Shown here piece by piece: positions 1 through 64,000 of a DNA stretch of 64,000 nucleotides. The stretch's first letter is position 1; each line of letters begins with the position of its first letter. The stretch spans positions 24,265 through 88,264 of the forward strand of contig CAJVYC010000010.1 of NCBI GenBank assembly GCA_913009205.1, read 5' to 3'. This DNA is from an uncultured Fluviicola sp. GTDB lineage: Bacteria > Bacteroidota > Bacteroidia > Flavobacteriales_D > Crocinitomicaceae. Under the pieces are notes generated by a model. It did not search any database. It worked only from the letters and a program-made list of their open reading frames with translations, and was not told the DNA's origin. A program made the position numbers and the translations under genes.

Positions 1-957
1 GCCAGCGTGAAGAGCATCAAATGCCAATTGAAGATTGTTGAATGTTTTCATGTCCGGTTGCTCAAACGTCAATTGAGGGTAATCCATAAAATTGAATCTT
101 GGGAAATTCGTTTTCATGCGATCGGGATAAGTAAAAGCATATTGAATCGGCAATTTCATATCGGGCAAACCCATTTGCGCCTTCATACTTCCATCTTCAA
201 ATTGAACAAGCGAATGCACAATCGACTGAGGATGAACGATAACATCAATTTGCTCGGGCTTTAGGTTAAACAGCCATTTCGCTTCGATCACTTCCAGTCC
301 TTTATTCATCATTGATGCCGAGTCGATGGTTATTTTTGCTCCCATCTCCCAATTCGGATGTTTCAAAGCTTGCGCCTTTGTTACCTCAAGTAGTTGTTCA
401 GAAGTGTAGCCTCTAAATGGTCCACCGGATGCCGTCAAGTAGATTTTTTCAATTTTGTTGTGGAATTCGCCCACCAAACATTGAAAAATAGCCGAATGTT
501 CAGAATCAACAGGGTAAATATTTACACCGTTTTTTTGTGCCTCCTTTGTTACCAATTCACCAGCTACAACGAGCGTTTCTTTATTGGCCAACGCGATGTT
601 TTTCTTTGCTCGAATTGCGGCTAAAGTTGGCCTGAGACCTGCATATCCAACCATGGCCGTTAGAACCGTATCGACATCATTTGAATCCACAACCTGACAC
701 AAAGCATCTTTTCCGCAATAGACATGGATGTCATGCTCTGAAAGAACGTCTTTTACCTTTTGGTATTGACTTTCATCGCCAATTACAACAGTATTTGGTT
801 TGTGTTTTAAAGCCTGTTCAATTAACAAATCTGCATTTTTATATGCCGTAATAACTTGTAGATCGAAAACATCTGGATATGATTCAATGACTTCAAGTGC
901 CTGAGTTCCTATTGAACCAGTTGATCCTAAAATTGCGATTCCTTTTTTCTGTTGCAT
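1..957 (-). CDS. dxr: 1-deoxy-D-xylulose 5-phosphate reductoisomerase, C-terminus cut by window edge
   Basis: Catalyses the NADPH-dependent rearrangement and reduction of DXP to 2-C-methyl-D-erythritol 4-phosphate, the committed step of the cytosolic MEP isoprenoid pathway. Translating the minus strand from the ATG at 957 gives 319 uninterrupted codons. It starts MQQKKGIAILGSTGSIG, with the NADPH-binding GSTGSIG at residues 11-17. Further on are the metal/substrate segments VDSEHSAIFQ and TASGGPFR. The family is about 385-400 residues, so roughly the last 70 lie beyond the left edge; this is why the ORF track omits it. ispD, another MEP enzyme, lies at 55 kb but is not linked. Identification is secure. 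Confidence 0.95.
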   Translation of the reverse strand, partial: MQQKKGIAILGSTGSIGTQALEVIESYPDVFDLQVITAYKNADLLIEQALKHKPNTVVIGDESQYQKVKDVLSEHDIHVYCGKDALCQVVDSNDVDTVLTAMVGYAGLRPTLAAIRAKKNIALANKETLVVAGELVTKEAQKNGVNIYPVDSEHSAIFQCLVGEFHNKIEKIYLTASGGPFRGYTSEQLLEVTKAQALKHPNWEMGAKITIDSASMMNKGLEVIEAKWLFNLKPEQIDVIVHPQSIVHSLVQFEDGSMKAQMGLPDMKLPIQYAFTYPDRMKTNFPRFNFMDYPQLTFEQPDMKTFNNLQLAFDALHAG

Positions 958-1012
958 GACGCAAATTTAGTAAAAATGAAGTCTTTCGAAGACGATTAAT
1001 TCTACCAAGTAG

Positions 1013-1020
1013 TATCTTTG
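1013..1020 (+). promoter_or_regulatory. Bacteroidota -7 promoter element (TATCTTTG)
   Basis: TATCTTTG fits the TAnnTTTG consensus exactly. It ends only four bases before the ATG at 1025, so the mRNA may start at or next to the start codon. I do not see a clear -33 TTG. Confidence 0.55.
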
Positions 1021-1024
1021 TTGT

Positions 1025-1489
1025 ATGAATTACAGAATCCTATCGCAAGAAGAATTGGAATTGCTCGAAGATGACTTAAAAGCATTCTTGATTGTCAACG
1101 GTGTACATAGCGATGAATGGGCAGAAATGAACAAATCAAACCCTGTAAAAGCTGTTGAATTGGTTGAATTGTTCTCCGACACAGTGCTTCAAAAAGTGTA
1201 TGATCAAGTTCGATTCATTGAACATAGATCGCAAAAGTCATGCATGGTTTTTCACCTATTGGACGACAAAATCGAATTGATTTCTATTAACGCTAATTCT
1301 GATGCGGTTGACCTAACAACTCCCGATTCTATTCATGAAGCACTCTCTACAAATGCAAAGTCATTGTCTATTTTTAGAACAGAGAAAAGATATTTAAAAG
1401 ATAGAGCGGCCGAAATTCATGAAATGCTGGAGCAAGGATGTGTGAATTCCAGTGAGGCTTTTTGGTATCAGTTGGAGAAAGTGGTTTAG
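1025..1489 (+). CDS. DUF6495-like conserved protein of Bacteroidota
   Basis: A 154-residue acidic, soluble protein with no signal peptide or membrane segment. The opening MNYRILSQEELELLEDDL and the following ELFSDTVLQKVYDQVRFIEHRS resemble, from memory, the small Flavobacteriia family DUF6495, whose function is unknown. The start is supported by a TAnnTTTG element four bases upstream. It stands alone: dxr diverges on the left and a non-coding gap follows on the right. Family assignment is tentative, but that it is a real gene is well supported by its length and promoter. Confidence 0.7.
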   Translation: MNYRILSQEELELLEDDLKAFLIVNGVHSDEWAEMNKSNPVKAVELVELFSDTVLQKVYDQVRFIEHRSQKSCMVFHLLDDKIELISINANSDAVDLTTPDSIHEALSTNAKSLSIFRTEKRYLKDRAAEIHEMLEQGCVNSSEAFWYQLEKVV

Positions 1490-1498
1490 TAAGTGTGA

Positions 1499-1612
1499 GA
1501 ATGGATAGATCATGCTGTGTTCAGGTTCAACCCCAAGGACAGAAAGTCACTATTAAGAGTTTTGCTTATGGCACAAGATGCACATAAACGTATTCACGAT
1601 TATTTGATGTAA
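1499..1612 (+). pseudogene. Possible C-terminal gene remnant
   Basis: The 1490-1817 gap has no intact gene. In one plus frame, 37 codons run without a stop and read like a protein tail (EWIDHAVFRFNPKDRKSLL, ending RIHDYLM) with no plausible start codon. I do not recognise the family. The rest of the gap up to about 1800 shows nothing I can name, although a short minus-strand tail (LNLASLQFRFEPRGNKETR) is also readable. Low confidence: 37 codons can occur by chance. Confidence 0.25.
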
Positions 1613-1805
1613 CGGGTTTTATTTATTGTTGAGAATTTGGGACAGACGAAAGGCTGACTTGTGTCTTACCAATTACAACATAACTATAATTTTCACCCTC
1701 GTTTCTTTGTTTCCACGTGGTTCAAAGCGAAACTGCAATGAAGCCAAGTTAAGCCTGTCTTTAAAATTTATAATTCTAAAATAATTTCTCATTCATAATT
1801 CAAAC

Positions 1806-1813
1806 TATCTTTA
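1806..1813 (+). promoter_or_regulatory. -7 promoter-like element (TATCTTTA)
   Basis: TATCTTTA differs from TAnnTTTG only at the last base. It lies four bases before the GTG start of the SUFU-domain gene, again suggesting a very short or absent leader. Confidence 0.4.
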
Positions 1814-1817
1814 CAAG

Positions 1818-2432
1818 GTGAAAAATGAACTAGTAAAAAGATTTGGTGAGCACCGCGTTTCAGAGGTTCCTGTGAAGGAAGGTGAAATGCCTCTGCTAAT
1901 GCTTGATCTTGAGTTGAGATCGCCTATCAATGTACTAATGACAAACGGTTTGAGCAATTACAAAATGCCCGTTCCAGAGAAAGAAATTGGAAACGAGTAC
2001 AACGAATTGTGTTTTTGTTTACCAAGTTATTGGGAATGGGAAGATGCCGATAATCCTCAAATGAACTGGGTATTTACATGGATTCAGAAATTAGCGAAGT
2101 ACGTTCAAGAAAACGAATCGTGGTTTGGTCATGGACACACTTTCCCAACAGGTAAGGAGCAGAGCCCGATTTCTGGAACCATGGAGCAAAATTACTTTAT
2201 GCTCGTTCGCCCAATGATGTTAGAAGCGGAAATCGCGCCTGTTAAAGTCGATGGGAAAACAATCAACTTCTTGTTCATTATGCCAATTTTTGAAGAAGAA
2301 TTGGAGTACAAATACAGCAAGGGAACACACAAGCTTATGGTGAAGTTTATCAACAAAGGGTTTAATGAGTTGCTGGACGACTACCGAACCAATGCTTTGA
2401 AAAAGAAATGGTCGTTTGTTAAGCGCCGCTAG
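1818..2432 (+). CDS. Suppressor-of-fused (SUFU) domain protein
   Basis: A 204-residue soluble protein built almost entirely of a SUFU-like domain (Pfam PF05076 type). Recognisable segments are NELCFCLPSYWEWED near residue 65, the aromatic helix FTWIQKLAKYVQENESWFGHGHTF near residues 88-111, and a C-terminal FINKGFNELLDDYR. In bacteria these domains occur as stand-alone proteins and as predicted immunity proteins of polymorphic toxin systems; no toxin gene is next to this one. The start is a GTG right after a promoter-like TATCTTTA, and the next in-frame Met would cut into the domain. Function is unknown; the domain call is fairly firm. Confidence 0.8.
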   Translation: MKNELVKRFGEHRVSEVPVKEGEMPLLMLDLELRSPINVLMTNGLSNYKMPVPEKEIGNEYNELCFCLPSYWEWEDADNPQMNWVFTWIQKLAKYVQENESWFGHGHTFPTGKEQSPISGTMEQNYFMLVRPMMLEAEIAPVKVDGKTINFLFIMPIFEEELEYKYSKGTHKLMVKFINKGFNELLDDYRTNALKKKWSFVKRR

Positions 2433-2481
2433 TAATCTTTGAAAACACATATGGAATTCTAGATTGAGAAATCATCTTTCG

Positions 2482-3480
2482 TTAAGCGATAACCCCCACC
2501 AATCCCTTTTTCAATAAAATTTCTGCAATCTGCACTGCATTTGTCGCGGCACCCTTTCTAAGGTTGTCGGATACAATCCATAAGTTCAAGGTATTTGCTT
2601 GAGATTCATCTCTTCGGATTCTTCCAACAAAAACATCGTCTTTTCCAGAAGCATATAACGGCATTGGATACGAATTTGTCGTTGGATCGTCTTTCAAGGT
2701 AATCCCATCTTGATTGTGCAACAACAAACGAACTTCACTTAAATCAAAATCGTTTTCAAACTCAATGTTCACCGCTTCAGAATGTCCTCCTGCAACTGGA
2801 ACCCGAACCGCCGTAGCGGTTACATTTATTTTTGAATCTAAGATTTTTTTCGTCTCATTTGTGAGCTTCATTTCCTCTTTTGTGTATCCATTTTGAAGAA
2901 AATCATCGCATTGTGGAATACAATTCCGATCGATTGGATACGAATATGCCATCTCTCCATCGATACCGTTTCTCTCGTTTTCCATTTGATTGATTGCTGC
3001 GACTCCCGAACCAGAAATAGATTGATACGTTGAAACGACAACCCTCTTAATCCCATACTTTGCATGCAGAGGCCTCATAGTAAGAACCAATTGAATGGTG
3101 CTGCAATTTGGATTCGCAATTATTTTATCCTCTGAAGTCAAAAGGTCTCCATTGATTTCTGGAACGATTAATTTTTTGGTTGGGTCCATTCTCCATGCAG
3201 AAGAATTGTCGATTACAACTATTCCAGCATCGACGTATTTAGGCGCCCATTCCAAAGATGTTCCGCCACCAGCAGAGAAAATAGCAATGTCTGGTTTCAT
3301 GTCAATAGCCGTTTGCAAACCAACAACGGTACATTCCATTCCACCGAAGTCGATTGTTTTACCGACTGATCTTTCAGACGCTACAGGAATTAATTCTGTT
3401 ATTGGAAATGATTTTTCGCGAAGAACTTTCATCATCATTTGTCCTACCATTCCCGTTGCACCAACTACAGCTACTTTCAT
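2482..3480 (-). CDS. asd: Aspartate-semialdehyde dehydrogenase
   Basis: Reduces beta-aspartyl phosphate to aspartate semialdehyde with NADPH, the branch point to lysine/diaminopimelate, threonine and methionine. The 332-residue length is normal. The Rossmann motif GATGMVG is at residues 7-13, the catalytic cysteine sits in IANPNCST (about C126), and SISGSGVAAINQME follows. The start lies about 30 bases after a minus-strand TAAATTTG element. The gene is divergent from the lamin-tail protein at 3546. It shares no operon with other amino-acid genes here. Confidence 0.97.
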   Translation of the reverse strand: MKVAVVGATGMVGQMMMKVLREKSFPITELIPVASERSVGKTIDFGGMECTVVGLQTAIDMKPDIAIFSAGGGTSLEWAPKYVDAGIVVIDNSSAWRMDPTKKLIVPEINGDLLTSEDKIIANPNCSTIQLVLTMRPLHAKYGIKRVVVSTYQSISGSGVAAINQMENERNGIDGEMAYSYPIDRNCIPQCDDFLQNGYTKEEMKLTNETKKILDSKINVTATAVRVPVAGGHSEAVNIEFENDFDLSEVRLLLHNQDGITLKDDPTTNSYPMPLYASGKDDVFVGRIRRDESQANTLNLWIVSDNLRKGAATNAVQIAEILLKKGLVGVIA

Positions 3481-3508
3481 TCTTGTTCTATTATTCTAGT
3501 TCAAACTC

Positions 3509-3525
3509 CAAATTTAGTATATTTA
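3509..3525. promoter_or_regulatory. Back-to-back divergent -7 elements (asd / lamin-tail gene)
   Basis: Minus strand 3509-3516 reads TAAATTTG (for asd, start 3480) and plus strand 3518-3525 reads TATATTTA (for the gene starting at 3546). They are separated by one base, so two polymerases could not occupy both at once. Confidence 0.5.
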
Positions 3526-3545
3526 GACTTATTGATTTACAAAGT

Positions 3546-6116
3546 ATGAGGCACTTTTTTTGCTTTGTGTTTATTCTAACACATTACATTGGATTTGGAC
3601 AAGTAATTGACGACTTTTCCGATGGAGATTTCACTTCCAATCCTACATGGTCAGGAACCGACGCGGATTATATCGTGAACGGTTCTTTTGAATTGCAATT
3701 AAGCAATTCGGTTGCGGCAACGTCCTATTTGACAACTCCTCATGGCCTGGCCACTTTGGACAATAAGGAATGGAACGGAATCATTCGACAAACATTTTCG
3801 CCTTCTGGAAGTAACTTCGGCCGTTTTTATCTGACGGCGGCTTCTGCAGATTTAACGACAGATCCTGACGGGTTTTACTTGCAATTGGGCGAAGCGGGCT
3901 CGCTAGATGCTGTTCGTTTATTTAAAGTCGTTGGCGGAACGAATACTGAACTACTAGCAGGCCCTTCATCTCAAATCGCGAGTAGTTTTACGATTGGCAT
4001 TCGCGTGGTTAGAGACAATTTAGGCAATTGGTCGTTGTACATTGATGACACCGGTGGAACAAATTATACCTTGGCTGGAACTGTAAACGATGCTACGCCG
4101 CTTTTGGGCACACACAGTGGATTCATGGAAACGTATACGCTAAGTAACGCTGACAACTTCTTTTACGACGACATTTACATTGGTGATGAGATTGTAGATC
4201 TTGCACCGCCCGTTTTGGTTTCTGCAACGGCAATTAATGCAAATTTAATTGATGTCCAATTCGATGAAGCTCTTGATCCCGTCACAGCGGAAGATTTAAA
4301 CAATTACGACATTCAACCTTTTCAATCCGCGACGTCGGCAACTGTTGATGGGGTAAACCCTGCTTTGGTTCATATCGTTCTAGCTTCTGCCTTAACAAAT
4401 GGATTGGGATATACAATTTTCACAGAAAACATTGAAGATTTGGTTGGAAACATATCAGGTTCTCAGTCAGCAGATTTCTCATTTTTAATTGGCGAAGTTC
4501 CATCTGTCGGGGATGTTGTAATCAATGAATTCTTATGTGACCCCTCACCAGCGGTTGGATTAAGGGACGCCGAGTTCGTTGAGATTTATAACAAGAGCAC
4601 GAAAATATTTAATGTACAAGACTGGAAGATAGGTGATGCTTCCTCGGACGGAACAATTCAACAAGACTGGTTGCTACCAGGTGACCATATGGTACTTACT
4701 AGTACTTCCAATTTAGATTCATTTGTTGTTGCCACTCAAGTAACAAGTTTCCCAAGTTTGAATAATTCGGGTGATAATATCGTATTGAGAACAGATTTAG
4801 GATTGGTTTTGGATTCAATAACATACACCGACGAATGGTACGAAGATGAGAATAAAGAAGATGGTGGGTATACTATTGAGCGTATTAATCCAGATGATCC
4901 ATGTTCTGATTTTTCTGATTGGTCCGCAAGTAATGATCTATTAGGAGGAACACCAGGGTTGCAGAATTCTATTTACAACAATACACCAGATACTGATACT
5001 CCAGGATTTGATCAATTGATAGCTCTTGCTCCGAATTTTCTAGAAGTTTACTTTAACGAAGGAATGGATTCAGCATCTTTGGCAAACTCTCAGGTTTCAG
5101 TCGCACCAATATTAACTATTCAAAACACGTATGTGCAAGAAGCTCATCCTACGATGATAATTTTGGAATTTGCAGAGAATTTTCAAGCTTCTCAAACCTA
5201 TTCAATCATAATTCAAAACGCCGCGGATTGTTGGTTAAACGCTACCGATTTGATTGGCCAATTTGCTCTTCCAGAAAATGCAAGTGAAGGAGATGTGGCA
5301 ATTAATGAAATTATGTTCAATCCTATTACTGGAGGAACGGATTGGGTTGAGGTGTACAATACTTCCAACAAATTGATTGATTTGTATCAATGGGAATTGG
5401 CGAATTATGATGACGATACAATTTCAAACAATAAGATTATTGGAGAACATTTTCTATTGTATCCAGATAGTTATGCCGTGATTTCCGAAGATTCCTCTCA
5501 GATCATCCAACAATTTTCTCAAGCGGTTCTTGGAACGTTTGTTCAATCCGATTTACCTACATACAGCAATGATTCAGGAACAATTTACTTGATTTCAAAC
5601 AACACTCTTATCGATTATGTTTCATACGATGCTGATTGGCACTTTGCCTTGCTCGACGACGACGACGGGAAAACACTTGAAAGATTAGATCCATTGGCCG
5701 ATGCGAACAGTTCTAGCAACTGGCACACGGCGGCAGAAGCGCTCAGCTTTGGGACACCGGGACGACTTAATTCGCAATACCGTCCAGAATTAATCAATGG
5801 CGAATTCAGCTATTCAAGCGAGTCAATTTCACCGGATAATGATGGGTTTGAAGATGTACTTCAGGTCAATTATCAAATGATGGAGCCCGGAATGGTCGGA
5901 ACCTTTACCGTTTATGATGATCGAGGAAGACTGATTGCGCAAGTGATATCATCTGAATTGCTCGCACTAGAAGGAACGTTCACGTGGCAAGGTATTACAG
6001 ACGCTGGAAATAAAGCATCTATTGGAACTTATGTAGGTGTATTTGAAGCCTTTTCTGCAGATGGAGAAGCATCATTCGTTAAGCGGAAAGCATTTGTTGT
6101 AGCTGGTCAGTTCTAG
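3546..6116 (+). CDS. Secreted lamin-tail-domain protein
   Basis: An 856-residue secreted protein. The ORF track starts at 3354 inside asd; I choose the ATG at 3546 because it begins a signal peptide (MRHFFCFVFILTHYIGFGQ) and follows a promoter-like TATATTTA. After an N-terminal beta-rich module (about residues 20-220) comes an Ig-like segment (LVSATAINANLIDVQFDEAL). Two lamin-tail domains follow (GDVVINEFLCDP and GDVAINEIMFNP), with a second Ig-like segment between them. The C-terminal module (SPDNDGFEDVLQVNY...TFTVYDDRGRLIAQV) resembles FlgD-Ig or gliding-type C-terminal domains. Lamin-tail proteins of Bacteroidota are often cell-surface, sometimes nuclease-associated, but no catalytic domain is visible here. 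Exact role unknown. Confidence 0.85.
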   Translation: MRHFFCFVFILTHYIGFGQVIDDFSDGDFTSNPTWSGTDADYIVNGSFELQLSNSVAATSYLTTPHGLATLDNKEWNGIIRQTFSPSGSNFGRFYLTAASADLTTDPDGFYLQLGEAGSLDAVRLFKVVGGTNTELLAGPSSQIASSFTIGIRVVRDNLGNWSLYIDDTGGTNYTLAGTVNDATPLLGTHSGFMETYTLSNADNFFYDDIYIGDEIVDLAPPVLVSATAINANLIDVQFDEALDPVTAEDLNNYDIQPFQSATSATVDGVNPALVHIVLASALTNGLGYTIFTENIEDLVGNISGSQSADFSFLIGEVPSVGDVVINEFLCDPSPAVGLRDAEFVEIYNKSTKIFNVQDWKIGDASSDGTIQQDWLLPGDHMVLTSTSNLDSFVVATQVTSFPSLNNSGDNIVLRTDLGLVLDSITYTDEWYEDENKEDGGYTIERINPDDPCSDFSDWSASNDLLGGTPGLQNSIYNNTPDTDTPGFDQLIALAPNFLEVYFNEGMDSASLANSQVSVAPILTIQNTYVQEAHPTMIILEFAENFQASQTYSIIIQNAADCWLNATDLIGQFALPENASEGDVAINEIMFNPITGGTDWVEVYNTSNKLIDLYQWELANYDDDTISNNKIIGEHFLLYPDSYAVISEDSSQIIQQFSQAVLGTFVQSDLPTYSNDSGTIYLISNNTLIDYVSYDADWHFALLDDDDGKTLERLDPLADANSSSNWHTAAEALSFGTPGRLNSQYRPELINGEFSYSSESISPDNDGFEDVLQVNYQMMEPGMVGTFTVYDDRGRLIAQVISSELLALEGTFTWQGITDAGNKASIGTYVGVFEAFSADGEASFVKRKAFVVAGQF

Positions 6117-6214
6117 GGTCTTAAATTGAGGTTACCGTTTTAATGTGTTGAAAAATCAAATTCTCAATCTGGATTTTTTTGTCTTTTATCATTCAAATCT
6201 GCTTCGGCTGCGCC

Positions 6215-6493
6215 CTAATTAGACGTTGACCTTGATGTTTTTGAGACCATTTTTAATTTCTTCTTAGTTATCAACTTACTGTTTGTTTTCATGTCATTTA
6301 TGAAATCCCTTCGGTTTCTAAATGCACATTCGAGAAAAGTATATTCCAGAGCGATTGTATTTTCCATATTTAGTTTTCTCTTTAGCAATCTTTTTACAGC
6401 ATTGATATTTTCTCGATCGAATTCCAGATTTGATGTCGTTGGAATCATTTCCATAATAGTTTCATTTGGAATTTTCATTGCAACCATGGCCAT
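6215..6493 (-). CDS. Doubtful small ORF, possibly a gene remnant
   Basis: The 6117-6595 gap contains overlapping ORFs on both strands (this one and 6291-6572 plus). The minus frame reads like a charged soluble protein (NAVKRLLKRK, EYTFLECAFRNRRDFINDMK), and the reading continues upstream to a TGA as LKEKYEAIEMAM. The plus frame is a hydrophobic string, as expected opposite charged codons. I therefore favour the minus strand, but recognise no family and see no promoter. It may be the tail of a decayed gene. Confidence 0.3.
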   Translation of the reverse strand: MAMVAMKIPNETIMEMIPTTSNLEFDRENINAVKRLLKRKLNMENTIALEYTFLECAFRNRRDFINDMKTNSKLITKKKLKMVSKTSRSTSN

Positions 6494-6569
6494 TTCTATA
6501 GCCTCATATTTTTCTTTTAGTCAGCAATACAATAATTGCTATTCAATTCTCAATATTGAACTAATTACC

Positions 6570-6577
6570 TAAATTTG
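6570..6577 (+). promoter_or_regulatory. -7 promoter element (TAAATTTG)
   Basis: An exact TAnnTTTG match overlapping the track's TTG start (6575) of the next gene. It argues that translation really begins at the ATG 19 bases further on (6596). Confidence 0.5.
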
Positions 6578-6595
6578 CTCCATAAGCAAGAAAGT

Positions 6596-7876
6596 ATGTT
6601 GTCTCCAGGAGCAAAAGGATGGATTAATAAATACTTTGATTTGGTCGAAAACGGCGCGATCAATCTGGAAATTGATCGTCCAGAAGGATTGAGAAAACTG
6701 CACTTTATGCATTTGACGCTTGGCCATTCAGGAATCGTTTTTGGTTATCCAATGGAATTGATTTTTGCAATAGAACTCGATGATTCCAAATGGACAAGCG
6801 AGGAAAAACTCAAATTGTTACTTTTCGAATCACACCTTTTTGTGTATTTACAAATTCACAATGACGTTGTTTTCGATCGGGCTGGTTTTATTCAGTCCCT
6901 TGTCGGGTTCTACAAGTTTCACAATTCTTCGTCCATCAAAAGGATCTTTACTTTAATCAAGAAAGAATCTCTTGATACGATGCTTGAAAGCGTCTTGGTG
7001 AAACGGATTGATATCAAAACGAACTTGCTTGACAACAAATGGTGGGTGAATTCACTCAGCAACGCATTCGTCTATCTAGATGTTATTTTGTTTGATGATT
7101 TCGTTCATAAAAGCAAAGAAGAAGCTTTGAAAAATTACGATGTATTTGCTGAAAATGCACTTATCGCCGTTACCCTTTCTGCCTATTCAGATGGTTTGAT
7201 AGAGGACAAGGAAAAGGATTTGTTTAACGTTTTTTTGGCCAGTGCCCATCTTGATGATGAAGATCGTGAAAAGGCAAAAGAACGGTTTCGCAATGGAGCC
7301 AAAATGGATGATTTCTCCTACTTCGTTAAAAGCCATTGGTTGCTCAAAAGATTCTTATTGGACATTGCTGTATTGACAATTTTTTCAACGCAAGAAACGC
7401 TCGAGGAAGAGACTGAGTTTTTGGAAGATTTATGTGAACACCTCGAAATTGAACATTTTGAGCTTGAAGAATCCTTGCGAATCGTTGAAAACTTCATGCT
7501 GAAGAGTAAAGACAATGTTACGTTCCTAAGTGAAGTTTCTAAATACGATAAAGTATATGCAAGTCTCACCAAGCGCTGGACGAAAGTAATTTTAAGGAAT
7601 AGAGACAAGCTTTCCAATGAAATGCGCGAAAGTAAAGAACTCGTGCGGCTGATAAAGAAATCGAGGAGTGAAGAGCTTTCGAAAGAAGAGAAAGCGGCTG
7701 TAAAACTGCAATTTAAAGATTTGGCAAAATCAATTCCAGCATTAGCAATATTTATGCTTCCTGGCGGGGTGATTCTTCTTCCTTTGGTCTTGAAATTAAT
7801 TCCGGATCTGATTCCAAGCGCATTTAAAGAGAACGAAATAGGGGATCAATCGAATGAAAAACCGAAGGAGCTTTGA
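6596..7876 (+). CDS. LETM1-related biofilm-associated protein
   Basis: A 426-residue protein. I use the ATG at 6596 (MLSPGAKGWINKYF) rather than the track's TTG at 6575, which overlaps a promoter element. The N-terminus matches, from memory, the Flavobacteriia family named LETM1-related biofilm-associated protein. The middle holds a TerB-like helical segment (LSAYSDGLIEDKEKDLFNVF, about residues 195-215). The C-terminus has the LETM1-like hydrophobic stretch AIFMLPGGVILLPLVLKLIP, preceded by a charged coiled region (about residues 340-375). It is probably associated with the inner membrane. LETM1 is a mitochondrial ion-exchange protein; the bacterial role is not established. Single-gene unit. 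Confidence 0.8.
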   Translation: MLSPGAKGWINKYFDLVENGAINLEIDRPEGLRKLHFMHLTLGHSGIVFGYPMELIFAIELDDSKWTSEEKLKLLLFESHLFVYLQIHNDVVFDRAGFIQSLVGFYKFHNSSSIKRIFTLIKKESLDTMLESVLVKRIDIKTNLLDNKWWVNSLSNAFVYLDVILFDDFVHKSKEEALKNYDVFAENALIAVTLSAYSDGLIEDKEKDLFNVFLASAHLDDEDREKAKERFRNGAKMDDFSYFVKSHWLLKRFLLDIAVLTIFSTQETLEEETEFLEDLCEHLEIEHFELEESLRIVENFMLKSKDNVTFLSEVSKYDKVYASLTKRWTKVILRNRDKLSNEMRESKELVRLIKKSRSEELSKEEKAAVKLQFKDLAKSIPALAIFMLPGGVILLPLVLKLIPDLIPSAFKENEIGDQSNEKPKEL

Positions 7877-8060
7877 TGGAATTAGATGAAACCAGATGGA
7901 AGAAGTCATCTGTATTTTGAAGGTTGATCTCAGGCTACCTTCCAACAATTAACTTATCGCATTCCAGCTCATTTATCTCGGATAAAGAAGTTGCAAACCA
8001 ATGTCTTAATTCAAAGGAATGTGCCGAAGATTTCTAACTTGATCTTCATTGCTGAAGTCA

Positions 8061-8476
8061 ATGACACTTCAAGAGAACGAATTAAAGAATGAGTCAATAA
8101 AACGGTCAGACAATGACATTTATGGTCATGTAAATAATATCGTGTATTATTCTTATTTTGATACTGCCGCCAATCAATATTTAATAGATCATGCAGAATT
8201 AGATGTTCAAAATGCTCCAATTGTTGGGTTTGTGGTTGACTCTCATTGTGATTTCATTAAACCCATTGCGCTTCCAGATAAAATTGAAGCTGGCTTACTT
8301 GTAAAAAAATAGGAAATAGTGCTGTAACTTAATGCATAGGGATCTTTAAAAAAATAGAAAATAGCTCTTGCGCTTTTGGAGAGTTTGTTCATGTTTTTGT
8401 GAATAGAAAAACTAATCAAGCTAAAGCAATTCCTTTAACTATTAAAGAAGTATTACAAAAATTAGTATCATATTAA
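8061..8476 (+). pseudogene. Frameshifted acyl-CoA thioesterase (hotdog fold)
   Basis: The first part encodes a 4-hydroxybenzoyl-CoA thioesterase-like protein (SDNDIYGHVNNIVYYSYFDT, then NAPIVGFVVDSHCDF). The frame stops at 8312 after an A7 run. Restoring one base lets it continue IGNSAVT, then an in-frame TAA, then CIGIFKK...CAFGEFVHVFVNRKTNQAKAIP to a stop at 8476, giving the normal family length. Two separate lesions (frameshift and nonsense codon) make a sequencing error an unlikely full explanation. It is convergent with the AlkB-type gene, six bases away. Start 8061 (ATG) is preferred over the track's TTG at 8049. Confidence 0.8.
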
Positions 8477-8482
8477 TTTGGC

Positions 8483-9529
8483 TTAGGCAGCGGTTTTATT
8501 TCGGTAATAATCCAATCTTTTTTTCATAATTGGTTTAAATAAAAATGGAAAGTAAGAAAGCATCAACATGGCTGGATATCCATAAGGCAATGTAGGGCTG
8601 TCATCTTTGGATTCCAATACTTGATAAGGTTTTGCTCCACTGTGGTGGTGATCTGAATGCCTTGTTAACTCAAACAATAATACTCTTCCGATGATATGAT
8701 CTGAATTCCAGGAATGTTCTTGTTTTACACGCTCATATCTTCCATTAGCTTTCATTTTTCTTCTAAGACCGTAATGAGAAAAGTAATTTTGTGCTTCTAA
8801 AACTGAAATTCCGTAGACAGCAGTTATAAAGTAAATAACCGCAACATTTATACCAAAAAAGAAGTTGATTCCTACAAAAAGAAAAACTGTTAATGATGTA
8901 AATAAAATCATAGGATTTAATAGTAATGACTTTTCTTGAGATTGTAACCTTTGAGCTTCTAGTCTCCAGGTTTTAAAATAGCCCCCTATCTGAGACCTCA
9001 ATGCAAACCAGTAAAAAATATCTCCTTCTTTTGCAGATGTAAGGTCATTTGGTGTAGCCACATCTCTGTGATGACCAGAATTGTGATAAGTCATAAAATG
9101 GTTTTGTATTGCTGTCAGCAAGAGTATATGGGCTAAGAACTGTTTAAATTTGTGATCTGTTTTGTGACCTAATTCATGGCCTATATTAATTCCATTCACG
9201 CCTAAGATGGTTCCCATAAATAAAATACAGGCAATCAAATCAGATAAAGGAATACTTGTGTCTGAAACCGTAATTAAAAATTCATACACAACAAATAAAT
9301 GTAAGGGCACAGAAAGATAAAGTACCAAATCATAAAGCAAATGTTCATTTGCTAGTTCTTTTTCAACCGTAGATAAATTATAGGTATTTGATGGCAAGAA
9401 ATTTTCTACTAAAGGAACAATAACATACAAACTAAAAACCCCAATATAGGCAGCAAGCCCTGTTGTATTAAATGTAAATAACCCAAAAAGAGGGATGATA
9501 AAAGCCGAAAAATATTTAAATTTTGCCAT
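8483..9529 (-). CDS. AlkB-type membrane fatty-acid/alkane hydroxylase
   Basis: A 348-residue integral membrane di-iron oxygenase of the alkane 1-monooxygenase family. It carries the expected histidine boxes HELGHK (about residue 120), HNSGHH (about 151) and RHSDHHH (about 288), plus NYFSHYGLRR. Multiple transmembrane segments fill the first 110 residues and the central 200-240 region. It would oxidise terminal methyl groups of alkanes or related lipids using a rubredoxin donor; no rubredoxin gene is nearby. The region is noticeably AT-rich and lies between decayed genes, so acquisition by transfer is possible but unproven. Substrate cannot be told from sequence. Confidence 0.9.
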   Translation of the reverse strand: MAKFKYFSAFIIPLFGLFTFNTTGLAAYIGVFSLYVIVPLVENFLPSNTYNLSTVEKELANEHLLYDLVLYLSVPLHLFVVYEFLITVSDTSIPLSDLIACILFMGTILGVNGINIGHELGHKTDHKFKQFLAHILLLTAIQNHFMTYHNSGHHRDVATPNDLTSAKEGDIFYWFALRSQIGGYFKTWRLEAQRLQSQEKSLLLNPMILFTSLTVFLFVGINFFFGINVAVIYFITAVYGISVLEAQNYFSHYGLRRKMKANGRYERVKQEHSWNSDHIIGRVLLFELTRHSDHHHSGAKPYQVLESKDDSPTLPYGYPAMLMLSYFPFLFKPIMKKRLDYYRNKTAA

Positions 9530-9632
9530 GTGGGATCCCTATTATTATTTTTAATAAATTAGTCTAATATACTGATAATCAAATATAAATTTTCGAATTT
9601 ATTAATTCAATCCTTTGGCGTAAATTAGAACC

Positions 9633-10052
9633 ATGAAAATAACTCTCCTCCTTATTTCGATTTTGGCGTTTTATTACCTGAACGCGCAGGACACGCTTAT
9701 TGTTTATTTCAAAGACAAAGGAAGTTCTGAATTCGTTCAATTGTCAGACCGTTCAATTCAAAGACGAAAAAAACATAATGTGGCTTGGGACGAAAGAGAC
9801 AGGTAAGTAAACCAAACATACATTGACCTTTTGAAAATGGAAGGAACGGTAATGAACGTTTCCAGATGGTTGAATGGGTTTACATTGATTACAAACACTT
9901 CCAAATTGGAATTGAAGAACACCTATGAATTCATTAAAGACATTAGGATTAGCAAATCGACTATCGCATTGAAAGACGCGAGTAAATTGGTCCGTAAGTT
10001 CCATCACTTTCAGAAAGAAAGATTGATGACGGGGAAGTTGATTTTATTTTAA
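9633..10052 (+). pseudogene. 5' fragment of a subtilisin-like (S8) secreted protease
   Basis: The ATG at 9633 begins a signal peptide (MKITLLLISILAFYYLNAQ) followed by DTLIVYFKDKG and LSDRSIQRRKKHNV. This is the propeptide pattern of flavobacterial S8 proteases. An in-frame TAA at 9804 interrupts it. Beyond the stop the same frame continues with the family pattern VNQTYIDLLKMEGTVMNVSRWLNGF until 10052. The catalytic domain is missing altogether. It is a relic with a nonsense mutation and a 3' truncation. Confidence 0.8.
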
Positions 10053-10164
10053 TTTTGATATTTCCAGGAGTTCCCATTATTAAGAAACTAGTGTACCATT
10101 CTCCGTCAATTTGTGCATCGGGCGTAAGTGGCAATAGGGCTAGAATTAGGACGATTGTTTTCAT
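9961..10164 (-). pseudogene. 5' fragment of a secreted protein gene
   Basis: Begins with a clear signal peptide (MKTIVLILALLPLTPDAQ) followed by IDGEWYTSFLIMGTP, an opening often seen in secreted hydrolase-associated domains. After about residue 40 the sequence becomes antisense to the S8 protease relic, so the remaining frame is probably not original. Its ATG overlaps the stop of the upstream glycosyltransferase (ATGA), which shows it was once the last gene of that operon. Likely truncated rather than a functional 67-residue protein. Confidence 0.5.
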
Positions 10165-11276
10165 AGTAGCTTAAGTATTATGAGGCAATTTTTTTCGGTG
10201 CTGTAGTTTTCATTCAAAAATGAAATCCTTGATTGAAATTCTTCTTCTTTCAATTCGGCTTTTATTTTATTCTGAATCAAACGTTGAAATTCTTTCGCAT
10301 CTATTGCTAGTGAACAAAGACCTTCTAAGTTTGTGCCAAGAATCATATTTTCATTAGCAACGATATGGCCAGATGAAGAGAGTGAATTTATCAATTTTAG
10401 CTTAACACCCGTTGCCTGACTGGAATAGAAGACATGAACTCTTGCCGTTTGAATAAGTGCTTGAATTGCCTCTTCTGAAGGGTTGGGAATCAGTTCAATA
10501 TTGTGTTCTTCGCAATTTTCAATTAAACTTGGCGAAGGCTCTTTTCCCGCAATTTTCAACTTATTTTCTAGGTTAAGAGGTGAAAAAACTTCATTGATGA
10601 GCCATTTTGCACCAATTTCATTCTCTTCAACGGAGAGATTTCCATGGAATAAAAAGAAAGCTTCGGTCGCTTGTTTAGGATTTTCAGAGATCGCCTTCGA
10701 TGCTGCGGGAAGTACTTGGACTGAATTGGAATATTGCTTGAAATGAACCGCATCAGATTCTTTAATCGCAAGAATATGATTTGCATAGTTTAACTGGGAT
10801 TCGAACCTTCTTAATTTTCGTGCTTCACCAGAATAAAATCGCTTCGTTAATCCTCGGTTGTTCTTTGCGAGTTCTGCATAATATTCATGTTCGACATTGT
10901 GTGTTCGAACGATTTTTATTCTATTTTTAAAGCGTTCGTCATTCAAAGAATAACAGGTGTGTAAGCCCTCAAAAAGGATAGGAGAGTCGTCTTTGCAAAG
11001 GTTCGCCATTAATTCTGCCGAATTTCTCGTTTTGACGATAAATGGCGTTCTTCCAATGCTATCAAAAACGGATTTTTTCCGAGGATAATAGTAAACCGTT
11101 TCTGCGTATTTTAAAAGTTCATCTTGTTTCGGTCTTCCGTATTCATAGCAATGTAACGTAATGCTAAGACCTAATTTATGCAATCCTTTCAAGCGATAAA
11201 AGACGTCAATTGCTCCGCCGTAATCCGCTGGATATGGAACATCAAATGAAATGATATGGAGTTTTTTATTTACCAG
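10161..11276 (-). CDS. Glycosyltransferase, family 4-like, with unclear start codon
   Basis: Predicted cytosolic glycosyltransferase for surface polysaccharide or glycolipid. The track begins at a TTG at 11192 (MKGLHKLG), but in-frame codons upstream read KKLHIISFDVPYPADYGG, the first beta-strand and donor-fold loop expected in this family. No ATG, GTG or TTG precedes that segment: the open frame starts after a TAA at 11280-11282 and offers only CTG (11276) or ATT/ATC codons. The gene therefore uses a rare start or its start has mutated. Later motifs include RTHNVEHEYYAEL and a C-terminal SSQATGVKLKLINSL donor-binding segment. It overlaps the 3' end of the preceding glycosyltransferase, forming one operon. 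Confidence 0.75.
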   Translation of the reverse strand: MVNKKLHIISFDVPYPADYGGAIDVFYRLKGLHKLGLSITLHCYEYGRPKQDELLKYAETVYYYPRKKSVFDSIGRTPFIVKTRNSAELMANLCKDDSPILFEGLHTCYSLNDERFKNRIKIVRTHNVEHEYYAELAKNNRGLTKRFYSGEARKLRRFESQLNYANHILAIKESDAVHFKQYSNSVQVLPAASKAISENPKQATEAFFLFHGNLSVEENEIGAKWLINEVFSPLNLENKLKIAGKEPSPSLIENCEEHNIELIPNPSEEAIQALIQTARVHVFYSSQATGVKLKLINSLSSSGHIVANENMILGTNLEGLCSLAIDAKEFQRLIQNKIKAELKEEEFQSRISFLNENYSTEKNCLIILKLL

Positions 11277-12396
11277 AAGTTACCTTGTAAATTGTATCTA
11301 AAATTTTGGTTTCGTTCTCCCAGTTTTCAACCTGCGCCGCTTTCAAGCAATTGGCTTTGTACTTGGCTAATTGTTCTGAATCCGCAAATAGTGCATTTAT
11401 TGTTTCAGCTAATTTATCAATTGTAAATTCTTGAAGGATTTCACCAATTTCGTTGGTCCGAATAACATGCGCCACTTCTTTGATTTCAGTTGCAACAACG
11501 GCCGTTTGTGTATGCATGTAGTCAAAGACTTTATTGGGCAACGAAAGGCGGTAATTCATATTGGTTGGTTTATCGAGGGTTAGGCCAATATCAGCATGGA
11601 ACGTGTAATTCATCATCACGTTGTACGGCTTTTTACCGTAAAAAATCACCTTGCTTTCAAGTGCCAATTGCACAACACGGTCCTTTAATTGAGCAACGAC
11701 ATCGCCGTCGCCTACAATCATCAAAACGGCATCAATTTGGCGCATTGCCTCGACAGCTTCTTCAGCTCCTCTATCTATATTGATTCCAGCACCCTGCAAA
11801 ATAATGAGGCGTTTGTTTTCTGGTATTTCTAATTCTAACTTACTCTTTAAGTCTTCTGGTTTCCACAGTGGTGAAATATTCCGGACAACCTTCACCTCCT
11901 TAGTGTAGAGGTCACCGTAGATTTTGGCAATAGAATTGTTAACAGTATAAATTTTTGTCAATTTTGGGAAAATCATTCGCTCAATTCTGAGCCAAACCTT
12001 CTGAACTCTAGGACGATTGATTAGCTCAGGAACTTCTGTAAAATACTCGTGTGAATCGTAAACCAATTCGGTTTTTCGTTTGAACTTTTTAACCATGTAA
12101 TTGGCCAAGAGCGTATCCAAGTCATTCGAAACGATAACGTCTGCTTTTTTGAAAAGAAGAAACAGGAACAATCGAAAATTAAAAAAGGCATAGAATAACG
12201 CTCCTTTTTCAAAGAGAAGGCGCATTTGCTTTGTCGTATAATCCCTTGCCGGCAGTTCAACACTCGATTTCCGTTTACGCCCAACCAAAAGTACGTCATA
12301 GCCAGATTCATGAAGGAAAGTACATACCTTATGAACGCGCTGATCTGTATACAGATCGTTAGTAACTGAGACAATAGCCTTGAGTCTTTTCGACAT
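11266..12396 (-). CDS. Glycosyltransferase family 4 protein
   Basis: A 376-residue GT-B glycosyltransferase. The N-terminal domain begins KAIVSVTNDLYTDQRVHKVCTFL, and the central region has VSNDLDTLLANYMV and LVYDSHEYFTEVPEL. The C-terminal nucleotide-sugar domain includes ILQGAGINIDRGAEEAVEAM and SLPNKVFDYMHTQTAVVAT. It probably adds a sugar to a lipid-linked or surface glycan; donor and acceptor are unknown. First gene of a two-gene operon with the next glycosyltransferase, which starts inside its 3' end. A 7-bp inverted repeat surrounds its start codon. Confidence 0.9.
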   Translation of the reverse strand: MSKRLKAIVSVTNDLYTDQRVHKVCTFLHESGYDVLLVGRKRKSSVELPARDYTTKQMRLLFEKGALFYAFFNFRLFLFLLFKKADVIVSNDLDTLLANYMVKKFKRKTELVYDSHEYFTEVPELINRPRVQKVWLRIERMIFPKLTKIYTVNNSIAKIYGDLYTKEVKVVRNISPLWKPEDLKSKLELEIPENKRLIILQGAGINIDRGAEEAVEAMRQIDAVLMIVGDGDVVAQLKDRVVQLALESKVIFYGKKPYNVMMNYTFHADIGLTLDKPTNMNYRLSLPNKVFDYMHTQTAVVATEIKEVAHVIRTNEIGEILQEFTIDKLAETINALFADSEQLAKYKANCLKAAQVENWENETKILDTIYKVTSGK

Positions 12397-12425
12397 GTGT
12401 CGAAGGTAAGAATTTCAGAAGATTA

Positions 12426-13022
12426 TCACCAGAAGAAGAGAAGAATTAAAGTGAACAGAAGCAAAGCAGCGAACCCCAATACTATCCAATAGGCCAGTAG
12501 CCATTTGCGCGCAACATCCTCATCGAATTGACCTGTTGCCGTATTGAATCTCGATCGTTTTGACCTAACATATTGGGCTCTTGCTATAAATGCTAAGACA
12601 AGTGAAACAATTAATCCTATTCCAAGAAATATGCTGCCAGCCACAAGTGTTACAAGGGCAGAAATAGATAAAATTTTGGCCCTTCTGGCATGTTCTTCAG
12701 CTTCCAATGCTTCATTCACAGCATCTTCGCTTACTTCAGGATCCACGTCAGTGGTTGTTGAATCGGAAGGCTGGGTTTGTGCCATGGAAGCCCTCTTAAC
12801 AGGACCCATATCTTGATTTTCTGTAAATTTATTGGATTCAGAATCTAAATTCGTCACAGTTTTCTTACACGAAGACTGTCGGTAATTATTAGTTCCTTCC
12901 TCATCGAACGTGTTGTTTTCTACGTTGACAATTTTTTTTTGACTGACCTTCACAAACTGTAATTGATTGTGGGCACATGAACTGATAAGGATTAGTGTAG
13001 CTAAAGCTTGAAATAATTTCAC
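12426..13022 (-). CDS. Predicted lipoprotein with two C-terminal membrane segments
   Basis: A 198-residue protein with a signal peptide and lipobox-like ISSC near residue 15 (LATLILISSCAHNQ). A low-complexity polar stretch follows (residues 20-110), then two hydrophobic segments (about 118-146 and 173-198) separated by a basic loop. The tail resembles the two-helix DUF4190-type membrane proteins common in Bacteroidota. Function not recognised. It stands between the glycosyltransferase operon and mfd, with short gaps on both sides. Confidence 0.65.
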   Translation of the reverse strand: MKLFQALATLILISSCAHNQLQFVKVSQKKIVNVENNTFDEEGTNNYRQSSCKKTVTNLDSESNKFTENQDMGPVKRASMAQTQPSDSTTTDVDPEVSEDAVNEALEAEEHARRAKILSISALVTLVAGSIFLGIGLIVSLVLAFIARAQYVRSKRSRFNTATGQFDEDVARKWLLAYWIVLGFAALLLFTLILLFFW

Positions 13023-13084
13023 TTTTGTTGTATTTGCTATTTTAACGAAGGAATTTTCGTTTTAGTTTGAGAATGGCGCTTTTA

Positions 13085-16000
13085 TTATAATTTCAGGATT
13101 CTATTGATGTGGTCGTAAGCAACGGTGAGTGTTTTAACATCATCATAAATTATTCGAAGGCGGTCGTTTTTCTCACTCAGCTTGGCCACCTTTGGACTCT
13201 TCTGCATGTAGTCGAGTACCTTAGTGAATATTGGTGATTGGTAATATTCCGACTTCGGATTAGCAATGAAATAGCCGATCATTTTGTTTGACTTTAAAAC
13301 TAATTTTTCAATTCCCAACTCTTCAGCCAGCCAACGTAGTTTAAACGAGCGGATTAATTCATTGACCTTTTCTGGAATTGGTCCAAATCGGTCTTCAAGT
13401 TCCTTTACAAATTGATCCAGTTCACCCTGTCCCTTGATGTTATCCATGTCTTGGTAAAGGCTTAATCGCTCTGCAACGTTGTTTACGTAATCATCCGGAA
13501 TTCGAATCTCCAAATCAGTTTCTAGAACACAATCTTTGACGAATTGCGTTAAACTATCTGAATTTCGGTCAGAGAACAGCTCTTTAAATTCTGATTCACG
13601 TAACTCTTCAATGGCTTCGTTTAGAATTTTCTGATACATATCAAATCCAATGTCAGCAATGAATCCACTTTGTTCGCCTCCAAGCATATTTCCAGCGCCT
13701 CGAATGTCCAAATCTTTCATCGCAATGTTGAAACCAGATCCTAAGTCTGAAAATTGAACCAAAGCTTCTAAACGCTTTCTTGCTTCACTTGTCATCGTAC
13801 TTGCAGGAGGGGCAATGAGATAACAAAAACCTTTTTTGTTTGAACGACCAACGCGACCTCTCAATTGGTGTAAGTCACTAATCCCAAAGTTGTTGGCTTG
13901 GTTAATAATTATGGTGTTTGCGTTTGAGATATCAATTCCTGATTCAATAATGGTCGTCGCTAAAAGAACGTCGTATTCATGGTTTATGAAATCCATCATA
14001 ATTTTTTCCAGCGCCTTACCTTCCATTTGTCCGTGCCCAATTGCAACCCGAACTCCAGGACACAAACGCTGAATCATTCCTGAAATCTCTGCGATGTTCT
14101 GGAGTCTGTTGTGAACGAAAAATACTTGACCTCCTCGACTCGTTTCATAAGCAATAGCATCTCGAATGGCTTCTTCGCTAAATTCTATAACTTCTGTTAA
14201 AACGGGTTGTCTGTTTGGTGGAGGCGTATTTATAATACTCAAATCACGTGCTCCCATCAATGAAAACTGAAGAGTTCTTGGTATCGGAGTAGCAGTTAGG
14301 GTAAGACTGTCAACGGTTGCTCTTAGTGTTTTAAGCTTGTCTTTAACGGAAACGCCGAATTTCTGTTCCTCATCGATAATCATTAGCCCAAGATCTTTGA
14401 ATTTAACGCGGTTTCCAACGATGGCGTGTGTTCCGATCAAGATGTCAATTTCTCCGTCTGCAAGTCTTTTCAAGGTAGCTGTTACTTCCTTCGCGGATTT
14501 AAAGCGATTAATATAATCGATGTTACATGGGAAGTCTTTTAAGCGTTCCTTAAAACTCCTTGTGTGTTGCAAGGACAAAATGGTTGTTGGAACGAGAATC
14601 GCAACTTGTTTGCTATCGGCAACGGCTTTAAATGCTGCTCGAACGGCAATTTCTGTTTTCCCAAAACCTACATCACCACAAATCAAACGGTCCATAGGTG
14701 TACTGGATTCCATATCTTCCTTAACTGCAATTGTTGATTTTAACTGATCGGGAGTGTCTTCATACATGAATGAAGCTTCCAATTCATTTTGGAGGTAAGA
14801 ATCAGGGCTAAATGCAAAACCTTCTTGTGCTTTTCGTTTGGCATAAAGTTTAATTAAATCAAACGCCAACTCCTTGATTTTTTTCTTGGTCTTTTGTTTG
14901 AGCGTCGCCCAAGTGTTCGTCCCAAGTTTATTCATTTTTGGAGAACCGCCGTCTTTCCCTGTGAATTTCGAAATACGATGAAGCGAGTGAATACCCACAT
15001 ACAAAACATCATTGTCTCTGTACAAAATGCGGATAGCTTCTTGCGGTTTTCCATTGACATCGATTGTTTCAAGTCCAGAGAATTTCCCTACTCCATGATC
15101 AATGTGCGTGACGTAATCTCCTCGTTGTAAATTGTGAAGCTCTTTAAGTGTTAGGGCTTGCTTCGCCTGTCTAAATCCTTCCTTAAGTCTAAATCGATGG
15201 AACCGTTCAAAAATTTGATGGTCCGTGTAGCAAACAATATTTAGTTCGTCACTAATAAACCCCTCATGGAGAGAAATCGGAATGGGATTGTATGTTATAT
15301 CTGTGTTGATATCTGCAAATATTTGCTCAAGCCGACTGATTTGCTTCGGTTGATTTGAGAATATCGATATGGAATACTTGTTCTTTTTTCGTTGCAACAA
15401 ATCTTCAGCTAGAAGGTTGAAGTTCTTATTGAAACTTGGTTGTGGTTTAAAGTTAAAATCTAGGGTTTTTGTCGGTGAAAAGAACTGTTCAGCGCCAAAT
15501 TCAACAACGCTGAGTTCTTTTAATTTAGGTTCGAGATTACTCGGATGGAGAAATAAATTGTCTGGAATTGTAGGCGCAACATGTGATTCAATGGAGTTAT
15601 ATACTTTAACCGCTTTTTTGTATTCTTTGTCCAACGTATTTTTCGTAATGTCATACGATGAAAGCCATACCGTAGCGTGTTCTCCAAGGAAGTCGAAAAA
15701 AGAAACATTTCCATCTCCGATCATTTCACCTTGAACATTCGGAACGATATTGAAAAATTTATGCGTATTAATCGACAGTTGTGTGCTCGCATCAAATGTT
15801 CGAATACTGTCGACTTCATCTCCAAAAAATTCAATTCTATAAGGTTGATCATTTGAGTAAGAGAACACATCGACAATTCCTCCTCGGATGGAAAACTGAC
15901 CCGGTTCGTAAACAAAATCAACCCGATCAAAATTTAAATCTAGAAGCTGTTCATTAATAAAATCAATTCCATAATTTTTGCCATGTTCAAGCTTCAATGT

Positions 16001-16423
16001 ATTCTTCACCAATGTTTTCTGGGAAGGAATTTTTTCGAACAGCGCTTTAGGATATGTAACAATCCATGTGTTTTTGCCTGTCGATATTTTTTCTAAAACT
16101 TCCGCTCTTGCGACAACATTGGCATTGTCTGTTTTTTCAAGTTCGTAGGGTACACGGTACGAAGCGGGATAAAACAAGATGTTTGAATTTATAGGAAACA
16201 AACCCTGTAAGTCGTTCAAAAAATAAGCTGCTTGCTCTTTGTCTGAAAGAATAAACAAGTGATTTCCGGGCGCTTGCATTGCAACTGCAGAGGCACTTAA
16301 TGAACGTGAAGACCCTACTAGTCCTTTCCATTCAATTTTAGACCCAATAATTTGAAGTTCATTGGCTGTGGCATTAACCTGTGGTAAGTTCGAAAATAAG
16401 GATTTGAGTTCTTTTAAGTCCAT
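13085..16423 (-). CDS. mfd: Transcription-repair coupling factor
   Basis: ATP-dependent DNA translocase that removes RNA polymerase stalled at lesions and recruits UvrA. The 1112 residues match the family. It has an N-terminal UvrB-like module (SYRVPYELEK and GQFSIRGGIVDVFSY, residues about 90-190), a CarD-like RNA-polymerase interaction domain near 430 (LQRGDYVTHIDHGVGKFSGL), and the RecG-type helicase core. The core shows Walker A GDVGFGKTEIAVRAAF, DEEQ box IIDEEQKFGV, TATPIPRTL and the motif VI region QLRGRVGRSNKKGFCYL. The C-terminal TRCF domain is complete. No operon partner is evident. Confidence 0.97.
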   Translation of the reverse strand: MDLKELKSLFSNLPQVNATANELQIIGSKIEWKGLVGSSRSLSASAVAMQAPGNHLFILSDKEQAAYFLNDLQGLFPINSNILFYPASYRVPYELEKTDNANVVARAEVLEKISTGKNTWIVTYPKALFEKIPSQKTLVKNTLKLEHGKNYGIDFINEQLLDLNFDRVDFVYEPGQFSIRGGIVDVFSYSNDQPYRIEFFGDEVDSIRTFDASTQLSINTHKFFNIVPNVQGEMIGDGNVSFFDFLGEHATVWLSSYDITKNTLDKEYKKAVKVYNSIESHVAPTIPDNLFLHPSNLEPKLKELSVVEFGAEQFFSPTKTLDFNFKPQPSFNKNFNLLAEDLLQRKKNKYSISIFSNQPKQISRLEQIFADINTDITYNPIPISLHEGFISDELNIVCYTDHQIFERFHRFRLKEGFRQAKQALTLKELHNLQRGDYVTHIDHGVGKFSGLETIDVNGKPQEAIRILYRDNDVLYVGIHSLHRISKFTGKDGGSPKMNKLGTNTWATLKQKTKKKIKELAFDLIKLYAKRKAQEGFAFSPDSYLQNELEASFMYEDTPDQLKSTIAVKEDMESSTPMDRLICGDVGFGKTEIAVRAAFKAVADSKQVAILVPTTILSLQHTRSFKERLKDFPCNIDYINRFKSAKEVTATLKRLADGEIDILIGTHAIVGNRVKFKDLGLMIIDEEQKFGVSVKDKLKTLRATVDSLTLTATPIPRTLQFSLMGARDLSIINTPPPNRQPVLTEVIEFSEEAIRDAIAYETSRGGQVFFVHNRLQNIAEISGMIQRLCPGVRVAIGHGQMEGKALEKIMMDFINHEYDVLLATTIIESGIDISNANTIIINQANNFGISDLHQLRGRVGRSNKKGFCYLIAPPASTMTSEARKRLEALVQFSDLGSGFNIAMKDLDIRGAGNMLGGEQSGFIADIGFDMYQKILNEAIEELRESEFKELFSDRNSDSLTQFVKDCVLETDLEIRIPDDYVNNVAERLSLYQDMDNIKGQGELDQFVKELEDRFGPIPEKVNELIRSFKLRWLAEELGIEKLVLKSNKMIGYFIANPKSEYYQSPIFTKVLDYMQKSPKVAKLSEKNDRLRIIYDDVKTLTVAYDHINRILKL

Positions 16424-16484
16424 TTTTTGTCAGGTTCGAATTATCACTTGTTAATCCCGTTCCTAAGCGAAATCTATGATTTCT

Positions 16485-17489
16485 CTATTTAAGAAAGCCC
16501 ATTGCATGTTCAACCATCGTTTTAGAACCAATGAAATAAGGCACGCGTTGGTGAAGACGTTCTGGTTTGATTTCCATAATTCGTTTTCTTCCTGTAGTTG
16601 CCAATCCGCCAGCTTGTTCTACAATAAAGGCTAAAGGATTACATTCGTATAACAAGCGTAACTTACCTTCTGGATCGACAGTCGTATCAGGATAGATGTA
16701 AATTCCACCTTTGATTAAGTTTCTATGAAAATCAGCAACTAAAGAGCCAATGTACCTTCCTGAATACGGTCTTTCATGGCCGGGTTGTGTTTGCTGGCAA
16801 TATGTTTCGATGTATTCTTTGATTCCGCTTTCACAAATGTTTATGTTTCCTTCATTCATCGCATAAATTCGACCTGTATCTGGTGTTTTCATTTGAGGAT
16901 GAGACAAACAAAACTCTCCGATTGAAGGGTCTAGCGTAAATCCATTTACACCTTTACCTGTTGTGTAAACCAACATTGTAGATGAACCATAAAGGACATA
17001 CCCCGCTGCCACTTGTTCAGTTCCTGCTTGAAGCATATCTTCCAAAGTCGCTTCCGTTCCAACTTCACTTACTCTTCTATAAATTGAGAAAATTGTTCCA
17101 ATTGAAACATTAACATCAATATTTGAAGAACCGTCCAATGGATCAAAAAGAACTACATATTTTCCTTTTTTAGAAAACTCTGATTTGAAGGGCATGAAAT
17201 TGTCATTTTCTTCAGACGCGATTCCACAAACTTCACCTCCTGATTGGAACATGTTTATGAATTGATTATCCGCAATTACATCAAGTTTTTGCTGTTCTTC
17301 TCCCTGGATATTAGTTGTTCCTTCGGCACCTAAAAAGTTTTCAAGGAGTCCAGCCCGGCGAACATCCTTACTTACGATTTTAGAGGCAACAGCAATATCG
17401 CTCAACAATCTAGAAAGTTCTCCAGTAGAAAACTGAAATTCAGCTTGGCGATCCATGATAAACTCGTGTAACGTTGTAACCTTTGACAT
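16485..17489 (-). CDS. fbp: Class I fructose-1,6-bisphosphatase
   Basis: Gluconeogenic enzyme converting fructose-1,6-bisphosphate to fructose-6-phosphate. With the ATG at 17489 ([15 protein letters not shown]) the protein is 334 residues, typical of the class; the track's start at 17582 adds 31 residues with no family match. The metal-binding motif [14 protein letters not shown] is at about residues 114-127. The substrate-binding region [18 protein letters not shown] and [19 protein letters not shown] follow. It appears monocistronic, between mfd and a T9SS cargo gene. Confidence 0.96.
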
Positions 17490-17691
17490 GTAAATTTGTT
17501 TTTGGCAAATATCGGTAAAATGTTTTAACCAAGGGGGCGCACTTGTTGTTCTATTCAGACTTAGTTTGTTTTTCAGTCTCACTAATATGATTCCTTATGT
17601 GACGAATTCGGATTGGTCTTTACAGCAGTGAACTTAAATCTCCATGGTTAAAAATCATACCTAGCTCTATTCCAAAAATAGAGCACAAAAA

Positions 17692-17722
17692 AAGGCCGTC
17701 TTGGTTTATCCGAGACGGCCTT
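17692..17722 (-). terminator. Rho-independent terminator of the T9SS cargo gene
   Basis: A 13-bp stem (AAGGCCGTCTTGG paired with CCGAGACGGCCTT, one G-T pair) with a 5-base loop. On the minus strand it is followed by a run of seven T. It lies about 60 bases after the stop codon at 17781. Confidence 0.9.
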
Positions 17723-17780
17723 AAATATTTAAAAGCTTATAAGGCCATTTAAAAGCTCCCTATCAAAAGCTTTGTTCTAA

Positions 17781-19652
17781 TTATTGTTTAACGAATTTAT
17801 TTTTAACAACACCTTCAGCAGTTGAAATATTTACATAGTAAACACCAGCAGCGAAGCTAGACGTATTAACAGATATGTGTTGTACACCTTGAACATTAGA
17901 TTCATCAGATACAGTTGAAACAACAGCGCCAGTCATATCCATAATCTCAACAGTAACATCTGAGGTGTTCACTACATTGTAGCTTACATTAACCATATCG
18001 TTTGCTGGGTTAGGGAAAATATTAACAGCAGAAATGTTCTCTCCGTTTTCATTCAATCCCCAAGCAGATCCGTCAAAGTTCAAACGAACAATAGGTGTTG
18101 CTGGTTGCAAGTACCACGTATCATCAGCTTGGATGTACACATAAGAGAATCCAATTGGAGAAGTTCCTGACGTTGCACAAACAACATCATCAGTAGCTCC
18201 ACCGTCACCATCTGTTGCCAACACTACGAAGTAAGTAGTTTGAGCAACCGTTAATGGAGTAGGGAATAATAATGGAAGAGATAAAACTCCACTTACATCA
18301 GAAGTAGTTACCGTGTGGTAATCTGATTGCTGCTCGAAAGTCAATGCATCAGCAAATGTCGCTTGAGTTCCATCGAAAGAGTAAATCTTTGCATAAACCG
18401 TAGACCCAATCTCTGTTGTGTTATGCAATTTAACATCAACGTAGTAAACAGTTTGATCTGCCCAAATATCGAAGAAGTTACCTACTTCGTAAGCCTCACC
18501 ACCGTTGTTCTCAGAGCCGTCAATTAAGTTGTCATCTTGAGCATAGATATACTCAGTAACATCAAAGTTATCTCCTTGAATAACATTGTTAGAAGGGACA
18601 TCATCGATTTCATCTTGAGTAATTTCCCAAGTAAATACATGCGAACCAACAACAGCTGCTGGAGTATATTGAGTTGAAAGGATTAAGCTATCGTAAGCTC
18701 CAACAGGAATTGTAACTGACTGAGAAACACCAGTCCAAGCTCCACTGTTGAAATCAACATTAAGTTCAACGTTTGTTTGAGGATTAAGACCTCCATTGAA
18801 AGGCTCAGTAACAAAATCAATAGGTGCAACCTGAGTTGTAGGAATTTGGGAATAGTTTAAGAAAGCAGTTCCCCAATAAGGATCTGTTGACTCAACATCA
18901 TTATCAGGATTTGTGAAAATCTTTAAATCATCAATGTACCATCCGTAAGCAACCCATACGTTAGGGTTAGTAGATAATGAAGGAAAGTTAGTTGTCCATG
19001 AGAAACGAACTTGAACTGTAGATGCATTTCCTGTAATGTAAGGAGCAAGGTTAATAGAAATGTTCGCCGGGTTCGGGTATGCAGAACCACCACTTGCAGA
19101 GAGAACACCGTATTCATCGCTGTTGTCTCTAATAGTCGTCCAAGCTAAACCATCAACACTGATTTGTACTTCTTGTAAATCGTTAAAACGTGCCCCGAAC
19201 TCTTGGTATTGAAGAGTTACTTGGTCAGTATTAGCTGTGTTTCCAGGTAAGTTAGGAATATCTAGAGCTACAGAAGTCATTGTATAAATAACATCAAGCG
19301 CTTGCGTTGGAGTTGGCGCAGTTGGATCTCCGTTGCTTAATTCAGCATACCCTCCGCCAGAAGTAGAAGTGATTCCGTTTGCGGACCACCAACCATCGCT
19401 AGTCGCATCTATTGACCATCCAAAAACCCCACCTGCTTGACCATCATTGTCGATTGTCCAGTTTGTACCATCATTAAAATCATCAGCCCAAATCTCAACT
19501 CCTAACGCTTTTGGCTCTGAAGGATTTTGCTGTGTTGGTTTTACAGCACTAGTGTTAATTTTCCCGAACGAATAAGGTTTGGTCGTTTGCTGTGCATTTG
19601 CAGCAGTCGATGTTATCCCTAAAAGAAGGAAGCTTAAGTAAATTTTTTTCAT
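17781..19652 (-). CDS. Secreted T9SS type A cargo protein
   Basis: A 623-residue secreted protein. The start at 19652 gives a proper signal peptide (MKKIYLSFLLLGITSTAANAQ); the track start adds 11 unlikely residues. Residues about 45-230 form a beta-sandwich module (ADDFNDGTNWTIDNDGQAG, later VAYGWYIDDLKIF) of the kind seen in secreted adhesins and peptidase-associated domains. The last 80 residues are a T9SS type A sorting domain (NIFPNPANDMVNVSYN...AAGVYYVNISTAEGVVKNKFVKQ), so it should cross the outer membrane by the type IX system. No enzymatic motif is visible. Followed by a strong terminator. Confidence 0.85.
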   Translation of the reverse strand: MKKIYLSFLLLGITSTAANAQQTTKPYSFGKINTSAVKPTQQNPSEPKALGVEIWADDFNDGTNWTIDNDGQAGGVFGWSIDATSDGWWSANGITSTSGGGYAELSNGDPTAPTPTQALDVIYTMTSVALDIPNLPGNTANTDQVTLQYQEFGARFNDLQEVQISVDGLAWTTIRDNSDEYGVLSASGGSAYPNPANISINLAPYITGNASTVQVRFSWTTNFPSLSTNPNVWVAYGWYIDDLKIFTNPDNDVESTDPYWGTAFLNYSQIPTTQVAPIDFVTEPFNGGLNPQTNVELNVDFNSGAWTGVSQSVTIPVGAYDSLILSTQYTPAAVVGSHVFTWEITQDEIDDVPSNNVIQGDNFDVTEYIYAQDDNLIDGSENNGGEAYEVGNFFDIWADQTVYYVDVKLHNTTEIGSTVYAKIYSFDGTQATFADALTFEQQSDYHTVTTSDVSGVLSLPLLFPTPLTVAQTTYFVVLATDGDGGATDDVVCATSGTSPIGFSYVYIQADDTWYLQPATPIVRLNFDGSAWGLNENGENISAVNIFPNPANDMVNVSYNVVNTSDVTVEIMDMTGAVVSTVSDESNVQGVQHISVNTSSFAAGVYYVNISTAEGVVKNKFVKQ

Positions 19653-19725
19653 AATTTTTTGTGTTAAAGTGGAACAAATATACATTATTTAAAGTATAAT
19701 ATCAAAGCTGAGAACCGCACCTGCA

Positions 19726-20496
19726 TTATGCATCTTTCAAAAAGGGGAGTGATTTTCTCATTGCTGTTAGTTCATCTATTTTTAATGTGAATGATTTTAC
19801 ACTCTCCTCTCTCGGCTTCAGTTTCTTTTCTTCACCTAGGGCATTTACCAACTTCGAATCGCCACAATAAGCAAGTCCATTCTGGTCTTTACCAACTCGG
19901 TTGACTCCAATTACAAAGCTCTGGTTTTCAATTGCTCGTGCATTTAAAAGAGTATTCCAATGTGCAGATCTCTTTTCGGGCCAGTTTGCAACATAAACGA
20001 TAACGTCATATGCTGGCGATTGGTTGGGGAGTATTTTATTTCTTACAATCTCAGGAAAACGAAGGTCATAACAGATTTGCAATTGAATATTCCAACCTAA
20101 ATAGTCAACAATCGTTTCATCGTTTCCCGAGGCGAAATGATCACTTTCTCCCGCCAATCCAAATGTCTTTCTTTTGCTGTAATAAGATGTTCGTTGATCG
20201 GGTTGTACAAAAACGCCTTCGTTATATACCTTTCCGTCCCTGTTTATAATCAAAGAGGTGTAAATAGCGCATTCTTTTTCTATTGCGAATTGCTTGAGCC
20301 ATTTAATACTTTTGCTTGATTCTAAATCTTCGGCCATTTCAGAAGTGTTCATACTAAAGCCCGTTTGAAACATTTCGGGAAGAACGATAAGATCGGTTTT
20401 AACGCCAACAAGAAGGCGGCGGTAATTTTCAAAGTTGGCTGTTTTATCTTCCCACTTTTGATCTGCCTGAACAAGTGTTACTCTTAAATCTTGCAT
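19726..20496 (-). CDS. Nitrilase-superfamily omega-amidase
   Basis: A 256-residue carbon-nitrogen hydrolase resembling YafV/NIT2 omega-amidase, which hydrolyses alpha-ketoglutaramate or alpha-ketosuccinamate to the keto acid and ammonia. The catalytic triad is visible: E41 (VLPEMFQTGF), a lysine near 108 (SKRKTFGLAGE) and C142 (LQICYDLRFPE). It overlaps the preceding aminotransferase gene by 13 bases, so the two are very likely translated together. That partnership fits transamination by glutamine followed by removal of the product amide. Cytosolic. Confidence 0.9.
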   Translation of the reverse strand: MQDLRVTLVQADQKWEDKTANFENYRRLLVGVKTDLIVLPEMFQTGFSMNTSEMAEDLESSKSIKWLKQFAIEKECAIYTSLIINRDGKVYNEGVFVQPDQRTSYYSKRKTFGLAGESDHFASGNDETIVDYLGWNIQLQICYDLRFPEIVRNKILPNQSPAYDVIVYVANWPEKRSAHWNTLLNARAIENQSFVIGVNRVGKDQNGLAYCGDSKLVNALGEEKKLKPREESVKSFTLKIDELTAMRKSLPFLKDA

Positions 20497-21611
20497 AATT
20501 TATCCGCTGCGTTAATCAATGTATCGTTGTCTTTTGCAAAACAAAACCTAATTTTTTTATTATCCTGACTATTGGCACTAAAGACTGAGACGGGAATCGA
20601 AGCAACCCCATACTTGATCGTCAATGTTTTACAGAAATCGATATCTAATTCTGACGAAACGGCGCTATAATCAGCGATTTGGAAATACGTTCCTTCGCAA
20701 GGGTCCAACTTGAACTTACTATTAGAAAGAAGTTGTTGGAATAAATTTCGTTTCTCTTTGTAAAACGTGCCTAAAGTCGACACGTCGGTTTTGGAAATAT
20801 ATTCTGCTAGACATGCTTGAGCGACGCTATTCACAGAAAAAACATTGAATTGATGAACTTTTTTGATTTCAGTCATCAAATATTCAGGAGCGACAACGTA
20901 ACCCATTTTCCAACCCGTAATATGAAATGATTTTCCGAAAGAAGAGGTTATTATCGATCGATTCTTAAGCTTTTCACGTTCATTTGCTGAAAGATGTTTT
21001 TGATCGAAAGTGATAAATTCATAAACTTCATCCGATAAAACAAGCATCTGATCGTTTTTAAATAGAAGCGTTTCCAAAGCCTCAAAATCAGATTCAGACC
21101 AAACCCTACCCGATGGATTGTGCGGGTTATTCGTAATTATCATCTTGGTTTTCGAATTCGTTTTGCTCTCAATCAAATCCCAGTCGGGCATGAAATTCAG
21201 GTCCAGTGGTATCCGAATGGGTATTCCTCCAGCTAAGATTACAGCAGGTTCGTAACAATCATAACTTGGATCAAGGACAATGACTTCATCTCCCGTTTCA
21301 ATGAGCGCCATAATTGTCGTGAAGATTCCCTGAGTGGCTCCGGCAGTGACCAATAATTCTGAATCAGTATTGACTTTTCTTGTGTACGAATTTTCAATAA
21401 GTCCACTTACCGCAGTTAAAAGTTCGCCCGAGCCCTGCATCGGAGTGTACTGATGAATGTTTTGATCGGCTTTTCGTTTTATAATGTCTGTAAGAACTGT
21501 GTCGACTGGGAAATTTGGAAACCCTTGTGAAAGATTAATGGCTCCAGTCTCGATTGCCAGCTTGGACATTACAGAAAAAATCGTAGTTCCAGCGTTTGGT
21601 AATTTGGACAT
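20484..21611 (-). CDS. Class I/II aminotransferase, methionine/glutamine transaminase (YbdL-like)
   Basis: A 375-residue PLP-dependent fold-type I aminotransferase. Motifs include INLSQGFPNFPVD near residue 25, VTAGATQGIFTTIMAL, ITNNPHNPSGRVW, SDEVYEFITFD, and the PLP-lysine region SSFGKSFHITGWKMGY. Overall it resembles E. coli YbdL, which uses methionine, and glutamine transaminase K. The gene overlaps an omega-amidase gene, which suggests it uses glutamine or asparagine as amino donor, for example in closing the methionine salvage pathway. The substrate assignment is inference from context. Confidence 0.88.
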   Translation of the reverse strand: MSKLPNAGTTIFSVMSKLAIETGAINLSQGFPNFPVDTVLTDIIKRKADQNIHQYTPMQGSGELLTAVSGLIENSYTRKVNTDSELLVTAGATQGIFTTIMALIETGDEVIVLDPSYDCYEPAVILAGGIPIRIPLDLNFMPDWDLIESKTNSKTKMIITNNPHNPSGRVWSESDFEALETLLFKNDQMLVLSDEVYEFITFDQKHLSANEREKLKNRSIITSSFGKSFHITGWKMGYVVAPEYLMTEIKKVHQFNVFSVNSVAQACLAEYISKTDVSTLGTFYKEKRNLFQQLLSNSKFKLDPCEGTYFQIADYSAVSSELDIDFCKTLTIKYGVASIPVSVFSANSQDNKKIRFCFAKDNDTLINAADKLCKI

Positions 21612-21734
21612 TGTTTTTTGATTTGAAAGTAAATTTAAGAGAAATTTGCTTGATTTAGATGGATTGAAGTGCTACCAATAGCGATAGTTAATTTCAGATT
21701 CCTTAAATTAGAGCGATTTCCTCAACGTTGATTA

Positions 21735-22074
21735 ATGAAAAAGAGGGTATTCATGGCAGTCGCTTTCACTGGAATAATTTCAAGTGGTGTAATTGCTCAA
21801 GAAACAATTAACACTCTTGTGAAAAAGGAAGATACAAAAAAGGTTGATCAAGAGGGAAGTTAAAATCGGCGTTAAAATACTTACTATCAAATCAAATGCT
21901 CGCGGGTGTCCAGTTGAAGAAATTTATACGGGCGAAGCTGCTGAGAAAAAGATGGCCGAATTAGAGGCTAAAAAGGCAAAGGAAATTAAGCCATTAGAAA
22001 GCCTTGAGAAAAAAGCAGAAAACAAAAAAATAATCAAAGTTGAAAAGAGATCTATTGAAAAGTCAGCTAATTAG
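21735..22074 (+). pseudogene. Frameshifted small secreted lysine-rich protein
   Basis: The ATG at 21735 starts a signal peptide (MKKRVFMAVAFTGIISSGVIAQ) but the frame ends after 42 codons. A second frame opening around 21844 then runs as a lysine/glutamate-rich protein (REVKIGVKILTIKSNARGCP, AEKKMAELEAKKAKE) to 22074. Joining them needs one frame change between about 21811 and 21850. Neither half looks complete on its own, since one has no body and the other no proper start. I read it as one broken gene of unknown function. Confidence 0.5.
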
Positions 22075-22339
22075 AATTGTCGCAATTGCGTTTTTCCCTG
22101 TTGCATTATTAAGTTGCTCCAACGAAGCGGATACCGTTGAAAAGGACAAACAGTTTTGCAAATGCCTTGAAGTTACAGGTGAACTGAACGAATTTTCAGC
22201 TAAGATGTTCGATAAGGAAACTAGGATTGAAGACGCTCAGAAAATGAGGTCTTTAAGAGGTGCTCGAACCAAGGAATGTAAAGATTACCAGGAAATGTCA
22301 GGCAAAGAATTATCCAAACGACAAGCGCTTTGTAAATAA
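22055..22339 (+). CDS. Small predicted lipoprotein
   Basis: A secreted lipoprotein of about 94 residues. The track start (TTG 22040) precedes a better TTG at 22055, which gives the signal sequence MKSQLIRIVAIAFFPVALLSC with a lipobox LLSC. The mature part has three further cysteines (FCKCLEV, ECKDYQ) and is helical and charged, like several small Bacteroidota lipoproteins of unknown function. It overlaps the end of the preceding broken gene. There is no ATG start, so it too could be decaying. Confidence 0.5.
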   Translation: MKSQLIRIVAIAFFPVALLSCSNEADTVEKDKQFCKCLEVTGELNEFSAKMFDKETRIEDAQKMRSLRGARTKECKDYQEMSGKELSKRQALCK

Positions 22340-22347
22340 ATGAGGCT

Positions 22348-23024
22348 CTGAAAACTGTTCTTATCATGTTTGTTTTGCTCCTGCTTGGTATTTATTCCTT
22401 TTCTCAAATTGAGTTGATTGATAGCTACGAATCGTATAGTACCTTTTGTGGGACTTCTTTCAGGATCTATTCTGATTCAACCTTTTTTCACACATCTGGA
22501 TGCGAGACTCGACAAAGTATTCAAATCGGAACTTATACTCGAGAGAAGGACACTACTTTTCTGCATCCAACAAAAATAAAATTCGAGAATTTTATAAATA
22601 GCATAGTCCTCTTGCCTGAGACAAATGCATCGGACACGGTTGATATTACTTATTTCGAAAGGTATGGCAAATGAACGTACAGTGAATACGATAGGCTAAC
22701 TCAAATTGACAGTGCAATTGTTTGGAGTAATGAAAACTCAGGGCATGGAATTCGTAAAACTTGTGAAGGAATTTGCATGTACAGCCGAAGAAGTGAATTT
22801 TTACACAATATGGAAAACTAATGCTCGAGAAGCATCTCTATTACAATAGTTCAACCTTCATTGTTAAACCAGAAGTCGAACAGGGACTGATTTTAAAAGA
22901 CCTATTCCTCTGGACGGAAATTAACTACGTTGTTAAAGTTCCGAAAGACACGCGAGAAATTCGTGTTTATTACCAACATTCCGTGAAATTCTCTGGCCTT
23001 TATATTATTATGGTTGCAAATTAG
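22348..23024 (+). pseudogene. Broken secreted protein gene
   Basis: The frame MFVLLLLGIYSFSQIELIDS (from 22366) carries a signal peptide and a beta-rich body (SYESYSTFCGTSFRIYSD). It ends at a TGA at 22672. The same frame continues past it (TYSEYDRLTQIDSAIVWSN) to a TAA at 22819, and a shifted frame carries on (EKHLYYNSSTFIVKPEVEQG) to 23024. Upstream in frame, CTG AAA ACT GTT at 22348 stands where an ATG would be natural, so the start codon may also be mutated. I see a nonsense codon, a frameshift and a doubtful start. Family not recognised. Confidence 0.6.
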
Positions 23025-23090
23025 TGCATCACATCCAAAAACTTGAGACTTTTGACTGCAATAGAGTTGTGAACAAATATGAAGATTAGT

Positions 23091-24410
23091 CTAAGCGAAT
23101 ACTACATCCAAAGAATCACAAAATACTTTCGCAGCAACTTCTAGCTTCTCCGGGGTATGCGCTTGAGAGATAAATCCAACTTCGTAACCGCTTGGCCCAA
23201 TGTAAACGCCTCGATTCAATAATTCGCGAAATAAGTTTTTGAATCCATCCATTTTTCCATCAATTTGATCCGCACTTTTAATGCTTTTCTTTCCAGCGAA
23301 TGACAGCCAGAAAATGGATCCAACGGTAACTATTTCAAAATTATACCCTTTGGCATAAGCATGAGCGTTCACGTTATTCACAAAGAGTTCTGTTCTTTTT
23401 TGTTGGTCTTCGTAGAATCCTGGTTTCGCACATTCAGTCAACTGAGCTATTCCAGCAGCCATTGCAACAGGATTCCCTGCAAGTGTCCCCGCTTGATAAA
23501 CGGGTCCGTCAGGTGAAACGCAAGCCATAATTTCATTGTTGGCTCCATACGCCCCCACCGTGAGCCCTCCTCCAATTATTTTACCGTATGTAACGATGTC
23601 AGGTGTGATATCGAAATAAGCAGCAGCGCCGTTAAATCCAACTCTAAATCCTGAAATTACTTCGTCAAAAAACAAGAGTACTCCGTATTTAGTACACAGT
23701 TCTCTGAGCTCTAATAAGAATGATTTGTCTTGGAGTAAAAGTCCGTTGTTTGCAGGAATTGGTTCGATAATCGCACAAGCCAAATCCTCTTTGCTTTCTT
23801 CAAAACAAATTCGAAGTGCGTCAATATCGTTCAAAGGAAGCACCAAAGTTTCATTCGCGTACTCCTCAGGAACTCCTGCGCTAGAAGACGTCCCAAGCGT
23901 TGCCAAACCACTTCCGGCTTTAACCAACATTGAATCAACGTGTCCGTGGTAACATCCTTCAAATTTTAAAACCTTTTTCTTTCCAGTATATCCTCTGGCC
24001 AAACGCAAAGCTGACATAACAGCCTCCGTTCCTGAACTCACAAATCTAATTTTGTCGATGTATGGGTTTCTGGACAAGATTAATTCTGCCAAATTATTTT
24101 CTAGAACTGTCGGTGCTCCAAAACCTGTTCCATTTTGCAAAGCAGCAACTACACCATCATAAATACCTTTGTGGTTATGTCCTAGGATTAGCGGGCCCCA
24201 ACTACAACAAAAATCAATGAACTGATTTCCATCTTCATCCCAGATCGTACAACCATCACCCTTTTTAATAAATAATGGCCCCCCTCCAACTGATTTAAAA
24301 GCTCGCACTGGAGAGTTTACTCCACCCGGGAAGTAGGTCTTTGCTGTTTCAAAAAGTGATTCTGAATTTGTTTTTTTGATTCCGTTCATTGATTGCTTGT
24401 TCATTGACAT
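23091..24410 (-). CDS. hemL: Glutamate-1-semialdehyde 2,1-aminomutase
   Basis: PLP enzyme converting glutamate-1-semialdehyde to 5-aminolevulinate for haem and corrinoid synthesis. I take the ATG at 24410 (MSMNKQSMNGIKKTNSE) because the track's start at 24434 lies upstream of a promoter element at 24423-24430; ATGs at 24404 or 24389 are also possible. The family N-terminus SLFETAKTYFPGGVNSPVRAF is present. SGTEAVMSALRLARGYTG, FDEVISGFRVGFNGAA and the PLP-lysine segment TYGKIIGGGL follow. Length about 439 residues is usual. Confidence 0.96.
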   Translation of the reverse strand: MSMNKQSMNGIKKTNSESLFETAKTYFPGGVNSPVRAFKSVGGGPLFIKKGDGCTIWDEDGNQFIDFCCSWGPLILGHNHKGIYDGVVAALQNGTGFGAPTVLENNLAELILSRNPYIDKIRFVSSGTEAVMSALRLARGYTGKKKVLKFEGCYHGHVDSMLVKAGSGLATLGTSSSAGVPEEYANETLVLPLNDIDALRICFEESKEDLACAIIEPIPANNGLLLQDKSFLLELRELCTKYGVLLFFDEVISGFRVGFNGAAAYFDITPDIVTYGKIIGGGLTVGAYGANNEIMACVSPDGPVYQAGTLAGNPVAMAAGIAQLTECAKPGFYEDQQKRTELFVNNVNAHAYAKGYNFEIVTVGSIFWLSFAGKKSIKSADQIDGKMDGFKNLFRELLNRGVYIGPSGYEVGFISQAHTPEKLEVAAKVFCDSLDVVFA

Positions 24411-24422
24411 AAAAATGTACTG

Positions 24423-24430
24423 CAAAGTTA
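24423..24430 (-). promoter_or_regulatory. -7 promoter element of hemL (TAACTTTG)
   Basis: An exact TAnnTTTG match on the minus strand, 12 bases before the ATG at 24410. It decides against the longer track start. Confidence 0.55.
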
Positions 24431-24440
24431 GCAAATTTGA

Positions 24441-24780
24441 TTCTTCGTTCCACTGTAATCTACTGTCAAAATTTAATGGATTTGTGGCGCTCTAGAATTA
24501 GGGAATCATTTCATAGAATTTGAAAACATGGATTACCGCTAAATCAACCATTTAGCGCATAAACGCGTATATTTATTCAGTGATCTGGTGCACTTATCCG
24601 CATTTATTTGCGTAAATTAAGAGTAGACATAAGACTTCAGGAGAATTGTACGACGGAACATCAATTATCAAACACGGAAATGTGACCTTGCTGCGATAAT
24701 CCAGTTCGAAGTTTTTATTTGAATTATCAATTAACAATCCTTCAATCATAAATTAATAATTCCATATCCATAGTTCTAAA
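24441..24780. other. Gene-free intergenic region
   Basis: About 370 bases between hemL and kynU. I find no convincing coding remnant. The part around 24530-24620 has the look of flavobacterial intergenic repeat sequence (ACCGCTAAATCAACCATTTAGCGC, GCATTTATTTGCGTAAATTAAG), with a short inverted match GCTAAAT/ATTTAGC. The pattern is suggestive, not proven. Confidence 0.3.
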
Positions 24781-24789
24781 GCGTTTTTC

Positions 24790-24797
24790 TATCTTTG
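24790..24797 (+). promoter_or_regulatory. -7 promoter element of the kynurenine operon (TATCTTTG)
   Basis: An exact TAnnTTTG match 13 bases before the kynU ATG at 24811. It probably drives the whole kynU-to-29278 gene run. Confidence 0.6.
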
Positions 24798-24810
24798 AGA
24801 ATCATTTTAA

Positions 24811-26097
24811 ATGAAAGTTATGCCATATCAGAACACCTTAGATTTCTCTAAGGGAATGGATGAAAAAGATCCATTAAAGTCTTTTAGAGACAAGTTTCAT
24901 TCCCCTTCATTTCATGACAACGAAGTTGTTTACTTCACAGGAAATTCGTTGGGTCTACAACCAAAAACTACAGGAGCATATATTCAAAAAGAATTGGATG
25001 CGTGGGCAAAATACGGTGTTGAAGGGCATTTTTTAGCAGAAAAACCATGGTTTTCTTACCATGAGTTCTTAACTGAAAAAGCAGCTAAAATTGTCGGAGC
25101 AAAACCAGAAGAAGTAGTTGTAACCCATTCTTTGACAACAAACTTGCATTTACTGATGGTTTCATTTTACCGTCCTGAAGGGAAAAGAACTAAGATAATT
25201 TGTGAAGCAAAAGCGTTTCCAAGCGACGCGTATGCACTTGAGTCTCAGGTTAAATTTCATGGATTGAATACGGAAACGGATTTAATTGAAATTGCACCAA
25301 GAGAAGGCGAGTATTTGATTAACGAAGAAGACATTTTAAATAAAATTGCTGAAGTGGGCGACGAACTCGCTATGGTAATGATTGGAGGAGTTAACTATTA
25401 TACAGGTCAACTCTTCGACATGAATAAAATCACTGAAGCAGGTCACGCTGTTGGAGCAACAGTAGGATTTGATTTGGCACATGCAGCAGGAAATATCAAT
25501 CTGAAATTGAACGATTGGGGTGTAGATTTCGCAGCTTGGTGTGGGTATAAATATTTGAATTCATCACCGGGTGGGGTTTCGGGAATGTTTGTTCACGAAC
25601 GCCATGCGAACAGCCCACAACTTCCTCGTTTTGCAGGATGGTGGGGTTACGACAAAGAAACTCGGTTTCAAATGGAGCCTGGATTTAAACCAATGTACGG
25701 TGCTGAAGGGTGGCAGTTAAGTAACGCTCCAGTTTTAGGAATGGCGGCCCATTTGGCTTCACTTGATTTGTTTGACGAAGCAGGAATGGATCGAATTGGC
25801 GCAAAAAGAGACTCGATGACAGCTTACCTTGAATTCGTTATTGAAGATATTTCGGAAAAGAATAAAGACCGTTGTACCCTAGAAATAATTACACCAAAAC
25901 AAGTTGCAAAACGTGGAGCACAGTTGTCAATTGTTGCACACGGACAGGGAAAAGCATTGTTCGATGAGTTAACGCTACAAGGGGTAATTGCCGACTGGCG
26001 AGAGCCAAATGTGATTCGAATTGCACCCGCACCTTTGTATAATTCATATGAAGATTGTTACCGTTTTGGGCAGTATTTACAGAATGCGATTCAGTAA
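24811..26097 (+). CDS. kynU: Kynureninase
   Basis: PLP enzyme cleaving kynurenine or 3-hydroxykynurenine to anthranilate or 3-hydroxyanthranilate plus alanine. The 428-residue length is normal. Motifs are YFTGNSLGLQPKTT near residue 45, VVTHSLTTNLHLLM near 107, GFDLAHAAGNINLKL near 225, and the PLP-lysine segment WCGYKYLNSSPGG near 250. It is first in a tight plus-strand gene run with kmo two genes on, so the likely substrate is 3-hydroxykynurenine. Cytosolic. Confidence 0.96.
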   Translation: MKVMPYQNTLDFSKGMDEKDPLKSFRDKFHSPSFHDNEVVYFTGNSLGLQPKTTGAYIQKELDAWAKYGVEGHFLAEKPWFSYHEFLTEKAAKIVGAKPEEVVVTHSLTTNLHLLMVSFYRPEGKRTKIICEAKAFPSDAYALESQVKFHGLNTETDLIEIAPREGEYLINEEDILNKIAEVGDELAMVMIGGVNYYTGQLFDMNKITEAGHAVGATVGFDLAHAAGNINLKLNDWGVDFAAWCGYKYLNSSPGGVSGMFVHERHANSPQLPRFAGWWGYDKETRFQMEPGFKPMYGAEGWQLSNAPVLGMAAHLASLDLFDEAGMDRIGAKRDSMTAYLEFVIEDISEKNKDRCTLEIITPKQVAKRGAQLSIVAHGQGKALFDELTLQGVIADWREPNVIRIAPAPLYNSYEDCYRFGQYLQNAIQ

Positions 26098-26107
26098 ATT
26101 ATAGGAC

Positions 26108-26329
26108 ATGGACGAATTAGTAATGCACGAAATAATAAGAACAAACTACTCAGGTAGTGTGAGTCAAATGTCAGCGTATACTGGTATCGCTGCCCAAGCT
26201 CTTGGCGTAATCATTGGTGGAATCATTTTGTGGAGAGCAAGTGCTGTGTTCCACAAAAAGAAGAAAAAAGAGCGGTCGAGAAACGCATTTTTCGAAACTC
26301 CATATTCAAGAGGATGGAAAAGAAAGTAA
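26108..26329 (+). CDS. Small single-pass membrane protein in the kynurenine operon
   Basis: A 73-residue protein with one transmembrane helix (about residues 22-41, TGIAAQALGVIIGGIILWRA) and a very basic tail that ends FFETPYSRGWKRK. The gene sits 10 bases after kynU and 45 before kmo, in the same direction, so it is probably co-transcribed. An upstream GTG/ATG cluster makes the exact start uncertain (MHEIIRTN is an alternative). Proteins of this form occur in Flavobacteriia, but I know no function. It might recruit a soluble enzyme to the membrane; that is speculation. Confidence 0.65.
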   Translation: MDELVMHEIIRTNYSGSVSQMSAYTGIAAQALGVIIGGIILWRASAVFHKKKKKERSRNAFFETPYSRGWKRK

Positions 26330-26374
26330 TAGTTAAAACCATACACCGTATTCAGTTGGTGAAAAAAATAGAAG

Positions 26375-27712
26375 ATGGAAGAAAATAAAAGTGCAATCAT
26401 TGTTGGTGCCGGTTTAGTTGGATCGCTTTGGGCTGTGTATTTATCGAAAGCAGGTTATAAAGTAACGATCTATGAAAGACGTTCTGATATCCGTTTGGCT
26501 GAAATTTCAGCAGGAAAATCAATAAATCTGTCATTGTCGACAAGAGGATGGAAGGCTTTAGACAATGTTGGAGTTGGAGATGAAATCCGAAAGATTGCAA
26601 TTCCGATGTTTGGAAGAATGATGCATGACACAGAGGGTAACTTGACGTATCAGGCTTATGGAAAAGAAGGAGAAGCGATTTACTCTGTCTCTAGAGGTGG
26701 GGTAAACGCTAGAATGCTTGACATTGCCGAGTTACATGGAGGGGCAACGATTCATTACAACCATGAATGTGTAGGAGCAGACACGAAAAATGGAATTGTA
26801 TATCTTAAGAACAAAGATACCGGAGAAGAAATTAACGATCAAGCAGATGTTGTTTTTGCTGCTGATGGTGCTTTTTCAGCAATGCGTTATCATGCTTTCC
26901 AGAAACTAGATCGGTTTAACTTCAGCCAACGCTTTATTGAAGATGGTTACCGTGAAATTTTACTTCCAGCCGGAGAAAATGGAGCCTATCAAATAGAGAA
27001 AAATGCTTTGCATATATGGCCAAGAGGTCGTTTTATGTTGATTGCGCTTGCGAATGAAGATGGGTCATTTACTTGCTCGCTTTTTATGCCGCATTCAGGT
27101 TTCGATAAATTAATTTCGAAAGAAAGTGTAGATGAGTTCTTTAAAACAACATTCCCTGATTTTCATGAAATGATGCCTAACGTTGCAGATGCATGGGGAG
27201 ACCATCCGCTTGCATCTTTGGGTATTATGAGATCGTATCCGTGGCACCATGGTAAAACCGCTTTAATTGGAGATTCTGCTCACGCTACAGTCCCCTTCTA
27301 CGGACAAGGCATGAACGGAGCGTTCGAAGATTGTACCGTTCTTAACGGGTTAATGAAGAAACACAATGAAGATTGGGAAAAGGTCTTCGCCGAATACAGT
27401 CAAGTTCGCAAGCCAGACGGTGATGCGCTTCAGGATCTTTCGTTAGATAATTATTATGTAATGCGCGATTACGTGGCGGATCCAGATTTCTTGTTGCAGA
27501 AAAAGATAGAAGCAAAATTTTCAAACCTGTACCCAGATAAGTGGATGCCATTATATTCTCAAGTGACGTTCAGTGACATCCGATACAGTGAGGCTTATGC
27601 AAACGGAAAACGACAAGATAAAATCATGAAAGATGTGATGGCTTCAACTGAAAACATCGCGTCAAACTGGGACTCTGAAGAAGTTATGGCAAAAATTTTA
27701 GAAAAAATATAA
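26375..27712 (+). CDS. kmo: Kynurenine 3-monooxygenase
   Basis: FAD- and NADPH-dependent hydroxylase making 3-hydroxykynurenine from kynurenine. The 445 residues fit the family. FAD-binding motifs are VGAGLVGSLWAVYLSKAG at residues 10-27, followed by VTIYERR, and GDSAHATVPFYGQGMNGAFED near residue 305. The C-terminal region (NLYPDKWMPLYSQVTFS) matches the family's substrate-proximal part. With kynU it forms the catabolic route from kynurenine toward 3-hydroxyanthranilate, which can feed quinolinate/NAD synthesis. The dioxygenase that would follow is not in this window. Confidence 0.95.
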   Translation: MEENKSAIIVGAGLVGSLWAVYLSKAGYKVTIYERRSDIRLAEISAGKSINLSLSTRGWKALDNVGVGDEIRKIAIPMFGRMMHDTEGNLTYQAYGKEGEAIYSVSRGGVNARMLDIAELHGGATIHYNHECVGADTKNGIVYLKNKDTGEEINDQADVVFAADGAFSAMRYHAFQKLDRFNFSQRFIEDGYREILLPAGENGAYQIEKNALHIWPRGRFMLIALANEDGSFTCSLFMPHSGFDKLISKESVDEFFKTTFPDFHEMMPNVADAWGDHPLASLGIMRSYPWHHGKTALIGDSAHATVPFYGQGMNGAFEDCTVLNGLMKKHNEDWEKVFAEYSQVRKPDGDALQDLSLDNYYVMRDYVADPDFLLQKKIEAKFSNLYPDKWMPLYSQVTFSDIRYSEAYANGKRQDKIMKDVMASTENIASNWDSEEVMAKILEKI

Positions 27713-27715
27713 GGT

Positions 27716-28654
27716 ATGAAATGGACTGTTCTTTTAATTGTTTTGAGCTTTGGGTTGACTGTTATAGCTCAAAAAAGCTTAAATCCTCGTAACAGCAAAA
27801 AAATGTTCGGAGGTGGTCAGAGCTTCAAGGATTATAATCTTTATGGGTTGCAATTTCAATTAGGTGGGACAACGATGATGAACCGTTTGAAAAACCCTGA
27901 GAATAATGCCGATCTTGCTGCTAATGGGTTTAGAGGAAATTACACGATTGACCCTAAAAGTAAAATTGGAGTGTATGCGGAAATCGGAATGTTTCATTTC
28001 CCGAAGAAGTTTCCAAAATTAAAAATCTCGGATAAAAAGTCTATTGTCTTAGTCAGCTATGTCGATTGGGGAATTGGGTTCAAGTATTTTAGAGGGGCCG
28101 AGAACATTTCAAAAAATTACATGGATATAGGCGGCAATTTTCTTTACAACGAAGAAGGAGATTATAATTTCTCCAATGGAAACGTTTATGGCCGTTTTTC
28201 AGTTCATAAAAACCAATACTTCAAACCAAAGAAACGGGATAAAAAATTGAACTTCTTTCTGGATCACTCTCTTGGATTCAACTTAGATTACCGATTGATT
28301 ACGACATCGGATCCTTATGCTGAAACTCTAGCTCAGTCTGACCAGAGTTACTACAAGCCCTTATATGTCCAAATGCATTATGGACTTGGATTTGGGTTTA
28401 GCCCTAAACGTGGAACGTTCATAATTCCAGGAGTTCGTTTGCCAATCTTAGGATACCAATCAACTGTTGCAGGATCAGATGGCAGTGGAAAAGGGGAAAC
28501 TGCTTTTGGAAAACCTTCGATGCACTGGTTCTCTTCAAGACATTGGCCAATACTTTTCAATATCAAGTTTATGTTTGCCCTGCCAAAGAAGCCAAAGGGA
28601 TGTGCAACTGGAATAACAAACGATCAAGACAAGAATACTCAACGAGGACAATAG
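27716..28654 (+). CDS. Secreted, probably outer-membrane beta-barrel protein
   Basis: A 312-residue protein starting three bases after kmo. It has a signal peptide (MKWTVLLIVLSFGLTVIAQ). The rest alternates polar and hydrophobic residues with many aromatic and glycine residues (YGLQFQLGGTTMM, DWGIGFKYFRGAENI, MHYGLGFGFSPKRG), the look of an outer-membrane barrel. No family recognised. Its position in the kynurenine gene run hints at a role in uptake or simply shared transcription. Function unknown. Confidence 0.6.
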   Translation: MKWTVLLIVLSFGLTVIAQKSLNPRNSKKMFGGGQSFKDYNLYGLQFQLGGTTMMNRLKNPENNADLAANGFRGNYTIDPKSKIGVYAEIGMFHFPKKFPKLKISDKKSIVLVSYVDWGIGFKYFRGAENISKNYMDIGGNFLYNEEGDYNFSNGNVYGRFSVHKNQYFKPKKRDKKLNFFLDHSLGFNLDYRLITTSDPYAETLAQSDQSYYKPLYVQMHYGLGFGFSPKRGTFIIPGVRLPILGYQSTVAGSDGSGKGETAFGKPSMHWFSSRHWPILFNIKFMFALPKKPKGCATGITNDQDKNTQRGQ

Positions 28655-28657
28655 AAT

Positions 28658-29023
28658 ATGAAGAAGATATATCATCTTAAAAGCTGCAGTACCAACGTTC
28701 GAATTTTAAAGGAAATCGGACCTGGACCAGAGGTAGAGCTACAGAACATCAAAGAAGAAAACATCGATGCGAAAACACTCGATTTTTTAAAGGAAAAGAT
28801 GGGATCTTACGAATCGTTATTTTCAAAAAAAGCAATGAAGTTTCGATCTTTAGGTCTTAATAAAATGGACCTGACCGAACCTGATTACCGCAAATATATG
28901 CTAGAGGAATATACGTTTTTGAAACGTCCGTTTATGATTAATGGAGATGCTGTTTTCATTGGGAATTCAAAAGATACTGTGGCAGAAGCCGTTGCATCAT
29001 TCAATATGGGCAGTTACTGCTAA
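28658..29023 (+). CDS. ArsC/Spx-family thioredoxin-fold protein
   Basis: A 121-residue protein of the arsenate reductase (ArsC)/Spx family. It starts MKKIYHLKSCSTNVRILKEIG, with a single cysteine at the position of the ArsC active-site cysteine, and ends with RPFMINGDAVFIGNSKDTV, matching the family's RPI-like strand. An ArsC reaction is not guaranteed: many such proteins in Bacteroidota are annotated only as 'arsenate reductase family'. There are no arsenic resistance genes nearby. The gene starts three bases after the preceding one. Confidence 0.75.
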   Translation: MKKIYHLKSCSTNVRILKEIGPGPEVELQNIKEENIDAKTLDFLKEKMGSYESLFSKKAMKFRSLGLNKMDLTEPDYRKYMLEEYTFLKRPFMINGDAVFIGNSKDTVAEAVASFNMGSYC

Positions 29024-29041
29024 TTAATAGTTTGTCAGATT

Positions 29042-29278
29042 ATGAAAAAAGTGTCAATTGGAGTAGTATTGATTGTTGGAATATTTGCCTTGGTAAATTG
29101 TAAAACAACAAAAGAAACAGTAAACCCTGAAATTAATTCAAGTGCAAATGTGGTGGTTGATTCTCTCGAATTGGCACGAAAAAATAAAGTAGACTCTATT
29201 TCTCAAATCAAAATGCCTTCGAATACGAAGCCTAAATCAGTTGTAAAGCCTAAAAAGGGTTCTAAAAAACAACTATAG
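29042..29278 (+). CDS. Small predicted lipoprotein
   Basis: A 78-residue protein with signal peptide and a lipobox-like end (VVLIVGIFALVNC, cysteine near residue 21). A short polar lysine/serine-rich mature part follows (KPKSVVKPKKGSKKQL). It is the last gene of the kynurenine run, 18 bases after the previous gene. Function unknown; likely anchored to a membrane and possibly a cell-envelope spacer. Confidence 0.55.
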   Translation: MKKVSIGVVLIVGIFALVNCKTTKETVNPEINSSANVVVDSLELARKNKVDSISQIKMPSNTKPKSVVKPKKGSKKQL

Positions 29279-29296
29279 CCAATATAGAGGTATAAT

Positions 29297-29850
29297 TTAC
29301 TTGCCGAACAAGGATTTAAAGAGCTCTTTCTTTTTGGGAAATTCAAGAGAAGGTATTAAGCTTTTGTCCAATTGCATGTTTTGATAGTGTCCTTTTTCTC
29401 ATGGATTCTGTTTAAAGAAAGCACCAATGACTTATCCTATATTATGTGCATGTTCTACACCATCGATAGGCACTTCCGGAGCCCGTAATTCCTGCCCAAG
29501 CGCCGACTTAGGAAGGGGCCCATCGAAAGTTGCCAAAAAGGTTGGATTCCAAGCCGAGGTTAGAGCCCTGCCATCCAGCAATTTTTGATCATGAATTAAA
29601 TAAAAGGTTAAGTCTTTAAAGAATGATGTTTTTTTAGTTCTTCTGAGACTTTAGGCCGACGAAGTGTCATTCGTTTAATTGCAATTTCTTTGTTCCATTC
29701 AATTCCAATAGTATTCGAAAAGTAAGCCAATGAGTCTGATAATTGTTCAAAGATTCCAAGTTGAATTGGCAGTTCATCAATCTATTTAGTCCATTAAATT
29801 AGTAGAGGGATTATGACTTCTTCCCAGAAATGTCTAACTTGATTAACTAA
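29297..29850 (-). pseudogene. Decayed gene of unrecognised family
   Basis: Not in the ORF track, yet this gap reads as one degraded protein on the minus strand. From 29850 it runs LVNQVRHFWEEVIIPLLI, two in-frame stops (TAA, TAG), IDELPIQLGIFEQLSDSLAY and IEWNKEIAIKRMTLRRPKVS. A frameshift near 29620 leads into FKDLTFYLIHDQKLLDGRAL, then WNPTFLATFDGPLPKSALG and VPIDGVEHAHNIG. A stop at 29432 and another soon after are followed, still in frame, by GHYQNMQLDKSLIP and KKKELFKSLFGK. That makes about 180 codons with four nonsense codons and one frameshift. The 5' end runs into the T9SS gene start. I do not recognise the family. Confidence 0.65.
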
Positions 29851-29862
29851 AGTAATGTCAAT

Positions 29863-32319
29863 ATGAAAAATTTTACTAATTATATGGTGGCGGTAATCGC
29901 AATTATCGGCTTTGGTTCCGCAGCAAACGCTCAATGTCCAGTAGGACAAATGGGAGTTACAGTAGATGTTGTTACCGATACTTGGGGATATGAAGCATAT
30001 TGGGAGGTTACCCCAACGGGAAGTGCCTGTGGAACAGGAACTATCGGTGCATTTGGGAACTTTGGCGTTGTTGGATGTTCAGGCGGCGGCTTACAGACAG
30101 CTGCAGGAACTGATCCTGGAGCCTATGCCAATAACACTACAATAACTGAAAATGTTGGCTGTTTAGATATTGGATCCTGTTTTGATATTCATTTCGTTGA
30201 TGATTATGGTGATGGTGGTACAACATTCCAAGTTTATCTTGATGGAGTTGCAACTGACTTTTTTACTGGAGCGGGTACAGGAAACGTATTTAATTTCTGT
30301 GTAACGGCTCCTGCGGCTTTTGATGCTGCAATTTCAAATCCAGATGATGAATATACATTGGTGCCTTTAACACAAGTTACAACATTGGGTTCAAATGGAT
30401 TGATCACAAATACTGGAAGTAGTGCAGTTACAGATGCAAACATGACTGTTAATGTATACAATGGATTAATGGCTAACGTATATACTGGAACAAGCAATAC
30501 TGTACCATCTATTTTAGTTGGAGCTTCTTCTCCAGTTGCAGCATTAGGATATACACCAACTTTAATTGATGTATACACTGTTGAGATGATTTCAAACATT
30601 GCTGAGTTAGACGGTGACATTACAAATGATACTGTTTATTCTACGTATGCAGTAACGGATAGTACATATGCCAGAGATAATGGCGTAATTACAGCCCTTT
30701 TAGGCCTTACTGGCTTCGGAAATACAGGAGTAATTGGTCAAAACTTTGATGTAGTTGCTATGGATACAATGACAACTGTTTCTTTCTTCATTGCTCCCGG
30801 AACAGCTGCATTAGGAGATAGCGTTAGTATTTCAATTTATGATGTTGTTGCAGGAACGCCAACAACTCCAATTGGAGGTTCTGATATTTACTTTCTTACA
30901 CCTGCAGATACAGTAGCTGGGGGAACGTTCTTAACATTACCTGTAACGAATCTTGCGTCTAATTCATTAATACTTGGTGCGGGCACTTATTATGCTGCAG
31001 TAAATGAATTTAGTACTATTGATAATATTGCAATTGCACTTACAGATGACTCATATACTCCGAACACAGCATGGATTTCTATTGATGGAGGTGCATTTAT
31101 TACAAGTGAGTCTGTTGGTTTCCCTGGAGCATATGTAATTCGTCCTAACTTCGGACCTTATGTTTGTTCTCCAACAGGTTCTACTGTATTGGATGCTGCT
31201 TGTAATACATATACTTGGGCACAAAACGGATCGACTTATACTGCATCAGGTATGTATAACGATACTTTAGTAAATGCAGAGGGATGTGATAGTATTGTAA
31301 CTCTTGATCTTACGATCAATGGACCAACAACTTCGACGCAAACAGAAGCTAGTTGTTCTGATTACGTTTGGATCGTTGATGGACAAACGTACATAATGAC
31401 TGGAATGTACACAGCCGTTATACCAAATGCTGCAGGTTGTGATAGTACGATTACTCTAGATCTTACAATTGGTATGCTTGACATTTCTACAACAGTGAAT
31501 GGTTCAACAATAACATCAAATGCTGGTGGTTCTGCTACCTATCAATGGGTGGATTGTGACAACGGTAATGCACCAATAGCAGGAGCAACGAACCAATCAT
31601 ACACTGCTACAGTAAGTGGAAATTACGCGGTAGTCATCGTTGATGGGACGTGTAACGCAGCATCGGTATGTGAGCCAGTATGTGTTGGAACAGCATCGAA
31701 TGCAACTGAAGCAGCATGTTTTTCTTATGTATGGGCTTTGGACGGAAATACGTACACTACAACAGGTCAATACACTGCGGTTCTTGCTAACGCAGCAGGA
31801 TGTGACAGTACAGTAACGTTGGACCTTACAATTAACACTGTTGACAATACAACTTCAGTTGCTGGAAATACTTTTACTGCGAACTTTGCTGGAGGGACTT
31901 ATTTGTGGATTGACTGTGTTACAAACAACACAATTGCTACTGAAACTAATCAGTCATTTACACCAACAACTCCCGGTGATTACGCTGTTATCGTTTCAGA
32001 TGGAACATGTTCAGATACGTCAGATTGTGTTACAAGTACAGTTGGATTGAATGAAAATACTCTTTCTAAAGGATTTGAGATTTTCCCTAATCCAACTAAA
32101 GGAGCTTTCACAATTGCAATTTCTGGAATTATAACAGATAAAGTAACAGTGATCATTACTGAAGCAAAGGGTAAAGTAATCATGACTCAAGACTTTACAA
32201 ATGTTTCTGAATCAATGGAACTTCCTGTTCATTTGAACAGTATGGAAGTTGGAGTTTATTTTGTAACTATTACAGCGAATGACTCTAAGTCAGTACAACG
32301 AATTGTTGTAACGAAATAG
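29863..32319 (+). CDS. Secreted T9SS type A protein with cysteine repeats
   Basis: An 818-residue secreted protein. The signal peptide ends FGSAANAQ. An N-terminal domain (residues 25-145) contains the metal-binding-like DDYGDGGTTFQVYLDG. A long beta-rich middle follows. Three repeats of about 48 residues then occur near 445, 497 and 620, each with one cysteine early and one in the AAGCDS core (SYVWALDGNTYTTTGQYTAV, NAAGCDSTVTLDLTI). Ig-like inserts (YQWVDCDNGNAPIAGATNQS) separate them. The C-terminal T9SS type A sorting domain (GFEIFPNPTKGAFTIAISG...GVYFVTITANDSKSVQRIVVTK) should direct export to the surface. Probably an adhesin or structural surface protein. A terminator follows at once. 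Confidence 0.85.
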   Translation: MKNFTNYMVAVIAIIGFGSAANAQCPVGQMGVTVDVVTDTWGYEAYWEVTPTGSACGTGTIGAFGNFGVVGCSGGGLQTAAGTDPGAYANNTTITENVGCLDIGSCFDIHFVDDYGDGGTTFQVYLDGVATDFFTGAGTGNVFNFCVTAPAAFDAAISNPDDEYTLVPLTQVTTLGSNGLITNTGSSAVTDANMTVNVYNGLMANVYTGTSNTVPSILVGASSPVAALGYTPTLIDVYTVEMISNIAELDGDITNDTVYSTYAVTDSTYARDNGVITALLGLTGFGNTGVIGQNFDVVAMDTMTTVSFFIAPGTAALGDSVSISIYDVVAGTPTTPIGGSDIYFLTPADTVAGGTFLTLPVTNLASNSLILGAGTYYAAVNEFSTIDNIAIALTDDSYTPNTAWISIDGGAFITSESVGFPGAYVIRPNFGPYVCSPTGSTVLDAACNTYTWAQNGSTYTASGMYNDTLVNAEGCDSIVTLDLTINGPTTSTQTEASCSDYVWIVDGQTYIMTGMYTAVIPNAAGCDSTITLDLTIGMLDISTTVNGSTITSNAGGSATYQWVDCDNGNAPIAGATNQSYTATVSGNYAVVIVDGTCNAASVCEPVCVGTASNATEAACFSYVWALDGNTYTTTGQYTAVLANAAGCDSTVTLDLTINTVDNTTSVAGNTFTANFAGGTYLWIDCVTNNTIATETNQSFTPTTPGDYAVIVSDGTCSDTSDCVTSTVGLNENTLSKGFEIFPNPTKGAFTIAISGIITDKVTVIITEAKGKVIMTQDFTNVSESMELPVHLNSMEVGVYFVTITANDSKSVQRIVVTK

Positions 32320-32340
32320 TCATTCTAAAAGCATACTTTT

Positions 32341-32372
32341 GAGGGTCTTGGTTCAGCTAAGGCCCTTTTTTT
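32341..32372 (+). terminator. Rho-independent terminator touching the next start codon
   Basis: Stem AGGGTCTT / AAGGCCCT with one G-T pair and a 9-base loop, then a run of T that ends one base before the ATG at 32373. It serves the T9SS gene upstream. Its T-tract abuts the EamA start codon. Confidence 0.8.
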
Positions 32373-33299
32373 ATGTCCAAAGTTTTAAAAGCACATATCG
32401 CCTTGTTTTCTGTAAATGCTCTATATGGGGCAAATCATGTAATAGCGAAAGGTGTTATGCCGGATTATTTAACACCTAGTGTTTTCATTTTTCTTCGAGC
32501 TTCAGGTGCAACACTTCTGTTTTGGATTTTTAAAATCATCTTTGTTCGGGAAAAGGTACAACGAAAGGACTTGTTTTTAATGGCTCTATGTGGTTTGTTT
32601 GGAGTTGCAATGAATCAACTATTCTTCTTTCATGGTTTAAGTCTTACATCTCCTGTTAATACAGGAATTATAATGACAATCAATCCTATTCTAGTAGTTG
32701 TTCTTTCCTTTTTCATTCTCAAAGAAGCAATAACATTAAGACGTTCCGTAGGAATTCTGATTGGAGCAACAGGAGCTGTTTTATTGACATTAACCGCAGG
32801 GACAGGAATCGGAGACTCTTCACTCGGGGATTTATTCATTTTTATAAACGCCGCGAGTTATGCTCTTTATTTGGTGTTGGTTAAGCCTCTAATGGGTAAA
32901 TACAAACCTCTCACAGTTATCACCTATGTTTTCTCTTTCGGCTTCATTTTCGTGATGCTTTACCCACCAACATTTATGGAACTTTCCATAACCAATTTCT
33001 CTAGAATACCGATGAGTATGGTCTTCGTGATAATTTATGTTGTGGTTGGAGTTACCTTCTTGGCTTACCTATTAACTGTTTTCGGGTTAAAACATGTTAG
33101 TCCGTCTGCAACAAGTGCCTATATATATTTACAACCTGTTTTGGTTATGCTTTTCGCGGTTGGCTTAAGCGCTCTTGGAATGGCAGAGGATTATACAGGA
33201 ACAATTACCGGCGAAAAAATAATGTACATGATTTTGATATTCATCGGCGTGTACATAACCTCGTCCAAATCTTTCAAAAAGGAGTCTTTGTCTCAGTGA
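32373..33299 (+). CDS. EamA/DMT-family transporter
   Basis: A 308-residue inner-membrane protein with about ten transmembrane helices arranged as two EamA repeats (residues 10-140 and 155-295). The first begins HIALFSVNALYGANHVIAKG, the second LFIFINAASYALYLVLVKPL. Such carriers export metabolites or amino acids; the substrate cannot be predicted. The start is fixed by the first helix, because the next Met would delete it. No separate promoter is visible between the upstream terminator and the ATG, an odd arrangement. Confidence 0.9.
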   Translation: MSKVLKAHIALFSVNALYGANHVIAKGVMPDYLTPSVFIFLRASGATLLFWIFKIIFVREKVQRKDLFLMALCGLFGVAMNQLFFFHGLSLTSPVNTGIIMTINPILVVVLSFFILKEAITLRRSVGILIGATGAVLLTLTAGTGIGDSSLGDLFIFINAASYALYLVLVKPLMGKYKPLTVITYVFSFGFIFVMLYPPTFMELSITNFSRIPMSMVFVIIYVVVGVTFLAYLLTVFGLKHVSPSATSAYIYLQPVLVMLFAVGLSALGMAEDYTGTITGEKIMYMILIFIGVYITSSKSFKKESLSQ

Positions 33300-33356
33300 A
33301 TTAGATTGTATTACTAAACAGTGGCTTTTTCTTAACTTTACCAAAAAAATTAGTGT

Positions 33357-34220
33357 ATGCTTAAATCAATGACTGGCTTTGGAAAGGCTACTGGAACGTT
33401 TAATTCTAAAAAGGTTTCTGTCGAGATTCGTTCTTTGAACAGTAAATCTATGGATTTGAATGTAAGAATGCCTTCACAGTACAAAGAGCTGGACGGTACG
33501 ATTCGAAAGATAATTTCTACTGAATTAGGAAGAGGTAAGGCTGATGTTTTCATTAACGTTGACAGTATCGGTGAGGAAAGCTCCGTTTCAATCAATAAGA
33601 CGCTTGCTAAGAAATACTACGACGAACTAAAGGCATTGAATGATGTAATGGGTCAAGATGATCCAGATTACTTAGCGATGATCATGCGAATACCTGATAT
33701 TATTGAGAATTCGAAAGAGGATTTAACTGATGATGAGAAATCATGGATGGTTGAACTTGTTAAAGAAGCAACAATAAAACTGAATGAATTCAGAAGAAAA
33801 GAAGGTGAAGATTTAGAACGCGAATTTGCTTTGAGAATTAATGAGATTAGAGATTTATTGAATGAAGTTCCCAAGTATGAAGAGGAGCGAATTCACGCAA
33901 TTAGAGATAGAATGAAAAAGGGATTGGAAGAATTGGATAAAGGCCATGATGAAAATCGCTTTGAACAGGAAATGATCTTTTATATCGAAAAATTGGATGT
34001 CGCGGAGGAGAAAATGCGCCTTTCAAATCATCTTACGTACTTCAAAGAAACAATGCAGTTAAATGAATCAGGCAAGAAGCTAGGGTTCATAGGGCAAGAG
34101 ATAGGAAGAGAGATTAACACTTTAGGAAGCAAGAGTAATCATGCAGAAATGCAGAAGCTTGTTATCGGAATGAAAGACAATCTCGAAAAAATAAAAGAGC
34201 AGATTTTAAATACACTTTAA
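33357..34220 (+). CDS. YicC-family endoribonuclease
   Basis: A 287-residue cytosolic protein with the YicC N-terminal domain (MLKSMTGFGKATG, VEIRSLNSKSMDLNVRMP) and the C-terminal DUF1732 domain (LGFIGQEIGREINTLGSKSNHAEMQ). Family members such as E. coli YicC are endoribonucleases involved in small-RNA turnover. It leads the yicC-gmk-nadD gene order, which is common in Bacteroidota. A TAACTTTA promoter-like sequence lies about 20 bases upstream of the ATG. Confidence 0.93.
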   Translation: MLKSMTGFGKATGTFNSKKVSVEIRSLNSKSMDLNVRMPSQYKELDGTIRKIISTELGRGKADVFINVDSIGEESSVSINKTLAKKYYDELKALNDVMGQDDPDYLAMIMRIPDIIENSKEDLTDDEKSWMVELVKEATIKLNEFRRKEGEDLEREFALRINEIRDLLNEVPKYEEERIHAIRDRMKKGLEELDKGHDENRFEQEMIFYIEKLDVAEEKMRLSNHLTYFKETMQLNESGKKLGFIGQEIGREINTLGSKSNHAEMQKLVIGMKDNLEKIKEQILNTL

Positions 34221-34235
34221 GATTTTCTATTAATT

Positions 34236-34817
34236 ATGGACTTAAATGGCAATGGTAAATGCGTTATTTTCTCGGCTCCTTCAGGTGCGGGTAAAACGAC
34301 AATTGTACATGATTTGTTAACTAAGAATTTGGGGATGGAATTCTCAGTTTCAGCATGCAGCAGAGATCCACGTCCAAATGAAGAAGATAAAAAGGACTAT
34401 CACTTCTTGGGAGTTGATGGCTTTCGTGAAAAGATAAAGGATGATGCATTCGTTGAATGGGAAGAAGTGTACACGAATAATTTTTACGGAACGCTAAAAT
34501 CCGAAATGGAACGCATTTGGAGTCAAGGCAATGCCGTAATCTTCGACGTTGATGTTATCGGTGGCTTAAATATTAAAAAGCAATTTGGTGATAACGCTTT
34601 TGCCGTATTTGTGAAGCCTCCGAGTTACGAAGAACTGGAAAAGCGACTACGTGGACGCAGCACAGAATCGGAAGATAAGATCAATCAACGAATGGCTAAA
34701 GCAAGGAAGGAGTTGGCATTTGCAGAAGAGTTTGATGTCGTATTGATTAACGATAATTTGGAAGAAGCTTGTGAAAAAGCAAAACAGTTGGTCTCAGATT
34801 TCTTAAAAGCAGAATGA
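34236..34817 (+). CDS. gmk: Guanylate kinase
   Basis: Phosphorylates GMP (and dGMP) to GDP with ATP in the cytosol. The 193-residue length is usual. The P-loop is APSGAGKTT at residues 13-21. The GMP-binding region includes SACSRDPRPNEEDKKDYHFL and FVEWEEVYTNNFYGT, and the lid has KRLRGRSTESEDKINQRM. It starts 15 bases after yicC and overlaps nadD by four bases (ATGA), so the three genes form an operon. Confidence 0.97.
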   Translation: MDLNGNGKCVIFSAPSGAGKTTIVHDLLTKNLGMEFSVSACSRDPRPNEEDKKDYHFLGVDGFREKIKDDAFVEWEEVYTNNFYGTLKSEMERIWSQGNAVIFDVDVIGGLNIKKQFGDNAFAVFVKPPSYEELEKRLRGRSTESEDKINQRMAKARKELAFAEEFDVVLINDNLEEACEKAKQLVSDFLKAE

Positions 34818-35431
34818 AAATAGGACTCTATTTCGGAACATTCAATCCCGTTCATGTCGGACACTTGGTTATTGCCAATTATATGGCTGCCAATTCTGAC
34901 ATGGATCAAGTTTGGCTCGTTGTTTCACCACAAAACCCTTTAAAAAAGAAAAGCAATTTGCTAGAGGATTATCATCGATTAGCTCTAGTTAAAGAGGGGA
35001 TTAAGGACAATTCTAATCTTAGAGCGAGCGATATCGAATTCAGATTACCTAAACCAAGTTATACAGCAACAACACTAGCTTATCTAAAGGAAAAACATCC
35101 GGAAAATGAGTTTGCTCTTATTATGGGCGAGGATAATTTGAGGACTTTCCATAAATGGCAAAACCACGATACGATTCTTGAGAACCATGAAGTATATGTT
35201 TACCCTAGAGTCCATACAATTCAGGAGTTAGAAGACTTGTCAATTGAAAAAGGGCAAGAAAAAAACAGTTTTGACGATCATAGAAACGTGCATATTTGTA
35301 ATGACGTTCCTATTATGAATATTTCATCAAGCTTTATTAGAAACCATATTAAAGAGGGCAAAGACGTACGGTATCTTTTAACGGAACCTGTACATCAGTA
35401 TCTTGTTGAGATGAATTTCTATAAGTCTTAA
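34814..35431 (+). CDS. nadD: Nicotinate-nucleotide adenylyltransferase
   Basis: Makes nicotinate adenine dinucleotide from NaMN and ATP in NAD synthesis. The 205 residues show the nucleotidyltransferase motif GTFNPVHVGHLVIA at residues 8-21, LIMGEDNLRTFHKW near 104, and the C-terminal ISSSFIRNHIKEG motif. Its start overlaps the gmk stop by four bases, indicating translational coupling. It converges with scoB seven bases downstream. NAD synthesis links loosely with the kynurenine operon 6 kb away, but they are not co-transcribed. Confidence 0.96.
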   Translation: MKIGLYFGTFNPVHVGHLVIANYMAANSDMDQVWLVVSPQNPLKKKSNLLEDYHRLALVKEGIKDNSNLRASDIEFRLPKPSYTATTLAYLKEKHPENEFALIMGEDNLRTFHKWQNHDTILENHEVYVYPRVHTIQELEDLSIEKGQEKNSFDDHRNVHICNDVPIMNISSSFIRNHIKEGKDVRYLLTEPVHQYLVEMNFYKS

Positions 35432-35437
35432 ATAGAA

Positions 35438-36094
35438 TTAAAGCTGCATTTCAGGAATATTATCGGGAATAACCAAATCACCTTCTGTTGCCGCCATAAT
35501 TTCTTCAACGGTAACACCGGGAGCTCTTTCAACGAGGTGAAACGCGTTATTTTTTATTTCCATAACTGCTAGGTTGGTGATCACTTTTTTAACGCAGCCA
35601 ACCCCCGTTAATGGAAGTGAACATTTTTTCAAAAGCTTAGAAACGCCAGCCTTGTTTGCATGCATCATAGCTACAATAATGTTCTCAGCAGATGCCACTA
35701 AGTCCATTGCACCTCCCATTCCTTTAACCATTTTCCCTGGAATTTTCCAATTGGCAATATCTCCATTTTGAGAAACTTCCATAGCTCCAAGAACAGTCAA
35801 TTGAACGTGTTGTCCGCGGATCATTGCAAATGACATCGCTGAATCGAAGTATGCTGCGCCATTCATTGCGGTAATCGTTTGCTTTCCCGCGTTGATTAAA
35901 TCAGCATCTTCTTCACCATCAATGGGAAATGGTCCCATTCCTAAAATTCCATTTTCAGATTGAAACTCTACTTCTATTCCTTCCGGGATATAATTCGCCA
36001 CGAGAGTTGGAATACCGATTCCCAAATTCACGTACCATCCATCTCTCAACTCCTGCGCTATTCGTTGCGCAATACCGTTTTTATCTAATGCCAT
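35438..36094 (-). CDS. scoB: 3-oxoacid CoA-transferase subunit B
   Basis: Beta subunit of succinyl-CoA:3-ketoacid CoA transferase, which activates acetoacetate using succinyl-CoA. The 218-residue length is right. Recognisable are NLGIGIPTLVANYIPEG and the catalytic glutamate region VEFQSENGILGMGP near residue 50, then GGAMDLVASA and GVGCVKKVITNLAV. The alpha subunit gene lies directly upstream, separated by a 49-base gap holding a perfect palindrome. Cytosolic ketone-body/short-chain acid metabolism. Confidence 0.95.
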   Translation of the reverse strand: MALDKNGIAQRIAQELRDGWYVNLGIGIPTLVANYIPEGIEVEFQSENGILGMGPFPIDGEEDADLINAGKQTITAMNGAAYFDSAMSFAMIRGQHVQLTVLGAMEVSQNGDIANWKIPGKMVKGMGGAMDLVASAENIIVAMMHANKAGVSKLLKKCSLPLTGVGCVKKVITNLAVMEIKNNAFHLVERAPGVTVEEIMAATEGDLVIPDNIPEMQL

Positions 36095-36112
36095 CTTTAA
36101 TGAGGAATTATA

Positions 36113-36130
36113 AATTCATAATTATGAATT
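36113..36130. repeat. 18-bp perfect palindrome between scoA and scoB
   Basis: AATTCATAATTATGAATT is its own reverse complement. There is no T-run, so it is not a terminator. It could be a regulator-binding site, an mRNA hairpin, or one of the AT-rich 'taattcataattc' strings frequent in such genomes. Confidence 0.5.
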
Positions 36131-36143
36131 CATCATTTAATAA

Positions 36144-36839
36144 TTATTTCTGTCTAACCGTGCGTTGTTCAATTCTCTTCTCAAAAGTCTCCCCTTGGAA
36201 AATACGTTGAATGAAAATACCTGGTGTGTGAATTTCATTTGGATTAAGAGATCCAGCAGGTAATAATTCTTCTACTTCCGCAACAGTAATCTTTCCTGCC
36301 ATAGCCATCATTGGGTTGAAGTTTCGAGCTGTTGCTTTAAAGATCAAATTCCCTTCGGTATCGCCTCTCCAAGCTTTCACAATTGCGAAGTCAGCTGTCA
36401 ATGCCGATTCTAAAATGTGAGGTTTTCCATTAAATTCTCGAACTTCCTTTCCTTCTGCAACTTCAGTTCCATACCCTGCGGGGGTATAGAATGCAGGGAT
36501 TCCTGCGCCACCTGCTCTGCATCTTTCTGCCAATGATCCTTGAGGTATTAAATCCACTTCCAACTCACCAGAAAGCATTTGGCGTTCGAATTCATCATTT
36601 TCACCAACGTAAGACGAAATCATTTTCTTGATTTGTTTCCCTTGAAGGAGCAGACCCAATCCAAAATCATCGACACCCGCATTATTGGAGATACATGTTA
36701 ATCCAGACACGCCCATTCTCACCATTTCGGCAATTGAATTTTCTGGTATCCCACAAAGCCCAAATCCACCCATCATTAGGGTCATATCATCTTGTAATCC
36801 TTCCAGAGCCTCAACAGGGTTCTTTACAACTTTATTCAT
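36144..36839 (-). CDS. scoA: 3-oxoacid CoA-transferase subunit A
   Basis: Alpha subunit of the same CoA transferase as scoB. The 231 residues contain the family signature [21 protein letters not shown] near residues 19-40, [16 protein letters not shown], and [20 protein letters not shown]. It begins 11 bases after the end of the PBP1A gene, so it may be read from the cell-wall operon as well as from its own promoter. Start at ATG 36839 gives the expected N-terminus. Confidence 0.95.
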
Positions 36840-36850
36840 AATCGTTTATA

Positions 36851-39373
36851 TTATCCACCGTTAAAGAAATCGAATGGGTCACCTCCATTATTTTCATCGT
36901 CGCAGCCAAATTCTAGCGGGTCATAACCTATGGGTTCTTCAAAATCTTCTCTTGATATATTTAAGTCCGTATCCTTGTAGGCCTTTTGCATATAGTATCC
37001 AAAAATGGGAAGTGCCATTCGTGCACCTTGACCCCAAGTCATACTTTTGAATCGAACGGCCCTGTCCTCTGCACCCACCCAAACCCCAGTAACTAAGTCA
37101 GGTGTTAGCCCCATGTACCATCCGTCAGAATTACTTTGAGTAGTTCCCGTTTTACCCGCCATTGGGTAGTTTAGTCCACCCCAAGGATGGTATGTTCCTC
37201 TTAACGATGTCCCTGTTCCATATTGAACCACTCCTTTCATCATTAATAAAACTCTGTGTGCAAGGTTTGCATTTAGAACTTCTTTGGAATAAGGCTCTGC
37301 GCTGTATATAACATTTCCGCGTCTGTCTTCAATTCTTAAAACGGTCGTAGGGCGGTTGTAAATCCCATTATTAACAAGCATTGCTTGTGCGGCAACCATT
37401 TTATATACAGATAAATCCATCACGCCAAGACACATAGATGGAACTTCATCTTCAGGTCGCAAAACGATCTCTAAATCTTTCAATAGCTTGGAAATATTTT
37501 TCGGGCCTGCATATCCACCCATCTTTTTCATAACCTGGACAGTCCCGGGGTTGTTTGAAGTTGCTAAGCAATATTCTACCGATCTGTCTTGATCTAAAGC
37601 ACCGGAAGGGCACCATCTGGACTCTATGTTTCCCATGGATCCAAACACATCCACACAAGTATTGACTTCTCCTTTTAGCATCGTACATGGCTTAGCCACG
37701 CCCATTGCCAATGCTGTAGAATAAACAAAGGGTTTAATAGTTGACCCTACCTGTCTTGTTCCTTGTTTTACGTGATCGTAGGCAAAATGATGGAAATCAA
37801 CTCCTCCGACCCAAGCCTTAACAAATCCAGTTGATGGCTCAAGAGACATCATTCCAGATTGTAGAATTCCCTTGTAATACCGAATCGAATCATTCGGCGT
37901 AAGAATAGTATCAATATCGCCGCCCCAAGAAAAAATACGCATTTGAGTTGGCAGTTCAAATGATTTTTCAATTTCGGCAGTTGATACTCCTGCTGCTTTC
38001 ATTGTCCTAAATCGCTCAGACTTTTTTCGACCTGAATTCATCAATGTTTCAGCAACTTCCTCATTAATTCTGTTGGTAAATGGCGGTCGTTTTAGGGTTC
38101 GATTGTTTTTATCAAATTCCGGTTGCAAAGTCTCCGATAAGTGCCTTTTCATTGCGCCTTCAGCATACGTCTGTAGCGAAACGTTGATCGTAGTAAACAC
38201 TTTTAATCCATCTCTGTAAACATTGTAAGCACTGCCATCTTTTTTAGCATAGACAAGTTTTCCATCTGGATTGCACTTTTTGAACAAATCCGTTAATTGG
38301 CTTCTAAGTGATTCTCTGAAGTAAGGCGCAATTCCCTGTTTGTGATCGACAATCTGATAGTTCGTCGCTTGGTGTTGTTTTGTCAGTGTGTCATACTCCT
38401 CTTGAGTCATTAAGTTTTTAAGTGCCTGGTTTTCGGCAATTGTGCTTCTCTTCCATTGGAAAAGAACTTGATTTCTACGCTCATGCGCTCTCACACTGTC
38501 TTCGGATCTTAATACACGCATTTGAGATTCGGAAACATTTTCAACAGAAACGTTATTCGCTTTGGCCGCTTTGGATCGGTAATCTTTTATTTGATAGGTC
38601 TGCGGATTGTACAATGAAGGGTTTTTACACATCCCAACAAGCATTGCAGCTTCAGTTTTAGAAAGGTCAATCGGTTTTTTATTGAAATATACTTTGGCGG
38701 CATTTTCAATTCCTACGGCATTGTGAAGGAAGTCAAACTGATTGAGATACATTGTAATGATCTCCTCCTTTGTATAGCGTTCTTCCAGTCGAATGGCAAT
38801 AATATTTTCCTTGATTTTTTCATTCAAACGTTTTCTGAACCCAGTAGGTCCAGTAGGCACTGGTTTACCTTCTGCTCTTAGTGCTGCAATTCGTTCTCTT
38901 TCTTGAAGTGTAAAGAGTAGTTTGGCCAATTGTTGAGAAATCGTAGATGCTCCACCAGCACTTCCCATGTTTGTAATGGCCCTAGCAAGTCCTCTAAAAT
39001 CAATTCCAGAGTGCTCCATAAAGCGTTCATCTTCTGTAGCAATTAAAGCATCAAAAACGAAGGGTGAAATGTCTTTATAGGCAACACTGGTCCTGTTTAC
39101 GCTCCAGTAACGCCCTAATTCTGTCTGGCCGTCGTCAGCGAAGATAACAGAAGCTAAAAGTTCTGGTGGGTTCTCTAACATTTCAACCGAAGGAAGGTCA
39201 CTTTCAGATTGAGAGGAGAAAAGGTAGGTAATCACCATTACGGGTGTTAAGGCCAATAACCAGCAAACAACAAATAGGATGATTGACGTTTTTTTTTCGA
39301 AACGTGTCTTTCCCTTTTTAGTTTTTCCTTTTGCGCCCTTTCTAAACTTGAGCTTTTCGAGTAATTTTTTCAT
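36851..39373 (-). CDS. Penicillin-binding protein 1A (bifunctional transglycosylase/transpeptidase)
   Basis: An 840-residue class A PBP polymerising and cross-linking peptidoglycan at the inner membrane. A very basic cytoplasmic tail is followed by a transmembrane helix (residues about 30-52). The GT51 domain has ATEDERFMEHSGIDFRG near 113 and GGASTISQQLAKLLF. The transpeptidase domain has the SxxK motif in GSTIKPFVYS, SNN in ATSNNPGT, and KTGTTQSNSDGW. All catalytic motifs are intact. It follows rodA after a 60-base gap, in line with the elongation gene cluster upstream. Confidence 0.95.
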   Translation of the reverse strand: MKKLLEKLKFRKGAKGKTKKGKTRFEKKTSIILFVVCWLLALTPVMVITYLFSSQSESDLPSVEMLENPPELLASVIFADDGQTELGRYWSVNRTSVAYKDISPFVFDALIATEDERFMEHSGIDFRGLARAITNMGSAGGASTISQQLAKLLFTLQERERIAALRAEGKPVPTGPTGFRKRLNEKIKENIIAIRLEERYTKEEIITMYLNQFDFLHNAVGIENAAKVYFNKKPIDLSKTEAAMLVGMCKNPSLYNPQTYQIKDYRSKAAKANNVSVENVSESQMRVLRSEDSVRAHERRNQVLFQWKRSTIAENQALKNLMTQEEYDTLTKQHQATNYQIVDHKQGIAPYFRESLRSQLTDLFKKCNPDGKLVYAKKDGSAYNVYRDGLKVFTTINVSLQTYAEGAMKRHLSETLQPEFDKNNRTLKRPPFTNRINEEVAETLMNSGRKKSERFRTMKAAGVSTAEIEKSFELPTQMRIFSWGGDIDTILTPNDSIRYYKGILQSGMMSLEPSTGFVKAWVGGVDFHHFAYDHVKQGTRQVGSTIKPFVYSTALAMGVAKPCTMLKGEVNTCVDVFGSMGNIESRWCPSGALDQDRSVEYCLATSNNPGTVQVMKKMGGYAGPKNISKLLKDLEIVLRPEDEVPSMCLGVMDLSVYKMVAAQAMLVNNGIYNRPTTVLRIEDRRGNVIYSAEPYSKEVLNANLAHRVLLMMKGVVQYGTGTSLRGTYHPWGGLNYPMAGKTGTTQSNSDGWYMGLTPDLVTGVWVGAEDRAVRFKSMTWGQGARMALPIFGYYMQKAYKDTDLNISREDFEEPIGYDPLEFGCDDENNGGDPFDFFNGG

Positions 39374-39433
39374 GGCGGATTGATAGAGTGATAAAAATAG
39401 GAATTCTCACCGATAAATAGTTGATCTAAAAAA

Positions 39434-40840
39434 TCAATTTAAGACGTCTTTGCGCTGACTGTCAAGTTTAAGTAAAATAAACATCATCATTGAGAATGAC
39501 ATCATTGAAGACCCTCCATAACTAAAGAAAGGCAGAGGAATCCCTATTACAGGGGCGAATTCAATGCTCATTCCAATATTAATGGCAAAATGGTAAAATA
39601 GAATCATTGCTACGGAATAGGCGTAGACCCTATTAAACTTGGACCTTTGCCGCTCAGCGATTATAACAATTCTTAACATCATAAACAGGTACAGAAACAC
39701 TAAAACGAGAGTTCCAGCGAAACCCCATTCTTCCGCGAAGGGGCAAAAGATAAAATCCGTTTCGCTTTCTGGAACGTGGGCACTTCGAACATTTGCCAAA
39801 GTTCCATTTTTATATCCCTTTCCAAACAAACCACCGGAACCAACCGATGCAATGGCTCTATTTCTGTTGTAATCGGCTCCGTTCTTTGCTTGTTCGTTAT
39901 CCGTTAATCCTAGAAAGAGCTCAATACGTTCTTTTTGATGACCAGCAAGTTTTTGAAAACCAGAATCGACGGCTTTAGTTATGGTTCCAGCCAAAACGAA
40001 CCCAATAATGGCAATTATAGCCGCTCTTTTCGCATCCCTTTTTGAAATTGCCAATCGAAGGGCTACATATACTAAGATACAAAGCAGAAAGATGAAGAAC
40101 AGGACGCCATAGTAACCTGGGATTTCAGTTCCTGGAAACATACTAAGTTCTATAATCTCATTACTGAACAGAAGCGTTGTAACGCTTAAAAAGACAACAA
40201 CAAATAGAATTGGAATAAAGTGACTTCCGACCCATGTTTGACGGAACTTAATACCGGGAATGAGGTTAACGACTTTCAGAATTATTGGGTCATACGTTAC
40301 ACCTTCGCGGTACATCACAAATAAAAACGAAGTAAATACTACAAACGTACCTGCGTCAGGCTGGAGAAGGATCATAACCATTGGAATAAGAATAATTCCA
40401 TTGGCGATTACTACCGTTTTAATCGTTTGTTGTTTTTGATTCAATTCCCCAAGGTATCGGGCAAGGAGAATGGCGGTTGCGATTTTGGCAAACTCACCCG
40501 GTTGAATTCCAAGCGAGCCAATTCCAAGCCAAGAGTGGGCTCCATTCCGTGCGGGCATAAACAGAACAATAACGAGTAGTGCCATGCTAAACAGGAAGAT
40601 GGGAAGCGCGAATTTTCGATAAATATCAGAGTCAATCAAAAAGACCAATAATCCTAAGAACAAAGAGATTCCTGCCCACATGATCTGCTTACCATACACT
40701 TGTGAGAAATCAAAAATATTTGAGTGGTCGGGAAGGTATGCGGTTGAATAAACGGTTGCAATTCCCATAGCCATGAGAACTAGAATCACGGCGAGTAATA
40801 TCCAATCTACACCTCCAGTTAAAGATTTGCCTTGTCTCAT
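39434..40840 (-). CDS. rodA: Rod-shape-determining peptidoglycan polymerase RodA
   Basis: A 468-residue SEDS-family glycosyltransferase with about ten transmembrane segments, polymerising lipid II during cell elongation with PBP2. Characteristic segments are GIGSLGIQPGEFAKIATAILLARYLG near residue 127, the loop VRSAHVPESETDFIFCPFAEEWGFAG, and the C-terminal GIPLPFFSYGGSSMM. The central insertion (about residues 180-320) is longer than in E. coli RodA, as is common in Bacteroidota. Its start overlaps the stop of mrdA by four bases. Confidence 0.95.
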   Translation of the reverse strand: MRQGKSLTGGVDWILLAVILVLMAMGIATVYSTAYLPDHSNIFDFSQVYGKQIMWAGISLFLGLLVFLIDSDIYRKFALPIFLFSMALLVIVLFMPARNGAHSWLGIGSLGIQPGEFAKIATAILLARYLGELNQKQQTIKTVVIANGIILIPMVMILLQPDAGTFVVFTSFLFVMYREGVTYDPIILKVVNLIPGIKFRQTWVGSHFIPILFVVVFLSVTTLLFSNEIIELSMFPGTEIPGYYGVLFFIFLLCILVYVALRLAISKRDAKRAAIIAIIGFVLAGTITKAVDSGFQKLAGHQKERIELFLGLTDNEQAKNGADYNRNRAIASVGSGGLFGKGYKNGTLANVRSAHVPESETDFIFCPFAEEWGFAGTLVLVFLYLFMMLRIVIIAERQRSKFNRVYAYSVAMILFYHFAINIGMSIEFAPVIGIPLPFFSYGGSSMMSFSMMMFILLKLDSQRKDVLN

Positions 40841-42711
40841 TCGAAGATGGAAAGTTTGGCTTCGAGAATACGCTTTTCTTTCGCCTTGTCCTTTACTTCA
40901 CCATTTAAATACTTCTCCATAATTAAACTTGCAATAGGTGCAGCCCATGTTCCGCCTCCGTCTCCTGCATTTTCGACAAAGACCGAAACGGCAATTTTTG
41001 GATTGTTCATAGGTGCAAAACAAATAAAGGCTGAATGGTTCTTTTGCTTCACCCCGTGGATGTAATTCTCTATTGTGCCGGTTTTACCACAAATGATGAC
41101 ACTGTCTATCCGCGCACGTCGGGCTGTTCCGCCAGCATCATGAACACATCCGCGCATTCCTTCAATCACTGGATCAAAGTACTTTCGGTCAACCATTGTG
41201 TAGTTTTTCTTCTTGTATTGTTCCAATGGTCCTTTGTCTCCTATTGATTTTACGAAGTGAGGTGTATAGAACCAACCCCTATTTGCAATTGTGGCTGCAA
41301 CGTTTGCAAGCTGAAGAGGAGTTAATTCAACTTCTCCTTGACCAATTGATATGGATCGAATGGTTGAGAATTTCCATTGACGGTGTCCATGCCATCTGTC
41401 GTAAAAAGCGATATCTGGTATTCTCCCTGAAGTTAAGCCAGTGATATCCGTATTAAGTTTTTTACCCAATCCAAAACTGTGCATGTATTGAACCCACTTT
41501 TCAAGACCAATTGGAGCGTCTTCGAACTGACTTTTTTTCTTTTTTTGTTCAATAATTCTTCGAGTTACCGCATAGAAGTAAGGATTACACGACATTTTAA
41601 CAGCTTCGGCTACACTTCTAGCGGAAGGGTGGTTGTGGCATCCAACAACACTTTTGTTGCATGCAAAGCCAGAACTTTCAGTAATAACGCCTTCTTGCAT
41701 GCCAATCAATGATTGAAGCAACTTGAAAGTTGAACCGGGCATGTATTGTGCTGCCAATGGTCGTGGGAAAAGCGGCACATTTAAATCTTCTTCCAATGCC
41801 GGCATGTTTGCTTTAATTTTTCGCCTCCCCACAAGTAAATTAGGGTCGTAAGTCGGAGCGGAGACCAATGCCAAAATCTCTCCGGTTGAAGGCTCAATGG
41901 CTACGATACAGCCTTTTTTGTTTTGCATTAATTTTTCTCCGTAAGCTTGGAGCTCTGCATCCAATCCCAAATGAATTGCGGGAGCTTGAACCGCAGTAGT
42001 GTCGTACCTGCCATTTTCGAAGGACCCAATTTGATTATTCTTTGCTGATTGAACAATATACTTGACTCCTTTTTCACCTCTAAAATATTTGTCGTAGTAA
42101 CGTTCAATCCCTGAACGCCCAATGTAATCGCCAGATTTGTAAAAAGGAAGCCTTTCCAATTCGCCTGCATTCACTTCAGTTAGATATCCAAGAATATTTG
42201 CACCGTTCGCATAAGGATAGTGTCTCATGCTTGTAATTTCTTCAAAAAAGCCCGGGTGTTCTTCAAGATGCGGCACAATCCGCGACATTTCATCTGAGGT
42301 AAGTTCTTTAATGAAAGGATAGGATCTATACGATCTATAGTTTGAGTCCCTTCTTTTTAGATTCTTGCTGTAATAGTCCTTTTGTTCGACTTTAATCTCC
42401 TTTAAACGGCTTCGGATTTCCTCAGGCGTCATGTTGATGAGTTCTCCGAGTTTGGAAGGATTAAAATGCCTGATGTCATCTTCGCAAACCATCAAATTGT
42501 AGTACGTTTGGTTCGAGACGACTTTTTTTCCATTTCGATCAAAAACCACAGCGCGAGGCGGCGTAATCTCTCTCTTTTTTTCAGCAATTTGTTGCGCGCG
42601 TAGTTTCCACTGATCGTCAACCACCTGCATGTAAAACAGCTTCATTGTGTAAATGACACCAATGAGGCAGAAAAACGTGACAATCACATATTTACGCGAA
42701 TCATATTTCAT
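40837..42711 (-). CDS. mrdA: Penicillin-binding protein 2
   Basis: Class B monofunctional transpeptidase of the elongasome, 624 residues. A single N-terminal transmembrane helix (KYVIVTFFCLIGVIYTMKLFY) is followed by a dimerisation/pedestal region (residues about 50-240). The transpeptidase domain contains SxxK in PGSTFKLLQS, the SxN motif SCN in VKMSCNPYFY, and KTGT in ICGKTGTIEN. It overlaps mreD upstream by 11 bases and rodA downstream by four, the classic mreD-mrdA-rodA arrangement. Confidence 0.95.
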   Translation of the reverse strand: MKYDSRKYVIVTFFCLIGVIYTMKLFYMQVVDDQWKLRAQQIAEKKREITPPRAVVFDRNGKKVVSNQTYYNLMVCEDDIRHFNPSKLGELINMTPEEIRSRLKEIKVEQKDYYSKNLKRRDSNYRSYRSYPFIKELTSDEMSRIVPHLEEHPGFFEEITSMRHYPYANGANILGYLTEVNAGELERLPFYKSGDYIGRSGIERYYDKYFRGEKGVKYIVQSAKNNQIGSFENGRYDTTAVQAPAIHLGLDAELQAYGEKLMQNKKGCIVAIEPSTGEILALVSAPTYDPNLLVGRRKIKANMPALEEDLNVPLFPRPLAAQYMPGSTFKLLQSLIGMQEGVITESSGFACNKSVVGCHNHPSARSVAEAVKMSCNPYFYAVTRRIIEQKKKKSQFEDAPIGLEKWVQYMHSFGLGKKLNTDITGLTSGRIPDIAFYDRWHGHRQWKFSTIRSISIGQGEVELTPLQLANVAATIANRGWFYTPHFVKSIGDKGPLEQYKKKNYTMVDRKYFDPVIEGMRGCVHDAGGTARRARIDSVIICGKTGTIENYIHGVKQKNHSAFICFAPMNNPKIAVSVFVENAGDGGGTWAAPIASLIMEKYLNGEVKDKAKEKRILEAKLSIFE

Positions 42712-43216
42712 TACTTTTCCTTAAAAATAAGTATTGCAATAAAATACAAATCAAAATGGAGACTACAAGGCTTAATCCCGTTTTTTGTAGAACAAAAACG
42801 ATTTCATTCAATTTGAACATTTCGAGCATGAAGAACCAGAAATGGTGAATGATTATTAGCAGTCCAAATGTCTTTAAAAACCAACCTGTACCTAGGGTAA
42901 ATATATTTGTTTCCAATAATGCGTCGTAGCCATCTCGAGGTGCAAAGAGCTTGTAGATCAACGGTCGAAAATAACCAACGGCAAGTAGAGACGAGGTGTG
43001 TAATCCAAAAGTGTTAGACAATGCATCAATGGAAAGACCTAGAGCGAATGCAATTAGCATCAGTGAAAAAACACCCATTTCAACAGGTAAGAACAAGATG
43101 AAAAGAGGGTAGATCATTATCTGAATCCCCATCCCTAATTCAATTTGATTCAAGACAAGAACCTGAACTAAAAAGAACAAGAAAAATCTCAAGGTATGTT
43201 TTGCTATTTGGCTCAT
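42701..43216 (-). CDS. mreD: Rod-shape-determining protein MreD
   Basis: A 171-residue inner-membrane protein with five or so hydrophobic helices, no soluble domain, and low sequence conservation, as expected for MreD. It contains GLSIDALSNTFGLHTSSLLAVGYFRP, resembling the family's conserved loop. The identity rests partly on position: it lies between mreC (4-base overlap) and mrdA (11-base overlap). It helps hold MreB, MreC, RodA and PBP2 together in the elongation complex. Confidence 0.88.
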   Translation of the reverse strand: MSQIAKHTLRFFLFFLVQVLVLNQIELGMGIQIMIYPLFILFLPVEMGVFSLMLIAFALGLSIDALSNTFGLHTSSLLAVGYFRPLIYKLFAPRDGYDALLETNIFTLGTGWFLKTFGLLIIIHHFWFFMLEMFKLNEIVFVLQKTGLSLVVSILICILLQYLFLRKSNEI

Positions 43217-44052
43217 AATTGCGGGTCCACTGGAATGTGCGACTCAGCGTTGTCTTGTTCTTCCTTCAATAAGTTTTTAACCACGTATACACGTTGCACT
43301 GTTCTGTAGTTTTCCGAAAATAATATCGTGACATTCCAAAGTGGCATTCCTTCAACTACGCTTGCTTTTTCAACTTTTCCAACGGCAATTCCTTCTGGAA
43401 ATATTCCCGCACTTCCTCTCGTAACCACCTTTGACCATTTGACGATGTCACTATCATTCGAAATTCCGGTAAGTGTTCCTCTTCTCGAATCCTTTCCATC
43501 CCATTGCAAGAATCCGTGTTCTCCAGAGACTTCGATCATCACTGCGATGTTTAATTTTTCTGTCAAGCAAGATTTCACAATTGAATATTTAGGACCTGCA
43601 AAATGAATAACGCCAACAACTCCATTACTCGAAAATACGCCCATGTTGCGTTTGACTCCTTGATTGGAACCGACGCTAATTGTAAAGAAATTGTTTCGTT
43701 TGGTGTGAGTGGAGTTGATTATTTCTCCTGGAACATACTTATATTGAACTTTATGCAGAGTGTCGTCAACTTTTACGAGTCCATTGTCCAAACGAAATAA
43801 ATTTTCTATTGTTCGGCTTCTCAAGTCCAAATTTTCTTTTTGAAGAGAAGTATTGTTTTCTTCAAGGTCTAGAAATTTAGTAAGGTCATGTTTCATTTCG
43901 AAAATAGTTCCCGAAATGGCAGATGTACTGGTCAAATATTGTGATCTCGGAAAGGATAAAAACGTGAAATAGAATGTTAGTGCAATTCCTTGGAGGAGTG
44001 CAAAGAGCAAAAACACACGAAATCGCCGAATAAAAGCGAGAAAATTACGCAT
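43213..44052 (-). CDS. mreC: Rod-shape-determining protein MreC
   Basis: A periplasmic scaffold of about 279 residues, anchored by an N-terminal transmembrane helix (FLLFALLQGIALTFYFTFL). A coiled-coil follows (about 65-90, LEENNTSLQKENLDLRSRTIEN), then the beta-rich MreC domain (ISVGSNQGVKRNMGVFSSNGVVGVI). I use the ATG at 44052 (MRNFLAFIRR) rather than the track's TTG at 44058, because the promoter element ends at 44056. mreC usually follows mreB closely; here 600 bases with a carbamoyltransferase relic separate them. Confidence 0.93.
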   Translation of the reverse strand: MRNFLAFIRRFRVFLLFALLQGIALTFYFTFLSFPRSQYLTSTSAISGTIFEMKHDLTKFLDLEENNTSLQKENLDLRSRTIENLFRLDNGLVKVDDTLHKVQYKYVPGEIINSTHTKRNNFFTISVGSNQGVKRNMGVFSSNGVVGVIHFAGPKYSIVKSCLTEKLNIAVMIEVSGEHGFLQWDGKDSRRGTLTGISNDSDIVKWSKVVTRGSAGIFPEGIAVGKVEKASVVEGMPLWNVTILFSENYRTVQRVYVVKNLLKEEQDNAESHIPVDPQL

Positions 44053-44055
44053 ACA

Positions 44056-44063
44056 CAAATGTA
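44056..44063 (-). promoter_or_regulatory. -7 promoter element of mreC (TACATTTG)
   Basis: An exact TAnnTTTG match on the minus strand, three bases before the mreC ATG. It implies that mreC-mreD-mrdA-rodA are transcribed independently of mreB, with almost no leader. Confidence 0.5.
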
Positions 44064-44300
44064 GTAATTAGACCCCGTTATAAACTCGAAATAATACATA
44101 CTTTGTTAAAAATGAATTGTTGAGAATTCTCAGCCTACAAAGGGATGCAGCTAAGAGCTCAACTTTTATTAGAGATTCTGTTTTTTTCAACATCTTTTAC
44201 GTTATCAATTTCTTCGAAACTTGAAGTCAAATCATTAGTAATATTATACATTTGGGTACTTACTCCTATCCTTTGGAAGGAGAAAAAGAAAAATTGCACA

Positions 44301-44593
44301 ATGTAAAAAACATTGGGAATATCGGCTTTTTATAATGATTCAGTAGCGGGTATAACTATTGGAAATTAGATTGTTGCGGCCGCCCAAGAAGAGCTGTTCA
44401 CAAGAGAAAAGCACATCGAAAAATTTCAGATTGAAGCCATTAAATTTGTTTGAAACAACCAGGGTTGAGCATTGGCGAATTGGATGCTATCGGTTTTTAC
44501 GATAAACCGTTTTTGAAGTTCGAGCGCTTGCTTGAAACGAAAAAGCTTACTGTAAGTGAAATCTATCTATGTTTTTGCGGATCAGTAATTTGA
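44301..44593 (+). pseudogene. N-terminal relic of a NodU/CmcH-type carbamoyltransferase
   Basis: In the plus frame, ATG at 44301 is followed by a TAA, then KTLGISAFYNDSVAGITIGN, a TAG, and IVAAAQEELFTREKHIEKF. This is the N-terminus of carbamoyltransferases (LGIS-FYHDS, AAAQEERFTR-KH). A frameshift near 44447 leads into LKQPGLSIGELDAIGFYDKP and FLKFERLLETKKLTV, also in family order, before the sequence loses similarity and stops at 44593. About 95 of some 560-600 codons remain, with two nonsense codons and a frameshift. It lies antisense to and between mreB and mreC. Confidence 0.85.
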
Positions 44594-44661
44594 TAAGGCA
44601 AGTTTCGAAAGACCTTGCTAGTCTTTTAAATTACCCAGTAATATTGTTTTGAAAACAGCGT

Positions 44662-45687
44662 TTAATCTCTGATCAAGAATTGGAAACGATCGATGTTTTT
44701 CAATGCGATACTTGTTCCTCTTGCAACTGCTCTTAACGGATCTTCAGCAATGTGTACAGGAAGTTTTGTTTTCTGTGATATTCGTATATCAAGTCCACGA
44801 AGCATTGAGCCCCCGCCAGCTAAATAGATTCCAGTTTTGTAAATGTCTGCTGAAAGCTCAGGAGGTGTCATCTCAAGAGCACTTAAAACAGCCTCTTCGA
44901 TTTTAGAAATCGTTTTGTCAAGAGCATGTGCAACTTCAGAGTATGAGATGATAATTTCCTTAGGAATACCCGTCATTAAATCACGGCCTTGAACAGCCCA
45001 ATCCGCAGGGGGATTCTCTAATTCTGGCAATGCAGCTCCAACGTTAATTTTTATTTCTTCGGCCGTTCTTTCACCAACTAAAATGTTGTGCTGACGACGC
45101 ATATACTCTTCAATATCTTTCGTAAAATCATCACCCGCAACACGAATAGACTTGTCACAAACAATTCCTCCCAATGCGATTACTGCAATTTCAGAAGTTC
45201 CACCGCCAATATCAATAATCATATTCCCCATTGGCTCTTCAACGTCAATACCAATACCAATAGCAGCTGCCATCGGCTCGTGAATAAGATAAACTTCTTT
45301 TGCTCCAGCGTGTTCTGCGGAATCTCGAACGGCACGTTTTTCAACCTCTGTAATTCCAGAAGGAATACAAATAACCATTTTCAAAGAAGGATTAAATAAG
45401 CTACGACCAGTTCCGATCATCTTGATCATTCCACGAATCATCTGTTCAGCAGCTTGGAAATCAGCAATTACACCATCTCTCAATGGACGCACAGTTTCAA
45501 TCAGCTTATGGGTTTTACCATGCATTTGTTGTGCTTTCTTTCCGATAGCAACAATTTTTCCAGATTGAATATCTCTTGCAACAATCGAAGGTTCATCAAC
45601 TACAACTTTATCATTCATTATGATAAGTGTATTTGCCGTTCCTAAATCAATCGCAATTTCCTGTGTTAAAAAGCTAAATAATCCCAT
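44662..45687 (-). CDS. mreB: Rod-shape-determining actin homologue MreB
   Basis: A 341-residue bacterial actin forming membrane-associated filaments that guide wall synthesis. Phosphate-binding loops are visible: AIDLGTANTLI at residues 12-22 and DIGGGTSEIAVIAL near 160, with the adenosine motif LAGGGSMLRGLD near 290. The connecting signature VICIPSGITEVEKRAVRDSAEHAGA is present. It precedes the mreC-mreD-mrdA-rodA genes on the same strand, but a 600-base gap now intervenes. Confidence 0.97.
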   Translation of the reverse strand: MGLFSFLTQEIAIDLGTANTLIIMNDKVVVDEPSIVARDIQSGKIVAIGKKAQQMHGKTHKLIETVRPLRDGVIADFQAAEQMIRGMIKMIGTGRSLFNPSLKMVICIPSGITEVEKRAVRDSAEHAGAKEVYLIHEPMAAAIGIGIDVEEPMGNMIIDIGGGTSEIAVIALGGIVCDKSIRVAGDDFTKDIEEYMRRQHNILVGERTAEEIKINVGAALPELENPPADWAVQGRDLMTGIPKEIIISYSEVAHALDKTISKIEEAVLSALEMTPPELSADIYKTGIYLAGGGSMLRGLDIRISQKTKLPVHIAEDPLRAVARGTSIALKNIDRFQFLIRD

Positions 45688-45772
45688 TTTTTAAGTCCTC
45701 CTGCTTGCTTGTTTGCTTAAAATTACCAATTCTTAATATACTATCTACTCAATTTTACAGAAAAGATTCGCT

Positions 45773-47302
45773 TTAGTGTTTAAAGTGTCTATTTCCAGTT
45801 GTAACCATAGATATTCCGTGTGCATCGCAATAATCTATCGAATGCTGGTCTTTAATTGAACCGCCAGGTTGAATCACAGCTTTAATTCCTGCTTTATCAG
45901 CAATTTCTACACAATCAGGGAATGGGAAAAATGCATCCGATGCCATCACAGCTCCGTCCAATGAGAACTTGAATGTTTGTGCTTTATGAATTGCTTGGTT
46001 CAATGCATCAACACGAGATGTTTGACCTGTCCCACTCGCTAATAGTTGCTTGTTTTTAGCAATTACAATTGTATTCGATTTTGTGTGTTTAACAAGTTTG
46101 TTAGCAAATAACAAATCTTCAATTTCATACTCCTTTGGAGTCACTTTCGTCGTTGGCGTTAAATCTTCTCTCTTTTCAGACTTGAAATCTTTATCTTGTT
46201 CCAAGACACCATTCAACAAAGTTCTGAATTGTCTTTTAGGAAGTTCAACTTCTTTCTGCGTCAAGATGATTCTATTTTTCTTCCCTTTTAAAGTATCAAG
46301 TGCTTCTGCTTCGTACGAAGGAGCAATTACAACTTCACAAAACAATTCGTGAATTTCATTCGCTGTTGCAACATCAATTTTGGTGTTACTGATTAAAATT
46401 CCACCGAATGCACTAACAGGATCTCCTGCAAGAGCATCAACATAGGCCTTATGGATTGAATCTCTCGTAGCTAAACCACAGGCATTATTGTGCTTTAGAA
46501 TCGCGAACGTTGGACCTTCACCTTTAAATTCAGCCATCAAGTTCACCGCAGCATCAACATCTAGCAAGTTGTTGTACGACAACTCTTTACCGTGTAATTT
46601 ATTGAAAAGAGCATTCATATTGCCATGGAAAATACCTTTTTGGTGTGGGTTTTCTCCGTAACGCAATGTTTGATTCTCAGAAATACTTTCTTTAAAGAAT
46701 TCTTTTTTATTGTTGTTGAAATATTTAAAAATGTGACTGTCGTAATGAGAAGAGGTATCAAACGCATCTCTAGCAAAATCTTTACGTTCTCCCAGCTCAG
46801 TTGTGCACTTATGTTCCGTAATAATATCCAAGAAAGTAGCATATTGATTCTTAGATGGAATGATGACAACATCTTTATAATTTTTGGCTGCAGCACGAAT
46901 TAAAGAGATTCCACCAATGTCAATTTTTTCAATGATATCTGCATGACCAGCACCAGAAGAAACGGTGTCTTCAAATGGGTACAAATCAACAATAACTAAA
47001 TCCAATTCAGGAATGTCGAATTCTTTGATTTGAGCTTGGTCACCTTCGTTCTCTCTACGCGCCAAAATTCCACCAAATACTTTTGGGTGCAACGTTTTCA
47101 CTCTTCCCCCCAAGATTGATGGGTAAGATGTTAGGTCTTCCACACGGATTACTGGAATGTCAAGCCCTTCTATGAAAGTCTGAGTGCCACCTGTTGAGTA
47201 AATGGCAACACCGTTTTTATGAAGTTGTTTGACGATTGGCTCTAAACCACCTTTGTCGAATACCGAAATCAAGGCTGATTTGATCTGTTTTCTTGCACTC
47301 AT
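45773..47302 (-). CDS. purH: Bifunctional AICAR formyltransferase/IMP cyclohydrolase
   Basis: Carries out the last two steps of de novo purine synthesis. The 509 residues include the N-terminal MGS-like cyclohydrolase domain (SALISVFDKGGLEPIVKQL, then YSTGGTQTFIEG, residues about 8-50; GGRVKTLHPKVFGGIL near 66). The C-terminal transformylase domain has LRYGENPHQKG, AILKHNNACGLA and DAFFPFPDCVEIADKAG. Length is normal. It lies 85 bases upstream of mreB on the same strand. Confidence 0.97.
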   Translation of the reverse strand: MSARKQIKSALISVFDKGGLEPIVKQLHKNGVAIYSTGGTQTFIEGLDIPVIRVEDLTSYPSILGGRVKTLHPKVFGGILARRENEGDQAQIKEFDIPELDLVIVDLYPFEDTVSSGAGHADIIEKIDIGGISLIRAAAKNYKDVVIIPSKNQYATFLDIITEHKCTTELGERKDFARDAFDTSSHYDSHIFKYFNNNKKEFFKESISENQTLRYGENPHQKGIFHGNMNALFNKLHGKELSYNNLLDVDAAVNLMAEFKGEGPTFAILKHNNACGLATRDSIHKAYVDALAGDPVSAFGGILISNTKIDVATANEIHELFCEVVIAPSYEAEALDTLKGKKNRIILTQKEVELPKRQFRTLLNGVLEQDKDFKSEKREDLTPTTKVTPKEYEIEDLLFANKLVKHTKSNTIVIAKNKQLLASGTGQTSRVDALNQAIHKAQTFKFSLDGAVMASDAFFPFPDCVEIADKAGIKAVIQPGGSIKDQHSIDYCDAHGISMVTTGNRHFKH

Positions 47303-47445
47303 TTCCCTTGCTGTTTTGGAGTTAAAATGAAAGCATAAAATTACTTCAAATTAATAGCTTAAATTGTATTTAAATGACAAAAAATAAGAGAAGTTTTCAA
47401 CGACTTGTTTATTGCTTATTTTACTTTTATAGAAAAGATTGAAAT

Positions 47446-48126
47446 ATGCCGAAGATTTGTGTTGTAGAAGATGAGAATAGTATCGCCGAAATGGTTCGAT
47501 TCAACCTTGAAATGGAATCTTATGAAGTCGAGTTGATTCAAGATGGAGCTGAGGCTCTGGAGCTGTTCAAGCGCAATTCCGAGTTCGACTTGATCATTTT
47601 AGACGTGATGTTGCCGAATGTCAGTGGTGTAGATTTATGCCGTTTGATTCGGCAGACTTCACAAGTCCCGATTTTATTTCTTTCAGCAAAAGGAACGACA
47701 GCGGATAGAATTGAAGGGCTTAAGGCTGGTGGTAACGATTACTTACCAAAACCATTCGATCTTGAAGAGCTCTTGTTGAGAATAGCGATCTTATTAAATA
47801 CGATTCCGAAATCAACAGAAGAAATTGTGACCATTGGGCGTTGTGAAGTGAACTTTAAAACTTTTCTTGTTGTCAATGAAGAAACAGAAGATGAAATCAC
47901 CTTATCAAAAAAGGAAGTTGCGCTGTTGCAGCTGTTTTATTCTAAAGCTGGGGAAGTAATTTCAAGACCTGAGATTTTGGATAAAGTTTGGGGAAAGGAT
48001 CAATTTCCAACGACGCGAACAATCGATAATTTCATTTTGCATTTCAGAAAGATTTTTGAAACGAATCCGAAAGAACCAAATCACTTTCATTCGGTGAGGG
48101 GAGTTGGTTATAAGTTTTTGAGATAG
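47446..48126 (+). CDS. OmpR/PhoB-family response regulator
   Basis: A 226-residue two-component regulator. The receiver domain has acidic residues VVEDE at 6-10, the phospho-acceptor D53 in LIILDVMLPN, and the conserved lysine K102 in LPKPFD. The C-terminal winged-helix domain contains SKKEVALLQLFYSKAGEVISR and HSVRGVGYKFLR. There is no histidine kinase gene next to it, so its partner must be elsewhere. Target genes cannot be predicted. Diverges from purH. Confidence 0.93.
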   Translation: MPKICVVEDENSIAEMVRFNLEMESYEVELIQDGAEALELFKRNSEFDLIILDVMLPNVSGVDLCRLIRQTSQVPILFLSAKGTTADRIEGLKAGGNDYLPKPFDLEELLLRIAILLNTIPKSTEEIVTIGRCEVNFKTFLVVNEETEDEITLSKKEVALLQLFYSKAGEVISRPEILDKVWGKDQFPTTRTIDNFILHFRKIFETNPKEPNHFHSVRGVGYKFLR

Positions 48127-48129
48127 TTG

Positions 48130-48470
48130 GTTTAACCGCAAAGACGCAAGTCGCCTTTAAGGCTGGGCGCTATGAAGTTCCTTGTTTTAGCCGCAAAGTG
48201 TCGAACACCCTTAGGTCTGCTAGCGTTACCCTGTGCATTATCAAGTTGTGTCTTTAAGCCTCAGCGGTTAAAAACTGACCACAGCATGTCCACTTAATAA
48301 ACTCTATGATCTACTCGATAAATCAGTTGAAGGCCCGGCAAATTCTTTCCTGCTTAGCTGCGTATTAAATTAATCTTCTAAAGTTGATTTAAATATTAAA
48401 ATTAGGGTGATGCTAAAGAATCATAATTCTCTTGATCACTTAACTATTCCTATCAAAAGCTGCGGTTTTT
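48130..48470. other. Intergenic region with REP-like degenerate repeats
   Basis: About 350 gene-free bases. AACCGCAAAGACGCAAG near 48134 and AGCCGCAAAGTG near 48190 are related to each other and to CAGCGGTTAAAAAC near 48260, which is partly their inverse. Such CGCAAAG/GCGGTTA strings are familiar from flavobacterial intergenic regions. I see no coding remnant. Confidence 0.4.
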
Positions 48471-48475
48471 CTTTC

Positions 48476-48483
48476 TATCTTTG
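48476..48483 (+). promoter_or_regulatory. -7 promoter element (TATCTTTG)
   Basis: An exact TAnnTTTG match that includes the track's TTG start codon (48481). It shows that the deaminase starts at the ATG at 48499. Confidence 0.6.
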
Positions 48484-48498
48484 AGTGCAATTATAGTT

Positions 48499-48942
48499 AT
48501 GAAAGAAGAAGTAGCAAAACAATTAAGATACGATAGAGCCTATTTAAGAATGGCTGCAACATGGTCAGAACTGTCACATTGTTCAAGAAAACAGGTTGGG
48601 GCAATTATTGTGCGTGAAGGAATGATCATTTCCGACGGGTTCAATGGAACGCCAAGTGGATTTGATAACTCTTGTGAGAACGAGCAGGGAGAAACGCATT
48701 GGTATGTTTTACACGCCGAAGCGAATGCTATTTTGAAAGTGGCTAAGTCAACGCACAACTGCCAAGGAGCAACCTTGTATTTGACCTTATCACCTTGTAA
48801 GGATTGCAGCAAATTGGTTGTTCAATCGGGAATTAGCAAAGTTGTTTTTGTAAAAAAATATAAAGACGAGAGTGGAATTCAATTTTTAGAAGATGCTGGT
48901 GTTGATGTAGTACAAATAGAAAATTTGACAGATGGAGAATAG
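48499..48942 (+). CDS. dCMP/cytidine deaminase family protein
   Basis: A zinc deaminase of about 147 residues, most like dCMP deaminase, which makes dUMP for thymidylate synthesis. The zinc site is HAEANAIL (His plus catalytic Glu) near residue 75 and SPCKDC near 101. Nucleotide-binding segments are RKQVGAIIVREGMIISDGFNGTPSG. I use the ATG at 48499 (MKEEVAKQLRYDRAYL) because a promoter element overlaps the track's TTG. It overlaps the S41 protease start by 11 bases, so the two genes are co-translated. Confidence 0.9.
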   Translation: MKEEVAKQLRYDRAYLRMAATWSELSHCSRKQVGAIIVREGMIISDGFNGTPSGFDNSCENEQGETHWYVLHAEANAILKVAKSTHNCQGATLYLTLSPCKDCSKLVVQSGISKVVFVKKYKDESGIQFLEDAGVDVVQIENLTDGE

Positions 48943-50518
48943 TAAACGCTCATATTTAATTCCCATTGTAGTTGCTTTTTCAATCGCCGTTGGATTGTTG
49001 GTAGGGAGTTTGTTGACTCCTAAACATGAATTGGCATTAACGGAAAAGGAGCAAGCGCGCTATCAAAAGATGGAGGATGTTATTCGAATTCTTGACAAAG
49101 AATACGTTGATGATGTTGATAGTGATGCGCTTTTCGAGAAGACTATCGCCGATATGTTGCATCAATTGGATCCGCACAGTAATTATATTTCTGCAAAGGA
49201 TTTAGAGCGTGTAAACGAGGGTATTCAAGGGAAATTTGGAGGAGTAGGAGTACGGTTCTTTGTGATAAGAGATACGGTTTGTATTACAAACGTATTGCCA
49301 AACTCACCGTCGGAGCTGGCCGGTTTAAAGGCGGGAGACAAAATTGTTAAGGTTGATGATGAACTCATCGCTAGTGCGAACATTACGAACGATGAAGTAA
49401 TGGGCATGCTAAAGGGAAATGCAGGAAAGCCAGTCAATTTGCTTATTTCTCGTCAGGGTAAAAAGTTGAAAAAAACAGTAATTAGAGGATCAATTCCTGT
49501 AGAATCTGTAATCGCTTCCTATATGATTAATAAAAGAACGGGGTACATTAAAATAGACCGTTTTTCTGTGACAACATCTCAGGAATTTCGAGCGGCGGCT
49601 TTTGACCTTCGAACGCAAGGAATGAAGTCACTTATTCTCGACTTGAGAAACAATGGTGGCGGCGTACTTTCTTGTGCAACCGATATTGCCGATGAATTTT
49701 TCGGCGCCAATATTCCACTTCTTAAAACAAAAGGAAAGAATGTAGGTGAAGAAACCTATACCTCAACCTCTCAAGGTTCATTGAAAGACGTGAAATTGGC
49801 GTTGTTGATTAATTCAAACAGTGCCTCTGCTTCAGAGATTCTGGCAGGAGCAATTCAAGACAACGACCGTGGGACTATTTTTGGAAGAAGATCATTCGGA
49901 AAAGGACTGGTTCAGAAAGATGTGAATTTGAGAGATGGAAGCAACCTTCGGGTAACCATTGCGAGATATTATACGCCTTCAGGCAGATGTATTCAGAAAC
50001 CATACAACGGTAATATTGATGATTATTATGAAGATCAAATGGACCGCTACGACAACGGGGAAATGTATGAAGTGGATTCTTCCTTTTTTGTCGAATCATT
50101 GAAATTCACAACGCCTAAGGGTAAGGTTGTTTATGGTGGAGGTGGAATTATGCCTGACGTTTTCGTTCCAATTGATTCTACGGGAACAAGCTGGTATTTA
50201 ACATCGCTTCGAATGTCTCCTGTATTTACAACGTTTGCGTTTGATTACGTTCAAGACAAGCGTACGAAATGGGATTCACCATCTCAGTTCGATAGAACGT
50301 TTAACGTTACGGATGCGATTCTAGAACGTTTTGTTCAATTTGCGAAGACAGAGCACGAGATTAAAATCGCACGAGATGATATTAATCACAGCAAGGATGT
50401 GATCAAAAAAATGATCAAAGGTGAAATTGCTAGACAGATATGGGTAGAGCAAGGTTATTACGAAGTACATAACAAAAATGACAATGAAGTTCAGGAAGCC
50501 CTCAATTATTTAAAATAG
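48932..50518 (+). CDS. S41-family C-terminal processing peptidase
   Basis: A 528-residue periplasmic serine protease of the CtpA/Prc type. An N-terminal membrane anchor (residues 9-28) precedes a PDZ domain (about 95-180, NEGIQGKFGGVGVRFF, SPSELAGLKAGDKIVKVDDE). The protease domain has LDLRNNGGG near 237, the catalytic serine in NSNSASASEILAGA (about 294-306) and the lysine in RRSFGKGLVQ (about K324). The C-terminal 130 residues form a helical region. It degrades or trims periplasmic proteins. Co-transcribed with the deaminase; a hairpin overlaps its stop codon. Confidence 0.93.
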   Translation: MENSKRSYLIPIVVAFSIAVGLLVGSLLTPKHELALTEKEQARYQKMEDVIRILDKEYVDDVDSDALFEKTIADMLHQLDPHSNYISAKDLERVNEGIQGKFGGVGVRFFVIRDTVCITNVLPNSPSELAGLKAGDKIVKVDDELIASANITNDEVMGMLKGNAGKPVNLLISRQGKKLKKTVIRGSIPVESVIASYMINKRTGYIKIDRFSVTTSQEFRAAAFDLRTQGMKSLILDLRNNGGGVLSCATDIADEFFGANIPLLKTKGKNVGEETYTSTSQGSLKDVKLALLINSNSASASEILAGAIQDNDRGTIFGRRSFGKGLVQKDVNLRDGSNLRVTIARYYTPSGRCIQKPYNGNIDDYYEDQMDRYDNGEMYEVDSSFFVESLKFTTPKGKVVYGGGGIMPDVFVPIDSTGTSWYLTSLRMSPVFTTFAFDYVQDKRTKWDSPSQFDRTFNVTDAILERFVQFAKTEHEIKIARDDINHSKDVIKKMIKGEIARQIWVEQGYYEVHNKNDNEVQEALNYLK

Positions 50519-50542
50519 GTGAACCAGAAATTAGTTCGCCTA
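50516..50542 (+). terminator. Possible terminator hairpin at the S41 stop codon
   Basis: TAGGTGAAC and GTTCGCCTA form a 9-bp stem (one G-T pair) with a 9-base loop, beginning with the stop codon itself. The following T-run is weak (AAAGTTTTATTG), so termination is likely but not certain. Confidence 0.55.
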
Positions 50543-50552
50543 GCTTAAAGTT

Positions 50553-50670
50553 TTATTGTTTTATAACCCTATGCTGCGTCATAACTCCATTGATATTTAC
50601 TGAAATGAAGTACAATCCATTAGCCGCTGGAGCATTGATTTGATTTGTTCCATCCCATTCAATTGCTGCG
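50553..50670 (-). pseudogene. C-terminal fragment of a T9SS sorting domain
   Basis: The minus strand reads AAIEWDGTNQINAPAANGLY, then FISVNINGVMTQHRVIKQ and a stop. This is the final 38 residues of a T9SS type A sorting domain (the W-G-N...GLYF...G...VIKQ pattern). The upstream part of the gene is absent. The sequence ends abruptly at about 50670, where an unrelated plus-strand fragment begins. Confidence 0.75.
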
Positions 50671-50678
50671 CGCCTCAG

Positions 50679-50764
50679 GCGGGAAAGTGAAACTCCTGAT
50701 CGAAGGGACGATTAACGGAGAATATAGCGTGAGTGATGTTTACTATGTTTTGGAATATTATTAG
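50679..50764 (+). pseudogene. 3' fragment of an unrecognised gene
   Basis: The plus strand reads GGKVKLLIEGTINGEYSVSD, then VYYVLEYY and a stop, with no start codon. It begins where the T9SS-domain fragment ends, next to the small inverted repeat CGCCTCAGGCG (50671-50681). Probably the tail of a lost gene; family unknown. The rest of the gap to 50882 is AT-rich with nothing recognisable. Confidence 0.4.
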
Positions 50765-50882
50765 GTTTATTATTTGATCTTTCGATTTTCTCAGCGCTTC
50801 GCTTTTCGATGCAATTCGGATTTATTGAAACGATATCTATCGAATAATCGAATAATCAAGAGATTGAATAATCGAATTACGT

Positions 50883-50890
50883 TACCTTTG
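50883..50890 (+). promoter_or_regulatory. -7 promoter element (TACCTTTG)
   Basis: An exact TAnnTTTG match ending four bases before the ATG at 50895. Confidence 0.55.
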
Positions 50891-50894
50891 TCGC

Positions 50895-51209
50895 ATGATT
50901 TTATACAACGTTACTGTCAGTATTGATGAATCAATTCATGAGGATTGGTTAACATGGATGCGAACGAAACACGTGCCAGATGTTATGGCAACGGGATGTT
51001 TCATTGAGGCCAGAATTTCTCGCGTTCACGGTGAGGAAGCAGGTGGATTTACATTCGCAATGTCTTATGTAGCTGCAAGTCAAGATAAAATTGATGAATA
51101 TCAGAGCAGTCATGCACCGGCGCTTCAGTCAGAGCACAATGCGAAATATGCAGGTAATGTTGCCGCGTTTAGAACGATGTTGACCATTCTAGAAGAATTC
51201 AAAGTATGA
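50895..51209 (+). CDS. DUF4286 family protein
   Basis: A 104-residue soluble protein of the DUF4286 family (MILYNVTVSIDESIHEDWLTWM, then ARISRVHGEEAGGFTFAMSY), with a ferredoxin-like fold suggested by length and pattern. Function unknown. Its stop overlaps the rsmA start by four bases, and the pairing with rsmA is common in Bacteroidota. The promoter element four bases before the ATG suggests a leaderless mRNA. Confidence 0.85.
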   Translation: MILYNVTVSIDESIHEDWLTWMRTKHVPDVMATGCFIEARISRVHGEEAGGFTFAMSYVAASQDKIDEYQSSHAPALQSEHNAKYAGNVAAFRTMLTILEEFKV

Positions 51210-51979
51210 GCGTAAGAGCAAAAAAACACCTGGGTCAGCATTTTTTGACAGACAAGTCAATTTGTGAGAGAATTGCAAACCAGTATACGAAAAGCAATGG
51301 TTGCACTAAAGTGCTTGAAATCGGACCAGGAATGGGTGCTTTGACCGAATATTTGTTGGAGATGGACCTTGATCTTTGGGCCATGGAAATCGATTACGAT
51401 AGCGTTCCTTATATACAAGAACACTTCGCAAAAATGAAAGGAAAGGTCATTGAAGCGGATTTTCTAAAAGCTGATTTGGTTGATTTAATGGGTACTGAGC
51501 CTTTCGCAGTTGTCGGGAATTTCCCGTACAATATTTCATCTCAGATTCTTTTTAAATGCTTGGAACATCGAAATCAAGTTCCTGAAATAATGGGAATGTT
51601 TCAGAAGGAAGTTGCGGAGCGAATTGCAGAGCCTCCAGGAAGCAAACGCTACGGGATTTTGAGTGTATTGCTGCAAGCTTATTACGATATTGAATATTGT
51701 TTCACAGTAGATGAAAACGCCTTCAATCCACCACCAAAAGTAAAGTCAGGAGTGATTCGTTGCATCCGAAACAAACGCCAATCCTTGCCTTGCGATGAAA
51801 AGTTATTCAAGACCGTTATTAAAATGAGTTTCGGCCAACGAAGAAAAACAATTCGAAACTCGATCAAATCATTGATAAAAGATAAAGGATTGGAAAGTGA
51901 ATTGTTGGCACTTCGACCTGAGACATTGAGCGTTGATCAATTTGTTGAATTGACGAATCTTGTGGCTTCGGTGAACTAA
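51206..51979 (+). CDS. rsmA: 16S rRNA (adenine1518/1519-N6)-dimethyltransferase
   Basis: KsgA/RsmA dimethylates two adjacent adenines in the 3' hairpin of 16S rRNA and acts as a late 30S assembly checkpoint. The 257 residues have KKHLGQHFLTDKSICERI at the N-terminus, the SAM-binding motif EIGPGMGALTEYLL near residue 45, acidic loop WAMEIDYDS, and catalytic motif IV NFPYNISSQIL near 106. It overlaps the DUF4286 gene by four bases, giving a two-gene operon. Confidence 0.97.
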   Translation: MSVRAKKHLGQHFLTDKSICERIANQYTKSNGCTKVLEIGPGMGALTEYLLEMDLDLWAMEIDYDSVPYIQEHFAKMKGKVIEADFLKADLVDLMGTEPFAVVGNFPYNISSQILFKCLEHRNQVPEIMGMFQKEVAERIAEPPGSKRYGILSVLLQAYYDIEYCFTVDENAFNPPPKVKSGVIRCIRNKRQSLPCDEKLFKTVIKMSFGQRRKTIRNSIKSLIKDKGLESELLALRPETLSVDQFVELTNLVASVN

Positions 51980-52081
51980 ATTCTCTTGTTTATTGAAGAA
52001 TTCAAGTGGAAAAAACTGATTCATGATAGCGGATGTCTCTAAAAAAATGATTTTATTTGTATTAGTTAAACAAACAACGAT

Positions 52082-52276
52082 ATGACACTTAACGGAATTT
52101 TTAGAGGAATCGGTGATTTTATGCAATGGACGTTCAACATTTTGCAAAACGATTTTCCATTAACTTGGTTTATGAATACTGCTGTAATCATACTTGGTTT
52201 CGTTGGACTTGGGTATTGGTTAAATTTCCAAAGAAAAATGACTGCTAAAGCAAAAGAAGAAGGAAAACTCGTTTAA
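52082..52276 (+). CDS. Small membrane protein
   Basis: A 64-residue protein with one clear transmembrane helix (about residues 29-48, FMNTAVIILGFVGLGYWLNF), an amphipathic N-terminal part (GIFRGIGDFMQWTFNILQ) and a basic tail. It resembles, weakly, the small DUF6341-type proteins of Flavobacteriia. A strong terminator follows 20 bases after the stop, and the gap upstream is 100 bases, so it is its own transcription unit. Function unknown. Confidence 0.65.
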   Translation: MTLNGIFRGIGDFMQWTFNILQNDFPLTWFMNTAVIILGFVGLGYWLNFQRKMTAKAKEEGKLV

Positions 52277-52296
52277 ACCATTTATATAAATTTTTG

Positions 52297-52330
52297 AAGC
52301 CCTTATCGAAATCTCGGTGAGGGTTTTTTT
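52297..52330 (+). terminator. Rho-independent terminator
   Basis: A 13-bp stem (AAGCCCTTATCGA with TCGGTGAGGGTTT, three G-T pairs), a 4-base loop and a run of T. It ends the small membrane protein transcript. Confidence 0.85.
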
Positions 52331-52410
52331 GTGGCCTTATATTAAGAAGTCAAACGATAGAATCGCATGTGATTAAAAGTCTTTTCAAGATCAAAGATAA
52401 AGTAGGATGG

Positions 52411-52535
52411 TTAATCTAATTTCAACTGATACAGCCAATACCGCTTTCCAAATATTGAATCGAGTTCTTTTACCTTTTTGAACCCCCAAACTTTCATAGA
52501 TGTATCTTGCGACTAAAGGACCGATAAATTCTTAA
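52411..52535 (-). pseudogene. Frameshifted C-terminal fragment, GNAT-acetyltransferase-like
   Basis: The minus strand reads EFIGPLVARYIYESLG, then after removing one G from a G5 run, FKKVKELDSIFGKRYWLYQL and KLD before a stop. The YESLGFKKV...YWLYQL pattern is that of the last 40 residues of a GNAT acetyltransferase. No upstream part exists, because the M14 peptidase gene ends at its start (52532). A short relic with a frameshift. Confidence 0.5.
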
Positions 52536-54970
52536 TTATTCACGAAGAACACAGCATTGGCAAAAAACAGTTTCCCATTTTCCCAAAAGCCTCTAAACAA
52601 AGGGTTGTCCACCATATAAACAACGCTTCCTGCTCCTGATTTTTCAACGCCGAAAATCAAACTAGTGTCTTGCAGTTTTTGTGCTTTCGCTCCTGCAAAC
52701 CCTGCAATTGGAACTGGATTCTCTTCAAGATAAACAACATTGGCTCCATCCGGAAGAAGCTCAAAAGTACCCGCATCGTATTTAAGTGAAAAGTAAGAAT
52801 CGCTGTATCCGAAGGCCAATGGATGGGTAGGATCAACTTTGCATTTATAAATTGCGCCTTGAATCATATTCGTAAGATCTGTCCGGTCGTTTTCAGAATA
52901 AATGGCATGTGCATTTTCATATTCCTCCTTTTCTGTGGGATAAGGATCTTCTTTTTCTTCAATACTCAATTCATCCATTCCGCCTAAATAAGAGACAGAA
53001 CCAGAAATCGAGATCAATTTTCCACCATTCATCACCCAATTAGCAATCAATGAATCCGGAAGTTCGTACCATCCGTCCGGGAGAATTAAAACATCTAATT
53101 CATTCAATGTCTCCATCGAGATTGCATCAATATTCAATACGGTAACTGGGAAATCAAGATCTTGTTCGAAGAAATGCCAAACCTCACCAGCCCCTGTAGG
53201 ACTAACTTTTTCTCCTGAAATCATTCCAACCCTTGGAGTCTTAATATAGCTGACGTGGCTCGATCCAAAATCGTAACCGGAATCAACCATTCCAGTTGTT
53301 GTCGTTTCAAAATGAATTTTGTGTTTCAAACATGTTTCAGCAATAACGCGATCAACTTCCTTGTCTTCGTTTTCCTTTGTGATAATGATAAGCGTTCCTT
53401 CTTTATAGCCATTATCTCCAAATGAAAAAGGTTCTTTGGCGAAGCGTACTTTGATGTTTGCATCCAATAAATCAGACAATGCCTTTGCGTCTGTAAAACT
53501 GCTCCAAGGGATTAAATAAGCGTAAACCTTATCGTTTATTTTGCTTGCTTCAAATTCTTTTTTGGTAGCAGCTCCCTCAATTTCGGACTCAGAAGCAACA
53601 CAGTTCAAACCATAAACATAAGGCAATGCCCAAGCGGTGATATCATACGTCAGTGAATCTGATAGCATTGTTTTCGGTTCAAATAAGGCCGTAACCAAAC
53701 CTGCTTTTCTCTGAAGTGAACTCACGAGTAAATGGTCTTCAGTAGTTTTCACTGATCCTTTTTCTTGCGTTTGATAATCGAATCCTTTTACCGTTTTACC
53801 GTTTCCAAACGTGTATTTGATCTGTTGCGCATCCAATAAATCTATTAATGCTCTCATTTTGTCCTCGTCACCATCTAATGCATACGTCTTGTATTTGTAG
53901 TCATCTCTTGAAGTATATGCGTTGAATTCCGTTATCAGTTTCTGCTTATTCAATGCAGAGAATTCAACCGTTGATAATCCAGTTGTGTGATGGTGTGCAA
54001 TTCTGTCTTTTAGGCTTAATTCAGGCCCTTCAGTTGTCGTAACGCCTAATCCTGCTTGGCCATGGCCTCCTTGTTCGTAAGTCATTCCGATGGCACCGTT
54101 AAATGTTGGGTATGTATCGCCATAACTTGGGTAAAGCAAGTCGAAAATTTCATTGGTGAAATAAAGCCATCCGTTTGCATCAAAATACTTCGCGTGGTTT
54201 CTTCCCAAATTATTTTGAAATTCTCTTTGCCAATCAGTAATCACTTCGTGCATTGGTTCTGCCGCTGGAGCAAAATAATACGGGTTGTTATGACCTTGTT
54301 CGTGGAAATCAACGTGAACGTGCGGCATCCAATCATTATATACACTTAACCGTTGTTGCGTTTCAACTTGCGTCATCCAAGCCCAATCTCGGTTCAAATC
54401 AAACAAGTAATGGTTGAATCTCCCAGAAGGCCATACTTCATCGTGTTCTGCGCTGTTTATATTTGAATCGTAATTGGCATTTTTCTTTTGGTTGTACCAA
54501 TTCACGTAGCGGTCTCTTCCATCAGGGTTTAGACACGGATCAATAATTACGATAGCGTCTTTCAACCACTCTTGACGAGCTGTCAACAATTCATACGCTG
54601 TTTGCATAGACGCCTCGGTTCCTGAAGCTTCATTTCCATGGACGTTGTAGCTTAACCAAATGATTGCTACTTTTTCATCTTCGCCGTTTTCATGCGCTGT
54701 TTTAATCGCTTCCAAATTGGCTAAATTCTCTTTAGTTGAAATGAAGGCAAACGTCAATTCACGGTGCTCATTTGTTTCACCATACTTGGAGTATTGAAGC
54801 ATTCCATTGGAATTTTCTTCTAAATTTTCGAAGTAATCAACCACCTGGTGGTGACGCGAAAAGTAAGAACCCAATTCATATCCCAAGTAATCACTTGGAG
54901 ATTTTAAGTCCTGAGAATAAGAAGCTGAAGTTGCTAAAAAAGCAATGAGAAAAAGAGAGTATTTAAACAT
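52532..54970 (-). CDS. M14-family zinc carboxypeptidase, secreted
   Basis: An 812-residue secreted metallopeptidase. The start at 54970 gives a signal peptide (MFKYSLFLIAFLATSASYSQ); the track's start adds 54 residues that overlap ispD. The N-terminal M14 domain has zinc ligands in YNVHGNEASGTEAS (about 105) and HVDFHEQGHNNPYYF, substrate arginine in DPCLNPDGRDRY, and the catalytic-glutamate region MTYEQGGHGQAGLG. The C-terminal 400 residues hold a glutamine-amidotransferase-like beta/alpha region (LDVLILPDGWYELPDSLI). No T9SS domain, so probably periplasmic. Divergent from ispD. Confidence 0.9.
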   Translation of the reverse strand: MFKYSLFLIAFLATSASYSQDLKSPSDYLGYELGSYFSRHHQVVDYFENLEENSNGMLQYSKYGETNEHRELTFAFISTKENLANLEAIKTAHENGEDEKVAIIWLSYNVHGNEASGTEASMQTAYELLTARQEWLKDAIVIIDPCLNPDGRDRYVNWYNQKKNANYDSNINSAEHDEVWPSGRFNHYLFDLNRDWAWMTQVETQQRLSVYNDWMPHVHVDFHEQGHNNPYYFAPAAEPMHEVITDWQREFQNNLGRNHAKYFDANGWLYFTNEIFDLLYPSYGDTYPTFNGAIGMTYEQGGHGQAGLGVTTTEGPELSLKDRIAHHHTTGLSTVEFSALNKQKLITEFNAYTSRDDYKYKTYALDGDEDKMRALIDLLDAQQIKYTFGNGKTVKGFDYQTQEKGSVKTTEDHLLVSSLQRKAGLVTALFEPKTMLSDSLTYDITAWALPYVYGLNCVASESEIEGAATKKEFEASKINDKVYAYLIPWSSFTDAKALSDLLDANIKVRFAKEPFSFGDNGYKEGTLIIITKENEDKEVDRVIAETCLKHKIHFETTTTGMVDSGYDFGSSHVSYIKTPRVGMISGEKVSPTGAGEVWHFFEQDLDFPVTVLNIDAISMETLNELDVLILPDGWYELPDSLIANWVMNGGKLISISGSVSYLGGMDELSIEEKEDPYPTEKEEYENAHAIYSENDRTDLTNMIQGAIYKCKVDPTHPLAFGYSDSYFSLKYDAGTFELLPDGANVVYLEENPVPIAGFAGAKAQKLQDTSLIFGVEKSGAGSVVYMVDNPLFRGFWENGKLFFANAVFFVNN

Positions 54971-55032
54971 TTTAATTGTAGTTGATAATGTAAAACTAAC
55001 ACTTTGTTTTTCATCACTCGAATTCATTTGGC

Positions 55033-55040
55033 TATCTTTA
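55033..55040 (+). promoter_or_regulatory. -7 promoter-like element of ispD (TATCTTTA)
   Basis: One mismatch to TAnnTTTG, six bases before the ATG at 55047. It supports the short ispD start over the track start at 54945. Confidence 0.5.
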
Positions 55041-55046
55041 TATCCA

Positions 55047-55709
55047 ATGAGTACATTTTCAATAATCATTACGGCAGGCGGGACAGGAAAAAGGATGGGA
55101 GCAAAGCTTCCTAAACAATTCATGCTTATCAAAGAACGTCCGCTTTTGATGTATACGATTGAGCAGTTTTACAACTTCGATTTAAAAGCTCAAATCATTC
55201 TAACCTTGCCCTCTGAATGGAAAGCGTATTGGGAAAAGTTGATTTATGAAAATGACTTTAAAATTCCACATCGAATTATTGAAGGAGGAACTGAACGTTA
55301 TCATTCAGTGAAAAACGCGCTCGAACTGTGCCGCGGCGACTACATTATGGTTCATGATGGAGTTCGACCCTTGGTTGACTCGCAAACGATTAAAACATGT
55401 GCGATTGCAGTGAAGTCGAAGAAAGCAGTTGTGCCGGTAATACCAGTAAATGAATCCATGCGAAAAATAACGGGCGAATCTTCAAAGGCGGTAAACCGAT
55501 CGGAGTATAGAACGGTACAAACTCCTCAGTGTTTTGAGCGTGAAATTTTGGTAAAGGCTTATGAGCAAGAGTTTCACACAGGAATATCCGACGACGCAGG
55601 GCTGGTTGAGGAATCAGGAGTTAAGATTTATACGGTTCAAGGAAATTTTGAAAATATAAAAATCACAACAAAGACGGATTTGTTGTTTGCAGAGCAATTG
55701 CTTAAATAA
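55047..55709 (+). CDS. ispD: 2-C-methyl-D-erythritol 4-phosphate cytidylyltransferase
   Basis: Makes CDP-methylerythritol from MEP and CTP, the step after DXR in isoprenoid synthesis. The ATG at 55047 (MSTFSIIITAGGTGKRMGAKL) gives the standard start and 220 residues; the track adds 34 residues that overlap the M14 gene. Motifs: GGTGKRMGAKLPKQF at 11-25, MVHDGVRPLVD near 100, and TPQCFEREILVKAY. It stands alone, 60 bases before metF, which has its own promoter. Confidence 0.96.
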   Translation: MSTFSIIITAGGTGKRMGAKLPKQFMLIKERPLLMYTIEQFYNFDLKAQIILTLPSEWKAYWEKLIYENDFKIPHRIIEGGTERYHSVKNALELCRGDYIMVHDGVRPLVDSQTIKTCAIAVKSKKAVVPVIPVNESMRKITGESSKAVNRSEYRTVQTPQCFEREILVKAYEQEFHTGISDDAGLVEESGVKIYTVQGNFENIKITTKTDLLFAEQLLK

Positions 55710-55743
55710 ATATAAATTTTCTTCACGAGAAATTCAATAAGTG

Positions 55744-55751
55744 TATCTTTG
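55744..55751 (+). promoter_or_regulatory. -7 promoter element of metF (TATCTTTG)
   Basis: An exact TAnnTTTG match 20 bases before the ATG at 55772. Confidence 0.55.
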
Positions 55752-55771
55752 CCCTCTATTCTATTGAGTAT

Positions 55772-56722
55772 ATGAAAGTAACGGATCATCTTAAGGTATC
55801 AGACGAGACATTGTTCTCTTTTGAGATTTTACCTCCATTGAAGGGGAAAAGTATTCAATCAATTTTTGATGGGATCGATCCTTTAATGGAATTCAAACCT
55901 AAATTTATCAACGTAACCTACCATCGTGAGGAGTACATTTATAAGGAACGCGAGAACGGGTTACTGGAAAAAATAGCGATTCGTAAACGTCCTGGCACAG
56001 TTGGAATTTGTGCTGCAATTATGAACAAATACCAAGTAGATGCTGTTCCACATTTGATTTGTGGGGGGTTTGGTAAAGAGGAAACTGAAAATGCTTTGAT
56101 CGATTTGCAATTCTTAGGAATTGACAACGTTCTTGCGTTGCGAGGAGATTCAATTAAAACAGAATCGAACTTTAGGGCACACAAAGATGGTCATGAATTC
56201 GCGGTTGATTTAATTGGTCAAATTGGAGAAATGAACAGCGGAAATTACTTGATGGATGATATTAAACTAGAGCCAACTAACTTCTGCGTTGGAGCTGCGG
56301 GATATCCTGAAAAGCACTTTGAAGCGATGAATCTTTCAACGGACTTGCATTACTTAAAAGCGAAAGTTGACGCTGGAGCAGAGTATATCGTAACTCAAAT
56401 GTTCTTTGATAATAAAAAATACTTTGCCTTTGTTGATGCTTGCAGAGCAGCAGGAATTATGGTTCCGATCATTCCAGGATTGAAGCCGATAAAAACAATG
56501 CGTCACATTTCGTTTTTGCCTAAATTCTTCCATATTGATTATCCTGAAGCATTGTCAAAAGAGTTATTGAAATGCACAACAAATGATCAAGTTGAGCAGG
56601 TTGGATCGGAATGGGGAATTGCCCAATCACAGGAATTGAAAGCGGCAAATGTTCCTTGCATCCACTATTATACAATGTCGAATTCAAAGATGGTTAAATC
56701 CATTGCTAAAGAAATTTTTTAA
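55772..56722 (+). CDS. metF: Methylenetetrahydrofolate reductase
   Basis: FAD enzyme reducing 5,10-methylene-THF to 5-methyl-THF for methionine synthesis. The 316 residues form one TIM-barrel domain. FSFEILPPLKGKSIQSIFDGI near residue 15, FINVTYHREE near 50, ALRGDSIKTE near 128, CVGAAGYPEKHFEA near 175 and TQMFFDNKKYFAFVDACRAAGI near 215 are family landmarks. It is followed two bases later by a secreted protein gene with which it may be co-transcribed. Confidence 0.95.
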   Translation: MKVTDHLKVSDETLFSFEILPPLKGKSIQSIFDGIDPLMEFKPKFINVTYHREEYIYKERENGLLEKIAIRKRPGTVGICAAIMNKYQVDAVPHLICGGFGKEETENALIDLQFLGIDNVLALRGDSIKTESNFRAHKDGHEFAVDLIGQIGEMNSGNYLMDDIKLEPTNFCVGAAGYPEKHFEAMNLSTDLHYLKAKVDAGAEYIVTQMFFDNKKYFAFVDACRAAGIMVPIIPGLKPIKTMRHISFLPKFFHIDYPEALSKELLKCTTNDQVEQVGSEWGIAQSQELKAANVPCIHYYTMSNSKMVKSIAKEIF

Positions 56723-56723
56723 G

Positions 56724-57269
56724 ATGAAAGCTACATTAATTATCCTCCTTTTATTCGTTGCCAACCTTTCTGTGGCACAAAAGAAAAAGGACGTAAAACT
56801 GGAATTAACCAATGCCATTATCATAGGTCAAATGGACAATTCAGCCGATCGGTATTCTGTTGAAATTAACATGACGGATCTTTTTACTCAAAATGGTGTA
56901 AAGTCCAAAGCATCTTTGAACATGATGAAATTGGGTTCTGATTCTCAGCAATTGGCATCCGATTCTGTTGCGGCGCAAACAAAGGCAAAAGGATTTGATA
57001 CGTTCGTATTGATTTCAGTTCGAGGTTACGATAAACGTTTTAAATCAAACACTTCAAATGAAGATTTTTTAACGGCTTTGGGTCGAGCAAATTTGTTTCA
57101 ATTGCATCAACCGGACATCGTGTCTGTAACCTTTGAGTTTAAGTTTTACCGCGCGGGTAAGCTTGTTCACAACGAAACAATCAAATGTGGAAATGCGGGT
57201 ACTCGAGACAAAGTTCTTAAGAAATTGAGAAAGAAAGTCGGAAAGAAATTCGAGAAGAGCTGGACATAA
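56724..57269 (+). CDS. Secreted protein of unknown function
   Basis: A 181-residue protein. I take the ATG at 56724 (MKATLIILLLFVANLSVAQ, a signal peptide); the track's start lies within metF. The mature part is basic and beta/alpha mixed (LELTNAIIIGQMDNSADRYS, DTFVLISVRGYDKRFK), ending in a lysine-rich helix (KVLKKLRKKVGKKFEKSW). No family recognised. It starts two bases after metF, so it shares its transcript, though a functional link is not evident. Confidence 0.65.
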   Translation: MKATLIILLLFVANLSVAQKKKDVKLELTNAIIIGQMDNSADRYSVEINMTDLFTQNGVKSKASLNMMKLGSDSQQLASDSVAAQTKAKGFDTFVLISVRGYDKRFKSNTSNEDFLTALGRANLFQLHQPDIVSVTFEFKFYRAGKLVHNETIKCGNAGTRDKVLKKLRKKVGKKFEKSWT

Positions 57270-57275
57270 TAAGCT

Positions 57276-57557
57276 TTAATTCTTTTTATCGAGCCAGTTG
57301 ATTTCAGTTAAGTAATGAAGTGGCCCTAAAATCGCGAATGAAAAAATAAATATTTCAAGAGGAAAATGAAATGTCAAAATAGCATAAACGATGATGAGTC
57401 CAATATTTAAATTATCTATTTGTCCTGCTTTCATAATTGAGTTTAGTCCCTTGAAGGCATAGAAATAAATTTATATTTCGTTGAATCCATTCGATCATCC
57501 ACGCGACCAATAGCCAATTAGGCAAAGGATTACAACAATAAGTCCTTCAATGTTCAT
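57276..57557 (-). pseudogene. Broken small membrane-protein gene behind ribE
   Basis: The ribE stop is joined directly to an ATG (TAAATG). The frame reads MNIEGLIVVILCLIGYWSRG, a TGA, SNGFNEI, a TAA, then IYFYAFKGLNSIMKAGQIDN and hydrophobic LIIVYAILTFHFPLEIFIF, ending GPLHYLTEINWLDKKN. All of it is in one frame with two nonsense codons. The second half recalls a Bacteroidota membrane family (GPLHYLTEISWL). A 52-residue product from the internal ATG at 57434 remains possible, but the gene as a whole looks dead. Confidence 0.6.
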
Positions 57558-58136
57558 TTACTTATTAAACAGCTTCGCAACGTATTTACCAATAATATCA
57601 AATTCTAAATTGATTTGATCGCCAATTTTTAATTGATGAAAGTTCGTGTGTTCGAATGTAAATGGAATGATACAAACAGAAAATCCTTTGTCCTTAGAAT
57701 CAACGACTGTAAGGCTTGTTCCGTTTACAGTCACAGATCCTTTTTCAACCGTAACATCTGATGAATCGTACTCAAATGAGAATTTATAACTACCGTCTTG
57801 ATCTTCGATATTGGTGCAAGTAGCCGTCGTATCAACATGCCCCTGAACGATATGCCCATCAAGGCGACCATTCATGATCATGCAACGTTCAAGATTCACT
57901 TTCGTTCCAACACCCCACTGTCCAAGGTTTGTCTTTTCTAGTGTTTCTAAAATTGCTGTAACAACGTATTCTCTGTTGTTGATTTCAACTACCGTTAAGC
58001 AGCAGCCATTGTGCGCAACGCTTTGGTCAATTTTTAATTCGTCCGTAAAATCAGCATCGATTGTGAAGTGAATATTTTCACCTTCTTTCGCAATCGTTTT
58101 TACTATTCCGAGGCCTTCAATAATTCCTGTAAACAT
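57558..58136 (-). CDS. ribE: Riboflavin synthase, alpha subunit
   Basis: Dismutates two 6,7-dimethyl-8-ribityllumazine molecules into riboflavin. The 192 residues contain two lumazine-binding repeats: the first begins MFTGIIEGLGIVKTI and has VAHNGCCLTVVE near 40-52; the second begins VQGHVDTTATC near 98 and has SVTVNGTSLTVVD. Length fits the usual range. It is preceded by a membrane protein gene nine bases upstream and followed at once by a broken gene. Trimeric cytosolic enzyme. Confidence 0.95.
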   Translation of the reverse strand: MFTGIIEGLGIVKTIAKEGENIHFTIDADFTDELKIDQSVAHNGCCLTVVEINNREYVVTAILETLEKTNLGQWGVGTKVNLERCMIMNGRLDGHIVQGHVDTTATCTNIEDQDGSYKFSFEYDSSDVTVEKGSVTVNGTSLTVVDSKDKGFSVCIIPFTFEHTNFHQLKIGDQINLEFDIIGKYVAKLFNK

Positions 58137-58145
58137 ATTGTAAAA

Positions 58146-58553
58146 TTAGGCTTTCTTTTTACTCATGATAAACATTGAAGCCACAAATATCGAAGTTGCG
58201 ATATCCACCATAGGAAACCACAGCGGATATGGAATTGAAATGAGGTTGATTATGTTTGTCATTATAATAATAGCGGCAAGAATAATAATTGAGCCTCGAC
58301 CTCTTGGGTCTATGAAAAACGCCAAATACAATCCGACAAACATTCCAACAGCGTGCGCAATTGCATCAAAAAGTAAGCTTCCAATTGGTTGTCTGGCCAA
58401 GTAGGCTTCAAATAAATCGCGATTTTGCATTGCGGCTTTAATTTCTAACATGTCAACGGGGTAGATCTTACCTGCAATTATCACCACCGTATAAAGTGCC
58501 AACATTGACACAACCAAACCAGCAATTACTGCTAGTATTCTTTTTCCATCCAT
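58146..58553 (-). CDS. Four-helix membrane protein of unknown function
   Basis: A 135-residue inner-membrane protein with about four transmembrane helices (residues 6-28, 60-80, 89-105, 112-130). Between the first two lies a soluble loop (LEIKAAMQNRDLFEAYLARQ). A GLYLAFFIDPRGRG motif separates helices two and three. No family recognised. It is 17 bases after the FdhF/YdeP gene and nine before ribE, on one strand, so the three are probably one operon. Confidence 0.6.
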   Translation of the reverse strand: MDGKRILAVIAGLVVSMLALYTVVIIAGKIYPVDMLEIKAAMQNRDLFEAYLARQPIGSLLFDAIAHAVGMFVGLYLAFFIDPRGRGSIIILAAIIIMTNIINLISIPYPLWFPMVDIATSIFVASMFIMSKKKA

Positions 58554-58570
58554 TCTATACTAATTGTGCT

Positions 58571-60838
58571 TCAGCTAATTGCTTTGCTTTTTCTTATTTT
58601 AACTTTCACCGATTTAGAAGACGGTGTATGACTTGAGTGTGCCTGCAAACCAAGGGGAACCAACGGGTTTGCCTCGGGGAAATAAGTAGCTAAGCATCCT
58701 TTTGGAATATCGTATGGCACGACAGCGAAGTCTTCTACAACTCGTTCAATGTTGTCGTAATTATTGTACAAGGTTATCAAGTCTTCTTTTTGTAATCCCA
58801 TAGACTTCACATCATCTTCGTTCATGAAAACAACCATTCTTCCATTGAAAACACCTCTGTACCGATCGTCCAACCCATAAATTGTGGTATTGAACTGATC
58901 GTGACTTCGGGTCGTCATCATTAGATATTCTCCCTCTTCACAATTGTTTTCTGAAACCTTATTTACAGTGAAATTGGCTTTCTTATTTGGCGTTGTAAAG
59001 TTTCCTGTTCGTGCACCATTTGGCAATTCGAATCCGAGTGGTTTTTTCAAACGTTCGTTGTAATTCTCGAATCCAGCAATCGTTTTTTCGATGAGGTCTC
59101 TGATGTTTGCATAATCTTCGATCAAGAAATCCCAATCGACTTTGTCTTGATCCAATGTAGCTTTCGCAATGTTGGCAACAATTACAGGTTCGCTTTCCAC
59201 AAATTCAGAAGGCGGTTGTAACAATCCTTGTGTGGTATGTACAACACCCATTGAGTTTTCAACAGAAACAAACTGAGATTTCCCGTTTTTCATGTATCGG
59301 TCTGTGCGACCCATGGATGGTAAAATCAATGCTGTTTTTCCGTGCGTTAAATGTGATCGGTTTAGTTTTGTAGAAATGTGTGCCGTTAGATTGCATTTGC
59401 TGAGCGCTTCTGCCGTATAATTTGTATCAGGTGCAGCAGACAAAAAGTTCCCCCCCATTCCAAGGAATACTTTTACTTTCTCTTCGTGCATTGCTTTGAT
59501 GGCATGAACAACACTGTATCCGTCTTCTTGCGGCGGAGTGAATCCGAAATTCTCACTAATTTTATTCAGTAATTCTTTCGATGGGCGTTCGGCAATTCCC
59601 ATGGTACGATCGCCTTGAACATTACTGTGACCGCGGACAGGACACGTTCCAGCACCAGGCTTCCCAATACTTCCTTTCATGAGTAAAAGGTTCACTACCT
59701 CTTGGATATTGTCAACCCCATTTACGTGTTGCGTCAACCCCATTCCCCAACATGTAATTACGTTTTTATGCTCAGCTAATAAATCGGCAAATGTATCAAT
59801 TTCACTTTCTAGAAGTCCTGTTCGTTTGACCAAAGTAGTTAAATCTTGTTTGTCTAAATCGGCTTTAAATTCTTCGTAACCTGCCGTTTTATTGGCAATA
59901 AAGTCTTCGTCTAAAATCAATGGATTTGTTTTCGCGCGTTCGTACAATTTGATCATCACCGCTTTCAATAGGGCAACATCTTCGTTGATATGAACTTGTA
60001 AATAGAGATCAGAAATAGAGGTTCCTCCACCGATAATTCCTTTAATAGTTTGTGGGTTTTTGAATTTCACCAAACCAATCTCTTTCATTGGATTGATCGA
60101 TACAACTTTTGCTCCGTTTGCTTTTGCCTTTTCTAATGAAGACAGCATTCTTGGGTGGTTTGTCGCAGGGTTTTGTCCGAAAATTAATATTAAATCCGAC
60201 TTGTAAAGATCATCGAGAGTGACAGATCCTTTTCCAATTCCAACTGTTTTTGACAAGGCAACACCAGTGGATTCATGGCACATGTTTGAACAATCCGGCA
60301 GGTTATTGGTTCCGTACATTCGAACAAAAAGTTGGTATAAAAATGCAGCTTCGTTACTCGTTCTTCCCGATGTATAGAAGGCCGCGTTGTTTGGGCTATC
60401 TAATGCTTTTAAGTTTGCTCCAATAAGTTTGTTGGCCATGGCCCAGGTGATTTCCTCATAATGAGTAGTATTTGGATAAAGGATCATCGGATGCGTCAAT
60501 CTCCCCTGTTGCCCTAACCAATAATCGCTTTTGGTTTTTAATTCTTCAACTGAATATTTCGCGAAAAAATCTGGTGTAGCTCGCGCGTCCATCGCTTCTT
60601 CAGCAATTGCTTTGACGCCATTTTCACAGTACTCACCTAATTTAGAACGATGTTCAGGATCTGGCCATGCGCAACCTGGGCAGTCCAAACCTTCTTTTTT
60701 GTTCAGTTTATTCAATACTTTAAAACTCTTGCTCTTTGGCATTCGAGCAAAAATATTCTTCATCGAGATGACAACAGCTTTCATACCTGCGGCATACTCA
60801 GGTCTGCGCGTTATCAGTAATTTCTTTTCTTCATCCAT
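58571..60838 (-). CDS. FdhF/YdeP-family molybdopterin oxidoreductase
   Basis: A 755-residue molybdenum enzyme related to formate dehydrogenase H but of the YdeP subgroup. Near the N-terminus is the cysteine motif LDCPGCAWPDPEHRS (about residues 50-64). Further molybdopterin-dinucleotide-binding regions are SDLILIFGQNPATNHPRM near 218 and CWGMGLTQHVNGVDNI near 348, with a C-terminal MoCo domain (MMTTRSHDQFNTTIYGLDDRYRG). E. coli YdeP is linked to acid resistance; the substrate is unknown. No fdhD or molybdopterin synthesis gene lies in this window. Probably cytosolic (no signal peptide). Confidence 0.9.
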   Translation of the reverse strand: MDEEKKLLITRRPEYAAGMKAVVISMKNIFARMPKSKSFKVLNKLNKKEGLDCPGCAWPDPEHRSKLGEYCENGVKAIAEEAMDARATPDFFAKYSVEELKTKSDYWLGQQGRLTHPMILYPNTTHYEEITWAMANKLIGANLKALDSPNNAAFYTSGRTSNEAAFLYQLFVRMYGTNNLPDCSNMCHESTGVALSKTVGIGKGSVTLDDLYKSDLILIFGQNPATNHPRMLSSLEKAKANGAKVVSINPMKEIGLVKFKNPQTIKGIIGGGTSISDLYLQVHINEDVALLKAVMIKLYERAKTNPLILDEDFIANKTAGYEEFKADLDKQDLTTLVKRTGLLESEIDTFADLLAEHKNVITCWGMGLTQHVNGVDNIQEVVNLLLMKGSIGKPGAGTCPVRGHSNVQGDRTMGIAERPSKELLNKISENFGFTPPQEDGYSVVHAIKAMHEEKVKVFLGMGGNFLSAAPDTNYTAEALSKCNLTAHISTKLNRSHLTHGKTALILPSMGRTDRYMKNGKSQFVSVENSMGVVHTTQGLLQPPSEFVESEPVIVANIAKATLDQDKVDWDFLIEDYANIRDLIEKTIAGFENYNERLKKPLGFELPNGARTGNFTTPNKKANFTVNKVSENNCEEGEYLMMTTRSHDQFNTTIYGLDDRYRGVFNGRMVVFMNEDDVKSMGLQKEDLITLYNNYDNIERVVEDFAVVPYDIPKGCLATYFPEANPLVPLGLQAHSSHTPSSKSVKVKIRKSKAIS

Positions 60839-60916
60839 AGTTAAAGAATAAAGTTAAATAATTTATTGGCTCTAAAGCTTCTGAAGCCTATTTGAATTGA
60901 AGATTAGGCAATTGGC

Positions 60917-62059
60917 TTACCTGAAATGTTTCCGAAGTTTAAAAATGGGTTTCTCAACTGTATAATACGTTACGAGAGCGGTTAGGTAAGTAGAGCCCAA
61001 CACCAAAGCATAGAAAAGAATAAATTGCCAAATTTCTGTTGTATAACCATTCACTTCAAAGTATTTGGCCCAGTAAAAAATGTAGATTGAATGCAAAACA
61101 TAGATGCTGTATGTGATTTCGCCGGAGAAGAAAAAGCCACGAATTTTATCGAGTTTGAAGAATGAGTTCTCTGCATAAACCTGATCTAGGATGACAAAAC
61201 AGAAAATGATGGCCGGAACAATTCTTTCGAAGACAAAAAGGTCGTTTTTGAAAATGTGTCCTTCATAAAGGCAATAGATCAAGGATAATATATAGATCAA
61301 AACGATTTTCCATTTTGCTAAATACTTCACGAGTTTTTCGGCCGTTCCATTTACTGCCATTGCACCAATGATACAACCGAAAGCTAGATCGGACATAACC
61401 GATAAACTGTGGTAATATAGGGTTCTATTATCGCCCAGATGGTAATATCGGAAGCAAAGAGCAAAGAGGATAACAGCAAACCCAAGGATGAAAACGAAAT
61501 TCTTTTTAAGCGGACCATTCAGCGTGAAAAGCGTCACAATTACGCCCCACAATAAATAGAATTGCTCTTCTACACCAATCGTCCAAGTGACGCTCAAAAA
61601 GTTGATGGAATCATTTGGTCCATTAATTATTTCATCAATATTGGGCATGAAAAGAAGGAAGCGCCAGAGCTCATGAACCGTTTCAATTCCGTACGGCAGA
61701 ATTGGGAATATGAAGAACCCGAACAAGACGATCAAAAAGTACAGGGGCCAAACACGCAGAAATCTTCTAATCAGGAATTTAAACAATTGGATTCTGCCTT
61801 TCGTTTTGTATTCCCAAAGTAGAATATTAGTGATTAGAAATCCACTCAAAACAAAGAAGAGTATTATACCTAAGTGGCCGCGTCCTACAAGAAATCGAAC
61901 TTTTAAAAACCAGTAATCGTCAAAGAATTCGCCCCAAATATTTTCAGAAAGAGAGAACGAATGAAAAGTTAATATTGAAATCGCTCCTATAAATCTAAGT
62001 CCATTGATGTTATGGAAATAGGGACGTTTTAATTCACCAGAAGTAGTTTCGGTTTGCAA
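60917..62059 (-). CDS. Acyltransferase-3 family membrane protein
   Basis: A 380-residue integral membrane O-acyltransferase with about ten helices. The N-terminal HxxSxS-type region (ISILTFHSFSLSENIW) includes the catalytic histidine. RGHLGIILFFVLSGFLITNILL near residue 57 and SVTWTIGVEEQFYLLWGV near 155 are hallmark segments. Such enzymes acetylate or acylate surface polysaccharides or peptidoglycan. No polysaccharide cluster adjoins it, so the target is unknown. No obvious operon partner. Confidence 0.92.
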   Translation of the reverse strand: MQTETTSGELKRPYFHNINGLRFIGAISILTFHSFSLSENIWGEFFDDYWFLKVRFLVGRGHLGIILFFVLSGFLITNILLWEYKTKGRIQLFKFLIRRFLRVWPLYFLIVLFGFFIFPILPYGIETVHELWRFLLFMPNIDEIINGPNDSINFLSVTWTIGVEEQFYLLWGVIVTLFTLNGPLKKNFVFILGFAVILFALCFRYYHLGDNRTLYYHSLSVMSDLAFGCIIGAMAVNGTAEKLVKYLAKWKIVLIYILSLIYCLYEGHIFKNDLFVFERIVPAIIFCFVILDQVYAENSFFKLDKIRGFFFSGEITYSIYVLHSIYIFYWAKYFEVNGYTTEIWQFILFYALVLGSTYLTALVTYYTVEKPIFKLRKHFR

Positions 62060-62187
62060 TAAACGAGCTTTGGAATAAAAGTAATCTTTCTTTGGGTACC
62101 GATTACAATTTAGTTGTTATACATTGGAGTTTATACATTCGTTTGTCTAAACTCCACTGCCCAAAATCAATTTCTTTCCAATAAATT

Positions 62188-62370
62188 TTACTGTTCAGAT
62201 GTTGTGCCAGTTTCAATTTTTGCAGGCTCAATGTTGGCAGATTTTTGACGAATGTCCTCTACAATTTTAGATTGCGGAGAGTTAATTTGACTCACTGATT
62301 GCTCTGTTGTTTTCGGGAACGAGTGCGCAAGAAAATTAAGAAGGATTAAACTACTTTTTATTGTAAGCAG
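62188..62370 (-). other. Possible small secreted protein without a standard start
   Basis: A minus-strand frame overlapping the end of the pyrophosphatase gene reads TIKSSLILLNFLAHSFPK, then TEQSVSQINSPQSKIVEDIR and ends IETGTTSEQ. It looks like a signal peptide and a short polar tail, but it begins after a TAA with only CTG available as a start. It may be a small secreted protein with an odd start, or a decayed gene. The rest of the 62060-62187 gap shows nothing. Confidence 0.3.
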
Positions 62371-63031
62371 AAATGGATGTGTTTAATATTTCCATTGCTT
62401 GCTCGCGGTTTGCGAAACCTTTAGATACCATCTTGTTTGGCCCTTTGTAATTGCTAAACCACATCTCAATGATTTCAGTTATACCTTTGTATTCTGATTT
62501 TAAAGTTTCAATATCATTGATATGAGAAAGCTTCGATCCTTTTTGAACGGCAATTAATTTATCGTCTTGTTCGCCGCGGTCGAGAAGGACTAAAACGCCG
62601 ATGATTTTACATGCGACGGCACTTCCACGTTCTAGTGGTCTTCCAAGTATGAGAACATCCAATGGATCACCATCTCCACCCAATTCTTTTGGCAAGTACG
62701 TTCTTGGAATCATTCCGTAATTCGCAGGATATCCAAGATAATTTATGATTCTAGGTTTGCCGTCCATATGTTCTAACTCTAGATCACCTGATGCTTTGTC
62801 TACTTCCCACTTTTCAACAGTTCCTGCTGGAATTTCAATCACGGCATTCACAAACCCATCGTCCGTCATTGGCGGATAATCATCGACCAAATTTTTTTTT
62901 GGTTCCACGTTAGTTTCGTTAACATCTGATTTCTTCGATGAATTTGATTCGCACGAGGCCAATAAAAATGCAACTAGAGAAAGTGAAAGGATGAATTGAA
63001 TTTTCACACGAATTATTTTTGTTAATGACAC
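62351..63031 (-). CDS. ppa: Inorganic pyrophosphatase with a lipoprotein signal
   Basis: A family I pyrophosphatase carrying an export signal. The 226 residues start with a hydrophobic stretch and lipobox (FILSLSLVAFLLASC, cysteine near residue 27) and a serine/asparagine linker. The full enzyme follows: metal-binding GDGDPLDVLIL, YPANYGMIPRTYLP, DKLIAVQ and NYKGP. All active-site residues I can judge are present, so it should hydrolyse PPi outside the cytoplasm. GTG at 63007 (MKIQFILSLSL) is an alternative start giving a tidier signal peptide. The usual cytosolic enzyme is expected elsewhere in the genome. Confidence 0.9.
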   Translation of the reverse strand: MSLTKIIRVKIQFILSLSLVAFLLASCESNSSKKSDVNETNVEPKKNLVDDYPPMTDDGFVNAVIEIPAGTVEKWEVDKASGDLELEHMDGKPRIINYLGYPANYGMIPRTYLPKELGGDGDPLDVLILGRPLERGSAVACKIIGVLVLLDRGEQDDKLIAVQKGSKLSHINDIETLKSEYKGITEIIEMWFSNYKGPNKMVSKGFANREQAMEILNTSISAYNKK

Positions 63032-63040
63032 AGGCTTGGA

Positions 63041-63649
63041 TTAATCATCTTTTTTCACCGCTGAAATTATGTCCGCTTCTTTCAAAAAGCTTTCGGGAAA
63101 CATTCCCAGTTCCAACGTTGTTTGATTTGAAATAACTCGAGCAGGAGCACCTGCAATGGACACATTACTTTCGAAACTTTTCGTCACAACACTGTTCGCG
63201 CCAACTGAGACATTGTTTCCAATTTCGATTGCACCAAACAACTTTGAGCCAGGTCCGAGGTAAACATTATCGCCAATGACTGGTGATCCGTGGTAGGCTC
63301 CAATTCCAACGCCTGGATGAACTCGGCAGTTTTTACCAATTTTAGCTTTGCCTGCAACAACGATAGTTCCATAGTGCGGAAGGCACAATCCTGGGCCAAA
63401 AGAATTAATAGAAATGCTGAATCCAAGTCGGATTCCAAGTCGAATATTAAGAACTTCTAAATACTTTCGATACGGCTTGTGGATCCAACTCGATCCTTTG
63501 CAATTTGTTAAATATTCGATTCTTCTTAAACGCCTTTGAAACCTAACAATTGGGTTTTTTAAATGCACACCAAACGTATAGCCTTTCAATTGATAGTGGC
63601 GAAGATCTTCACTTAGATAATGCTTATAATCTTGTTTTGATTGAATCAT
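63041..63649 (-). CDS. Serine O-acetyltransferase-like hexapeptide-repeat protein
   Basis: A 202-residue left-handed beta-helix acyltransferase similar to CysE. The helix runs from SINSFGPGLCLPHYGTIVVA through CRVHPGVGIGAYHGSPVIGDN and GAIEIGNNVSVGANSVVTKS to SIAGAPARVI. The catalytic histidine is likely in LPHYG. The N-terminal helical domain is shorter than in true CysE, a feature of CysE-like enzymes found with polysaccharide genes. The substrate (serine or a sugar) is uncertain. Next to the lipoprotein pyrophosphatase with a 9-base gap. Confidence 0.8.
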   Translation of the reverse strand: MIQSKQDYKHYLSEDLRHYQLKGYTFGVHLKNPIVRFQRRLRRIEYLTNCKGSSWIHKPYRKYLEVLNIRLGIRLGFSISINSFGPGLCLPHYGTIVVAGKAKIGKNCRVHPGVGIGAYHGSPVIGDNVYLGPGSKLFGAIEIGNNVSVGANSVVTKSFESNVSIAGAPARVISNQTTLELGMFPESFLKEADIISAVKKDD

Positions 63650-63670
63650 TTAATATTATCAATATCGAAC

Positions 63671-64000
63671 TTAATCGTCAGTTTCCTGCATTTCCATAAT
63701 GATTTCTCTCAATAGCGTTTCCGTTATGTTTAGGCTTGCTGCTGGAACTGTTTCATCTGCTTTTTCAATTGCTTCTTCCAACGCGTCGATCGCTTTTTCG
63801 TAGTGCTTTAGTTTGTATAAAATGGATCCTTTCGTATCCAAATTCATGTAGTTTGAATTGAATTCAACGGATTTACGTATCCAGATCAATGCTTTTTCCA
63901 ATTCTTCTTTACTATCTGATTTTTCATAAACAGCCCAAGCTTCACCGTTTAAAAATTGCCAATCTGTAGTTACCTCTGCATAAACGGCAGCAGCTTTTTT
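63671..64000 (-). CDS. TPR-repeat protein, C-terminal part
   Basis: The minus frame is open from the right window edge to the stop at 63671 (109 codons), so the track's start at 63901 is an internal ATG. At least two TPR units are visible (LNGEAWAVYEKSDSKEELEKAL and KGSILYKLKHYEKAIDALEEA). It is the end of a larger tetratricopeptide protein; function unknown. It lies 21 bases upstream of the acetyltransferase gene on the same strand and may be in one operon. Confidence 0.8.
   Translation of the reverse strand, partial: KKAAAVYAEVTTDWQFLNGEAWAVYEKSDSKEELEKALIWIRKSVEFNSNYMNLDTKGSILYKLKHYEKAIDALEEAIEKADETVPAASLNITETLLREIIMEMQETDD

Follow-up and report, generated by a model that had tools for sequence, protein, structure and literature searches.

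Between an open reading frame (ORF) that ends at position 29278 and another that starts at 29863, the 64-kb stretch of Fluviicola DNA that we analysed (the window) contains a gap, 29279-29862, consisting mostly of broken minus-strand coding sequence, which raises the question of which gene once stood there and what its decay tells about the genes that surround it. The original prediction had described a 180-codon pseudogene of an unrecognised family. The relic alone indeed matched no Pfam model, and an NCBIfam search returned nothing useful. When block B of the relic (Table 1), with its stops written as X, was used as a query against 60 relatives, the best unbroken match was found in a congener, G003 (63% identical), with weaker unbroken matches in G021 and G029. 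The G003 ortholog is a 364-aa ORF located between the same divergent gene for a T9SS cargo protein and the same ArsC-like gene, confirming the expectation that related Flavobacteriales would keep intact homologues at this locus, with both flanking genes shared. This protein matches the Sulfotransfer_2 family of Pfam (PF03567; E=3.4e-11, 44.2 bits, for a curated cut-off of 22), and so do the copies in G021 and G029 (E=3.0e-10 and 2.5e-9; 41.1 and 38.1 bits; cut-off 22); the G003 protein has IPKTGGTT as a 5'-PSB-like loop and LRHPVDR...S as a 3'-PB-like stretch for PAPS. Its Pfam domain spans residues 5-205, leaving outside a C-terminal extension of ~150 aa (~206-364). The two peptides that had been quoted as strongly protein-like, WNPTFLATFDGPLPKSALG and VPIDGVEHAHNIG, come from this extension, which is why the relic alone has no Pfam match: the gene itself belongs to a recognised family, but the quoted segments do lie outside its Pfam domain. 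A reading of LATFDGP as the mark of a class III adenylate cyclase was dropped after the intact ortholog had been read.

Homologues, on whose existence the original prediction depended, turned up at 177 candidate loci in a genome scan, of which 80 were kept; about 40 of these relatives are intact, and they come mostly from marine Bacteroidota. The 39 near-full-length copies align end to end and share an invariant PAPS loop and K172-R173, R67 and S75 that are invariant or nearly so, and other invariant residues; nearly every position of I5-T15 (IFIHIPKTGGT) is invariant among them. The PAPS-binding motifs are thus kept in these relatives and missing from the window copy, in which the N-terminal ~137 codons are deleted, so that this copy is a pseudogene and not an active PF03567 member. 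The subfamily resembles the carbohydrate sulfotransferases of PF03567 in its shared PAPS motifs and in the scores of its intact orthologs above the cut-off, but differs by the extension past the Pfam domain. For the G003 protein, whose structure was predicted with a pLDDT of 91.8, the best match in the PDB is a heparan sulfate 6-O-sulfotransferase (5t03), both by sequence profile (E=4e-6) and by fold search (E=5.8e-4, prob 1.00, with a modest TM of 0.37 over the whole query), which agrees with a P-loop-like sulfotransferase fold; the identity to this best solved relative is 15%.

Aligned to the G003 ortholog, the relic keeps ~43% of a ~364-codon coding sequence, that is ~158 codons in two blocks rather than a gene of 180 codons, and its start codon and PAPS-binding motifs are gone. 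The lower bound of 29297 had been placed correctly, since the terminal stop codon of the relic (TAA) occupies 29299-29297, while the coding remains end at ~29778 instead of reaching 29850; the broken frame accordingly accounts for most of the gap, with the exception of the intergenic part beyond 29778, and not for nearly all of it. Relative to G003, the start is lost in a ~455-bp deletion that also covers ~48 bp of upstream DNA and the first ~137 codons, where both PAPS-binding motifs lie. Block A shows 85% DNA identity to L003:1131-1292, including a 9-bp gap that corresponds to an in-frame deletion, and block B 73% identity to L003:1489-1800. The frame is shifted between the blocks, as had been noticed, but this shift is the scar of a larger event, a net 190-bp deletion in which 196 bp gave way to 6 bp, as seen in the alignment to G003. 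Only two nonsense codons interrupt the surviving frame, both in block B (TAA at 29434-29432 and TGA at 29398-29396); the remaining ones of the four that had been counted belong either to intergenic sequence or, next to the scar, to an incorrect frame. Compared with G003, the damage adds up to two large deletions, one 9-bp deletion and two nonsense codons, and the deletion junctions are clean.

The intergenic DNA next to the relic abuts the deletion that took the sulfotransferase start and aligns, at 73% identity and with small gaps, to the DNA that precedes the T9SS gene in G003. The likely promoter region of this gene had been located inside the relic; its upstream region does belong to the same gap, but it lies beside the relic and not within it. 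There, a weak, degenerate -7-like element, TAACTTG, is found at 29835-29841 (G003 counterpart in the alignment: TAATTTTG), and we infer a possible promoter element of the T9SS gene, which we do not claim as its promoter.

Table 1. Features of the relic and of its surroundings (positions in the window; L003 is the G003 locus)
Feature	Position	Strand	Basis or description
ArsC-family (thioredoxin-fold) protein, synteny anchor	28658..29023	+	PF03960, E=1.1e-9
Small lipoprotein-like ORF, 78 aa	29042..29278	+	Between ArsC-like gene and relic
Probable relic of a Sulfotransfer_2 (PF03567) gene	29297..29778	-	Alignment to same-locus ortholog L003:724-1818; Pfam match of ortholog; profile scores versus shuffles
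Relic block B	29297..29623	-	~108 codons, corresponding to G003 codons ~256-364; FFKDLTFYLIHDQKLLDG...FKSLFGK
Internal deletion scar	29624..29629	-	L003:1293-1488 (196 bp) reduced to 6 bp; net 190 bp lost
Relic block A	29630..29778	-	~50 codons, corresponding to G003 codons ~138-190; DELPIQLGIFEQLSDSLAYFSNTIGIEWNKEIAIKRMTLRRPK...VSEELKK
Intergenic DNA upstream of T9SS gene	29779..29862	.	Homologous to G003 L003:583-675
Intact T9SS-cargo gene, 818 aa, Por_Secre_tail	29863..32319	+	PF18962, E=2.1e-11

With a profile of the family made from 38 relatives, G003 being left out, blocks A and B reached 63.2 and 51.7 bits, while the best of 400 shuffled controls reached 5.6 bits and the rest of the 64-kb window at most 4.6 bits. 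The organism's own genome (G000, a 2.8-Mb draft in 37 contigs, 99.2% complete) gave no match in a PF03567 search, and six of the 34 genomes of the genus did. With an intact ortholog in the same neighbourhood of a relative and no further copy found in its own genome, the relic is a unitary pseudogene whose enzyme family is known, and is ordinary in itself. Judged from the sequence, we consider that 29297-29778 (minus strand) most probably represents a recently dead sulfotransferase gene, with a probability of about 0.93 for its identity and its decay. It is very improbable that the breaks are sequencing or assembly errors in a gene that is intact in the living organism: the sequence was judged from a single 37-contig draft assembly, but deletions of ~455 bp, net 190 bp and 9 bp with clean junctions, together with two nonsense codons, go beyond point errors, and APS kinase, an enzyme of the donor pathway, is missing from the genome too. 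That the gap consists of normal intergenic or regulatory sequence, with a frame that looks protein-like by chance, as the lack of a Pfam match for the relic alone could have suggested, is refuted by the profile scores (63.2 and 51.7 bits versus at most 5.6 in shuffles) and by the collinearity with the intact G003 gene of this locus, both of which uphold the minus-strand pseudogene first proposed.

The sequence differences also bear on the age of this sulfotransferase relic. Counted by codon position, the relic differs from G003 by 4/0/10 (block A) and 7/5/13 (start of block B); between the window and G003, the corresponding counts are 15/6/48 and 33/15/120 in two intact neighbour genes. The third-position excess in the relic indicates that most of the divergence arose under selection, so that the gene appears to have died recently and to have been under selection until then. 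In a phylogenetic tree, the relic groups with G003 (99/94) and next with the other-genus copies L052 and L053. Since the order T9SS - sulfotransferase - ArsC is kept in L053, which belongs to another genus, this arrangement is probably older than the split of the two genera.

PAPS is the sulfate donor of sulfotransferases, and APS kinase is needed to make it. An APS kinase gene (PF01583) was detected in 22 of the 34 genomes of the genus, among them five of the six that carry PF03567, and none was found in the 99.2% complete genome of the organism itself, which therefore probably makes no PAPS. In the sixth carrier, G003, APS kinase was not found either, in an assembly that is only 79% complete and split into 800 contigs. 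Without PAPS, a sulfotransferase would be useless and would be expected to decay; we infer that the loss of PAPS synthesis was a cause or a companion of the decay of the sulfotransferase gene, in either order.

What remains at the locus is its set of neighbours. The ArsC-like anchor gene is present in 32 of the 34 congeners. The lipoprotein-like ORF is missing in G003; G010, G004 and G007 each have a counterpart at the corresponding position, 70-79 aa long. Small lipoproteins are also found beside an intact sulfotransferase in two other loci (L065 and L067). The T9SS gene is the conserved divergent neighbour of the sulfotransferase and, being intact, is probably the orphaned partner of the dead enzyme. 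Its product starts with a domain that we call WGYE (residues 25-149), predicted to be beta-rich (pLDDT 87), for which no Pfam model matched and a fold search gave no significant match. In G010, G004 and G007 (L023, L024 and L033), which lack the enzyme, the body of the T9SS protein is homologous and its N-terminus is different, as in an N-terminal domain swap; the swapped N-terminus is of an EDF...PAGW type that looks cleaved-adhesin-like by eye. In another congener, G014, a 30-aa stretch directly after the ArsC-like gene (L016 1862-1951) shares 90% identity with the C-terminus of the T9SS protein of the window; it seems to be what is left of the T9SS gene, in which case the locus would have eroded there too.

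Among the intact relatives, the product of a direct neighbour of the sulfotransferase gene ends in a T9SS sorting domain in 24 of 41 loci, the two genes being divergent, convergent or in tandem, and T9SS genes make up 35 of the 141 ORFs at positions +-1 and +-2, compared with 2 of the 81 ORFs at least three genes away. The genomes carry 12 to 143 T9SS genes, mostly 70 to 140; with the T9SS share estimated at ~4% of genes, one of the two neighbours would be a T9SS gene in ~8% of cases. Once loci that share other neighbours or that have similar copies were pooled into 15 locus groups, a rough grouping that does not stand in for a phylogenetic test, the adjacency was found in at least one member of 10 groups (p about 2e-8 against the ~8% expected, and 1.5e-5 if 16% were expected); this "any member" counting favours large groups, and a majority rule leaves 9/15. 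The adjacency between the sulfotransferase and T9SS genes is thus above background. In the T9SS partners, the signal peptide is often followed directly by a D-x-[WY]-G domain, which belongs to one or the other of two types. The partner N-terminal domain was found in 157 of the 399 genomes of the order and the enzyme profile in 17, which rules out that the WGYE domain is confined to sulfotransferase carriers, as three congeners had hinted. Because this partner domain is common without the enzyme, a dedicated enzyme-substrate pair made of the sulfotransferase and its T9SS cargo is still hypothetical, even if the adjacency itself recurs in independent groups.

Other genomic contexts were also seen. 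In four Bacteroidota loci, the long gene is accompanied by a short Sulfotransfer_2 gene (~260 aa) with an adjoining Cupin_8/JmjC gene, and this three-gene set recurs at positions +1 and +2 in L069, L075 and L078 and at -1 and -2 in L068. The gammaproteobacterial relatives L086, L088 and L092 are found with Trp_halogenase genes, and L086 and L092 also with SapC and Cupin_8 genes, which makes a surface-modification set possible; some gammaproteobacterial copies adjoin what, by eye, look like genes for the use of amino sugars. As far as we know, the gammaproteobacterial carriers would be expected to have no T9SS. A literature search on sets of Trp_halogenase, SapC and cupin genes found no paper. 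Taken together, the Cupin_8 and gammaproteobacterial contexts point to the modification of surface structures, without singling out one substrate.

What, then, would the intact enzyme do? It may use PAPS to sulfate an acceptor destined for the cell surface, the most likely candidates being a glycan of T9SS cargo and a sugar in a surface polysaccharide. Such a prediction follows from the repeated adjacency to T9SS-cargo genes, which suggests that the enzyme decorates the cell surface, and from the nearest solved structure, a heparan sulfate 6-O-sulfotransferase; a surface acceptor of one kind or another thus seems likely. Several points go against this predicted function: the TM of 0.37 is modest, G003 keeps the gene with no APS kinase seen in its 79% complete genome, many genomes have the partner domain without the enzyme, and T9SS neighbours are missing beside several intact copies. 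In a narrower version, which we regard as doubtful, the subfamily would be dedicated to modifying surface proteins exported by the T9SS, or the glycans attached to them; it would be inherited as a pair with its cargo and lost when PAPS synthesis is given up, and the window would show the cargo orphaned by the death of the enzyme.

Its strongest competitor, to which we give slightly less than an even chance, is that intact sulfotransferases act on capsule, LPS or exopolysaccharide and that they adjoin T9SS genes with no functional tie, simply as both are found in regions rich in surface genes. The closest solved structures are indeed carbohydrate sulfotransferases, several intact copies lack a T9SS gene beside them, copies from gammaproteobacteria stand with Trp_halogenase, SapC and Cupin_8 genes, and the partner domain is common without the enzyme. 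However, regions rich in surface genes would not readily account for the concentration of T9SS genes at the four nearest positions (35/141 versus 2/81 farther out), nor for an adjacency that recurs in several orientations and in distinct locus groups.

A direct sulfation of tyrosine in the partner is improbable. According to this possibility, the enzyme would be a tyrosine sulfotransferase acting on the D-x-[WY]-G domain of its partner, in the manner of RaxST of Xanthomonas, which sulfates a tyrosine of the RaxX peptide, itself associated with type I secretion genes (PMC6637879, PMC4216712). What the two cases share is a bacterial sulfotransferase gene with a link to genes for a secreted substrate and for the secretion system that exports it, and the partner domains here come right after the signal peptide, with aromatic motifs flanked by acidic residues such as DDYGDG and NDSWGDG. 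However, the neighbour here is a large T9SS cargo, and of the two enzymes only RaxST has a known substrate and a tyrosine specificity. In addition, the aligned motif residue is Trp as often as Tyr, so that no conserved acceptor tyrosine was found, the partner domain is widespread without the enzyme, and both sequence and fold indicate carbohydrate sulfotransferases.

Returning to a glycan acceptor at the cell surface, Bacteroidota have a general protein O-glycosylation system, through which surface and secreted proteins carry glycans (PMC10897501, PMC8729774), and these protein glycans could be acceptors for the sulfotransferase described here. No sulfated glycan is named in two glycosylation papers (PMC8698959, PMC10897501) that were searched for sulfate terms, and a literature search on T9SS-linked sulfotransferases found no paper on them, only one unrelated review. 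The pseudogene itself being ordinary, what deserves to be followed is the link between its intact relatives and T9SS genes: it offers the testable idea that T9SS surface proteins or their glycans may be modified by sulfation, and the window provides a small natural experiment, in which the T9SS gene is still intact in a strain without the sulfotransferase and, apparently, without PAPS synthesis.
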